Source: Chrysomallon squamiferum
Taxonomy: Eukaryota > Mollusca > Gastropoda > Neomphalida > Peltospiridae
Direction of reading: 5' to 3'
Length of the DNA stretch: 64,000 nucleotides
Assembly (NCBI GenBank): GCA_012295275.1
Contig: CM022673.1
Location: 6,153,811-6,217,810, forward strand
In this document: positions 1 through 64,000 of the stretch, in pieces
Layout of the letters: every line of letters starts with the position of its first letter
How positions within the stretch are numbered: position 1 is the stretch's first letter
Notes under the pieces: model-generated
Told to the model about the DNA's origin: nothing
Seen by the model: only the letters and a program-made list of their open reading frames with translations
The model's database searches: none
Position numbers and translations under genes: made by a program

Positions 1-260
1 TTATTAATAAGTTGAGTTGGTGACTACGAATCTTTATTAATAAAATAACATGTTGATTAATTATCTGTATTAATAAGATAACATGTTGATAACGTATTTT
101 TATTAATAAGAAAGCATAATGATTATGTATGTTTGTTTGAGTAAGTCAGCTGGATGACGTATCTTTATTAACAAAGCACAATCATGAATATGTATGTTTA
201 TTAATGTGGCATAATGGTGATTATGTATCTCACTTACTATTACGTATCTCAATAGAAAGC
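1..260. repeat. Degenerate 33-34 bp minisatellite, cut by the window edge
   Basis: At least six diverged units start with TTATTAATAA and continue with AACATGTTGAT- or AATGATTATGTAT-like text. The first three units are 33-34 bp apart; later ones are more diverged and one carries an insertion. Confidence 0.6.
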
Positions 261-571
261 ACGTTTTAGTATTTTGGTTCAAATACACATCAATCTGTAT
301 TAAATTATACTGGCGGCATGTCAAGGCAAAGAACGAAACGGAATATTTGTTTAATATCAGCGTATGTTATTTACCCAGCAGGCAGTGATTCAGGCATTGT
401 GACCCTCGGTCAAGAGTTTAATAAAGGAAAATTCACTGACGTGTCTTTCTGGATTATGACTTTTGATTAACCTCGGCGAGGTTCTCACAGGCACTTTCGT
501 GTATTTCATTTATTGTGCAGATATACATGTGTGCGTATTAGACATGCAGAAGCAGAATATTTGTATTAGCA

Positions 572-606
<35 letters not shown>

Positions 607-2215
607 AAAAATATAGAAAAGACAGACACACACACACCACATACTCACACAAACAACACTTGCGCATGCACACGCATACACCTGTACGTATACATTCGCG
701 CACACACATATATAGACACACACTTACTAACAGCTTGAAAGGAGATAGAGAGACGTACAGACAAAGACATATAGATAAAGAGATATAGAGCGATAGAGAG
801 AAAGATAAGGAGGGAGGGAAGCAGAGGAAAATATGTCTTATTACACCAGTCTAAATATAATGCATAAATCATGATTTTAACTTAAGATAATCATGCATCA
901 TGATTTATTAACTAATTAATTAAAATGATATTTTTATTATCAGTATTATTATTATTTTATTATTATTTTGTAAAGAAAATAATCCTGTATACTGGAAACC
1001 CGAGGACATATTGCTGATGGAGGGTATTTGATTGACTGTCTCATGTTGACAGCGGAAGATGTTGAATTAACTTTATAAGGAATTGATGTGTCAGGCTTGT
1101 TATTTACCCAGTCGCGTGTTTTCCTCTCGCCAGCAGAGAGCATCGCATCCCAACAACAGTCTAAACTTCAAAAATCGAATGCTGCTTGTTCAATATCAAA
1201 CACTGCAGGATATTCAGAACGGTCCACACCGAAATTCTCTTGTATGGAATGTTCGATGTTGGTCTTTTGCAAATACGGTGGCTCTTGCAATTCAGTAATA
1301 GAAAGAACTGGAACTTAGAATTTTTTTTTTTTTTTTTCCTCAGTATGATTACTGCAAAGAAACTAAAAACACTGGAGTTAAAAGAAAACTACAGGAAATC
1401 TAACAGCTAAATTCACTTTAGTTTCAAGAGTTCAGAATAACTGAATAGATATTTTTACCCGAAAGGTCCTTCGATTTGCAGAGAATTACTTTTCCTTATT
1501 CTCCTTTCTCGAAACGATAGTTCAATAATAAGGCCCTAGGACTTCAAACAAATGATACGCTATTAATATTTGCAGAACTCAAGCAAATAGAACGCATGTG
1601 ATTGGAGAATAAAGACATTTTATTTTATTTTAACGATCACCAGACTAATGAAGATTATAATTATTATGGGGAACAGAAATTGTTGTCGATGATGGCAGGT
1701 ATGGTAGATGGGTGTGAATGAAACAGCAAGGAAATGGAGTTGATATGCTTGCTTATGGGTGAAAAATAAAAGGAACTGCTTTTTAGAATCAGTTTAAATA
1801 AATATATTTCACATATTTTAATTTTTTTTTTTTTAAATATGGATACATCATTAACGTAGCATAATTTAAAAAAAAAAAATGATTTAAATATTATTTTAAG
1901 AAAAAATATGAATACAAATTATTTTTTAAAAATTCCAATTATGCTTTTTCCCTCTAACTCTCTTTAATTCTTCGAGTATCTTTTCTTTCTCTTACTCTCA
2001 CTTTTTGTGTCATTCCTGTTTCCTTCTCCTCTTTTATTATCTTTTTCTTTCTCTCTCTCATCTCTTTTTCGTTTTCTCTCTTTTCTTTCTCTGTTTTTTC
2101 TTTTGTCTCTCTCTCTTTCTCTGACATTTCTTTTTCGTTCCCTCTCTTTCACCATCTTGTTTTCTCTATATCTTTATATGACTTTCGTTCTTTCTCTTTC
2201 ACTGAATATTCTTCT

Positions 2216-2218
<3 letters not shown>
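261..2218. other. Intergenic, no gene seen
   Basis: Holds a (GA)n tract at 576-602, a purine-rich stretch to about 830 and AT-rich spacer. Reading frames here are short and lack family similarity or splice context. Confidence 0.6.

Positions 2219-2275
<57 letters not shown>
2219..2275. repeat. (CT)n microsatellite
   Basis: Uninterrupted CT dinucleotides, flanked from about 1,960 to 2,310 by a degenerate pyrimidine-rich tract that gives spurious Ser/Leu/Phe reading frames. Confidence 0.95.
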
Positions 2276-2278
<3 letters not shown>

Positions 2279-4808
2279 CTCTCTCACTCCCTCTCTCACT
2301 CCCTCCCCCTATTAATCTATCTATCATTCCACTTTCGATTCCCGTCTTAACACTAATCTACTCTGAACAGAATAATCTTAATTTTCACACAGACTTGTTT
2401 GACTTAAATCATGATTTCGCGTTCTAGCAAACATTGTTCAGGTTTAATCTTTCCTTATTTCAAGACGATTTACTTACGTGGTTTTTATAGCTTTCCCAGA
2501 CAGATATATACACACCTACGAGTATAGGTAATCGATTAAATATCTTTATTGCGTTGCCCTGTGCGACCAGTGTTCTTGATTTACATGCATGCTGCGCTAT
2601 TGTTTGATGTTTTTAGACTGTCGAAGTAATTCTCATTCACCGACCGTGTTAATTCTGAAAAAAACTATTCTTCAAACCACAGTCGAGATGAGAAAAACGT
2701 TATATACCTGGTTTCTTTTCGATTTATTACATCCACACACACACGGACACACACGCACACACACACACATGTATATATATTTATATCGGAAACGTTACCT
2801 GTAAAGAAAATGGTTTTGAAGAGAAAGAAAAAAAAAAGTGAAAAACATAATAATGACAATTAAACAAATAAATAAACAAATAAACAAAAAAACAAACAAA
2901 CAAACAAATACAAAAATAATAAAAATAAAAATAAGGTGTTTTAATAACATTTGTTTGTGTGTTTTTCTGTAAGTTTTTTGTTGTTACTGTTGTTATTTTC
3001 TGATAGTGACAAAGAAACAGACAAATAAATAGACACACAGACAGAGATGAATAGATGGGAAGAGATGTCAGGAACCATAAACATTGCTCTCTGTAGAGTG
3101 TGTTCGTATGTTTCTGTCTGTGTATTGAAATCATTATTTGCAAATTCGGAAAACGAAACAAATTATACATATGTTAAAAGCAAATTCAGTTAATATATAA
3201 AGAGTAAAACGTAGCACAAGTACAATCAAATCAAAAATATATCTTCAAAATCAGAATCTGACCAAACAAATTGTTGAACGATCTAAAAATATATTCTTCG
3301 TCATCTTTTCTTCATTTTTTTCCCCCAAGAAAACCACCAAAAACATTTTATTGAGAAAACGAATAAAACATTTTTTTTCTCTCCTCCACTATAGTAATTT
3401 AGGGATCAAAAAAAAAAAAAAAATTGAAAGAAATGGAAGTTAAATATCGAGCATATAATCAATGTGATTAATTCAATATTGTCGTCGGATCTAATTTGTC
3501 GTATTGTAGCTATTTACCAAGTCTGGCCGTTCTCAAACACCGCAACGATTTTTATTGGCGAGACAGTCGGTCTATTTTCACTTCTGCTCCGCTATCGTAC
3601 AGCCGAATCATAAAAGCAAACCTAATTGTGAGGAAACGTCTATGGACATACGTATTACATGGTCTCTTGAAGAGCTATACCTCTTTATCGAAGCGGTGAG
3701 TTTTGGAATTAATTGAAGAAGCCGAGCTTTTCGCACGAAGTTTCGGCACAAGTCAGCATTGTGAAAGGTTATGGAAATGTCCGGTGCAAAGGTAATCCGA
3801 TAGAAAGCGAGCAAGACTGAGTCGCTATTGAGTCGTTTACCAATGGTCAAAATGTTGATTAGCAAATGACGCCAAAAACCCGAGCGAACGGAGGGCAAAT
3901 ATTAAATGCCCGGAGACAGAGAGAGGGTTTTTGACGGAGCGGAGGAGGGAAATGAAAAAATAATAAAAATCTCATATGTTCCAATAAAAGAGATTTTCCA
4001 TTGATGGGAACTGATGAGATTAAATATGTACACTTTGGAAAAAAAAAAAATAAAAAAAAGGAAAAAGTGGAACTGATTAGAATGAGTGAAGCTGAAAATC
4101 TGAAGATAGGGAGATTGAATAAATAAGCGATGGATGGATGAATAATTGATAAAAGAATAACAGAATGAATAAATGATTTAAAAAAATTGACAGAACGAAC
4201 CACTGATGAATGAATGACAGATTGAATAAATGATGCAAAGATGACAAAAATAACAAATGTTCATTTAAACAATCTTCAGTTCTTTCTCCTGTGTTATTAG
4301 GTGTTAAATTTATATTGTTTTTTCTTTTTTCTACAAGTAAACCACTGATGTTTTTGCCAACAAACAGTCCGGTTCCTCTTTCAAATCGAAAAGAATAATG
4401 TTGTTTTACGGTGTGTAAATTTTATGCACGGAATAAAACTTCATTAATCCGACAAATGCATACGTTGATGGAAAAAAATGTCTTTGACAAGGTTTTTGTT
4501 TCTGGGAAGATTCAAGACATTTTTGTCAGTTTTTGAAACTTAACACCGAGGATTTGTGTTTGTGAGAGGGCCTAAGTTTTTTTCTGTTATTTATTTATTT
4601 ATTTATTTATTTATAGTTTGCTTTTCCTTTGTTATTATTATTTTTTTATAACTTCTTACACAGTTATAAAATATGTATGTATGTATACATGAATACATAT
4701 ATAGTATCAGTACCGTAAAGTAAATCATGTTTTATACAATAATATCTGTGATAGATGGACAAACCGTTAAAATAAAAGGTGTATGACAAAAAAATGAGAG
4801 AGAAGAAG

Positions 4809-4812
<4 letters not shown>

Positions 4813-4898
<86 letters not shown>
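4813..4898. repeat. (GA)n microsatellite
   Basis: About 43 GA units. Confidence 0.97.
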
Positions 4899-4901
<3 letters not shown>

Positions 4902-5959
4902 GCGAGTATTTAACATTTCTTGCTCCTAAATCACAAGTATTGCTTGAAGATTATTTCTCAGAATCAACAACATAAATTATTTCGTATTACTCTTTGGGAA
5001 ATTTTCACACAATCACATTTTAACGAAAAGAGAGCACAGGTCAAAAATATGATTCCACTAATAACTCCAGATTCTTTAAAGAACAATTTCTTCAAATGTC
5101 TACGTACTTGTAACGGGAACATAAAAAGAAAAAGAAAAAAAAAAAAAAAAAAAAAAAAAAAGGAATATCTGATACCCGATGCTTATTTGCAACCCTCTGC
5201 AATGATGTGAAAACGAGAGAGCGTTATATTGATTCCATTTGAAAAGATCTTCGGTAATAACGCGGGAGCTCGAGAAAGATGTATAAAGAGCCAAGTGTCG
5301 CGAACTATCTAAGACGGTGTTTACCCAAGAGTAAAACAAACCATTTTAAAACCAAATCCGGACAGCGAATCTCTCGCGTGAGAACTTTCCGAAGATCAAG
5401 CAGGCGGCGGGTTTTTCGTCCAGCAGAGGTTAGCAATCAACTGGCGACGTCTTACAACACACAGATTGTGTTGAATCTTTTTTTTTTTTTTTTTTTTTTT
5501 TTCGTGTATTCCACGAAACAAGTGCCGGAGTAAATTGCAAGGGCAAAGAGTTAACGGCAGAACAATTTTCAGTCCTTGATCGGACTTCGGTGTATTCAAA
5601 ATGTTCAATTGAAACTTCAAAAGACGAGAAGATGAGAGAGAGAGAGAGAAAAAAAATTAAAACATTATTCAAAGTGTATAATCAGTCAATATGTCCCTTT
5701 GGAATGGTGTTATCATTTTTGAAATGTGCTTTACTTTTCACTGATGTGAAAGATCAAGCACCTCTGACTTCGTACGAAATTGAAGAATCTCGGTTTTCCA
5801 CCTAAAGAGAATGTTACTGTTAGGATATGTTAATGGGTTTGTTATAATGGTTTTGCACCTCTATCCCAAATGCTGATGTTTTTTTTTTTTTATTCAGTTA
5901 CTCACTTACTGTATGTGGAAAATGTTTTAAGCTAGATTTTCTTCCATTACGCGTTCAGA

Positions 5960-6456
5960 TGTGAGAGAAAAATAGTAAAAAAAAAATAATAATAATAAAT
6001 AAAAAAAATAAAATAAAAAATAAAAAAAAAAAATAAATAAATAAAAATAACAAATAAACAAAATAAAATAAAAAATTTCGTAAAAAAAAATAAATAAAAT
6101 AACAGCGACAGTTTGTTTGTTTTGGTTTGTTTTTAATTTGGTGGTGGGGGATAGTTGATTTTTTTTTTTTTTTTTTTTTTTTATAATAATAACAATAACA
6201 ATAACGATAACAATACAACAAACAACAAGAACAATTATTATGATTATTATTATTATTATTATTATTATAAACAACTCATAAATTTTGGACCATTTGTGTT
6301 TTAATTCTTTGTGACCAGAAACAAATCTGTTGCCAGCAATAAAGAAAGAAAATAGTAGTATAGTGCTCTACACAATTATAGCAATGTCGCCATTTTAACA
6401 TGTGCAGTAGTTCGCCATCTTACAGATTCTATGTGTTAACAATTTAACCAGAATTA

Positions 6457-6506
<50 letters not shown>

Positions 6507-6560
6507 AAATTAACTAAAATAAACAAATAAATAAATAAATAAATAATTATTTAAAAAAAA
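5960..6560. repeat. A-rich and (AAT)n/(ATT)n low-complexity block
   Basis: Poly-A with interspersed AAT/AAAT, a poly-T run near 6,160, (ATT)n at about 6,240-6,268 and (AAT)n at about 6,458-6,504. Confidence 0.9.
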
Positions 6561-6599
6561 AAATTCATGCAGCTTCGTTTTTTTATTTTGCTCTAGTCG

Positions 6600-7220
6600 C
6601 CATTAACCCTGGGGTATTCGCCTCTAGATCTAATCAATAAACTGCTTAAAAGGGAGCTTTCTTTTTTTCTTCTTCTTCTTCTTCGCTTTTTTTTTTATTT
6701 TTTTTTTTTTATGTAGGCGAATGGTTTCCTTATCTGTGGACACATTTGAAGTGGGCGAATCGTTCGCAAACCTTTACAAGACCTTTCAAAATCCCACGTA
6801 TCGTTGTCGGCTCACTTTTCACTTTTTATCACACAAAATGTCTCTTATATTTGATACGTCGTCCGGTCAGGGCTTTTTTTCCGTCGGAGCACTCTTAGAC
6901 TCCAGTTTCCGGTGAAGGCGAATTCTGCTCCTCGTTCAGTCTAGACTTGTCGCGAAGGCTTGTTTTATCGAGACTTACAAGTCGTCATTACGCGCCGAGT
7001 AATTACAGTGAGACACGTCACGATTAGTGACCTGTTCCATTGAAATCTGTCATTTTACACTTCGTCTCTCAAGACTTAATTCTCTCTGCGTACCCGATCT
7101 TTTGAAATTGCGCACACAAACTCAGAGGCGAAACGCTGTCGACTCCTGGGAAATCTGTTACTCGTATCGAATTTTAAAGGCGATTTGAGACTGCAGATAA
7201 TCTGTGTCCTCTAAGTAGCT
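6600..7220. other. CpG-richer unique island, no gene recognised
   Basis: A complex, less AT-rich stretch between low-complexity blocks. No convincing exon or protein similarity on either strand. May hold a regulatory element. Confidence 0.35.
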
Positions 7221-7287
7221 CATTTAGAATATAATTGGAAAGAAATATTGATTAGTGAAATCCGGACTAAAATGATCAGACATTTGT

Positions 7288-7291
<4 letters not shown>

Positions 7292-7370
<79 letters not shown>
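7292..7370. repeat. (CT)n microsatellite
   Basis: About 39 uninterrupted CT units. Confidence 0.97.
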
Positions 7371-7374
<4 letters not shown>

Positions 7375-7700
7375 GTTGTTTGTTTGTTTTATTGTGTTTT
7401 GGTTCCAGCAAGTCTTCTTTTGGCGCATCCATTTTGACAGTGTCTGCTTATGTAAGCCTGTCTGTCTATGTACCTATATGTCTGCCTGCACATGCCTGAC
7501 TGTTTATATAAAAGCATACTGACTTATACACATTTCATTTAGAAGTTTCAATAATAGTGGATATAAAAAGGTAAAATTAAAACCCTACGGGGTTAAAGTT
7601 AAGGTCGATGTAGCTACTGAAGAAAAAAACATTTGCGAATCTCTAAATTACATGAGTATATAAATCTTATATGTGATTAAGATTTATTTAACAAACAAAC

Positions 7701-7704
<4 letters not shown>

Positions 7705-7756
<52 letters not shown>
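7705..7756. repeat. (CA)n microsatellite
   Basis: About 26 CA units. Poly-A (about 7,939-7,968) and poly-T (about 8,024-8,056) runs follow. Confidence 0.95.
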
Positions 7757-7757
<1 letters not shown>

Positions 7758-8021
7758 TAAATGTACGGTAACTCGTACCCGCAATCTTTACCGCCAAAAA
7801 AAAAAAAAAAAAAGATAAAAGTTAAAAAAAAAAAAATTCAAATTAAACATTTATAAAATAAATTTATATAAAAACCGAAAACGGGAGGCAAAGTGTACAA
7901 TTAAAACAATCCGACAGAAAACTTACGAGGAGATAAAAATGAAAAAAAAAAAAAAAAAAAAAAAAAAACCTCTTACAAACCGACAGAAATGGGTTTCCGT
8001 AGCAAGGTCATATTATCAGCT

Positions 8022-8057
<36 letters not shown>

Positions 8058-8399
8058 TAGCCAGATAATTAATGCCGTAACAGATTGACCTCAGACGTTT
8101 CACAGAGCTTCAGAGCATGTCGTCTTCCTGTTACGCTTAAAGTAATTTATAGGATTCGTTCAGTGAAATGATCGCCGAACGGAATTTGTAACCAGCAGAC
8201 TGAATAGCCAATTACGTTGTTTATACTTTTGGGAATCTTAAATCAAGTCGCTTTCACTGAAATCGAAAACCTGGCAAAATGATTCATAGTTCTTAATAGT
8301 CGTTTAAGTGAATGGGAATCTGGAGTACTCACGTTCTGTATAATTTACATCTAATTAAGAAAATATAGATAATCAGGATATAATGCTTTTAATTGCTTC

Positions 8400-8700
8400 C
8401 GCCTAGGTGTGTTTTGCTGCTGCTGTTGTTGTTGGTGTTAGTAGTTCTACTACTGTTATTGGTACTACTACTACAGCTACTACTATATGTTTAATTTTAG
8501 AGAAATAAAATATTACATTGTGCCATAAATTATTAATAAATAATAACAACAACAATAAATCAATAAATTACATAATAATAATAATAACAGTAGTAGTTGT
8601 AGTAGTAGTAGTAGTAGTAGTAGGAGTAGTAGTAATAATAATAATAACAGCAACAGCAACAGCAACAACAACAATAACAATAATAATAATGATTAATATT
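8400..8700. repeat. Compound trinucleotide repeat
   Basis: GTT/GTA/CTA, then AAT, AGT, AAT and AAC blocks in succession, with no unique coding sequence. Confidence 0.85.
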
Positions 8701-9639
8701 TTTTAGCATAAAATAAAAATATATTTAATTGAAATGTTAACATTATGATGTTGCTTTTCTTTTGGTTTCAATGGGTTCTTTTTTTTTTTTTTTAATTTAT
8801 TATTATTATTGCATAACGAAAAACAAAAGAATAAATAAATATTTAAAATAAACAAAACAGGAAGTACATGCACATAGCTGATTTACTTTTAAAGGAAGTA
8901 TAACATTTTACATTAAAAATATTGTATTCTGTTACTTTTTTTTTTTATCGATTTCAGTTATATCAAATATGACACCACGCGTGGAATGACCTTGGCGTTG
9001 GATGTTAATTAACCTGGGTGCTCTCGTCCAATAGAATTCCAATAATTTGTTAACTCCGAATCGTTACCACCAGATTTGACTTATCCTTATGGTAACTATT
9101 TATGGTATCACAGTTATTAACGTACATAATACACCCACATATGTGACTTTAATCGTAGTGGTGTTTCAAGAAGGGCTGCAACGGCCAAATCCTTTGCATA
9201 GTTACAAAAGGCATAACTAGAGTTAGAAACTTTAAAAATATAGCACCTATTGATTAAAAAATCCGCGAGAAGGGGAAATGTTATTTAAAGAAAGACAACT
9301 GTTTTTAGAAAAAAAGAAAAGAAAAAAAAACAAAAAACGTTCATATAAATGAATAATAAATATAAAATGTTTAATGGTAACAATGATATGTTGTTGAAAA
9401 TTAAGGAGAATATATCGATATTTCGCGATACAAACCTACTTATTTTGATTATCGATTCTAATAATGATAAATTAATCGATATATAAATCGAAAGACATAC
9501 AATTATCTCTGCATTTTAAAAACAGTTCACGTACAGAAATGTTTTTAAAAAAAAAAAAAAAAAAAATACACCATTTTACTGTTTTGCGAAATATAGATAT
9601 TATCCACAATATTCTTCGACAATTTCAATTATTTATGTG

Positions 9640-9800
9640 AAACACACCCCAGAGAAAAGTCGAACGAAAACATTTACGGCGATATCCTAGCGAAGTCTTG
9701 TTGCGTAACAAGCAGTTAGGAACCAGTCACGCGATAAAGCGACCAGTGTATCGGTTGCGGCAGACGAGAGTCGCGCTTTCTGGCGGGTTTTGCGGTGCGT
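9640..9800. other. CpG-rich islet in intergenic DNA
   Basis: Many CpG dinucleotides and a CTTGTTGCGTAACAAG near-palindrome whose centre resembles a C/EBP or PAR-bZIP site. No exon recognised. Possible enhancer or orphan promoter. Confidence 0.3.
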
Positions 9801-10262
9801 TGTAGAAAAATGATAGATTACATACCTACCTACCTTGGCAATTGAATATCGTTTGCACAGTCAACTGAACGATTTCTCAGATGTCTTTATTATTAAATGA
9901 TGTAGGAGAAAAAAAACGATAAAAAGAAGAAAAAACGTAACTAATTAGAAGGAGAGTGTGGCCGCCGGGCTATGAAGTTATTAAAAGTATGTACTGAAAA
10001 TAGAATATGGATCGTTTAATCGTACAGTTTTTTTCACAGTAAATTTAGTGTTAAACGAACTGAAAAATTGTTTTGATTTACTCATCTTCTTCTATTCCTT
10101 CATCAACGTTAATTTTTTCGTTTTTTTAAAATTTTTTTGTTATTATTTGTAAACTGAATGTCTATGTAATGTTTATGTGTTTCAGAGAGAAACAGAAATG
10201 TGTATGATATGAGAAAAGAAAGAGTTTACGTGTTTGTCTGATTGCCTGGTTTGGTACGTACC

Positions 10263-10265
<3 letters not shown>

Positions 10266-10341
<76 letters not shown>
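10266..10341. repeat. (GA)n microsatellite
   Basis: About 38 GA units. Confidence 0.97.
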
Positions 10342-10346
<5 letters not shown>

Positions 10347-10441
10347 CTTTCTTCTTTTATTTATTTTTATTATTTTAAATATTATTATTATTATTAGTTT
10401 TTTATTGTTTTTTTTTTCCTTTCCTTGCATTTTTTTTTTTT

Positions 10442-12060
10442 AGCCAGAATTATTCAATCAAAACTAAAATTACACACTCGTTAAATTTTCATCTTTAACT
10501 AATTTTTATTACTAGTGTCATTTCGTTATTACAAATGTTCTAAAACAGTCATCTGTCACTGTATGAACTGGTGCAGGACACTACGAAGAGAGATAGTGCA
10601 CCTCTATTTTAATTATATTAATGCCTTTCGATCTACCCTGCAATCAATCAAACTGTCACTCCTAAGTGATGCATGTTCAAATTGGGGGAAATCAACAATG
10701 GCGAGTTTCGGCGAAAATATCTCTCCTGTAAGACCTGCTAATATAACAATAATTGATGATCTTTTCGCCTGTCTGTAATTTGTCAGCCGGAATGCTGCTT
10801 CTGGAATACACTTTTAGCGAGGGTGAGAATGCGGATCTGTGTACCGTTTGCAATCGCCGATGAATAGAAATGATGGAGTTTGTTTCAAACTGCATATGTA
10901 AGATTAAACTCACAGTTGTGAAAATTGTAATATCAGTTATGATAGTAAAAAAAACAGGAAAGAGAAATGGTGCCACATCAACGTAAAAAGGATGATAAGA
11001 TGAGTGTGATAATGATTATGCATTTAGATACGAAATAATCTGGCTTTCTTTCTCTGTATATATATATATCTCAACATCCTCCCACCCAGTCATTCCTGCC
11101 CTGCTCTTTTCACCCTGGTATTCTTCCTAGTCATTAATGGCAAACATTACTAATACTGATATAGATAAAAAGAAATATCTTATGTGAAACACATTCAAAA
11201 CAAATACAAAAACACTTTTCGAAATGTTTGCTAATCAAATAGTCTGACGTCAGTAGTATCACAGCACTGTACTCTGTAACAGTGTTGCTCGGTCTGTTGG
11301 TAATGTCTCTCTATTTGCCATGTTCAGGAGGTGGATTTTCTTCGGCCAGTGCTTGGGTCATGGTAACTTTGATAAAGGACTGTTCTTTTTTTTTTCTTTT
11401 TCTCAAGACAGCCTAGAACAGTCATATGTTTGGATGACATGCGCATCTGTTGATAACATCTTCCGTTGCCATCTCTTACAGTGGAGTTGTTGGTGTATGA
11501 CGATCACTCATTCACTCGGTCTTCGCAGTGCATTCTGGGAAACTTGGGTCTTTCCGACCACGGCGTCTAGTTTCTCCTCTCAACGCATCTTCAGAATGAT
11601 GAAGAATAAGGTTATATATCCTCTGGAGAATCATTTGGTTATACTTTACAAGCAGCTGGCGCGAATGCCATTGTTGGAATGATTCTGATCCGCTGTTATA
11701 ACTAATGGTTTGTATCGCAACCTTACTCTTAAGGGCTGCATTAAAGAAACAATCAAGGATATCACACTAACTGGATAAACCAACCTAAGCAATTACTATG
11801 AAGTACGTTTACAAGTGATAGATTGCAGTTTCAGACATGTTGCTCTTTAGGAGACAAATAGCAAATGCTCAAAAAGACGATTAAAAAGGAAGTTTTCTCT
11901 ATTTCAAAGTTTCTGTTACGGCATTAGCATAGTATCAGTTAAATTCTTTATTAAGACTTTAGTTGTAGAGCTCTTCTGTATAAACAAGATTACAAATAGA
12001 ACACAAGCAAACAATCCATAAACATTGAAAAATATAATGTCATATATCAAAACTGAGGGA
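10442..12060. other. Intergenic unique sequence, no gene recognised
   Basis: Two open frames (10,515-10,778 and 11,320-11,682, plus strand) exist, but neither resembles a known family, and the second runs through a poly-T/pyrimidine tract. I leave them unannotated. Confidence 0.4.
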
Positions 12061-12111
12061 ATTTAAAGGAGATAATAGGGGTGGAAACGGCCTGTGCATA
12101 CGCGCGCGCTT

Positions 12112-12365
<254 letters not shown>

Positions 12366-13298
12366 CCAGCAAAAAAGAAAGATAAAATAATATTAAATAA
12401 ACTATTCAATTAACAACCTAAATATCTAACTCAATCAGTAAGTAAGTAAGTAAGTAAAACAATAAATAAATAAATAAATAAAATATGTGCAACAAAAACA
12501 ACAACAGATTTAAATTCTCTCAAAATACTTTTAATTATGTCATCGACTTCGCCTCGCCGTCTCTTTTTCTTATTTTTCTTTTTTTTTTTTTTTTTTTTTT
12601 TTTTCTTTTTATGTACGTTCCGGAACATTTCTTAATTATCCCCATTCTCTCGATATTCAGCGCATTTCCTTTCTCTTTTCCAAATGAGTAGACATTTGAC
12701 GTTTCTTTGGGATATTAACATTTAACCCTCCCTCCCCTACTGTACCTCCACGACTCGCACAAACAAAAATCTTCAATTTGGAAGAACGACAATTTCAAGG
12801 AAAATTAAGCATGGTATTCTTAGCTTTTGAACGAATCCCAAAGAAAGATATGAAATGGAACGAACGATTTTGTTGAATCTTCAAGTAGGATCTTTGGCGG
12901 ACATCTTGGGAAAAAAAAAAAAAAAAAAATGAGAGAAATAAAAATCAGCATATTGATTTAATATGTTTATCACGCTTAAGGAAATCAGGTTAAAAAGATT
13001 AAATAATGATTTTTTTTTTTTTTTTGGCCCCCTTCAGTTTGTTTTCTTCTTCCTCCGAAAGAAGACTTTTATCTCACATATGTTAAAAAGAGCCCATTTG
13101 AAAATTGTCCTTGTACCGGGCCGACAGTATGTCTGCTCAAATACAGAGATTTACTTGATTTTTTTAAATGGGAAAGTACACGTTTTTATCTTGCTAGGCC
13201 CAGTTTTGTACCAAGATCAATTTCTTTAAACCCTCCTTCTTTTTCTCTCTTTTCTTCCTTGCTTCCTTACTACATTCCTTCACTTTTATTTTCATCAT

Positions 13299-13460
13299 AA
13301 TCATCATCATAATTATCATTGTTAATAATATTTATATTGTTGTTGTTATTGCTATTGTTATTATTGCTATTATTGTTGTTGCTGTTGTTATTGTTATTAT
13401 CATCATTATCATCATCGTTATCATCATCATCATCATCATCATTATTATTATTATTATCAA
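13299..13460. repeat. Compound ATC/TTG/TTA trinucleotide repeat
   Basis: ATC, TTG, TTA and ATC/ATT blocks in succession, which read as poly-Leu/Ser in one frame. Confidence 0.9.
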
Positions 13461-14534
13461 AATGTATTTTTATTCATTATTTTGTTTTTGTTTTATTTTA
13501 TTTTACTTATGCACATTCTTGTCAACGTCAACGTCACAAAGAAAAAGAATAACAAAATAATCGTCTTCAGAACAAGAACACAGAAAAAGTACATTTTCTA
13601 TTTATCTATAAAAATATACAGTTAAATATAGTTAATGCTTTCAAACAGAAAGTAAGAAAAACACCCACTCAGCCTTATTTCGTTTTTAGTTTACAGATTT
13701 AGAAAACTCATCAAAACTAACCAAATTGGAACTGTGAACTATTTGTGAGTTTTCCTGCCGTTAAGGCGTTGTCATACCGAACAATTTTTCGAGTGCAAAA
13801 TTTACGTAATATAAGAAGAAGAAGAAGAAGAAGAAAAAAAAAATATATAAATATAGTTTTATATTCCAGCTGTAGACTTTAGTTGTTTTTGTTTGTTCTT
13901 CTTTTCAATGAATATGCAGTTATTTTATTTTATTTACATTTATTAATTTAATTTAATATGGTGAAGTTTCATTGACATTGTTTACTTCTTGTTTCACACA
14001 CACACACACACACACATACACACATTGACATATATTCAGTGTTGTATTTTTAGCTTCCTCTAGCTTTAGCTTGTTGCAGCTTTAGCTAGTATTATTGAAA
14101 ACATTCCAGAAAGCATAAACAAATTTTCTCTTTTTTTTGGACAAAACATTTGCTACGTGATTCAAGTAACGTAAAAATTCAAGAAGAATTCAAGTGTGTC
14201 ACAGTTATAGTATTGCATTTCAGAAGCCAGTACGTACAAATACACAGGTTAATCCAAATCGCACTTTTAGCTAAACCTTTAGCTTGAAACACGTTTTCTA
14301 TTTTTCTTAATTTCTTTATTTGTTTTTTACTTTCTCTAAAAATATCAGCAGACAAATTAAAACCTGTTAGTTGAGGTTGTCTGCGGACACTAATAAAAAT
14401 AGCCAGTTTTTTTTTTTCCTTTCATTTTAATCTTTTTGCTTTATCTTTCAGTCTATTTCAATTTGTTCTTTGTAAATTTTAACTTTAATTCCATTTAGAT
14501 ACATCTAAATCAATAAAAATCATCTGCTGACTTA

Positions 14535-14569
<35 letters not shown>

Positions 14570-15019
14570 CTGGACGAAAAATAACAGGGATCATATGATC
14601 TGTTGCGACCGCATTGAAAATGACAAAAGTATGTATTCTGTAAATGAATGGACACAAGCGACCACTTACCAGTCAATAAAGCGTTGACCAAGGGAGCAAT
14701 AACAACACGGCAAAATGACAGGCTTTCAAACCCGTCTGAACATCGTGTCGGGTTCTGTCATTCCCAACACGCAGTCGTCCACAATTAGTGGAAAAGCAAA
14801 CGAGATCACGCGTTTATTAGATTTGTTGTAATTACACTGGCGTAGCGAGAAAACAGTGCGCAGTTAAACACAAAGTTTCTTAATATCTTTGCTGAGAAAG
14901 ATTTGCCTATCGAGTTTCTGCTTCCAGCAGTGATATATCTGGTCGGAGTAGGGAGGTATTGAATATGCATGATATGGTGATGATGGTCGAAGGCGCTAAA
15001 TAACTAAATAAATAAATAA

Positions 15020-15081
<62 letters not shown>
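15020..15081. repeat. (GT)n microsatellite
   Basis: About 31 GT units after an (AAAT)n leader. Confidence 0.97.
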
Positions 15082-15082
<1 letters not shown>

Positions 15083-15938
15083 CGCACTGACATGACACTG
15101 TAAAAAGCGATCATTGGGATTATTATATCGACGACGACCACATTGTTGACAACATCAATGCCAGTGATATCCACCATGTCGGTTGTGTCTATCACTTCGA
15201 CCGCGGCCGTCAACGTCTTTGGTTAATCAGCTTCCACGAGCTTGCATAATTTATGTTAATTTAATAACCTTGGTTACATGACGTTATATTACGTCACGTG
15301 AAAAGATTAATGTTGCATCAGTACGCGTCTTAATCTATTATCAATGACGTAATCATCTCGTTGGACAGAAAAAATGTGATTAAGAACAATCGGAAAATCA
15401 GTAGCGTGTTTTTATTTTATCACTTGACTAAGAATTAATTGCAAACTGAATATTTATGTCTTTAAACATATTGGAAATCTATATACATAACTCACTTCTC
15501 TTATGCAAGTTATGGTGATCTCTAGGTTGGCTGTTTAATAGTTGGATATGCAAAGTATTTTTTCATCTTCATTTCCAATAATGTTGCATATACTGCTGCC
15601 ATACCATGATCTCAGATTAATAGCGATAGTTATATTTTATAACTTTTATTTACTCATTAGAATTCGTTTCTAAATTATTCTAAAATCTTAGTTATATGGA
15701 CCAAAGGCCAAGTAGAGCTGTTTTTAAGCTTGTAAATAAATAGTAATAATAAAAAAAAAAAATATTTTGACACATAATCGACAAACATACTGATAAAAAA
15801 CTGTTATTGTTTATTTTTTTATTTGTGTGTGTGACGAATTAATGGACACAGTATTTTCAGTTTCTGGTGTAAAGATCTTATGTTACTTACACTGTATGTG
15901 TCTTTTAAAAAAAATTGAACTGTAGAGACGGGGGGAGG

Positions 15939-15940
<2 letters not shown>

Positions 15941-16022
<82 letters not shown>
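15941..16022. repeat. (GA)n microsatellite
   Basis: About 40 GA units with one interruption, after a G-rich start. Confidence 0.96.
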
Positions 16023-16023
<1 letters not shown>

Positions 16024-17282
16024 AATAATAATGAGTATGAAAAATAGAGAAGAAGAGTTTAACCAGGCGCACTGTAATCCTCTGATTTCCATTACGGTTA
16101 ATACAGAAAAGAACGGATCTTCGAACACCATAGAAACTATATAAAAAAAAAAAATAAAAATAAATTATATATATACACATTTATCCATTTAAGAGATAAA
16201 ATGTTCATTGATCAATGAAAAAATTATTCTAAGGGTTATGCAATAATAAAAAGACAGGGAATCGACAGTGAATAATCATTGAAAATACTGACTGAAACGT
16301 CTAAGAGTTGTTGAAAACGTTTCTGTTGTTTCTTCCGTGTGTGTGTTTGTTTTTGTCGATATCATTTTGCTCCAGATAAATTGATATCACCTGTGTAAAT
16401 TCAACATAGACAAAACTGATCTTGTATCGATAAACGTATGTTTGTTTTTGAATGAAGTCAATATTATTGTTAACGTTTTTTTGCGACTTGTATACTGTCC
16501 AGCTGCTTGATTTATTTTTTCTGTAGTTTAGATAACGTAGCAACGGTAACTTGTATTTATTGTTCTTACCTCGACAGCAGATCAATGGACTGATGTGGCT
16601 TTCGTTGCCATTTCTAATTTACATTTCAGCAGAAATTATATACAACACTGGTACATGCAGTTTGGAGAATACGGTGAATCTAGATTCATAGCAGTGACAA
16701 TAAAAATGACAGCACAAAAATATCTGTTTAAGTGTCTGTCTCATTATTTATCTTTCTCTCTGTCTACTCTTTGTCCGCCTGACTACATATCTCACTGATC
16801 TATCTGTCTGTATGTCTGTCTGTCTATCTCTCTCTTTCTCTCTGTATATCTATCGTTTATTCATTCGCTTGTCCTTTCTTTCTACTTACTTATTAATTAT
16901 ATCATTTTTACCGATTACGGTGTTAAAGAAAACCTGTGATATATTTTAATATTAATAACAGTCATTATTATCCATTCATCGATAATCACGTGCTCTTGGG
17001 GGACACTTATTATTATTATTATTATTATTATTTGGTTGTTTTTTTCGCGGGTGAGGTTTGTTCTTTTTTTTGTTCCTTTTTTTTTTCTCTCTCTCTAAAT
17101 AACAATATCTGTACTATTACTATGTAATGACAGAATTACGGTTGTGCAATCATTCAACAACAGAGTCTGGCGGATAAGACCTCAAAATGACTGTCTGCAC
17201 GAAAGAAAATAATTTTTAATTCTGACATACCAGATTTGTATGTCTGTCTCTGTTTGTCTGTACATGTGTTAGTCTGTGTGAG

Positions 17283-17460
17283 TATGTATGTATGTATGTA
17301 TGTATGTATGTATGTATGTATGTATGTATGTGTTGGTGTGTGTTTATGTATCTGTGTATGTTTGTGTGTATGTGTGTGTGTACATATGTATATATATATG
17401 AACGTACGTACATTTGTGTGCATGTATGTATGCATGTAAATATGTACGCATATATGTAAA
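17283..17460. repeat. (TATG)n and TG/TA-rich repeat
   Basis: Twelve or so TATG units to 17,332, then a degenerate TGTGTATG-rich tail. Confidence 0.93.
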
Positions 17461-18176
17461 TAAATACAATAATAATATAAAAAAATAAACAAACAAATAT
17501 GTAAAAAAAAACAAAAAAAACAGTATTTTTGTAAATTGTGTAATGATCACATTGATTTTCGTCAAACACATATAAATATCTATTTACAATAACAAATTCT
17601 ATCAGACAAAGTTGGTTTCTTCGAATCGGCTAAGTGTGAACCGCGTCTTAAAGTGTTTAAGAAGTATAAACAATATTGTCAGCGTTTGACTAAACCTGAC
17701 CACCTGTTTATTATTCTTGGCACAGACTTCTAAATCCTAAATAAGATTATCCTCCGAGATATGCAATTTGCAAAATCGATGTAAAGGTTAAAGGGTATAA
17801 TTACTTTAACAGAATAAACAAAGTTTTGCTGTCTTTTTTTTTCCGTTTTTTTTTTTCTTGACGTTTGTAATGTGAGGACGAATGTGATATTAATAAATAA
17901 TAAAACATTTAACAGTAAATGAGAAACAAAAAGGTAATGAATAAATAAATAAATGTGAAATAAACAATAAACAAATGCACTTTTATGAAATGGAGACAAA
18001 TATATATTACAAGAGCTGGTTTTAGTAAGCATAAGAGTTATTAACGGAGTAAGAAGTCAATAAATTAAACCATTTAACAAAATAATAAGTATAATAGTTT
18101 AAAATGCAAAAAATGAAGTATGCATAATTAAGCAAGTTAAGTTTTAATTCAGGGATGGTTTAATCTGAATAGTAAT

Positions 18177-18182
18177 AGTAGT

Positions 18183-18224
<42 letters not shown>

Positions 18225-18229
18225 AATAA

Positions 18230-18260
<31 letters not shown>

Positions 18261-18282
18261 AAGAAGAAGAAGAAGAAGATGA
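18177..18282. repeat. (AAC)n-(AAT)n-(AAG)n compound trinucleotide repeat
   Basis: Consecutive AAC, AAT and AAG blocks. Confidence 0.95.
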
Positions 18283-18309
18283 AAAAGAAAAAAGATTTCT
18301 ATACAAAAC

Positions 18310-18760
18310 TCATTACCCGATATCTCTGTCAGAAACAAACGAATATCAGACAGTACTGTCATTTCTATGTCAGAAAGTTAATACTGTCATAAATTTTTGG
18401 ACAAAATAACCAGCTGTCAGTATGTTCGACAGGCAGTTTTGTCATCGTGTTCGGCGATTTTATCAATAATCTGGCTGTACGATTCCGCTGCGGACAGATA
18501 ATTGTGTAATGAGTGGGCTGTCCTAATGGCTCTGTTAACGAGGCATGTTAATTATTGATGTTGAATCAACGATTCTATCATCAGTGTAATCATTCCCCAC
18601 GATTTTGACTAAAATGCTGATCAGACAGTTCCATCGTCGACACTGGCAATTTTGTCATCGACATGCCAATCCAACAGTTCTGCCATCAGAATGGTCATTG
18701 TTCACAATTTTGTTGTGAATGTTAATCAGATGTTTCTATAAGCACGGATGATCCCTTTTA
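18310..18760. repeat. Degenerate GTCATC-containing repeat family
   Basis: Blocks such as CAGTTTTGTCATCG, CAATTTTGTCATCGACA, CAGTTCTGCCATCAG and ACAGTTCCATCGTCGACA recur at irregular 30-60 bp steps. It looks like an old, diverged tandem array. No coding sequence seen. Confidence 0.45.
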
Positions 18761-19349
18761 CGTTGGCTCTATGGTTTTTTGTGTTTGTTGTTGGGGATTT
18801 TTTTTTTTTTTTTTTATATGATTTCAATTTTTTTGAAATATGATTTCAATTTAAATTTGTTGTATATGAGTACTTCTAATTCATTTCAGATAATTTATTA
18901 TATATATAAAAAGTATCAAATTATTATTTTTTTCTTACCAAATTGTGACGTGCTAGAAATATTTTGTTTAATAAACCAGTACACTGATGAAACAAGTAAA
19001 ATATGGTGCTAAATATTTGCCTATTTTTTTAATTTTTGGCATTTAATATTTTCATAGATTGCTTTGGAAATTATAATTGAAAATCCATACTATGTTTACA
19101 ATTAAGAGTACAAATGATTTCATTCCATTCTTTCAAAGGTATCAGCAAAGTGACATTTTGCCTTCAGTATATGTTTAACATGAACTTTATTTTGGAAATT
19201 ATGATAATCCTGCATTAGTTAATGAATAATGTTTGATGTTTATTGGAAACAGTATGCATACGAAATTCTGCTATTCTGCAATCACATCTCTTATATCATT
19301 ATTTATCACTAAAATATAAAGAATTAAGAGGAACTAAAATAAGATTCAT

Positions 19350-20662
19350 TAAAGCCATTCTTTATTAAAATAAATACAATCCATGCACACTTTGCATGAA
19401 ATGACAGCAGTAACAGAAAATGTTAAACATGCAGGTCTATTAACTAAATGTAACAACTGTGCAAATCATGCATTCTATGCATAAATCAATGACACTTTTG
19501 CACAAGCATAAAACAAACAGTGTTTGCCCATGACAAGAAATACAACAAATATGCAAATTTTGCACAAACAGCAAATTCTAAAACTGAACAAACTACAAAA
19601 AAGTCTGTGCACATTTTGCACATGGCAGTTGATAATTAAACGTAATCTTTATACAATTGTTTTCATGATAAATAATCGATATTTAAACGTACACACATGC
19701 ATTCACACAAAATAATTCAATAATGAGAAAATGTAGTACAGAAACTATATAACATACATAAAACAAGGATGTTTTAAAAATAAATGAATTAAAATAAAAT
19801 AAGATTAAAATAAAATCTCTCAGTAAACCTGATTAAAATGTTTGATATTCAGTTCTAACCTACACTGTTATAAATTTAACATATGCAAAACATGACTTAA
19901 GTCAGTTAAAATTTGTTTTGTTTCTTATTCGTGAAACTGTGTCAGGATAACCCAAAACAATTGAAAACACAGCCAAGAATTCCCCAAACTTCTAGAACCT
20001 TTTGGGATTATATTTATTTTTATTTTGTTTTTTAAAAATCAGTATATTTGTAAATATTCTATATAAAACTAATTATCAAAAAAAAATATGTGAAATCTTC
20101 AAATAATTATATATATTTTGGATAATTATGAATAATAATATTTAATGTGAAATATAACATTAACAACGCCAGAAAGTGACTACTCAGTCTGGTTAGTATT
20201 TTTGTTCATCATTCATAATAGTTATTCCTCCTAACATAAAAATAAACACATTTTTGAATAAATCACAGCCTAAATAACAAATATCACACTGAATTTGAAA
20301 ATGCTACATCCTGAAATGTATGTTCATACATTCAATGAAAACTCTCTACAGAAATGGTTTTGTTCAGATAAGTAAGGGAAAAACATAATTGTTTTATCAT
20401 ACAAAAATTATTATTTTTAGATGCTTTAATTTTTTTTCTTCAGATAAACACAAATGAATGAGAATTTCTTCATATTACACTTAAATACACAGCAGAATTT
20501 TCCAAAAAAAAAAAAAAAAAAATGAAAAAATAATAATAATGATAATGGAAATAAAATGTATCTTTTTTTCATGAAAAAGAGGAAATAAAATAAAAAAAAA
20601 GAACACACATTCACCGATTTAAACAAGCACTCTGTAAATAAATAACAAGATATAACACGCTG
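19350..20662 (-). other. Probable 3' UTR of the large gene
   Basis: AT-rich sequence follows the TAA at 20663-20665 with no ORF of note. An AATAAAG on the minus strand near 19,360 is a plausible poly(A) signal. The stretch has three exact copies of TGTGCAAAA (minus strand) at 19496-19504, 19558-19566 and 19614-19622, with related variants nearby. The 3' end is inferred only from the signal position. Confidence 0.4.
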
Positions 20663-22221
20663 TTACAACTGAGTAACTTTTCTAAACAATGTCTTTGATC
20701 TTCTTGTCCGTGTCAGTATTATTGGGGATGGTACATCTCCAACAAAGGGGTAAAGATGATTGTTAGGTTTCTGAAAAACAAACAAATAAATAATTTGAGT
20801 ATTGAATACGTTATGAATTATCGTATACAAAATATAATTATGTATAATGTAAAAATATAATTATAATGTTTACAATTTTATAAAACGAGGAATCAGAATG
20901 AGCAGTCAAGAGATTAATAAATGACTATTTGCTTCGATGTCACCAAATACATTATTTTGTATTAAAGTCAGTTAAAAGATTATCATGAATTAAATAAATG
21001 TGCAAAAAAAGGGAACAATAAAAAAAAAAAAAACACAACTATTATGAGTATTAATTACTTTCACAGATTATATAATTATTTGCTTTCAAGGACTGCACAA
21101 AACTGTGGTGTAGTCCACTGATAATGCATGGGTTAGAACATGTAAAGTATCATCTTAAATTTATTTGTCTTTTAATTTTCTTTCTTTTTATTATTATTAT
21201 TTCAATTTTTTTCTTTGACAAGGAAATAATGAAGTTTTTTACAAGGGTCAAACACATATACTAAGATATATAAAATATAAATGCTACAAAAAGATAACAT
21301 AACAGAGTTTTTCTTTTTACAGTGGATTATATAATCATGTTTAATGGCTTCAACTGTGGTGATTTCTAAATCATTAACAAGCAAAGTGTACTAACCTGCT
21401 GCAAAATGGGTTTGGGTTGAGGAGGACTAGACACAGGACTAAAAACAGCATCGTCCTCGATGACTGTGTCAGACCAGCTCACCTTTGACGCCTCTTTTGG
21501 TGCTGAAGAAAAAACATTTAAATTCATTTATAAATTACGTTTGATATGTCGGCACACCCTAATCTGTAAAGTCAGTACAGCTTTGAGAACCTTTTAAAAT
21601 ATCTCATGTGATCATTAATAATAAGAAATAAGATTTATGATATATTAGTAGTTAAAGCTGAAAGATGTTACATATGTATATATTTAATGTTTTAATCTTT
21701 CTTTCTCTTTTTTTCCTTTCATTTTTTAAATCCAAAGTTATTTTTATCAATATGTGATTGAAATTCATAGTCATTTCTTAATCTTTTTGTAATATAGTAA
21801 TGAACTACATTTCATACTTGGCCATGCCTTATATTTCATTATCATGAATGTGTTACAAATTATACTTTTCTACATTATACTTCCAATAGCATGTGCCAGA
21901 AGGTGTTTTAGTGGAAACAAAAAAAAAAAAAAAAAAAACATATTGAACCCAAAATTGAAGATATTTAACGTAACAAAATAAATTTACAGAATCCAACCAA
22001 AATACTTTTAAATCAATAGAGAATTAAGACTTTAATGAATCCAGTCATTTCAAACCAACAGAGAATGTTACACTTACGAGGGTAATGTTTGATAATCATG
22101 GGTGACTCTGAAAAGTTGAGATAACGAACAATTCTCTGTCCATTACACATTGTGTGAAGTTGAGTAATCCTCTCAACATGTTCATCACACTGAAAATAAA
22201 TTAATATATTAATAATAATAA

Positions 22222-22275
<54 letters not shown>

Positions 22276-25200
22276 TAACATAAAATAATAGTAAAGTGTA
22301 CAAAATTTCTTTAGGCTATTGTTAGCTACAAAATTGATATATTTAAATTTTAATGTTTAAATTTCATGCATTTATTAATAAATCCCTACTGATGACACAT
22401 TTCTAAGAATAATTTTATATTTATTTTTGCTCTTCTTTTCATAAGAACCAAATTTTATTAATATAAAAATGTTTTTAATTAAATACTTCATTTTAATTTT
22501 ACACTGATAACTATATTTTAAATAATTACCTTTGACTTTTTCCCACCAACAGGAGACAAAGATGTAAAACCATCAGGCTTTCTCCACCTCTGTGGAGCCT
22601 TCTTCTTGTACTGGGTGACATCAGGGGCATCAATCTCTCCGTCATTCATGTGCACTTTGAGACATACAGACGCATCTAAACCACTCATGTCTGTAGGCAG
22701 ATTTGCATTTTTCAGTGGTCGAGGTGTCTGAAAATGAAAAAAAAACAATTTAAAACAATAACAAAAATTTAACGGTTATTACACTAAACTAGGTTTTCTC
22801 AAACATTTCAATCTTTATTATAAACAAATAAAAATCCCTGCATAATTTTGCCATTTTTAAAAATTCCGCTATCACAGAAAAAATGACTTTAATATTAAGT
22901 CTGATAACAAAATGTTTATAAATTTAGAAATAATTTATTTTACTACTAAATTTACCATTGCAACAGGCCAGTCATTCTCAAATTCCATTTCAACAGTTTC
23001 AGAATCTGCATACACTGTGTGAACTCCCATTCTATCACTATGTTCAACACACACTATTTTCCTTATAAACAAATCCAAAAGAAACAAGTCTTCTAGAACT
23101 GGAGAAACAGCAGACAACCTTCTCCCAAACAAACTTTAGCTTGAAGTACTCTTGGTTACAAATAATTCTGTTTTTAACTTGGATTTCATCCTCCCCAATT
23201 AATAAACAGAAGATTGTCTGAACTTAGATAAATGTTTGATGTTGACAATTAGATGGAAAATTAAACACAAATATTAATTTAATCTTCTCGTTATGTCTTT
23301 AATTAACAAAATTAGTCAATGCTTTTAAAACATTTTATTATTAACTCCTTTCATTTGAGCTTTTATCCTTCCCCTATCATTAACTGTGAAAAGACACTAA
23401 TAATAAATCTTCTTGCAAATGAACTATGTGAAAAAATGCCTAGCAAATTAATATGTGAAATACCTCAATAACTTTGATGAAATTAATGCTTACACCTTCC
23501 TGAGAATAAAATTAAACAAAGTGTCTCAATATAACTGTGAAGCTAATTATGAGGAGTTTAAAATACAGAGTTAATCTGGTTCACAAAAGCTTGACCCGTT
23601 AAGGATTAAATGGTTAATCTGAATGACTTTATTTACAGAAAGAATTAAGACCTCATTATAACACTCTGGTCCTTTGTTCCCACAAACAATGAAAAAAAAT
23701 ATACTTTACATTCCATAAATGTTGATGTTTAGTTTTCTTATTTCTAACATTAAACATCAGCTTAACTTTAAACAAAAAAAATAAAATAAACATTATAAAA
23801 ATAAAAACTAATGACTCTAAACTGTGAATATTTAATTCATCCAGAAAATAGTTGGATATAAGTAAGAAAATAATTAAAATGAATTTCTAAATACATCTGC
23901 CCTCAACAAAAAAAATATAGTAAAATTAATCTAAAAAAAACACTTCTGCCAATCATTATATTATTACTTACTTTTGGATAACTGTTTTTCTTTTTACTTT
24001 TAGTTGGCACATTCTCCTTATCAACCTTCATTTTTGATGACTTTTTCCTTTTTGGAACTGTAAAGAAAAAACAGATATTAATATCTGAAACCAGTTAGAG
24101 TGAAAAAATATATTGATTAAATATTAATAAAAATAAAAAAAAAAAAAAATACACCCATTTCTTTCATATGGCTTATTAGTGTTACTCTAAGAACAAAAAC
24201 ATTAACATATTTTGAAGTTTGTAAAGATATAATAAAATGTTAATTCTAAATGAAGACTTCCAACTTTCATTTGATCATAATTATTTCAACAATATTTGTT
24301 TAATGACTTACACAGAAATGAATTTAAGGATAAAATGATTTCTGAACACAAAGAATAAAAATTAATGATAATAAAAAAAATAATAAATAAAAAACCAATA
24401 TAAGAAGCATTTAAAACAAACAAACAAACAAACAAAAACCCAGAAAGGAAATGATTAGAAAACATTCAGTGAACAACTAACTAAAATATCTTGATGTGAA
24501 AACAACAAAAAACCAAACAAAATGCATATGGAAAAAAAAAAAAAAAAGAAGAAAGAATGAAAACAAGAACAAAAATTACTGAAATGGTGAAGATGAAACA
24601 AACAAAAATGAACAAATTAAATGGAAAATCCAAACAAACCAAACAAGAGTGACCATCATGCAACATGCAGAAACACTTCAAAATCACAATACCTAGTTTA
24701 TCTCTGAAGTGTCTAAGCTTTTCCTGAAATGATCTCTGTCTAACTAACTTGCCTTTCGTGCCTGTCTCAGTACTTGGAATAATGGAGCTGGTTTCCAAAG
24801 GGCTCAGCCTTTCCTTGGATCCATCTACTGTAACAAGCAAGGAAGGGTTACGATCAAAAGAATCTGAAATACTGTAGTCCAGCAACGATGAAGATGAATC
24901 AGAATCAGAACTACTGCTGTAGTTGTAGCTGTCTGACAGTTCTGAACTACTGCTGTCCGAATCAAAATAATCAGTCTCTGTCCATGACAATCGACTGGTT
25001 TCAGCTACATATTTTCTTTTTGTTTTTGATCGACGATGCCTCACTTTTCCAGAAGGTTCAGGATCATTGTTGACAAGGTCTAAAGCACTGACACTTTTAA
25101 CTGGTGACACTTGGTGTTTGTCACATGGTTCTGATGGTGCATCATCTATGAAAGGTATGTCTCTGTATGGCAGTTCTCGAAAAGATTTTTCTTTTGTGTC

Positions 25201-27237
25201 TTTTTGATGGGAACATGGCAAGTGATGAAGTGATTTATGTAATGGTTCATGCAACAACCTTTCTTCTGTTTCTTGCTTGGGTCGAAATTCAATTTGGTTT
25301 ATGCCTGGCAATTCATGAAAAGATTTATGTAACAAATTTTGGTTTGTGCATGGCAATTCATGAAAAGATTTATGTAATGAATTTTGGTTTATGCCTGGCA
25401 ATCCATGAAAAGATTTGTGTAACAAATTTTGGTTTGTGCATGGCAATTCATGAAAAGATTTATGGAACATATTTTCATTTGTGTCCATTTTGGTTTCATC
25501 AGTTTGATTAGTAACAAAGGACTGAGTTCTGGAAAACACTTCATTTGTTATATCTGATGTTGTAGTGTTGACAGGGTTTCTCTGATGATGCCTGCCACTG
25601 CTGTCTGAGGAGGAAACCTGCAATCCAGTATGTGTGGTTGTGGAACAGTGTGACAGTACAGAATCAGGTGAACTATCCAGATTCATTTGAGACAATTCCC
25701 TGCTCTTCACATAAAGTAACTGCTGGCCTGCCAAAGTGCTTGGGAGAGAAAGAACATTCTCTGAGACAGATTTAGAAGGGGGACTTGTTATAACAGCACC
25801 TTTTTCACTAAATGTGTTTTCACGTCCAGAACTTTCATTGATATCACATGATGTATTCCTACCAGAAAAATGATAATTTTTTGACAAAGTGGATGCAGAT
25901 GATTCTGTAAGTCTCTCATTAAGCTGTGAGATTGACTTGGTAAGCTCATTAATTGTGTCTCTAAATCCAGTGACCATGTCTTCAATGCAGGCTATGCTGT
26001 GCCGATTGTCTGAAGATGACTTGTGCAAGGCTGATGTATCTTTTTGCCATGAGCCACTGAATCCTGAAATGTCATTTTCAGATGTGTAACAGCTTGATGA
26101 ACTCAGATCCATCTCTTGTGAAAAGCTGTTCATACTGTTATCGTCAACAGTTTTTTTCCTAAGACTTCGCCTAATTGCTTGCTGAGATGACACTCTCTGA
26201 AATGCACTAGCTGAACTTAGGATCAGCTTCGAAGATGGCACAGATTGTTTTGTGTCAGCTCTTTTGAGAGCATCAATCATCTTGTATTTGGCTATTGGAC
26301 TTACCAGCAGATGTGGGCTGGAGAAGTCCAAGGTTGGAACTGCAGATATTCTTGGAGTGCTAACTGCTGTGTGATTGATTGTCACTGGTTTTATTGAATT
26401 AAGACTCTCAGACATAGTTTTAGACTCATCTTGAACACTGTTTTCACTGTCCATGCCGGATTCAGAACAAACTGAAAATGTCAATGATCGTCTTGTCTGT
26501 TTCGTTAACAAGTCTGTCTGAACCTGTGATTCTTTAACTCTGTATTTTCCTGAATCATCCTTAATACTGTCTTTGGCACGATGATTAACAATTTCTCTGG
26601 TAACATCAAAAGATGAGCCAACCAAATCAGTTTTATCACATTTCAAAGGAACACACACTGTATCCCTTTCTAACTCAATACTGACTGCTGTCTTTTTACC
26701 ACATGCTTTGAGAGACATTGGGGTCGATCTCACTGAACAATCAACAGTTCCACACTCCACACCACTGTCCCACAGTCTTGAGTCACACTCTCTTGGCATG
26801 GGTGAATATTCCTTATTTACTGTAAGATTCAGTGGCATTGTGCACTTTGGAGACTGTACTTTGTTAACTTGGTAATCCATACAGATCCTTGAATTCACCA
26901 AAATGTCAACAATTGGACTCTTTTCAGGATCCATTGGACTATTGTTAGGAGCAGGTGGACTTTTTTCTGGTATGACCTTCAGAGGTGGTGAGGTCATGAT
27001 ATTAAACCCTACCAATGATGGAGGTGATGACATGCTCTCATATCCTGCCACCATTGGTTCTTCTTCCTTTTCCATAATCTTCACGTTGTTCTCTATAACT
27101 GATTTCTCAATTCCTATGCTGGGAACATAAAGATCTGTCTTCCTTCTTGCATATTTGTTAGCCATTTGAAGCTCACGTTCAGAAATCTCTCCAAAGAAAA
27201 CTTCTTCATCATCATTGCAAGCTTCACCAGTAAACAT
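20663..27237 (-). CDS. Uncharacterised large Ser-rich, probably cell-cycle protein (tentative GTSE1-like N-terminus)
   Basis: Coding exons: 27237-24693, 23098-22956, 22727-22530, 22189-22078, 21502-21396 and 20770-20663. All have GT-AG sites and compatible phases, giving about 1,070 aa. A further exon at 24057-23972 is listed separately. The ATG at 27237 lies 21 bases inside an exon whose acceptor is near 27259, so a 5' non-coding exon lies upstream. The N-terminus reads DDEEVFFGEISERE, which resembles the acidic DDEVFFG block I recall from GTSE1; this is a weak, tentative link. The large exon is Ser/Thr/Pro-rich with many SP and TP sites. It holds a 15-residue tandem repeat near residues 580-670 and a Ser/Asp run near residues 770-800. 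The penultimate exon contains KVSW, a fit to the RVxF-type PP1-docking motif. The end is basic (TRTRRSKTLFRK). I do not recognise a catalytic domain. Gene structure is well supported; function is inferred. Confidence 0.72.
22204..22275. repeat. (AAT)n microsatellite in an intron of the large gene
   Basis: About 20 AAT units just downstream (on the minus strand, upstream) of the exon at 22,078-22,189. Confidence 0.95.
23972..24057 (-). other. Candidate cassette exon with KEN box and basic NLS-like stretch
   Basis: An 86-bp exon with a strong acceptor (pyrimidine tract then CAG) and donor (AAAA|GTAAGT) sits in the intron after the large exon. Joined to that exon (one base left over) it reads VPKRKKSSKMKVDKENVPTK and onward, ending NSYPK. 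It holds a KEN box followed by Pro, the usual form of an APC/C degron, within a lysine-rich, NLS-like stretch. Its length is not a multiple of three. If followed by the exon at 23098, the frame runs into TTC TAG at once; if skipped, the large exon joins 23098 in frame. So either it makes a short isoform, or a small exon is missing from my model, or a weaker internal donor is used. Confidence 0.55.
25200..25500 (-). repeat. In-frame 45-bp tandem repeat inside the large exon
   Basis: The translated sequence repeats HKSFHELPCTNQN-like units every 15 residues, at least four near-identical copies. CT and GI variants alternate (ELPCTNQ, GLPGINQ), so a 90-bp dimer is the higher-order unit. Further decayed units follow (HKSLHHLPCSHQ, KSFRELPY). 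Copy number is likely polymorphic. Confidence 0.85.
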
Positions 27238-28621
27238 TTTAATCTGATGCTTAAATCTGAAAATGTAAATAAAATAAATATATGTATGTTTCTTTCTGTT
27301 TATATCCCTTTTCTGTCAAGACAAAACTGAAAACAGTGCATTGAGATTAATGTAAAATAATATACAGTTGTAGTTGTATTGACTATTGTTTTAACACTTA
27401 CACATATTTTGACAAATAACTACAATCAACTGTAAAATATTTTAACTACAACATGGTTTCTGATTTTTAAATGGCATATTATTATTTGATATGAATATCT
27501 GAAAGAAGTTAATTTTACTGCACCTCTTGTTTTTAAGATTTCACAAACATAAAAAGATATTTAAAATAAAATGTTTCTGAATAGTGAGTAATTCTATTTT
27601 AGACAAATATTTATCTCAAGAGGGCTTATTATAATAAAACAACAATATTTGTAATACAGATATTATTGGTCAATTCACTGAATGATTTTAACCTAACTCA
27701 GGTTTTGAAAAAAAAAAAAAAAAATTAAAAAAAATAATAACAATAATAAATTGGTGTACAAGTTTGTTTTTTTTTTTTTTTGTCTCAAATGCAAAAATAT
27801 CAAATAATACCTTTATTGTACTGATGTCTTTTAATTATTTAGTATCTAAGACGCTAGTGATCAATCTTCAATATGTTATAAGACATTTCTAAAAGTACTG
27901 GTCAGATAAAGGTAAAATTTGACATTTAGGGTTTGACATAAAACTAATTTGTAAGTTGAATACCAATTTTAACCGAAATCTTAATCGACTGGGTTACAAC
28001 TTTCCATTTTATGACAGAGACACTGAATTCAGTATTAATTAAATTAATCAATAATCGTAATCACTAAATCAATTATATTCTCATAATAACGCTAACAAAT
28101 GTTATCAATTTAATATTTCAGAACTTCAATCTGTTATGATATACATAAAACAAATGATATTACAATTACAGCAGATTATAATTTTATTTAAAACAAGACT
28201 GCTAGTGTTATCACTGATACACAAATCTGGAGTTGTATTTTACGGAAGACAATGGAAATGGATTATTTTTACGAACATCATTAAAACATTTCTATAAATT
28301 GATATATGACATCATTTAAATAAAATCTAATTAAGATATTAAATTACTTGGACATGAAACACCTTAATAAATAAACTTTTATAAAGATGAAAATACAATC
28401 AGTAAACTGAATGTCTTCTTTTGGAAAAGAAACGAACGGGGAACCTGCAGACTGCTCGATAAACAGTTTTTCAGTTATAAAAAGGAATATATTTACATTA
28501 ATTTGACGAAACAGTTTATACAGTATGTGTAACAAAATAATAATATATACAGCCATTAAATATACCGTAAAAGAAGCAAATAAAAGTGATAATAACCATA
28601 AATTATACGTAAATAACATAC

Positions 28622-28680
28622 CACCATTTTCAAATTTCGCGTCTTTCCCAGAATTCCACAGACAGGAAGTTATGGTTCAC
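28622..28680 (-). promoter_or_regulatory. Promoter / 5' non-coding exon of the large gene with ETS, E2F-like and CHR-like motifs
   Basis: Read on the minus strand this block has ACTTCCTG (ETS-type, 28663-28670), then ACGCGAAA (E2F-like, 28635-28642), directly followed by TTTGAA (CHR consensus, 28629-28634). An excellent splice donor GTG|GTATGT follows, placing an exon end at 28622. Joined to the acceptor near 27259, the leader contains a tiny upstream ORF, ATG GTG ATT TAA. The CDE/E2F plus CHR arrangement is typical of G2/M genes repressed by DREAM/MuvB. The motifs are seen; promoter function is inferred. Confidence 0.5.
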
Positions 28681-28858
28681 ATCGCACTGATGCGGATCCT
28701 TACGGATAGTTGGGTTACGGATTTAATATTATTTGAAAATGATAGTGACAGTTGTAATAATGATGATTACATTTATTTATTTTTGACTTACTTCTATATA
28801 TTACGTTCAGAAAACATTAAAAAAAAAAGTGTTTGTTTACAAAATGTATTGGTCTACT

Positions 28859-28897
<39 letters not shown>

Positions 28898-28905
28898 GCA
28901 ATGTA

Positions 28906-28979
<74 letters not shown>

Positions 28980-28980
28980 A
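28859..28980. repeat. (AAT)n and (GA)n microsatellites
   Basis: About 13 AAT units, then a GA run with one GG interruption, 180 bp beyond the promoter of the large gene. Confidence 0.95.
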
Positions 28981-31600
28981 TGTCACTAATCTGCAGCCCG
29001 AGGCCTTAACACATTAATGTAATATCCAGGTATTAAATATGCAGGTGTTTTGAGAAACAAATACTCGTGGAAAACGCTGTCGTTCATTGTTTTCCTGAAC
29101 AATGACGCCGTTTGATTATATCTTAATACTTACAAATAGTCGACTGTACGTCTTCAGTGTAGTTGTATCATCGAATATTTCATGCAATGTTCATTTCACG
29201 GGAGGATTTGTGGACAGAACTGACAGCTATGCACACGACATACTTGCTTTATTCTAATTTACGAAAGCGCGTTTTAAGTACATATCCCCAAGGACATTCT
29301 TAATAGGGAAGAAAGAAAAGAGTCGTCGCATGCACCTTTAATGTCTTCTGTTTCCCTGCGGCATCGCCATTCACCGAAACCATCCCGACTTATCATTTCT
29401 TTCGTGATTTTATTTTTCTGAAGATGTAATTAATGCGAATGTGGAATGAAAGAGACAGGGAGAATTTTTTCTTTCTCTCTTTGTTACATTAAAGGCGCAT
29501 AAAACTTTAAATCTGCTTGTCTTTAAAGCTGTATATTTTCTTCGATTTTAATTATTTCATTATTTATTTTAGAATATGTTGTTAATAATAAGGAATGAAA
29601 AGCGATATCAAAACATTTTTGCATCGGTTTTTTCGATTATTTATTTATTTAGTTATAATAATAATAATTTGAAATATCCACAGAACTATTTACACGTAAT
29701 GTAAATAAAAAAAAAAAAAAAAAACAACAACAAAAAAACAACAACTACCCATTGAACTATTGTTTCACATTTAAAAATATCTCCTTACCGAATATTAAAT
29801 ACATTTTGTTATGTTTCTAAAAATAATAATTATAATTTAATCATATTTTACTATTAGTTTGCTTCGTGTTTATAATTATATATCTCGTTCTTCTAATTTG
29901 GTCTTTATTCTGAAGGATCTAGGTGATCTGACATGTTATACGATATCGGATATAGATTTTAAAACCGTTTATTGTACATTTGAGGTTGGAATACATTTTG
30001 CGCGTGCACATATTTATATAAATCTTTCATACTACATGTCGTTGACAGATACCATGTTTTTCAAATTCAGCTTGTTACGTAAGTAATGAAGATATAAACA
30101 GTAATTAACTGCAGTTAAAGTATTTAGAATGAACGGCCACAAAGACTACATGAATACCAAGCGGGTTATCGTCCTTTGATCTTTTATCACCAATTAAACG
30201 TGTCGGCTGTCGGCTAATACAAGTCGACACGTAATTATCAGTGGTTAAATGGGAGTTTCAAAGATCAAAGAGTACCGGCTCTTTTGAAGAAGAAAACGTT
30301 TTGCCTATTTATTGTTGTCATTTTTGTTTATTTTGGCCCGATTCTGAACACCTCAACTAAATTACACTGTATATTATGCCGTGTTAATGGCAACAATACA
30401 ATTTCAGTTATTTAAAGACTGTGATTCAAAGATATTTATGGAATATTAATTACACTTTACAGGATACTGCCCGAGGTATATTTTTAACATTGTTACAGAC
30501 TGGAATATTCTCCAGCAGAACAGAGAAATCATATTGTCAGTAATAATTCACTGATTCAATCCATGCAGATAACTATTAGCATGGTTTACACACCTGGATT
30601 TTTTTTATGACAAATAAGAAAATTAATTTTAAACAAACACGACTGTATAATTTATTAAGTACGACTGTGTTGTTCATATGGGGATCAAGGGATCACAACA
30701 AGTGATATTAAAATAAAACATTTTGGAACACAGAATAGGTGAGAATATCCTTTATCATATCAATGAATAATAAATCAACATCATCTGACTCTGAAATTGT
30801 TAAATGCAAAGAGACAAAAGCTGGATACGTAATATATATATATTGCAAAAAATCAACAATTACAGTTAAACAGAGTGTGTCTAGCAGATAATGTACGTTA
30901 AAATACCAAGGAATGCAAAACACAACAGAGACACCTAGCTAGTACATGTGAATTACAGAAATATCAGCTATTCCAGAGGACATAAAGTACTTACTTTGGA
31001 TGTAAACTAACTAGTCAAGAAAAGTTTTGTCCTCAAATCCAGGTTTTACTGTACAATGATTAATTCATGAGCCCAATAAATAACACTGAGAAGAGAGGGT
31101 TTCAGTTATCTTTTATTAGTTTATATTAAATTTATTGCATTGTATAACAAATAATGATTAACAACAATCGACAATTTGTATAATAACAAAGAATCATAGT
31201 AATATATTAAGTACATCATATTGCACAAATGAATAATGATGGAATTTTTTTGTTGTTTATTTGATATAGTATCGAATGATAACAATAAAATACAAAAAGT
31301 ATAAAGTATCTGTTTCACTTGGTATGATTGTCTGTTGTACAGTCTGTTTATTCTGTCAGTTCTCATCTCTACCATTCTGCTTCTCTATAGTACACTGAAT
31401 TTTCTTCTACATCCAGATATATATATATATATATATTAGTATTCAAATTATGAAATAAATAGAGAAAATGTTATTACATTGTTACTGATTTTATTGGAAA
31501 AATTAACATGATGATCAATTGAATTAATTTGTCATATTATGACTCTGCCTAATTGGTTAAGTGTGGCAAAGGCCTATTTTTCTTTTGTTTCTCTCTTTTC
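28981..31600. other. Intergenic stretch with possible conserved elements
   Basis: No gene recognised. Includes a SOX-type inverted repeat (29,084-29,105) and a large imperfect palindrome with TCF/LEF-type ends (30,173-30,270). The part next to 31,600 is the probable SPR 3' UTR. Confidence 0.45.
30173..30270. promoter_or_regulatory. Imperfect ~98-bp palindrome with TCF/LEF-type sites at its ends
   Basis: CCTTTGATCTTT opens the left arm and AAAGATCAAAG closes the right arm. The inner arms are ACGTGTCG (30198-30205) and CGACACGT (30225-30232). CTTTGATC is the TCF/LEF core in both orientations. Confidence 0.4.
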
Positions 31601-31637
31601 TCTCTTTTTATTTCATAAAATTGGTTCTGACTGTTTG

Positions 31638-33139
31638 TTAATCATAGAAGTCAACATGTGCAGCATTTTCGAATGTGTCTGCTTTCAGAATCTGAATAAA
31701 CTTCAACACACTGGTGTTACATGACAGTATAGTATTCTTTGATATCATTTCTGAAAACACAAGAAAAAAAAAATAATGTAATAAAAAAAGATAAATAAAA
31801 TTGTTTTTTTTTTTTTTTTTTTTTTTTTTATTAAACTAAGGAATTATTCAGTTCTAAATGTATCTATTTGTTAATAATATTATTATAAAAAATAAACACG
31901 GTATTTGGTTTAATGTAGTGAAGGCTGGCTTCTAAGACATGTTCATAACTAGTATCAGCAACAACAGCATCAATGATGATAACCATCAACAACCACTAAC
32001 AACAACATCAACACCATCACAACCAAGAGCAACGACAACAACCATAAATATACATTTTTGTTCGTTACATATTTGTACATACCTTTGAATGAATTACGCA
32101 TTTCTTCATCTTTTGTGTCAAGTAGTGCTGTTTTTGTCACCATGTCAGTTAAAAGTGGACCTGGTGCATAATTCAACACTCGTATCGTTGGATGTTCAGA
32201 TGCCAGAACTTTAAAGTACATGTCACGAGCTGCTTTGCCTAAAATAAAACAAAAAACATGATGATTTAAAAGTACATGCTGGTCATGGCTACATGAACTT
32301 GAATGGAATTTCTAGTAACTGAGAAAGAGATGTTTCTGATCATTTTCAATAAACTGTATATTTTTATTACAATTAATTATTTTCTGTTATCACAAAAATT
32401 ATTACATATTTTAACATAAAAAATATCAACAACAACTGTAACAAATAACTTATCAACACTTTGAAACTTCTTCTCATTCATTATATGAATAATAAGGTTG
32501 TACTGTTATTTGAATAATAAAAGTATGGCGAGTTTCTGTAGCAAATTTAATTAATATAAGGTAATAAGAAATAAAATAAATTCTTGGATAATCATAAAGC
32601 ATTAAAAGCACATGATACTCACTAGAGCAATATAGAGCCCAGCTTTTGACTGGCTGTATTGCAGCTAAAGATGAAATGTTGACGACAACTTTTTGTGCAA
32701 CGTTTTTAAAAAGTCGTAGAAAGCTAGCATTCAAAACTACAACACCGGTCACATTAACATTGTAATAATTTGATATTCTCTGGACGGATATCAGATCTTC
32801 CGTCATTTCACACTCCAGAGATCCGGCATTGTGAATAATACAAGCTTGTTGAAATTCATCAGCTTTAACTTGCATTTCTTCCAGGCACGAGGGCAGAAGA
32901 GAATCAAAAACTTTCTGATCCCCAGTAGCCTGGTCAAAACACCTGTATACGCATTTTTGAGTGATTGTTTGTTTGACTTCAGAAAGCAAGTTTTCGTTTC
33001 TGGCTAATAATATAAATACCGAATCTTTAGTAAATTCTTTTGAAAAATTCAAAGATATGCTTCTGCCTAAGCCCCGACTGGCACCAGTTATTATACACAC
33101 AGTTTTCTTTGAAAACATTATTGTTGTTTGTAGTACCAT
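31638..33139 (-). CDS. SPR: Sepiapterin reductase
   Basis: Three exons: 33139-32623, 32238-32083 and 31750-31638. They total 786 bp, giving 261 aa, the same length I recall for human SPR. The enzyme is an NADPH-dependent short-chain dehydrogenase that completes tetrahydrobiopterin synthesis in the cytosol. Visible motifs are the cofactor loop TGASRGLG near the N-terminus, NAGSL, the catalytic Ser in VVNISSL, Tyr and Lys in YCSSKAARD (split by intron 1), LNYAPGPL, and the C-terminal AHVDFYD whose Asp binds the pterin in the family. The protein ends at that Asp, without the final Lys of the human form. Met at 33139 gives the family length; an in-frame Met at 33118 is an alternative start. All junctions are GT-AG and in phase (donors GTGAGT, GTATGT). 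Confidence 0.95.
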
Positions 33140-33217
33140 ATGTTTTCAATATCCCATGGAAGAGAGATAATTCCAAAAATATTTCAGAGTTAAAGCCCTT
33201 TGAGCGTTCGTTTAAAC

Positions 33218-33234
33218 ATGGGGAAAAACCCCAT
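33218..33234. promoter_or_regulatory. Perfect palindrome upstream of SPR
   Basis: ATGGGGAAAAACCCCAT is a 17-bp inverted repeat (6-bp arms, A5 centre) about 80 bp upstream of the SPR start codon. The GGGG-A5-CCCC core loosely resembles a Rel/NF-kappaB site but is longer than the usual consensus. Function is unknown. Confidence 0.3.
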
Positions 33235-33239
33235 TAAAT

Positions 33240-34920
33240 AATTAGAAGCATGATTAAACTATTCACGTCTTTTAGAAATAAAATATGCACATTTATCTGA
33301 TTTAAGAAATTTAAAGTTTAATTTGCTTTCCTAGACTAAGAAATAACAACTGATATTATATTTACATGCAACAGAATCACACTGCTGCACACACACACAC
33401 ACACAACGTAATGAAAAATCCCATTATTAATAATCACGAAAACCATTTTTTTTTGCTTTATTTTTTAACAAAAACTTGTTGCAAAGTACAGACGTATATT
33501 AAATTACTTTCTTTTAATAAAAGAAGATGTAATTGATTTTTAATTTAATTTAAAAAAAAAAAGAGAAAAAAGTAATAACAAAAGTCCAGCATTTATCTTA
33601 ATGCAACACAACAAAAACATTTGAAGAAAATATATCTTAATTTAATATTTACTTTTACATATAAATGTATCTGAACAACAACCAAAGCAATGATTTATTT
33701 GGCAGTAATTAGAGAATATATTAGTAAAGAATCTGGAACAAATTATTGCTTCAATATTAATTTATTTTCACTCGTTATATTTTACAGTTAAAAACAAACA
33801 CTATACATAAACAAACATCTGACATTGCTATTACTATAAAGTATATAAAAAAGCCATTTTTAATGACAGTAAAAATATTTTAAAAAACTTACAAATATAA
33901 AAATTGTGTAAAATGTTTAATGCTGGGGTATTGGTGCTGGTTAAGAGGAGGTGAAATGTCTTTTCAGTGACTAAACAACCTTACAAAATATGTCAAATAA
34001 AAGTTACTAAATTATTCTCTAAAATACCTGTAGCCCGTCAGCTGTAGAAAGAATATTTAAAAAAGTGAATGCATTAACAAACATACTACCACTTTTAGTA
34101 AATGATAATGATGATGATAAAAAAACCAAACAGTTCTAATTTAGAGTGTAATTCTGTAATATAAAGAGATACAAATTAGTTTAAGAATTTTTTTTTTCTT
34201 TTCTGTAGCCTACAAGGTACATTAGCATAAGACTTTGAAATGGAAATTCCTCAGAGAATCTTTTCTACAACAATTTTCAGTTTTAAGCTCAAACTATAGA
34301 AAGTATTTATTGTATATGTAATACTATTTTTCATTATTTGAAAAGCAACAGTTATATGTAAAAATATTTCTTACGTAATTTACTTATTAACACAGTCACA
34401 ACAAAGGCTTTTGTTGCCCATTTTAGATTTAACACTATTTTTACATTAGAAAGTTTGAGTCACATCAGGAATACATTTTTGTGTTTAACACATACACAGG
34501 ATAAATTTGTTTATGTAGATATGGATAGAAGGAGGTATGTGGTAATGGTGTATTACTGGTGAATGCACAAAACTGTTACTCAGTGAACAAGTCAATAAAG
34601 TAAGTAATTGTAACATGATGTAGTTTTAATGGTGAATTATGTGTCAAACATAGTCAAGTGTTAAGACATTCAAGACTTGATCACTAGAACTTTAATAATA
34701 GATTTAAAAAAAATATTTTTTTAAAATCATTTTGATAAGATTTTCAAACTTAATTATTTTGACTTTATTCAGACTTGCACAGGTTTTGATCTAGGTTTAT
34801 TAAATATGATTCGGTTTTATAAATATATGTGTTCAGAAATACTGCTATCTTTTCTCAAATAACAGAAGCATTGTTGCAGGCCATCTGCTTTTCTTGAATA
34901 ATCAGAAGCTCCGTGTTAAC
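33240..34920. other. SPR upstream region and GLB1 3' UTR
   Basis: AT-rich with no exon seen. AATAAA (minus strand) near 34,796 is a plausible GLB1 poly(A) signal. Confidence 0.4.
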
Positions 34921-37858
34921 CTAATGATATTTATGGTATGGGAAATCGTATCCTATCTTGTCAAATGAGTAGTTTGTGCTATGTTTAGGTTTCTTATTTA
35001 TAAATGGTTTGTCAGTAAATATCATATCACAGATTTTGTTCCCACAGGACATTCCCTCGAGTTCAAATACAACTACAAAGTTTTTGTCTGGGGAGTTTAT
35101 CAAGACAGGTTTTGGAACATAGAGTGTAACTTGAGGCCCCTCTCCTGGCCAATAGCGTCCAATGTTAAAACCATTCACAATGGCTTGTCCCTGAAAAAAT
35201 AAAACCAAAGGACAATTATACTGTGTGATTAAATCTTTTTTTAATTATTATTTTTTTTTCACCATAGAATACTATACAGTACAATATGTACAGTTGATAT
35301 AACAAAATATATAAGTAAATTAATCTATTAAAAATATAGAAGTTTCTTTTGAGTAAATCATTTCATGTTACAATTCCTCCAAAATGTAAATAATAGAATT
35401 AAAAGCATTTTTTGTTATTGTTAAAAAATATATGTATATGTAAGTATAACATTTCTAGAATTGTGAATTACTATATTGGTAGTATTTTAGAAAAATAAAA
35501 TATGCGGTTATGAAAACTGAGACTTGAATATGGTTGTTTTTTAATTAAAATTTGTAAAATGTAAAGAATAAATGAATTAGAGACATTTGTACAAATTTAA
35601 AAAAAAAAAAAAAAGATGTAAAAGAAATAATAATTAAAATCACTATTACTGTCATTGCAGTAGTTTGTTTATAATACACTGTGATTATAATTTATATTTT
35701 TAAAAATCTGATTTAAATACTAGGCACAACTCTGACCTTGACCCACAAGCTAGGGTCCAGGTATGTGTCCTGAGGCTGGTCATGTGACTGAGGTACAGCA
35801 ATCTTTCCAAAGTAAACTGAAGGTGTTGTAAAATTTTGAGAAAATCTGGGTTGTAATCTAAAAAAACACATACAAGCAATAAATAACAACAACAACAACA
35901 ACAATAATAATAATTATAAAAACAATTCCTGATTTTATAACTGTAATAGTGCATATAAATTATTGTAAATTAATACATATTTAACTTTGATGAATTATTA
36001 TTTATATAACACTAATAATATTCATTTTTTAAGTGCACTTTTCTCTAAATTCTTTTTTTGAATATATGTAAATTTAAAAAAACCCAAGCCAAAACAAAAT
36101 AATAATAATTATAATTATGTATGTATGTAAAATAAATAAATAAATAAATAAATAATAAAAAAGAACAAATGAAAGTAAAAATCAGTAAGATATGTGCAAA
36201 AAATCTGAAATAAATTTGAATGTTTATCTAGTTAAGTGTCAGAAAATATTAGAAATATCAGGGATAAGCTGATATAAATCCTTTGTGTTTAGATGAATGT
36301 TGAATTATCCATCCTTGAATTTAGTAAATCCTAAAAGTTCATATGAGTATCTTAGATCCTGTGAATTCAGGTTGGTGCTGAGACAAATGAATCCTAAGTA
36401 CTGTGACAACTTTACAGATAAACTTTTCACAATTTATTCTGTGTGTAATTCCCACCTGGGTTTAAATCTCTGAAGCACAGTAACATTGATGTGATCCAGA
36501 TCAATTGGATATATCTCCCAGTCTTCAACAATAGTGTCACTTAGTGTAAGGTTCATGATAATACCCTGTGTAAAATAAAATATTCCTTTTATAAAGTATG
36601 ACATGACACCAGTAAAAAGATAATTGGGGAAAAACATTTTAAACTTGCAGAAATATTCATAAGTATTTTCTTTCTCATCATACACCTATACCTAAAGTCT
36701 TAATAATATCTCAGTCAAAATTATCAACAAGTGAGGAATTTGTTTATTAGTCCCTTAACCTACATATATATCTGCATGTTCTTAAACAAGTATACCAGTC
36801 AGAAATATATGAACTAGTTACCTAAACATATATACTCACATATACTTTTATCTGTACACAAACATATATACTCATGCCCACATTTTACAAAAATCTTTGA
36901 ATTCAATTTATAATCTGACTTTTTAATAACTCACCTTTCGGTTGAAATTCATGTCAATTCCATAACCTATTCTTCCCTGGTTTTCTACGAGTATGTCAAG
37001 AAATTGTCCTTCTTTACCAGTAATATTAACTCGCCACACAATATCTCTGTTAAACATTCCCATTGGAACCTGTCAGGTAGATGATTTGTAAATAAAACTG
37101 GAAATTCTAATATAATAACAAAAATCTGGAAATATTAAATAAATACTATTATCTATACTAGTATGGCTGCATGATTCTGCAGATGTAAATTCATAACTGT
37201 ATGTGTAATAGTAGCTATACTAATATATTTGCATTATTTCTCACATGTAAAATCAGCATAATATACATTAGCAAAATAATTTAGGAATGTTATTTTGGAA
37301 ATGTAAGCACACACATATACATATATGTATCATATGATGTATGGATACATAAGTGTATAATTTACTTATATGAAGAAAAAAAAAAAGAACAATTAAATAA
37401 ATAAATACTTAAAGATGCTTCTACACATTTTGTTTTCTAATTTAATGATATTAAATGATTTAATAACTGCTGCCTTACTCTGGGTTATTCATTCTGAACA
37501 GCAGCAAGGGATCTTTTACATATATAAAAGCCTTTGATATACCAATTGGGAACTGTGGTTGGAATGGGTAATTTCCAGACAGAAATGTATTAACACACTA
37601 CCATTGCTCTGAACTATAGTGAAATGAGTAAACATATTAAGTCATTTTTATTGCTTACCCCATCAACCATAACATATCCACGATCCCTTGTTCCGTTGGT
37701 TATAAGTGGTGTAGGAAGAAGTATATCCTTTTTTAATATATGACGATACAATATAAAACCATAATACTGAAAAAACAAAAAAAAAAGGTTAAAGATTAAT
37801 ATAAAAAATTAATTGTAAAAAATATTTGGAAAAAAAGAAATAAATTTCATTAACTAAT

Positions 37859-37918
<60 letters not shown>

Positions 37919-40900
37919 GATGTATTTTATTATACTTTAGCTACAATCTAAAACCAAAATAGATAACGCTGTTGAAAAACTGAAATATTTATCATCCAGT
38001 GAATACAGAGTACTGTAAATTTGAATCTAACTAAATAAAATTATATTTTTAAAGTTTATTAGATACATAATGTAATTATGTTTATACTTACACAAATTAT
38101 GAAATTTGCAACTTATGTGAATATATTTAAAACAAAAATCTTAACCTAACAATTATTATAAATGTTAATGTATTACTCTGCTTTCAAAACAAACAAAAAC
38201 AAACAAAAAAACCCAAAGAAAAAGAAAATAACAATACATACAAATTTAATGTCCTCCATAGATAGAGGATATTTTGATTTCCACATTGATCCACCACTTA
38301 ATATTTCTAACAAATCTTGTACAGTACCAACCTATATTCATGAAAAGTAAAAACACAGTTTAATAAAGACTAAAAATATGTGGTGGACTTATAGTTTAGA
38401 ATCAAAGTTGTTTTAAGTATCATTAGAAGAGAAATATTTGCTAAATATCTCTTTTTTTTTTTATACAATTAAAGTAATTTCATTTTACATTACAAAGGAA
38501 TAAGAAGTAATGTATTTAATTTTTTAAACAAACAAAAAATCAGTAATACTATATTCAATAACAAAAACAACAAGAGAAACATGATATAAGTAGAACAAAA
38601 ATTAGGAGTAAATTATGTACTTACAAGATTCATGTCCACGTTGCCGTATGGATATTTTGGTGTATTCGGTGGTATTGGCTCAGGAGGCAACACATAGTAC
38701 TGAAAACCAAATAATTTAAAAATAATAATTTTGTAGAATTCTTTACATGAAAGAAAAACAGAAAAACACAGACAGACAGACAGATAGAGAGAAACACTCA
38801 GATTTGCATTTAAGATCTTTTATTTTATTTTTAACTCATTTAATTAAATATAGTACATATTAAATGTGATATCAAAATAAAATAAAATAAAAAATTTAAG
38901 AATAAATTGAAAAAACAGAAGAAATACATCATTCACCTAAAATGAAAATAATTTAAACATTTTATACCTTTGAAATAACTTGTCTGATGGCAATGTATTT
39001 ATCAGTAATATCACCACTTTCATTCAGGGGTGCATCATAATCATAACTGGTTGGAACAGGCCCATATGGTGGACCATTGGCACCTGTAACAGTCAAAAGC
39101 AAACAGCCCATAGGTAAAACACAAAGAAGTACATAATTACATTTTAAAATGCCAAACAAAATATTAATTAATTAATAATGTTTAGAAAACTGAACTAACC
39201 ATTCCAATATCCAAAATTGGTTCCACCTTCAAACATATACCTGAAATTAAAAATAGGTGTTATAACTATATAAAAATTCTATTTTATTCCAATTTCTTGT
39301 TATGCAGCATCAAACAATAATAACAGATTCCTATATGTATATAATATACAATTCACTCTAACTACCATACATATACAAGCAGTATATCAAAGGAAATAAT
39401 AATAATAATAATAATAATAATTAAAAAACACACTTTCCTTTGTGATGATGTACATGGATGAAACCTATCCTAACTGCTTCTCTCAGCATTTAATATCACT
39501 ACATCTTTGAAAAAAACTTCACACATGACTAACAAAAAAAAATAATATCCGTCTTTTCGTTCAAATTCGTAATTCTGAATAACTGTTTACATAATTTACA
39601 GTTAAACTTGAAAAACAAACAGCAGAATATCAAAGCCTTTGAATGAAAACTGAATTAAATATTTCATTATTTTTATTATTATTTTGTTCATAACTTGCTT
39701 CTTTAAATACCTCTAAACATGTTAAATACCTTTGATTTTCATTAACATACCTCATTAGCTGCACTGTCAGATTTCCAGGCTTTGTCAGTCATTATCATTA
39801 TCCTAATTCATATCATTACTAATCTATTACAGAGAGAATGAAACAGATCTGATTTCAAGAACACTGTTTGAAATTAAGAATACCCATACCAAAATACCCC
39901 AAAACATCGTAAATTATAGACTGACATGTTAACATTAGCACCAAGGTTGAGAATCTTGTCAAGGCACTTGGTGCACGGAGCCCAGTTCAGTTGTGAGTGA
40001 CGTGACCCCCAGTGATCCAGCCAGCCAGTGTAGTATTCTGAATTGACCTGAAATACAATCAGTGATGTCATCATAATTACTGTTCTGTTTTACCTCTCTT
40101 AAGTTTATTATTTTAAATCCAAATAATCTTAATTAGTAATTGAGTATAAAATTAACATTAATAGAATATTAGTATTATTATGATTTTCTTTTTTTACAAT
40201 GTTAGGTAATTGTAAAAGTTACTGTCAGAAAAATGAATCATATAAGTATTAAAAATGTACTTAGATAATTTATGTATGCCATCAAAAATTCACCATATTC
40301 ATAAAGACAGCAGGTAAATGTTTCCAGTAATTAATAACAGAGCATTAATTGTAATGTGTAAAAAGCCAGGAAGGTGTATAACTATGGTCTTGCCTTTTGT
40401 TTTATTTCTTCTTTTTTTAAATCTGGTTTTGTAACAAGGGGAATAAATTTAACAGAGGAACCAACATGGATCATAATGTAGTAATGGTTGATGGTTGTGG
40501 TGACAATCATTATGGTAGTAATAATTAGATGACTATTATTCTTTTACATTTAATTTTATTAATAATAAAAAGAAAATATGTTTGACAACTGTTTTTTGTT
40601 TTTTAATTTACCAGTGGTCCATTTGGTTCAAAGTCTCTCTGAAATTTGAAGTTCCTTGCTGGGTTATCTGTTAAATTAAGTAAAATAAACACATAAATAA
40701 TTTTAAGGTCGTTTTATAATTTTATTTTAGTAACGAAAGTAATTTAATAGAAGTAATAGTGATAGTGCTTGTGGTAATGGTAGAATACTTGTAATGATAT
40801 TTCAGTAATACTAATAACTGAGCTGCAGTACTAATATTAATCATAGCAGGAACAGAAGTAACTGATGGAAGTAGAAGAACTGTTAGTAGTATTAGCAATA

Positions 40901-43508
40901 ATAATAGTAATAAGGAAGTTATTACCTTCAACAGTAATAGTAGTATCACTAATAGTAATACTAGCAATGTTTATAGTAATAATAATAATATTAGGAATGT
41001 TTGTAGTAATAAAATTAATAGCAGTTAAAGTAATTGGTGTTACACTGACTGTTGAGTTGATTTAATAGATGATATAGAAAAAAGTACAAACTTGTGACAC
41101 CAAAATCTACAGTGCTGTAAACTCCTTTGAGTGTCCCACATCTTAGGTAGGAGTCAGCATCTCCATCAGTTGTGTACAAAACTTGAGTGGGACCCAAAAT
41201 ACTCTGTGCTTTTTCATGCAAGAAACTTAAATATTCGTAATCGCATGCAAAATAGCTTCCATACTCATTCTCGATCTGCAAGACAGAAATCGTAAGAAAA
41301 GCCATGCATCTATGAAAAATTCAGAAGCATGGGAATGTAAATACGGGATGGGTAACCAGGTAGTCAATGTAGTGAATAATTTTCTTCTTCCACAGATTAG
41401 AAGGCTGTTTTGCAAAATTGTGTGAAAAATATTTTTAACTCAAGGCATTTTTGCTTAAATGGCATACACCACCAGAACTGCTGGGGAAACTAATATCTGT
41501 ATGCTTGTCATATTCCAATTCCAATAACAGGTCAAAAAAGTGTGGTGAAATTCAGGTGTCTGCATTTTGTCTTTAATAATACAGTCAGTGTGTATGAATT
41601 GTTGCAACTTCACCTTTTCTGTTCCATTCTTTGACTGACACAATATCAGCAACTATAGCAGATTGATTTACTTAAGATGTTTGCTTTATTTATTTTTCAA
41701 TTTCTGTATGTGATGAGATTGTTTTCACTTTCATTCACTTCACTATGGCTATACTGAAAAACAAGGTTGCCACTTCTAATATAAATCTAAAGAAGAAGCA
41801 CTCATACATTAAGTACCTTATCCAACAAAAGAAAAGTGTTGTTTTCACACCTGTTAGTATGTAACTTTATCCGGGCAACCAATACTATGAATAAACTAAC
41901 AATCACAATACTGCAAACATGCAAAAAACTTATAGATATGCCACGAACCTACAGGAGCACATGAACTCACAGGTATACTATGGACCTAGGCTATAGGCAC
42001 ACCATAAATACTACTGTGAAAAATAACAAACCCTGCCATGAACCTAATCGCATACTTAGATACTACACATAGACATGCAGCAAAATATTAGTGGAAACCT
42101 AAAGGCATACCACATGCAAATACCTTGATACAAAATCATTTTTATACTAACAACTGAAGCCAAAATCAACTGTGCTGTATATTCCTTCAAGAGTCCCACA
42201 CTTGAGGTCACTATCAGAATCACCATCAGTTGTAAAGATAACAGTACTAGTACCAAGAACTCTCCTCACTTTGTGGTAAAGAAATCTTAAATAGTCATAA
42301 TCACAAGCATAATAGCTGCCATATTCATTTTCAATCTGAAAAAATTATATTGCATGATGCTAAACAATATGAAAAAAGAAATAAAAGAGAAATATATATG
42401 TATGTATATTTATATATATTGATATATAAAAGAAAGTTGAAACAATATAAAAATAAGAAAATATAAAATATAAAAACATATATATTTCATTTCATTTTAG
42501 AAAGCTTCTCATAGGAAAGGAAAGAGAATTAGGACAATTCAGAAATTTCATTCCAACCAATACACAAAGGATGAATATATGTTTTTCAAAGCATATAACT
42601 GATATAAAACTGTATTAAAGTTCATGGAAAATATTAATCATGCATGACCTATCCAATGACATTTACGAAGCATAATATACTATACTTCATTAGAAAACTG
42701 ACAGATTTAAATCGAAACAGAAATGGAATTCAAAGAAATTAAATAAAAAATAAAAAATAATAATGGTAATAACACCCTTCTACCAACAATGAAATAAAAT
42801 AAATCAAAACAGAAAAATAATTGCAATTAATCATATGTAAAAATAATAAAAACCAATGGAAAATATTTTATGCTACTTACTTGCACCATAATTATGGGTC
42901 CACCATTTTCATAGAGGTACGGTTTTAACTTTGGAAGTAAAACATCATACCATCTATCCACAGCTGACAAATAGGCTTAAACAGAAATCAGATTATTAGT
43001 GTCATTGGCAACTTTAGTCAAACATTTGATTATTTCAATTCTGAGAAATTCTTATTTGTTTTTCTGTAACAGCAGTGATTCTTTCAAGTGCATTTTACCC
43101 CTGACATGAATGAACGTGAGCACACAGCTATACACAAATATTTTTCATTAAAAAACTCCAGCCTATAAATGAAATATCAAAGCTGTGCATATTGGTAAAT
43201 ATACCTACTTGGATCTGAAGTTCTGACAACCATTTTTGGATTGATGTTTAACAACCAGGCTGGTAGACCTCCCTAGAAAACAAAGCTAATTAAACACTTA
43301 CGCCTCAGATTTATAATTTAAAATACAAATACATCATTTTATTTACAATAGAAAAAAAGAACAAAGTATTACCAAAAAGAAATTAATGTGTATTAGTATT
43401 ATTATTATGTTCTAAAAATAATTCATCAAAGTTAAATATGTAATAATTTGCAGTAATTTATATGAACTATGACAACCATAAAATCAGAAATTCTTATTAT
43501 CATTATTA

Positions 43509-43555
<47 letters not shown>

Positions 43556-45282
43556 TACCATCTTTAGAAATAGGAAATTTCTTTTCAGATATAAAACTTA
43601 CAAATTCCCACTCTCCACAAATGTAAGGACCTGATCGAAGTAAGACCACAAGACCAACTTCCTGGGCTAGCTGAAGAAACTTTTCAAGATCAGCCAGTCC
43701 TGTCCAGACATACTCCTCTGGATTAGGATTATGAATATTCCATGGAACGTAACTTGAAAATTGAGAAGATTTAAAAAAAAATTAAAAATTAAACAAAAAA
43801 CAGGTATTTTCTTTTATATATCATTTATATTATACTTGTCAGCAGTACTTTATTCTTTATTCTGATTTTCTTAATTTGTGTCAGATGAATGGTCTTTTGT
43901 ACAAGGACAAACTCTTATCAAAGAAATTAAGATCTTTTACAAGCTCTTCTTGTGGTCCAAAAAAAATAAAAATAAAAATAAAATGGACACTGGATAAAGA
44001 ATTTTATTTCAGGAAGTTACTGAATATGAATGTACTTTTTTCTAACTTACGTCTGTACTGCATTTAAACCAGCAATCCTCATCTTCTGCAGCCTGTCTTT
44101 CCAGTAGTATGGATGAACTCTGGCATAATGCAGACTGCCTGACACATAGCGGAATGGTTTGCCATCCTTCAGAAAGGTTGGTGCTGAGCTATCAATAGTA
44201 AAACTATGATTCTGATTCTGTATAAAGAGAACAGAAGAAAAAAAGAACAAAAATTACTAGTATTATTGTTGCTGGTACAACTATTGCTATGTTAAGAAAG
44301 ATTAGTACATAAAGAAGTTACTTAATAAGATATTTTTACTTCCTTGACCTTGTCTCTTTTATATAAATTATGTATTTTCAATGACCCATGATGACAGTAT
44401 AAAATCACTGAACAGAAAAGTAATTATTAATAAATATAAATTATTACATATGTATTTATATGAATCAAAAGACATTCAGTCCCAGAGCCAGATGAGTTAA
44501 CACCCATAAGTTTGAAGATATTTAAATAAAATTGACAAAAATATCATATTTCACAAGTGTCATTAAATCCACTCCAAATGTAGGCATTTTAAAATTTTCA
44601 AGAAAACGTCAACCTTAAGCCATAAAATCCTAATTTCAAGAGGTATCTTTATGAAATTTTATCAAATTTGCACAATCTGTTAAGTAAAGTGTTCTCTTTT
44701 TAATGACTTTAATAGTGGTAGATTTAACTTAATTAAATATTGTTTTGGGCCTATTTCAACTGATATATGAATGTGAGATCATGCCTGAGTAAGATCTGTT
44801 GTTCATGAATTGATATTTTTTCTATTATTTTGATGTTTACTCGTGAAGACGACCGTACAAAATTGTCGTTCCTGAGCGGTTACCTTTTTCGCTTCATTTT
44901 CATTTTTCTGATTTACAGTTACGTTTTTATTACAAATTCCCCTAACAAAATATTTGATCTCATTCTGGTTTTAAACATAAAGTAAATTAACGAAACATTT
45001 TGAGTTTGGGTAGTCGTCAATTTCTGAAGAAAACAAGTGGTAGCATGCGTCCCTAGCGGCGGTTAGCATGGCTACATTATGACTTAGTCAAATTAGTGAT
45101 AATGCTAAAGTATATTCAGTTTGGAATATGAAAATTATTAACAATTTCACAAACAGAAACAGCATCATTTGTTTTAAAAGGATATTTATGAATATTTATT
45201 TTAAATTTACCAAACAACACGAAATCGGAAATAACACAACTAAAATCAAGCCAAACAAATATCCGCCCCTAGGAAGATCCAT
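34921..45282 (-). CDS. GLB1: Lysosomal acid beta-galactosidase (GH35)
   Basis: Seventeen exon positions, all phase-checked: 45282-45211, 44217-44051, 43752-43602, 43272-43209, 42975-42881, then 42335-42152 or 41275-41092, 40667-40612, 40047-39926, 39240-39200, 39083-38968, 38699-38625, 38331-38242, 37766-37659, 37069-36935, 36565-36456, 35857-35737 and 35190-34921. The sum is 1,977 bp, 658 aa; human is 677. The enzyme removes terminal beta-galactose from GM1 ganglioside and keratan sulfate in lysosomes. Exon 1 encodes a signal peptide of about 24 residues. The TIM barrel follows: [43 protein letters not shown], acid/base Glu187 in IENEYGS, nucleophile Glu267 in [14 protein letters not shown], and [10 protein letters not shown]. 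The C-terminal beta domains include [10 protein letters not shown] and a Cys pair in MSCGNKIC. The duplicated exon 6 is the notable oddity. Confidence 0.96.
37861..37914. repeat. (GA)n microsatellite in a GLB1 intron
   Basis: About 27 GA units. Confidence 0.97.
41092..41275 (-). other. GLB1: GLB1 alternative exon 6, 3' copy (184 bp)
   Basis: Acceptor TTGCAG, start ATC GAG AAT GAG, end GTC ACA A|GTTTGT. It encodes [19 protein letters not shown], then [18 protein letters not shown] and YSTVDFGVT. Length and phases equal those of the 5' copy (codon A+AT = Asn at the junction). By eye, about 40 of 61 residues are identical between copies. Differences cluster in the segment after YL-FL and around TTDGD. 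No stop or frameshift; both catalytic and Cys residues are kept, so it does not look like a pseudo-exon. Confidence 0.92.
41925..42115. repeat. Degenerate minisatellite in the intron between the two GLB1 exon-6 copies
   Basis: Several imperfect copies of a block like GAACCTACAGGCACACCAT occur here (for example near 41947, 41985 and 42035). The rest of this 876-bp intron (41276-42151) is less AT-rich than most introns of the gene and holds no coding exon I can see. Confidence 0.45.
42152..42335 (-). other. GLB1: GLB1 alternative exon 6, 5' copy (184 bp)
   Basis: Acceptor TTTTTTCAG, start ATT GAA AAT GAA, end TTC AGT T|GTTAGT. It encodes [19 protein letters not shown], then [18 protein letters not shown] and YSTVDFGFS. 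The catalytic acid/base Glu, its neighbouring Asn and two Cys (ACD and KCG, likely a disulfide) are intact. Exon 5 ends in phase 0 and exon 7 needs one leftover base, so this copy fits both neighbours (codon T+AT = Tyr). It resembles the human sequence slightly more in YLRFL and LKCG. Confidence 0.92.
43494..43556. repeat. (ATT)n microsatellite in a GLB1 intron
   Basis: About 20 ATT units, starting as ATT/ATC. Confidence 0.95.
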
Positions 45283-45315
45283 TTTCACTTAAGTGACTTT
45301 CGTTCTTTTCATGGA

Positions 45316-45336
45316 TCACATGATAGGTCACATGAT
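45316..45336. promoter_or_regulatory. Paired TCACATGAT motifs in the GLB1 promoter
   Basis: TCACATGAT occurs at 45316-45324 and again at 45328-45336, 34 and 46 bp upstream of the GLB1 start codon. TCACATGA is the M-box form of E-box bound by MiT/TFE factors and differs by one base from the core of the CLEAR element (GTCACGTGAC) of lysosomal genes. Motif presence is direct; regulation is inferred. Confidence 0.55.
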
Positions 45337-45984
45337 ATGACTTATCTGCGTCCTTGTTTTCCTCCTTATTTTCTTTCTGATTTCTCCTGTTAAAAATATT
45401 CAAGCTGGTGCTTTTTTATTCTTTCTTTCTTGTGTGTGTGTGTGTATGTGTGATTATTATTGTAAAAAAACAACAACAAAAAAAACACAACATCTTACTG
45501 CAGTTATAAGCAAAATTATTTTTATAAATAAAAAAATAAAAAATATAAATTATGAGGGAAATAAACATAGTAAATTTCTTTCCTTTTATTATTATTTAAG
45601 TTCGTTAAAATGTTAAATACATATTAATTATATAAACATCTACTTATATCGTTTATTTATAGGCTATACATTATGAAATTAATATTATGATGAACATAAT
45701 AATAATAATAATAATAATAATAGCAATTAATTTAGACCGTGATCAATGCTTTTAAAGTTAATTTTGAGTTGATATAATAATAATAAAATTAATAATGATG
45801 ATGATAATTATAGTGACGTACGTAACTGAACGAGACAATCCACCCTTTACTCGGAATATCTCGCAACGTTTCGTTTGTGATATCAAAAGTATTCGAAAAT
45901 CAAATTGTGGGGGAAAAAAAGAAAGAAAAGAAGAAATAATAAATAAATAAATAATAGCTGTTTTTCATTGGCGACAGCACAAGA

Positions 45985-46110
45985 CATATGACGTCATCAG
46001 TGGCAACCAGATTTGACTTGATATAAGGAAGACTGAAATTTGTCAACAAAAACACGACAAAACATGAGCAGAAATTTAAATTCATCAGATTTTTCACAGA
46101 AGCTTGAACG
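45985..46110 (+). promoter_or_regulatory. CRE/CCAAT-type promoter with candidate first coding exon
   Basis: An inverted CCAAT (CATTGG, near 45967) and a full CRE palindrome (TGACGTCA, near 45990) precede an ATG at 46064. It reads MSRNLNSSDFSQKLE and reaches a good donor, GAA C|GTGAGT, at about 46110. I cannot find its next exon with confidence. It may be the first exon of an unrecognised plus-strand gene or a leader exon of CPVL: spliced to the acceptor at 49082 it would close as a short upstream ORF (C+TT TAA). Confidence 0.35.
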
Positions 46111-47265
46111 TGAGTATGTTTAACATATCTCTTTAAAGAAGAAGAAGAAGAAGAAAATAATATAGAAAATAATAAATGGATGTTATTAAATATAGTTTTA
46201 TTACTGAACGAGAAGTATCCAAGGACATTTAATTTTAAGATAAAGACTAAGTTTTTAGGGGCAGTCAATTGAAAATAAGCAGTTGTAAAAAACATCTTTG
46301 TCGGCGCGTACACATTCTTAATTTTTCATAATTATATCTTTTACTAATAAAAACCATAAAACCCCAACACATTTAGATATATTTTTGTGGTGTATATTTT
46401 GCATCTAGCAAAATGCGTAAGGAATGATGTAATTTATTAATAATGACCATTAGGCAACTAAATATTAATGAATTAATGAATGAATTATTATTATTATTTG
46501 TTTTGTTTTGTTTAAGAAGGTATGGGGAAAGGAGTAGAAACACTGAAATATTTAGTGTAATTATTAAATTAAGAATAAGAAAAATACAACAATGAATAAG
46601 TATTAGCATCAACAACGAAAACAACAACAACAACAATAATAACGAAACAAACAAATAAATAATTACAAAAAAAAAATAATATAAAATAAAAAATAAATAA
46701 TATTGAAAAAACAACAATAAATTAATATAAAATATAATATGAATATGTAGAAAAAAGAATCTAAAAACTAATAAAAAATCACGACAGAAGAATTAAGAAC
46801 AAAAAGCTAAATGATGATAATAATAACAAATAAGAAAAAAGATGAATATAGAAAAAACGAGTTGATTATATATATATATACATGATGACTCATAACTAAC
46901 TACTCGGTGCATTACTGATCTCTAATTTTATAATAAAGGAAAATAAATAAAACACTTTAATTTAACAAACATCAACAGGAATTATAAATACAAATTCCAA
47001 ATACAAGCAAATGGATACTGAAAAGTTCATGTACTTTTTAATGCATAAAAAGGTCATGTCATGGCCACTTTAAGCTGTGATATGCTTATCAATTCACTGT
47101 ATAGTTAAGGCAAGATTTGATTAATAATACCTGAAACCAACTACATTCTTAAAATCATAACAGCTACGGTTTGATATTGCCACGCAAATTTTCACACATG
47201 CGCACTTTGAAAAGGATGTGAAACTGACACTAGCACTAGCAGACGATCGCCGAAGCCTGACCTAG

Positions 47266-47451
47266 CACGTGTGAATGAAATGTCATGTGATTTATTTGGT
47301 TTAGATTTTAATCATCAATGAAGATAATTTGAGGTTGCTATTATTAGTATATTTGTTTTTGGAACTTACAAAAAGTGAAAAGTGAAACTGACAAAACTGC
47401 TTTCTCCTTGGAAGAGTCATCTTTGACAAACAATTATTTCGAGACTAGGAG
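47266..47451 (+). promoter_or_regulatory. CPVL: Candidate CPVL promoter with E-box/M-box and 5' leader exon
   Basis: CACGTG (47266-47271) and GTCATGTGA (47282-47290, reverse complement TCACATGAC) lie close together and match MiT/TFE-type sites. About 160 bp downstream is a good donor, GGAG|GTTAGT, ending a possible leader exon at 47451. CPVL needs a non-coding first exon because its ATG exon starts at a splice acceptor (49081/49082). The pairing of this leader with CPVL is inferred. Confidence 0.4.
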
Positions 47452-49093
47452 GTTAGTTTTTAACTTTGGAAATTATTAATATGTTTTTTGAAAAGTTTGA
47501 TTCAGGTAAAAATTTAGTTAGGAGACGTGTTCTGTATCAGGTTTGGTAATATGAACAACCATTCACATATTTGTTAGTGTAAACCAGAAAAAAAAATAAA
47601 ATAAATGAATAGTAAAATTGTTGATTTTGGAAGTTTAACAATCCGATGTGTGGGTTTCCGAGGCCTCATGGGAATTTCCTTCCGAAGTCAAAGATGCTGG
47701 TGTCAGACGCCGTCAAGCGTTTACAAGCTTTTACAAGCTTTTAAACATATACTCCTTCACAATGCAGTCAATTCTACATGGATTATTGCAAGTAATTTGA
47801 ATAACACACATTTGTATATCACACATAATCAGTGCCTCGTACGCTACTTCGCCAAAACTCCATAGCAGATACTCAGATACGACTGTTTACATTGTTCTAA
47901 AACAGTATTTGAAACCATCATAATTATGTTTTATATTATTTATTTCCATTTTCAATGCATTAGAAAGCAAACTAATTATCAGTTATTTGGATGATTGCCC
48001 TGATACATTCTTTACAAAATGTTAATTTTATTTTTTTAAAGATCCGTCAACCGGCCGTATAAAATAATAGGTTCAAAATTATTTTTTCCGTCTTTTTCTT
48101 TAAAACAAAAGCATTTATCTAATGAAACCTGTACAATTACATATCAAAGCAATGAATTTCCTATTTGAATTTTAAAAAAATTGTTGGTCCATGTTATTTT
48201 TATGTAAAGGCGTAATAAGTTTAATTCCATTATTTTTATGTGCTATTTAGTTAGTTAAAACATAAGCGAATGGGCTTCAGAACTTATAGAAAATTAAAAT
48301 TCAATATCATAATGATAATCATTTGTCTATTTCTGATACCAGCACTACACCTCTTGTAAATAAATAGAATACTACTTTGAGGAAACTACATTGTGTCAAC
48401 ATACCAACTCTCAATTGGATTAAAATTATTTATTTTGTATGAAATGTACAGACGTTTCTTTAAACCTTATTTATTTATTGAAATAATAAAGCCTCTGAAA
48501 CAAACAATTTGTTGGCCTTATTTGTATGACCAGCAGGAAACACATGGTGCATATGATAATGAATAGTCACATGTTTATTTTCTGATTTACATTTAATGTG
48601 TTTTATTTTTTTCTTTCTGTGTGTTTTTGTATTGTCATACCAACAACTATTGTATGGTTTGTTATTGATTTAAAGGTATTTTAAACTGCAAGGATAAATT
48701 TTAATACAGATTGTTTTGTTTAAGGGTTTATAATGGAAAAGTAATAATGTTAACTTCAGAATAATTTACTCCAAAATTTATAGAGTAACATATGAAAAGT
48801 TTCATTATATTTTGGGACAAATGAAGAAATTGTATAGTAAATTCTTATTACTATAATTTATATTTTTAAATACATCTTTTTTACATCTGAAAAATAATAT
48901 ATTGTACATTTAAATTATATTGTAACATTTCAAAAATATTTTTCTTTTCCTTAAATATCTTTTTGTTTATGGAATCATTTAGATGCTAAGATTCACCATT
49001 TTATTTAGTAATCATTTTCTTTTATGTGTGTTTTTAAATCTGAATAGTATATCATTAAGCATTATCTGTTTTATTTTGCAGTTTAAAACAACA

Positions 49094-52000
49094 ATGATAT
49101 CAAAGATTCTATGTCTGGCAGTGATGTCTGCTCTATATTTTGAAGTTGGTGAGGGTAGAAATGCTTTCAGACTTATGTTTCCTGAAAAATACCCAGAGAT
49201 GTTACAAAGTGGAATTGATCCTGGGGAACCATTATTTCTCACCCCATTAATTGAAAAAGGAGAAATTAAAAAAGGTTAGTGTCACAAGGTATAAAATTTT
49301 CTTTATCAGATATTAAATAATATTAAATAATATTAATTTAAATAATGTTTTTTTTTTGTTCAGTTTCAAAACATTTGTTCTTTTATCAATCTAACCATTC
49401 ATTTGTTTGTTCATTCTACCTTTAATTTAGATTACCTTGTATTTTATGTATTATTGTATTATTTGGATATATAATTTTATAAACTATTAAATCATAATTT
49501 GTTGTTTTGTTTTAGCACGATATTTATCAATGAATCATCTGCCTATAGATATTAGAGGATATTCTGGATTTTTCACTGTAAATAAGACAACCAACAGCAA
49601 TATGTTTTTCTGGTTTTTTCCTTCCCAGGTATTAACATAATATTGAGATTTGCTTGCATGTGATTTTTGTTTTATAAATTTGGTTTCTTTCCTGATTGAA
49701 CACTAATTAAAAGCATCAGAATGGAAATAAGAGCATTTTTTTTTCCAAAACAAAAATAATTTAAAGAAAAAGATAAACAAATAATAATTATAAAAATATA
49801 TATATATATATTAGTAATATTAATATTATATATATATACATTTATTTAGACTCACCCAGTCAATGCACCTGTCTTGCTATGGCTGCAAGGAGGTCCTGGT
49901 GGATCCTCATTGTTCGGTCTGTTTGTGGAAAATGGACCACTAGGTGTTGATGCAAATGCAGAGAGTGAGTATAGGTCTTTTTAAAAAAAAAAGATTAACC
50001 AATTTAATATTATTTTAACATGAAAACAGAAAATTTCAGCAACTTGAAGGTTGACTTTTCAATAATTTTCAGACAGTACACAGTTAATAGTTAGATTCAA
50101 GTAAACAATAAAAATTAATAGTTGTATCAGGGGCTAGGAGGTGCAACTAAGATTAAATTGTTTTTCATAAAACAGAAGGGTTAACTATTAATTATTCCTT
50201 ATTTAATTTTTTTTTCTCTTCTTTTTATTCTGCAGCATATCACAGAAATATTACTTGGAATTCCAAATACTCTATGCTGTATATTGATAATCCAGTTAGT
50301 ATTATTTTTTTCTTCAAAAGACAAATGGTTGGCCCAAACTTAGCTACATGGTCCTGTAAAAAAACACCAAAGACAGTAAAAATAAAATACCAACAAAATT
50401 AATTCAGTTAAGGATGTTTGTACTTTATAATTCATATAATGATTATGGATTTTCAAGCATTTATACTTTGGAAACAATAATTTTTATAAAAAATTTCATT
50501 CAGTGAATGTTGAATAAATTATAAGTTAGGTAATACTTATCTTGCAGATATGAAAAAAAGAAAGAAAAATTTGTATATTATGTTTTTGACTTTGTTAATT
50601 TATGTAGGTTGGAACTGGATTTAGTTTTACTGAAAAGGATTCAGGTTATGTGACTAATGAAGATGAAGTTGCAAGAGATCTGTACAGGTACATTTAATGC
50701 TATATAGAAATGACTTTAGTACATTTTATATACATCATTGTTATTATGTTTCTTTCTGTTTGCAAGTCTTTTCTAATAGTAAATCATAATAGTAAAAACT
50801 TGCAGGTACACACAGGAACTGGAATTTCCCTCTTTTTAATGATGACAGTTGTAAAGAGAAATGTTAAAATACATTAACATATTAGTCTTTTTGCAGTTTC
50901 ATTATTTTTTAGTAAAAAAATGGTTTTATTAGTTAACATACATACACACTCAAATATACATATTAAATAAATAAATAAATAAATAAAAACGTGAAATTTT
51001 AAGATTTTAATTATTTTTCAGTTGTCTGACTCAGTTTTTTACAGTATTTTCTGACTACAGGAAAAATGATTTTTACATTACAGGAGAGGTAAATAATATA
51101 TTTTAAAAATATCCAGTATATTCTGAAATAATACACTGCAGCTTTCAGATGTATTAATATTAGTTTAAAATTGATATACAAGTACTTTTGTCAGCTTATA
51201 TTAACTTAAATGCAGATCAGTAATTTCAGGATTATTGTTGGTGCTTTTTTTTAATGTTATTGCCTATTCAAGTTTATCAGAGACCTAGACATTTGTTTAA
51301 GTCTTACTTTAGATACGGGTTTTTGTACCAACATTGAAATTATAAGACAGACACTAAGAGTTGTTAATCTCTTTATATTACTAATATATGTTAGGGAATT
51401 TTTGCTTTCAGTCGTATGCTGGCAAGTATGTGCCTGCCATATCTTACAAAATCCACAAAGAGAATCCTACAGCAAAGGTTAAAATAAACTACAAAGGAAT
51501 GGCTATAGGAGATGGGCTTTGTGATCCTGTAACAGTGAGTAAAATTACACATACGAACATGCATGCATGTGCACTGGCACAAGCACACATACAAGCACAA
51601 ATATGTAGATATGCATATAACATTATCTCAGCATTTTGATATGATTAGTTTTATTATTACTTATTATAAGCATTCTTTTTATTTTTTTCCAGATGATGTC
51701 CAAATATGCAAACTTTATGTTCAGTATAGGTGTTTTGGATGAAAACGAGAGAGATTATTTCCAAAAGGAATCTGATTTGGCAGTGGCTGAAATTAAAGCA
51801 GGACATTATATGGCTGCTTTCAAGGTAAACATTTATTGTTAATAATGGTTTTTCATAATGAACTCTAAGTGATAAAAGCTAAATGTAAAAAACTAATAAT
51901 TCGAACTGTAATTTTTTATCATGAATCTTGTTAAAATCATTAATTTTATTTTTATCATTAATTGTAATTTGTTGTTTTTTTCAGCAGTTTTATTAGTGTT

Positions 52001-55000
52001 GCACTACTGACTGGGTAGCACTAAGAATAATTTTCAAAAGTATCAAACATTTTTGTTGACAGTTGAGAGGAAACCAGAAAACCTGTTTCCCATAATTTTG
52101 ATTTTCAGTTTGATAAATGATGTATGTTATCATGTCTCTTTGCTGATAAGTTATCTGTATGAAATTTTTATGTGTCTTTTGTACTCATTTTCATTTGAAT
52201 AATAATCTTTTACATCAGTAACATTTGTCAAAATTTATAAATCTACAATTGATTTTATAGTTCTTTAATAATCCTGTTTTATCTTAAAATGGATCATTTT
52301 AAACCTTTTATATTCACTAAACTTTTTATCCAAATTTTTGTTTCAGTATTTTAACGAACTTATTTTATCTGGGAATACTTCATTTACAGCTAAAGTGACT
52401 GGTTTGCAGGATTACTATAATTTTCTTAGAACTCAGGTAGACTAAGAGGTGTTTGATTTTCAGTTTGTGTTGTATTTTGTTTGCTATGTAGACACTACTA
52501 TTGTCTGCCTAACCCTTTAGTACTTTGAAATATGTTAGCAGTGCAGAGAAATTGGTGTGTGAAACTGTTTTTGACATATAATGGATTTGAAATCACTTTT
52601 ACTGAACAGGAAGGTCTCTTCTTAATTTGATAGCTTTGGGGTTTTGTATGGAAAGTTTTCTTGTGTTGTTAATAATTTCTTTGTTAAACAGTTTGTGATA
52701 ATTACAAAATCAGAATTGAATGCTCTTTAAAAATGCTGAATCAACCAGTCACCATGGAAGATTACTTTATGTTAATATTCGTTGAATATCAGAAAATGTG
52801 GTCAAAAAGGACACTTTGTTAATCTGAAGATATGGAAAATAAGTGTAAGGATTTCAAGATAAAAGTAAAATGCAAAAGTGATGTAGCTACAGCTGGAAGG
52901 ACAACTGTACAGACAAAGAACTTAGACATCAGACATCTTCTGAAATGTCACTTCTGTATAAAGGACATATTTTGAAATGTGGTATACAGAGATGTGATTA
53001 AATATTCCTATTTTTACTTGCAGTATTTCGATAGACTTCTCAATGGTGATATGACTCCATATCCCCCATACTTCCAGAATGTGACAGGCTTGAATTTTTA
53101 TTATAACTTTCTTTACTCCAAGGTAATTGTTACTACTAAATTTAACTTCAGATATATTTTGTATAATTATTAAGAGACCATTTGCAATTTTTAATCAATG
53201 ATTTCTTTAATTTTTAATGTAACATTGGATTTTTCAGTTCATTTAAAAATAATATTGTAATTTTATATATGACACAACAATAATCAACATAAAAATATAT
53301 GAATGAAAAAAGAAAATAATAAAATAAAATTTAAAAAGAGAAAAACCAAATTAACCAAATTTTATTATTGTCAGACTATTAATCTTCTCTGTAATTTCAA
53401 AATGCACTGCTATCATAATTTCAAATTTATTAATCTTAACAGTCCAGAAATCTAACACTTCATCTGCATGTGGTATTTTATTATTACTCTATACATTTTT
53501 ATATTCTTTAATTTACTACACCCAAACCTTTTAGGAGAGCACAGTTAATATATGCATTTTCATTTCTATCAATCTACTAAATGAAATTAGCTTATATTAC
53601 ACATGGATGTACCAAAGTATGTAAGATCTATGTAACTAATTAATTAGCTTACTGTTCTTAACCTTTTTAACAACCTAACCTGTTTATTTATTAATGTTGC
53701 AGTTTTCTCTTTTAGTCAGTATTCATTGTTGGAATAAAAGTATTTTAATGTTCAGCTGTGAAGGTACAAACAAAAATAGTAAATATATTTTATAGATTTA
53801 AAAATTCTTACATTAGTCCTTGCTAATAATAAAGTATAACAAAGAAGAAGCTGGAGGAGTTGGAATTAATTAGCATTTTTTATCTTTCGGGATATGTAAG
53901 GCAATCATTCATACACTTTTTGCATGTTTACCATTGCCATTTTTGTTGGTCTCTAGTATATATATTTCTGTATATCCTCATAGGCTTGTAGTATTATTTT
54001 CATATTTTATTATTAGCAAGATATACAGGTAATATAAATTAATAAAATAATTACTTGGACATTTACAGAATATATTTAAACTATTTCTTTCTCCAAACTG
54101 ATGCAAAGATAATATATATATATAAATATTATAATAATAGATAAATTAGGATACAAACTGTTTTGGGTATTTTTGTTTATAGGTTCATATAATTTAATAT
54201 TTACTATAAATATAATAAGTAAGCAAATCATTAAATAATAATATTTGTATACATAAATGATGGAAGATAAAAAAAAAAAAACGACTAATATCTATCAGTC
54301 TTTTCAAAATTATAATTTTCTTCTTTATTAGTACTGGTATAGCTTTTTGTCTTCAGTCAAACTAAGTAATAGTCACTACATTTAGGCACCAGCAGAATTC
54401 AGCTACTATGGACACTTTCTAGCCCGACGTGATGTGCGTTGTGCAATCCATGTTGGCAGCTTGAAGTACAATAATGGTGATGAAGTAGAAAAACATCTGC
54501 TCAATGATATGATGCAATCTGTTAAAGACAAAATAGCTGTTATTCTTGACAATTACAAGGTTTGTTTAAAAAAAAAAAAAAAAAATACATGCTGATAATA
54601 TATTATAACTTATGATTTTAGTCCAAAAATAAAGGAACGTACTGTCATTTTTTTTACAAAGAAATGAAAAGTAATAACTATTATTAACTACAAGATTCCA
54701 TTACAGCTAAATATTTGCTTACAAAAGTAAGGTAAACAATATGCAAAGTACATAAAAAAAAGAAAATGGCAGTTTGTGGACATGCTGTGTCATTGGCATT
54801 TTATCAGATTACAACAGATGTATTTTCATCAAAAAAAAAATGTAAACATGGACATACATATTAAGTTCAAACTATTTGTTATTCATACCTTGATTTTCTA
54901 TGTATTTTATCTAGTGATATAACATTGTTACTAATCTTGTATATTTCAATGTGTTTTCAGGTTCTGATCTACAATGGACAGCTGGACATCATTATTGCTG

Positions 55001-55791
55001 TACCACTTACTGAGTCCTGGCTGCAAACTGTCCAGTGGTCAGGGCTGGAACAGTACAAGAAAGCCCCCAAGATCATATGGAAAATTCACCCACATGATGT
55101 GGATGTCGCTGGTTATGTAAGAAATGTGAAACATTTCTGTCAGGTAAAACCAGCACTACCTTTTTGTTATTTGAATTAGTGTTAATTGCTTCAGATACTT
55201 TTTTTTTTTTTTTTTCTTTTTCTATTATTTCTCTTTAAAAAGGTATGAAATAGCATTTTATCATTTAATTTGTGTTTTTTTGTCATTTGATTTAAAAATA
55301 TACCATTTTGTTTTTATAATAAGTAAATATTATTATTCATCTGTAATTATATTAATTTTATAAATTAAAATTGTGGACAAATTCCAGGTTTGAAATGATG
55401 TGTTTTTATTTGCCATGATATAGTTTCAGAGAAAGAAAGAAATATTTTAATTTGTGAATCAAAAAAACGTCATTTGAGAGATCATTATTAAAAGAAATTG
55501 CAGTTTTTATTCTCACATTTAGTAAAATATATATTTTTTAGACCTTTATATTAATTTGTTTTGAAATAAAGCTGTATTCAGGACAAACCTAGGCATGCTC
55601 CTTGTGTGTGCTAGACATAAAAAGTCTTTAACTCTATTTTAGTGATGTTATTGTACATGAACTTAGTTTTCTTATACTGAAAATTATATTTCTTTCTGCA
55701 GGTTATTGTGAGAGGGGCTGGACATATTCTTCCCTATGACCAGCCTGAACGAGGAATGGATATGATTCAGAGATTTATTGAAAATCGTTAA
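49094..55791 (+). CDS. CPVL: Serine carboxypeptidase, vitellogenic-like (peptidase S10)
   Basis: Coding exons: 49094-49274, 49516-49628, 49850-49964, 50236-50294, 50608-50687, 51022-51088, 51412-51534, 51693-51824, then 52347-52436 or 53024-53122, 54386-54559, 54961-55143 and 55702-55791. The product is 468 or 471 aa (human 476). All junctions are GT-AG and in phase. An N-terminal hydrophobic signal ([16 protein letters not shown]) indicates secretory/lysosomal targeting. Family signatures in order: [35 protein letters not shown] (oxyanion region), YIDNPVGTGFSF, catalytic Ser206 in [10 protein letters not shown] (split by intron 6), [12 protein letters not shown], catalytic Asp in [11 protein letters not shown], and catalytic His in [12 protein letters not shown]. 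The exact physiological substrate of CPVL is not established. The duplicated exon 9 is the notable oddity. AATAAA at 55984 and 56561 are candidate poly(A) signals. Confidence 0.96.
52347..52436 (+). other. CPVL: CPVL alternative exon 9, 5' copy (90 bp)
   Basis: Acceptor TTTGTTTCAG, donor CAG|GTAGAC, 30 codons, phase 0 on both sides. It encodes [13 protein letters not shown], then [16 protein letters not shown]. It aligns to the same segment of CPVL as the 99-bp copy, in the cap/lid insertion of the S10 fold. Three residues shorter; it lacks the YFQN block but has a possible N-glycosylation site (NTS). Confidence 0.88.
53024..53122 (+). other. CPVL: CPVL alternative exon 9, 3' copy (99 bp)
   Basis: Acceptor TTTTTACTTGCAG, donor AAG|GTAATT, 33 codons, phase 0 on both sides. 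It encodes [18 protein letters not shown], then [15 protein letters not shown]. It matches the vertebrate segment (LLDGDLTS, YFQNVTG, YYNFL) more closely than the 5' copy. Both copies splice in frame to [11 protein letters not shown] in exon 10. Including both would keep the frame but duplicate the lid segment. Confidence 0.9.
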
Positions 55792-57215
55792 GTTATGTTT
55801 CAGACAGTTTGTCTATATATTAGATAATCTAATTTCTATTCAGTTTTTGTATTTGTTTTCTATGTAGTTTCTCACAAAACATGAAAATTAGGGAATATAA
55901 TTTTTTTTTATTTTTTTATTTCTTGGTATAATGTATAATTTTATAGGCGTGCTATCATTTTTCTTATGTTTCTTTACAGGGATAATAAATGTATTGCATC
56001 CCTATGAGTAAATTAAAACTATATTTTGGCTACAGAGTCAAATGGCAAAATTTTATGTTTTTGTTTTTAAAAAGATCATATTTTTGATGGATGTAATTCT
56101 TAGATCAGCTTTTAAGACAGTAAAAATGTTTGTAGATATTTTTATACTTTATATTACTTTAATTAAACTTTTAAAGTATTAAAATAGATATAACAAAATT
56201 AATTTTCTATAGTGTAGTTACAGTATACAAATATTAAATGTTTTTGTCATATTAGATATTTAAACAATTTATAAAGGAGCAGATTTTATGTACAAAATGA
56301 TTTTAGATAATTTAAGCCATGTTATTGTTGAACATATATTTAAATACAATAGACCTACTTGTTTAATTTTATATTATTTTTTTTCTCACATTGGTTTTCC
56401 TAATATGTTGAAATGACTAGTATTTAAAATTAATGATAATATAATTGTTTGCTTTTAAAGTTTAACTACTATTATTATTATTAGCTGAATACATGGTTTA
56501 AAAAAAAATCTGAGATACATCTCCACTGATCTTGTTGTTTATACATTTTGTTTGTATGTGAATAAAATTAAAATTGTTGTAAACTTTATAGTCAATATAT
56601 TAAATGAATAATGTATATGTGCATAAATACATATCTTTATTTAGTTTGTATTTTATTTTTTCACAATACATATCAGCTCAATTGCAGTATTAACTGCTAT
56701 AATTAAACTTCTTTTATCAGCAGAAAAATAAATATAATGAATAACAGTTTTGTCCATTTTATTATATTTTTTCTTCTCAAATATAATAAAAATGAATTTG
56801 CCAATTGTACATGTAAATTTTTATTAATAATTTCATTATTATTTAGTTTGCATGTGGTAATTAATGACCAATTCTTCACAGAGTAACAAACATATCTTTT
56901 ATATAGATATATATTTCTAATTTGTTCTAGACCTCCATCTTTGCTGACATTATACTATAACCATCATATATTATTAAGTTTACACACATGCACAGAGGCT
57001 ATAATTTCCCTTTGTATCAAAGTCACTTCACTCAAGTTATTCCTGTTACACCAACACCTGAATTATATTACCAGCTGAGCAGATTCAAGTAGGACTTTCT
57101 GAACTCCGTACACTGTATATCTGTACATTCATAGAGTATATATTCTGCTATCAGGACTGAACTTGGAAAATAGACTGGATTCGCTACATTTACATAGTGC
57201 TATCTTGATGAAATA

Positions 57216-58194
57216 TTAGAGTGTTTTCACTCCGTTCTCCTGATTTTTCTTCCCTTCTGTTTCACACTTCTGCTTCTTTTTAGGCCTCTTGTTTTGCTGA
57301 CTATTGCCAGCACTTTTTGACTTAGGTCTTTGTGTAGTTTTCTTTTTCTCTATAGACTCAGACCACAGGGCATCTAACGAACCAGGACACTGAAATCTAA
57401 AACAAATAATAAAACATAAAAATATATTAATAATACAATGAGAGTGATGAACAGTTTACTGACATACCAGATTAAAGCATCTAAATGGGGAATAAAAAAA
57501 TAATTTGGATCAGTGCACTTAGGTGTAGCCTATCCAAAAGGAGGCCTTTTTTTAAAAGAAATCTTCAAGACACATTTAATCTTCAATTATATACATAATG
57601 ATAAGGAACATATTCTACTCTTTTGCTTCATCTCTTTGAAGTAACTTTGTTTACCATAATAAAAATAAAAATAAAAATGATTTGGTTTAAAAATATACCC
57701 AGGTTCTGATGAGTCCAGTGGATCTTTTGAGAGCAAAATTGAAATAGCTGGTATGTCTCGGTTCACTTTGAGTCTAAAACAACAATAATGAACAGTATAA
57801 AGAACAATAACACACATTATAAAGAACAGGAATGAATTCTGTAAATAATTATAAAACTTTGATATATATCTACAAAATGTTTATCTGATCATAAATAACA
57901 AGAGTATTTAAACTTGTGGCAAATTTTGATTGCTCAATGACAAAACCATGTAAAATGATGTATGTGATAATCAAAACCCATACACAATTAAATTTTTAAA
58001 TACATGTTTGTCAGCTGTTTGGTTGTTTGTCTCTTGACCTTTCTTTTTCTCTACATCAGTTAAAACATTTCTGAAGACAGTCTATAAAAAGCCATTTACC
58101 TTTCAAGACCCTCCATTTTAGGTTCCCAGAATTCCTCCACCCTGTAATAATATTTTTATAATAAATGTCATGCAAATATCCAAATTAGGTTAAC

Positions 58195-58226
<32 letters not shown>

Positions 58227-59123
58227 TAGCATAAATCATGATATTGCAATTTATTATTTTTTTTAAAATTAATCCTGGTAAAAAACAGAAAATAAAAATC
58301 AAACAGCAACAGATTTCCACAAATGAATATTCAAAACTCCATTCAAATATGTTCAAATTTTTACTTACCTTTTAAATCGTATTTTTGTTATTTGTTGCAA
58401 ATTCTGAAACAACAGAATAATTTTGTAAATAAAAATAGTAAAAAAAAAAAAAAAAAAAAGTAAGGACTTAATCAATATGTTCAGAAAAGGCTTTGTATGT
58501 TTTAATACCTGTATTAAAATAACTAGTGAAAACAATTTTAATTTTTATTTACTCATTTCAAGTTATTGGACACACACATATTCATATATACACACCTATG
58601 TACATAAATTAATAAGAACAAACCTTGATTTTCTTTTTTGTAACCTCAGCACATGAGACTGTTTTTGTTAAAGCCTGCCCAGACCCATTCCACGTTAAAT
58701 GACGAACCTCTGGTTCCTGAGAAAGTGAAATAAAAATTCTATCATATTTCTGTGTGAATTTCCAGTAAAAAAATTTATAAAATAAAAACATATCCTTATG
58801 ATCATTCATTTCATACATATACTATTGTTTTCTTAAGACATCTCAAAACATACACATAAAGTCATATTATCATTTGTGTACGGTCAGTGAAATTCAGGCA
58901 AATAGGCTGAGATGACATCATTGTAAATAAAACCTTTTAAAAACTAATTATTAGACATGTGCATTCATGCATCTATATATACCTTTAATTTCTTTAAAGC
59001 ATATCCAATAACATTATGGACTTTGGTGCCAGATGTAACTTTCATGTGTACAGCATTTTCAAAATTGCCGAATGGACGTTCTTCTTGAACTTCAAGGGTC
59101 TCTCCTTTTTCATAATTTTCCAT
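57216..59123 (-). CDS. RPP25L: Ribonuclease P/MRP subunit p25-like, Alba domain
   Basis: Six exons: 59123-58983, 58716-58624, 58403-58369, 58141-58100, 57773-57699 and 57396-57216. They total 567 bp, 188 aa. In the family, Rpp25 pairs with Rpp20 through Alba folds and binds RNA in RNase P and RNase MRP, which process pre-tRNA and pre-rRNA in the nucleus. Diagnostic segments are HMKVTSGTKVHNVIGYALKK, then WNGSGQALTKTVSCAEVTKK, LQQITKIRF, and DIPAISILLSKDPLDSSEPG, all close to vertebrate RPP25L/RPP25. The last exon adds a Lys-rich tail (RPKSKSAGN, KRPKKKQK), probably an NLS, longer than I recall in RPP25L. Whether it is the RPP25 or RPP25L orthologue cannot be settled here, since invertebrates usually have one. 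It converges with CPVL; their stop codons are 1.4 kb apart. Confidence 0.93.
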
Positions 59124-59824
59124 TTATCTACTCAAATATGTATACATATATGATAGATATATATATTCATTCAATATATTTTTTCTCACAATGAATAATA
59201 ATTAAATTATCATTGAATAATCATTATAAACGTCAAACCATTCTGTGGAAGAAAAATATATTTTTTTTTCTATCATTTCAATTTCAGAATTTGTCTGTAA
59301 ATTGTAACTTAAGATAACACCAATACTAATACTGTAATAGCAATATTATGCTACTAAAATAATATAATAATAAATTAATATCAATACTATACAGTATAAT
59401 AGTAATAGTAATAATTAATACCTAGTTATTATATTTAGTTATTATATACTCTTGATACTCATCATACTCATGATACTGTGTAATGGACCGGGAAATGGTA
59501 TAGTACGGTATACCTTATACTTAATTAACAATCCTTGCATATCATAAATTTAAAATTAAAGGATAATATATACATTGCATACGCAATACCTCTTCTCTGA
59601 TATGATATACAAAAATGAATATGATAACATCTAAACCTTATTGAACAACATAGCTGTCTTTTTTATTTTATTTTTTATTTAAAACGGAAGAGGAAATGAG
59701 TATCAAATGTGTTCGAGTTATATTTCCTCCCTCATTCACAGGGCACCGTCATGCCTTTCCTGCAGTTAAACATTTTCATTCTTTCTTTTATTAAACATGT
59801 TCCTGGGGTACTTAGTATTCAGTA

Positions 59825-59930
59825 CACATACATACATACATACATACATATACATACATACATACACACACACATACATACATACACACGCATACCTACA
59901 TACATACATCTATCTATCTATCTATATAAA
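59825..59930. repeat. (ATAC)n/(ACAC)n and (CTAT)n repeat
   Basis: TACA tetranucleotides, CACA interruptions, then CTAT units. Confidence 0.93.
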
Positions 59931-60435
59931 AAAAAAGGATTAAGAATTATATATATATAATTCTTAATTTTTTTTTTTTTTTTTTTTTTTTTGTGTCAGA
60001 AGCAAATATAACAAATTTCATTGTTGATTTTATTGATCATTTTGTGTTACGTAGGGCTACAGTTTGAACAACAATTTCACGATTCAATATTTATAGAGAG
60101 AAAGAAAGGCTAAACTCGTTTAATGATATTTTGTTTTTAAACCGTTTTTAGCCGTCCATGCTTTTTGTAGTAACGTATATATCACGTCAGTAAGGCCAAT
60201 AACCTTTCACGGCCCCATATCAGAGGAATTATTTCCCTTGTTTAACAGTTGGACTATATCTTTTTACTTTTTTTTTTTTTTTTTAATCCTTTGAAGATGT
60301 GAGCTATTTTCATATTATCTTGTTAACTTTTATTGATAGTTTTACTGACAAAAATGTTCAAATAAAAGATTAATTGACATATCTGAATAATAACAATATA
60401 TTACCTATGTTGTATATGAGTAATATATGTCTTCT

Positions 60436-60437
<2 letters not shown>

Positions 60438-60519
<82 letters not shown>
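60438..60519. repeat. (GA)n microsatellite
   Basis: About 40 GA units with one GG interruption, ending in a G run. Confidence 0.96.
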
Positions 60520-60523
<4 letters not shown>

Positions 60524-60639
60524 GGGGGCTGATATATTCAGACTGTTTGACTAGAAATATTCTTTCATAGTTATATATTTATTTGGACGTTTATCATATC
60601 AACACTAGTATAAATTGAATCACTGTATTCCAAGGACTT

Positions 60640-61110
60640 ACTACTGTAGGTCAAACCTTTACACCCACCTTTCATATTTCAGATACAGCGCCTAAGGTGA
60701 TAGCTGCGCCTGCATTCAACTTACCTCGGCCTGTCAAAGTTTGACGTTTTCATGCATCGAACGTGATTTTCAAACGTTGGTAATTTGATAAAAACCTTAA
60801 CGCAAATCGTCTCTCTCCCATTATCGGCTCACAATTCTATAGACAATGAATTTCATCAATAAATGAATTCGATACTGGTTAATTATCACGGGGCCGGTCG
60901 TAATCGAATTACCTGGGAACAATCAGGTGTCAGTAAACTGATTAGGCCGAATTCACGGCTGTAGCTGTCAAATAACAAAACGCCGATTAATATTACATTC
61001 CACTGATAGCGCAGTGGGCGTACGTTTAATTTGCCCATCAGAAGTGGGTATATGATTACTGATTAGCAGCAAGAATATTCAGCCGGCCTTGATCAACTAA
61101 CTGCAGGTTA
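60640..61110. promoter_or_regulatory. Candidate conserved non-coding element
   Basis: A complex, non-repetitive block between microsatellites with homeodomain-type TAATTA/GATTAA words and an AGGTGTCA T-box-like half site. No exon seen. The assignment is a guess from composition. Confidence 0.25.
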
Positions 61111-61204
61111 CGTTGTCCGTTGAACTATTTGATTTGGCAGTTGCTTTGATCTGTTTTCTCTGTTTCGATCTATTTTTCTTCTTTCCCAGAACAGTAGTTC
61201 TTGT

Positions 61205-61205
61205 A

Positions 61206-61250
<45 letters not shown>

Positions 61251-61285
61251 GTCTATCTATCTATCTACCTACCTACCTACACACC
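61205..61285. repeat. (TATC)n microsatellite
   Basis: TATC units, then TACC/TATC variants. Confidence 0.95.
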
Positions 61286-61597
61286 TATCTACATTTGGCA
61301 TACCTTTTTGTGACGTCATTTGTGCTTATGTGACACAAATATCGTGTAACTGAGTGATGTATTGGCTGTTGCTTGTTTTTTTGTTAACAATAGAAAGTAT
61401 ATGACAGAACAATTGCAGTTATCTTTTACTTGTTACATTGTTCTAAGTTTCGTGTTTTTAGGTCTACTAAATGAAAACAATAATTTAGGAATATTCATAA
61501 TTAATTTAGTTATTTATTTGTTCCATAATCTAGAATTCAGATCACACACATATTTATTTGTGTGTATATACAGACATCCTTTATTTATATATGTATG

Positions 61598-61598
61598 C

Positions 61599-61690
<92 letters not shown>

Positions 61691-61995
61691 TTCTGTCTGT
61701 CTGTCTGTCTATCTATCTGTCTGTCTATCTATCTATCTGTCTGTCTATCTATCTATCCACCTGTCTCTCTATCTATCTATATATATGGAATGTACGTATG
61801 TATGTATGTATATATGTACGTAGTTACATTCGAATGTATGTATATATATATAAATGCATGTGTGTTTATATATGTATGTGTATGTGTTTACATATGTATA
61901 TGTGTGTGTGTACATGCTTATGTATGTATGTATATGTGTGTTTATGTGTGTATGTATTTATTGTGTTTATATGTATGTATGTATGTATGCATGAC
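61598..61995. repeat. (TATC)n-(TGTC)n then (TATG)n long compound array
   Basis: TATC to about 61,657, TGTC to about 61,710, mixed to about 61,775, then TATG/TGTG-rich text to 61,995. It reads in several frames as Tyr/Leu/Ser repeats, none coding. Confidence 0.95.
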
Positions 61996-62756
61996 TGTAT
62001 ATTATTTCGACTGCTGTTTAGACAATGTCGGTTAAAACTAACCGCTTTTCTTGACTAAAAACTACTAGCTAATGCAATTAATGGAAAATATTAATATATA
62101 GCAACAGATGTTAATAATGTAATTTGGTAGAATATAATTCACGTGGTAGCTGCTTTGAGCTAAATAAGAAGAGAAGTAGTATAAAAAAAGATTTTAATTT
62201 GATATCTAAATTATAACAAAATAACATAAATCTTAAACTATTTATGACAAAAAGGGTATTATGTAACCAATTAGAAGTAGCCCTATTTCCATGCACACAA
62301 CATAAACTATATGGCATGCCATTATTTTTTTTTTACCATTTCGATATTTGCTTAAGGGTCATTTGAAAATAAACCAGGTAAAGTTTCCTGAATTTATTGG
62401 GTAATTTCGAATCGATGTTTTCGGATGACAAATGTGATAACCGTAATTCGGTGATTAGATAAACCACCATAACAAATCATAAGACCATTAAACCGAGTTT
62501 TTTTTCGCCGTTACGTCTTCCTTTATTATTATATTTGTATGATGTAAACCCAGTCTAGAGTCAACTGAACTGAAATCAATTTATAATTTCAGTGACATCT
62601 CTTTTGGTTTTATGTCGGTTATTTCTTTGCGTCTGTCTCTTGTTGTGTCTGCATTTATTTATCTGTCTTTCATAATAATACGTGCAGTAGATAGATATCA
62701 GTCTTTTTTTATTTCTGTGATATCCTTCGCTATGTGAAAGAAATTTTTTTTTTTTT

Positions 62757-62820
62757 AAAATAAATAAAAAAATAAAATAAAATAAAATAAAATAAAATAA
62801 AATAAAATAAATAAATAATT
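62757..62820. repeat. (AAAAT)n microsatellite
   Basis: AAAAT pentanucleotides, ending as AAAT. Confidence 0.93.
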
Positions 62821-63492
62821 AAATAATATTAACAAAAAAAAAAAAAATTGTAAATTTATTTATTCTTCGCATTAAACTCGACACTAATGTCAAAGAATAT
62901 ATATATTCTTTGAATCCTTCAGATGATTTATATAAGAAAATAACTGAAACTGTATATAGTCAAAAGTGAAATACATTTATTTGCTACACATTTGTCTGAA
63001 TTGCTTTTTCGTGTTATATAAATATTTTACTATTTCTCAGTGCACTTTACGTCTATAATATTATTTTATAATTTTAATTGGATATTGCATATTATTATTT
63101 TCCTTCACTATATATATATATATATATTTAAATTTAATCGTTATCTTTACTAGAGATTTGTGTTTTATTTTATTTTTTTATATAGTGTTGCACAGAGCTG
63201 TATTTAAAATGACATTTAATTAATTTAATTATCGGATTATTTTTTTTCTGGATAAAATAGAAGGGAAAAAAAAGACGAAAACAGAAATGATAACAATAAT
63301 AATAATAATTTAAAAAAAAAAAAAAAAGTTTTTAGTGTTGGACATCGTGAACAGTTGAAGAGGATCTGAATTATTTTTTTTGCGATGAAAGAAGAAATGT
63401 CATTTAAGGGACGGATCGTGATTTATTACAGGGTGGACCAGTCAATCCTGACCGCCCCATTTAACCTTTCAACGTTTAATATCCGTAATAAA

Positions 63493-63560
63493 GAAGCTAC
63501 AGCTCAGTGGTTAGATACCTGTCCTGATTCTTAATCGCTGATACAGGTTCCGAACACGGA
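63493..63560 (+). repeat. Decayed tRNA-Lys-like sequence (tRNA pseudogene or SINE head)
   Basis: GCTACAGCTCAGTGGTTAGA resembles a tRNA 5' end and A box. ATTCTTAATC fits a tRNA-Lys anticodon loop (CTT). GGTTCCGAAC resembles a B box with one inserted base. Acceptor and anticodon stems do not pair well, so it is not a functional tRNA. tRNA-Lys-derived SINEs are known from cephalopods. Confidence 0.5.
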
Positions 63561-64000
63561 TTATTTCTTACACAATTTCTTATGCAACAGTGACAGCTGA
63601 AGTTCCATTTTATACCATTATATATATATGTATGTATAAAACGTTTACGTTTGAATTACTTAATAAGCGTGAATATCAAAGTGTTGGGAGACGACGTTAG
63701 TCATTCATTCATCAGTTCATTCGTTCGTCATTCTCTCTTTCATTCATTAAAACGGGTTCCATGAGAAGTTTACGGACATATAATTAAGATACAGAGAATT
63801 AAAGTTCTGTTATTTACACGCAATTTAAATCGACTTAAAATAAATAAATAAATAAAGTCGTCATATACTATGTGCCGTTTGTTCCGAGCCTAACTATTGA
63901 GCAATGCTTTGTGAAATAAGACACAAGAATAATAATGAAAATAATAATTAAAAAAAAGACAATAATAACGGAAGTAAAAAATAATAAAATAAAATTATAT

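Follow-up and report, generated by a model that had tools for sequence, protein, structure and literature searches.

Two interchangeable copies of the catalytic exon in the GLB1 gene of the snail Chrysomallon squamiferum: predicted mutually exclusive splicing, with parallels in oysters

The beta-galactosidase gene GLB1 of the snail Chrysomallon squamiferum carries two intact copies of its sixth exon, each of which encodes the active-site segment with the acid/base glutamate. The sequence makes it very likely that these copies, 6A and 6B, are spliced in a mutually exclusive manner, with the reading frame as a safeguard, to yield two enzymes whose sequences diverge downstream of the catalytic motif. 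Exclusive use had been predicted in an earlier note on this DNA, and the prediction is well supported by the frame logic, the splice sites, purifying selection on both copies and pairs of GLB1 isoforms in oysters. The window that we analysed is a stretch of 64,000 nucleotides (contig CM022673.1 of GenBank assembly GCA_012295275.1, forward-strand positions 6,153,811 to 6,217,810); positions are counted from its first letter.

The window contains a complete GLB1 gene, encoding a GH35 beta-galactosidase, on the minus strand from 45282 to 34921 (Table 1). The model has 18 exons in total, of which any single coding mRNA uses 17, and every intron has GT..AG borders. Isoforms A and B both score above the Pfam cut-off for PF01301, PF21317 and PF21467 (GH35 and two C-terminal beta-galactosidase domains), with near-equal GH35 scores (394.8 and 392.2 bits, respectively). 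The best matches of the model among solved structures are chains titled 'Beta-galactosidase', which we take from their entries and sequence to be human GLB1. Alignment of isoform A with these chains shows that the acid/base Glu (in NEYG) and the nucleophile Glu are present, and 6B carries the same IENEYGSY as 6A, acid/base Glu included. The gene product is predicted to have lysosomal beta-galactosidase activity. Among the best 120 of 7,975 protein matches, the leading ones are from Haliotis rufescens (65%), Lottia (64%) and Patella (63%). A quick tree of the window gene and 39 homologues chosen out of 175, built with the exon 6 segment removed, has the gene as sister to Haliotis (SH-aLRT 95), with Octopus and Argonauta far away. 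By its GLB1 sequence, the host is thus placed among the gastropods, that is, as a mollusc and not a vertebrate. The remark in the earlier note that no such arrangement is known in vertebrate GLB1 is therefore beside the point.

Table 1. Exons of the GLB1 gene model and the intron between the two copies of exon 6, in window positions
Feature	Position	Strand	Remarks
GLB1 exon 1	45211..45282	-	gene model; start codon; N-terminus hydrophobic, judged by eye
GLB1 exon 2	44051..44217	-	gene model
GLB1 exon 3	43602..43752	-	151 nt; gene model
GLB1 exon 4	43209..43272	-	64 nt; gene model
GLB1 exon 5	42881..42975	-	95 nt; upstream splice partner common to 6A and 6B
GLB1 exon 6A	42152..42335	-	184 nt; phase 0-1; split last residue Y
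Intron 6A-6B	41276..42151	-	876 nt
GLB1 exon 6B	41092..41275	-	184 nt; phase 0-1; split last residue N
GLB1 exon 7	40612..40667	-	downstream splice partner common to 6A and 6B
GLB1 exon 8	39926..40047	-	nucleophile Glu in VNSEYYTGW, by alignment with human GLB1
GLB1 exons 9, 10, 11	39240-39200, 39083-38968, 38699-38625	-	gene model
GLB1 exons 12, 13, 14	38331-38242, 37766-37659, 37069-36935	-	gene model
GLB1 exons 15, 16, 17	36565-36456, 35857-35737, 35190-34921	-	gene model

The two copies have the length, the intact splice sites and the shared phases that the earlier note had ascribed to them. The borders read ttttttcag/ATT...GTT/gttagt for 6A (42335-42152) and tcttgcag/ATC...CAA/gtttgt for 6B (41275-41092), with AG and GT intact at all four ends. 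Each copy is entered in phase 0 and left in phase 1, and each is in frame with exon 5, which ends at 42881, and exon 7, which starts at 40667. Transcripts that contain only 6A or only 6B have an open frame of 658 amino acids each. Because 184 is 3n+1, transcripts with both copies or with none run into early stops: joining 6A to 6B gives ...FGFSYRE followed by a stop codon, and a transcript that lacks both reaches a stop at codon 222. The spliced models thus bear out the earlier statements that double inclusion ends in Tyr-Arg-Glu-stop and that double skipping breaks the frame. The arrangement has the features of a tandem exon pair, namely adjacent homologous exons, compatible length, phase and splice sites, unproductive double inclusion and skipping, and constraint on the coding sequence. 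We found no convincing third copy of exon 6 or other exon duplication in the window (tblastn with seven queries: 6A, 6B and exons 2, 3, 4, 8 and 10), and in the whole 404.6-Mb genome the DNA of 6B matches only itself.

On the reading that we prefer, exon 6 of GLB1 would have been tandemly duplicated long ago, and the spliceosome would join one of the copies, 6A or 6B, to exon 5 upstream and to exon 7 downstream. The two predicted 658-residue enzymes would have IENEYGSY and all residues elsewhere in common and would differ at 21 of the 61 residues, located in the helix that follows the acid/base loop and in the loop behind TTDG. Transcripts with both copies or neither, with their early stops, would be removed by nonsense-mediated decay. 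As both of these outcomes are unproductive, only single-copy mRNAs are useful, whichever splicing regulator acts, and the reading frame is the clearest safeguard of exclusivity. We infer that both exons are spliced in the snail, that the choice is regulated and that faulty mRNAs are decayed.

The copies are old and both are under purifying selection. They are identical at 40 of 61 amino acids and 127 of 184 nucleotides, and 57 of the 184 nucleotides differ. The first eight residues, IENEYGSY, are the same in both, and the differences follow in the next segment, which we take from the GH35 fold to be a helix, and around TTDGD; the alignment agrees with the earlier count of 40 shared residues and with the placing of the changes after the catalytic loop and around TTDGD. 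Divergence by the NG86 method (dN 0.24 versus dS 2.04) indicates near-saturation at synonymous sites together with conservation of the protein; a maximum-likelihood estimate gives dN 0.17 and dS 7.6. Differences are distributed 15/9/32 over the three codon positions of the 61 codons (chi-square P = 1.7e-5). When 56 coding changes, the same number as between 6A and 6B, were scattered randomly on copy A, 26.5 ± 2.6 identical residues were left (maximum 37; none of 10,000 runs reached 40), and a stop codon arose in 8,204 of the 10,000 runs. The segment of Haliotis is matched at 43 of 62 positions by 6A and at 41 of 62 by 6B, and the copies match each other at 40 of 62, so neither copy has run ahead of the other. 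Neither looks decayed, and both retain the two Cys residues and the catalytic motif.

This constraint bears on whether one copy alone is used, with the other a relic whose splicing has ceased or become rare. Under a generic donor consensus, the two lowest of the 17 donor scores in the gene belong to 6A and 6B (-2.0 and -1.7), and the pyrimidine tract of 6A (0.59) is among its poorer ones; by the profile of the gene itself, the same donors score 6.6 and 5.3, within the range of the others. The weak generic scores at both copies would suit a relic. So would the near relatives: among the best 120 of 7,975 matches, Haliotis, Lottia and Patella appear with one form each and do not show the pair, although clustering in the database may conceal isoforms. 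However, a long-silent exon would be expected to lose its frame, as most simulated copies did while none kept 40 of 61 residues; acceptor, donor, length, both Cys and catalytic motif are kept in both copies, and the two are about equally close to Haliotis. We therefore regard a relic as very unlikely, although the neutral simulations would be compatible with one copy having fallen out of use recently. That two haplotypes were laid in series during assembly is more improbable still, to the point of being negligible: the host genome is described as highly heterozygous (1.38%; PMC7142155), but 57 differences in 184 nucleotides are far above the allelic level and the flanking introns have almost nothing in common, with a single 17-nt match among the three introns compared (E = 0.008).

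Splice sites that are crowded together can enforce exclusive exon use by steric exclusion. The copies here lie 876 nt apart, which makes enforcement of this kind unlikely. Competing base pairing between introns is another possible mechanism, and is no defining feature of exclusive exons; the duplex energies of three intron pairs, computed from the single sequence, fell within those of shuffled introns and revealed no excess of pairing (76, 42 and 82 of 100 shuffles were as low or lower). Regulation of the choice by splicing factors would be the natural expectation.

The exchangeable exon 6 seems not to be unique to the snail, as oyster entries show it too. Three pairs of oyster GLB1 isoforms are alike throughout the aligned sequence outside the exon 6 segment and differ inside it: X3 and X4 of Saccostrea echinata (P0029 and P0027; 604/604 outside, 42/62 inside), X5 and X6 of S. 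cucullata (P0034 and P0032; 605/605 and 44/62) and X3 and X2 of Magallana gigas (P0031 and P0061; 600/600 and 39/62). These names are database labels, and the pairs are known from protein entries, not from gene layout. In two of the three pairs the segment is the sole difference, as predicted for the snail; in M. gigas, X2 also carries 17 extra residues inserted at another place. Inside the segment, the X3/X5 type exceeds its partner by two residues, whereas 6A and 6B are of equal length. Between S. echinata and Magallana, the X3-type segment is identical at 61 of 64 positions, the other type at 53 of 62 and the rest of the protein at 529 of 600. The oyster segments cluster by type and not by species in a tree of the segment, and the pair therefore predates the split between Saccostrea and Magallana. 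Oysters thus appear to alternate the same GLB1 exon. In mussels, Mytilus edulis X2 (P0033) and the mussel-type protein P0078 that groups with it match at 37 of 62 positions in the segment and at 567 of 595 elsewhere; the two may come from different species or genes, so that this case is no more than suggestive. A region-restricted protein search with 6B gave 13 matches from 17 candidates, the best 65% identical, with no clear counterpart of 6B.

The oyster pairs also help to weigh the idea that the doubled exon acts mainly as an off switch, tuning GLB1 dosage through decayed mRNA, with proteins that differ little. The early stops from both and neither would provide such a switch, weak generic donors could permit variable outcomes, and human GLB1 is described as producing splice forms sensitive to nonsense-mediated decay (PMC2631023). 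Yet control of dosage has no need for a second constrained coding copy, and the amino-acid constraint on the snail pair is strong; moreover, the oyster forms differ at about one-third of the segment, and one type is conserved almost unchanged between genera. A role mainly in dosage is therefore unlikely, and we favour two distinct, mutually exclusive coding exons.

Whether the alternative exons of snail, oyster and mussel go back to one ancestral molluscan duplication is a separate question, on which the segment tree has only 62 residues to offer, too few columns to date the duplication or to settle shared versus separate origin. A single origin would explain why the same exon is concerned in two, perhaps three, lineages, and a scallop paralogue (P0132) has SNFxCGPxPG residues like those of the oyster X3 type. 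Against it, the oyster forms group together (94/93 and 92/94, short of the threshold of the program for a firm branch, as is most of the tree), and a tree constrained to unite the oyster X3/scallop type with 6B is 26 log units worse (AU P = 0.12), and one that unites it with 6A is 29 log units worse (AU P = 0.052). The best tree of these 62 columns does not pair 6A with 6B, and a tree that does so is not rejected (AU P = 0.33 and 0.34). One ancestral duplication seems doubtful to us, and separate duplications would be the simpler reading, although deep shared ancestry of the alternative exons stays conceivable on these sequences. The scallop protein, from Mizuhopecten yessoensis, is full length, and its segment resembles the oyster X3 type (DSNFKCGPIPG, ATTDFG). 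Gene duplication may possibly have fixed one alternative form there; the segment tree does not favour uniting the scallop segment with the oyster X3-type ones (14 log units, AU P = 0.16).

Within this genome, a whole-assembly search located three tandem GLB1-like genes (C9:5.558-5.591 Mb) and, on C12, a further gene that is more distant. In the tandem genes the order of the matches to exons 2-17 is kept, and exon 6 occurs once per gene, at 184 nt, which is the exon 6 length of the family in this genome. As far as the searches reach, the doubled exon 6 appears confined to the window gene. Derivation of 6B from the in-genome paralogues is disfavoured when they are held together in the tree (AU P = 0.038); the same constraint gives P = 0.057 for 6A and P = 0.062 for all five together. 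Where the window gene has a different ten-residue stretch, the tandem genes (C9:5558000-5591000) read GPYVD(A/G)GWDF and so are without the Glu that aligns with human Glu129, hinting that their activity may be changed or lost. The C12 gene (C12:11489862-11503264) is GH35-like and has matches to several GLB1 exons.

Other coding sequence lies around GLB1 in the window. Exons of a serine carboxypeptidase (Peptidase_S10) are found at 51385-51636 and 54865-55176 on the plus strand, opposite to GLB1; human cathepsin A, of the Peptidase_S10 family, is a partner of lysosomal beta-galactosidase. Just downstream of GLB1 is a short-chain dehydrogenase exon (adh_short; 32477-33145, minus strand). A stop-to-stop open stretch of 944 amino acids (24484-27315, minus strand; no start codon required) contains repeats of the type HKSFHELPCTNQNLL and has no Pfam match at E 0.01.

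In human GLB1, Glu188 is the acid/base residue, Glu268 is the nucleophile and Asn187 binds the C2 hydroxyl of galactose (PMC6566704). The equivalents of all three are retained in isoforms A and B. Downstream of the catalytic motif, the substitutions extend as far as the loop TTDGDxDS(D/Y)LxCG and its surroundings. The human disease positions Ser191, Arg201 and Cys230 fall in the exon 6 segment (PMC6881353, PMC7504770), and R201H is described as an allele of mild GM1 gangliosidosis (PMC6881353). By alignment and residue counting, the Arg201 equivalent is Arg in 6A and Ser in 6B, a difference from which no conclusion follows because the site varies in other molluscs. The net charges of the two segments are -5 and -6, which does not suggest an effect on pH behaviour through bulk charge. 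The isoforms may differ in specificity, pH behaviour, substrate preference or stability.

Counting the residue that is split by the junction, 22 positions of the segment differ between the isoforms; the residue commonest among eight non-heterobranch gastropods occurs in 6A at ten of these, in 6B at five and in neither at seven (two assignments rest on ties). Roughly, 6A has the usual helix and a changed loop (Y226D), and 6B retains the loop aromatic and has a changed helix (R200S and R207Q; numbering of the window protein). Three positions ahead of the second Cys, the equivalent of Cys230, the residue is Y or F in 108 of 174 GLB1-like proteins and D, N or E in 11 (174 parsed out of 175 drawn from two match listings). 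The 11 are four oyster X3-type entries, P0078, the scallop paralogue, Aplysia X2, Babylonia, Solemya and two vertebrates; the D/N/E state is thus uncommon among the matches listed, and oyster and mussel entries account for five of its cases. Each of the snail, oyster and mussel pairs combines a form with an aromatic residue (Y/F) at this site and a form with D (6A), N (oyster X3) or E (mussel). Since this pattern was noticed after looking, we treat it as a lead. Molluscs (snail, oyster and perhaps mussel) might have repeatedly evolved an exchangeable GLB1 exon with an aromatic and a polar or acidic version, serving two galactoside preferences.

Comparable exchanges are described for other genes. 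Exons 6a and 6e of coq-2 in helminths, annelids and molluscs are likewise homologous alternatives that swap part of an enzyme core (PMC7434440); coq-2 is a different enzyme, however, and the effect of its exon on the product was demonstrated in C. elegans, whereas here an effect is inferred from the sequence. The same paper cites mrp-1 as a case in which exclusive exons of the same length arose independently in several lineages. Tandem duplicated exon substitutions also give proteins that are the same but for one homologous segment, and most are described as ancient (PMC9741552); those events are human. In human GLB1 itself, exon 6 is among the exons involved in the splicing of the elastin-binding protein (PMC2631023), which is reported to skip exons 3, 4 and 6 and to read exon 5 in another frame, whereas the snail exon is substituted and not skipped. 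An isoform of this kind is ruled out in the snail gene by stops within exon 5 in the shifted frame. Our search of the open-licence PMC literature found no paper on mutually exclusive or duplicated exons in GLB1 or beta-galactosidase. To our knowledge, it is unusual for the active-site region of a housekeeping hydrolase to be encoded by mutually exclusive exons.

With the snail GLB1, a known class of event would reach a new gene and, counting the oyster pairs, more than one lineage. Should both isoforms be made, snail GLB1 is two enzymes from one gene. The oyster parallel supplies natural pairs, with about 20 substitutions beside an invariant catalytic Glu, that could be tied to substrate, pH or stability. 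The 6A/6B pair is likewise a natural test of which residues near human disease positions can be exchanged, with 6B having Ser at the equivalent of Arg201.
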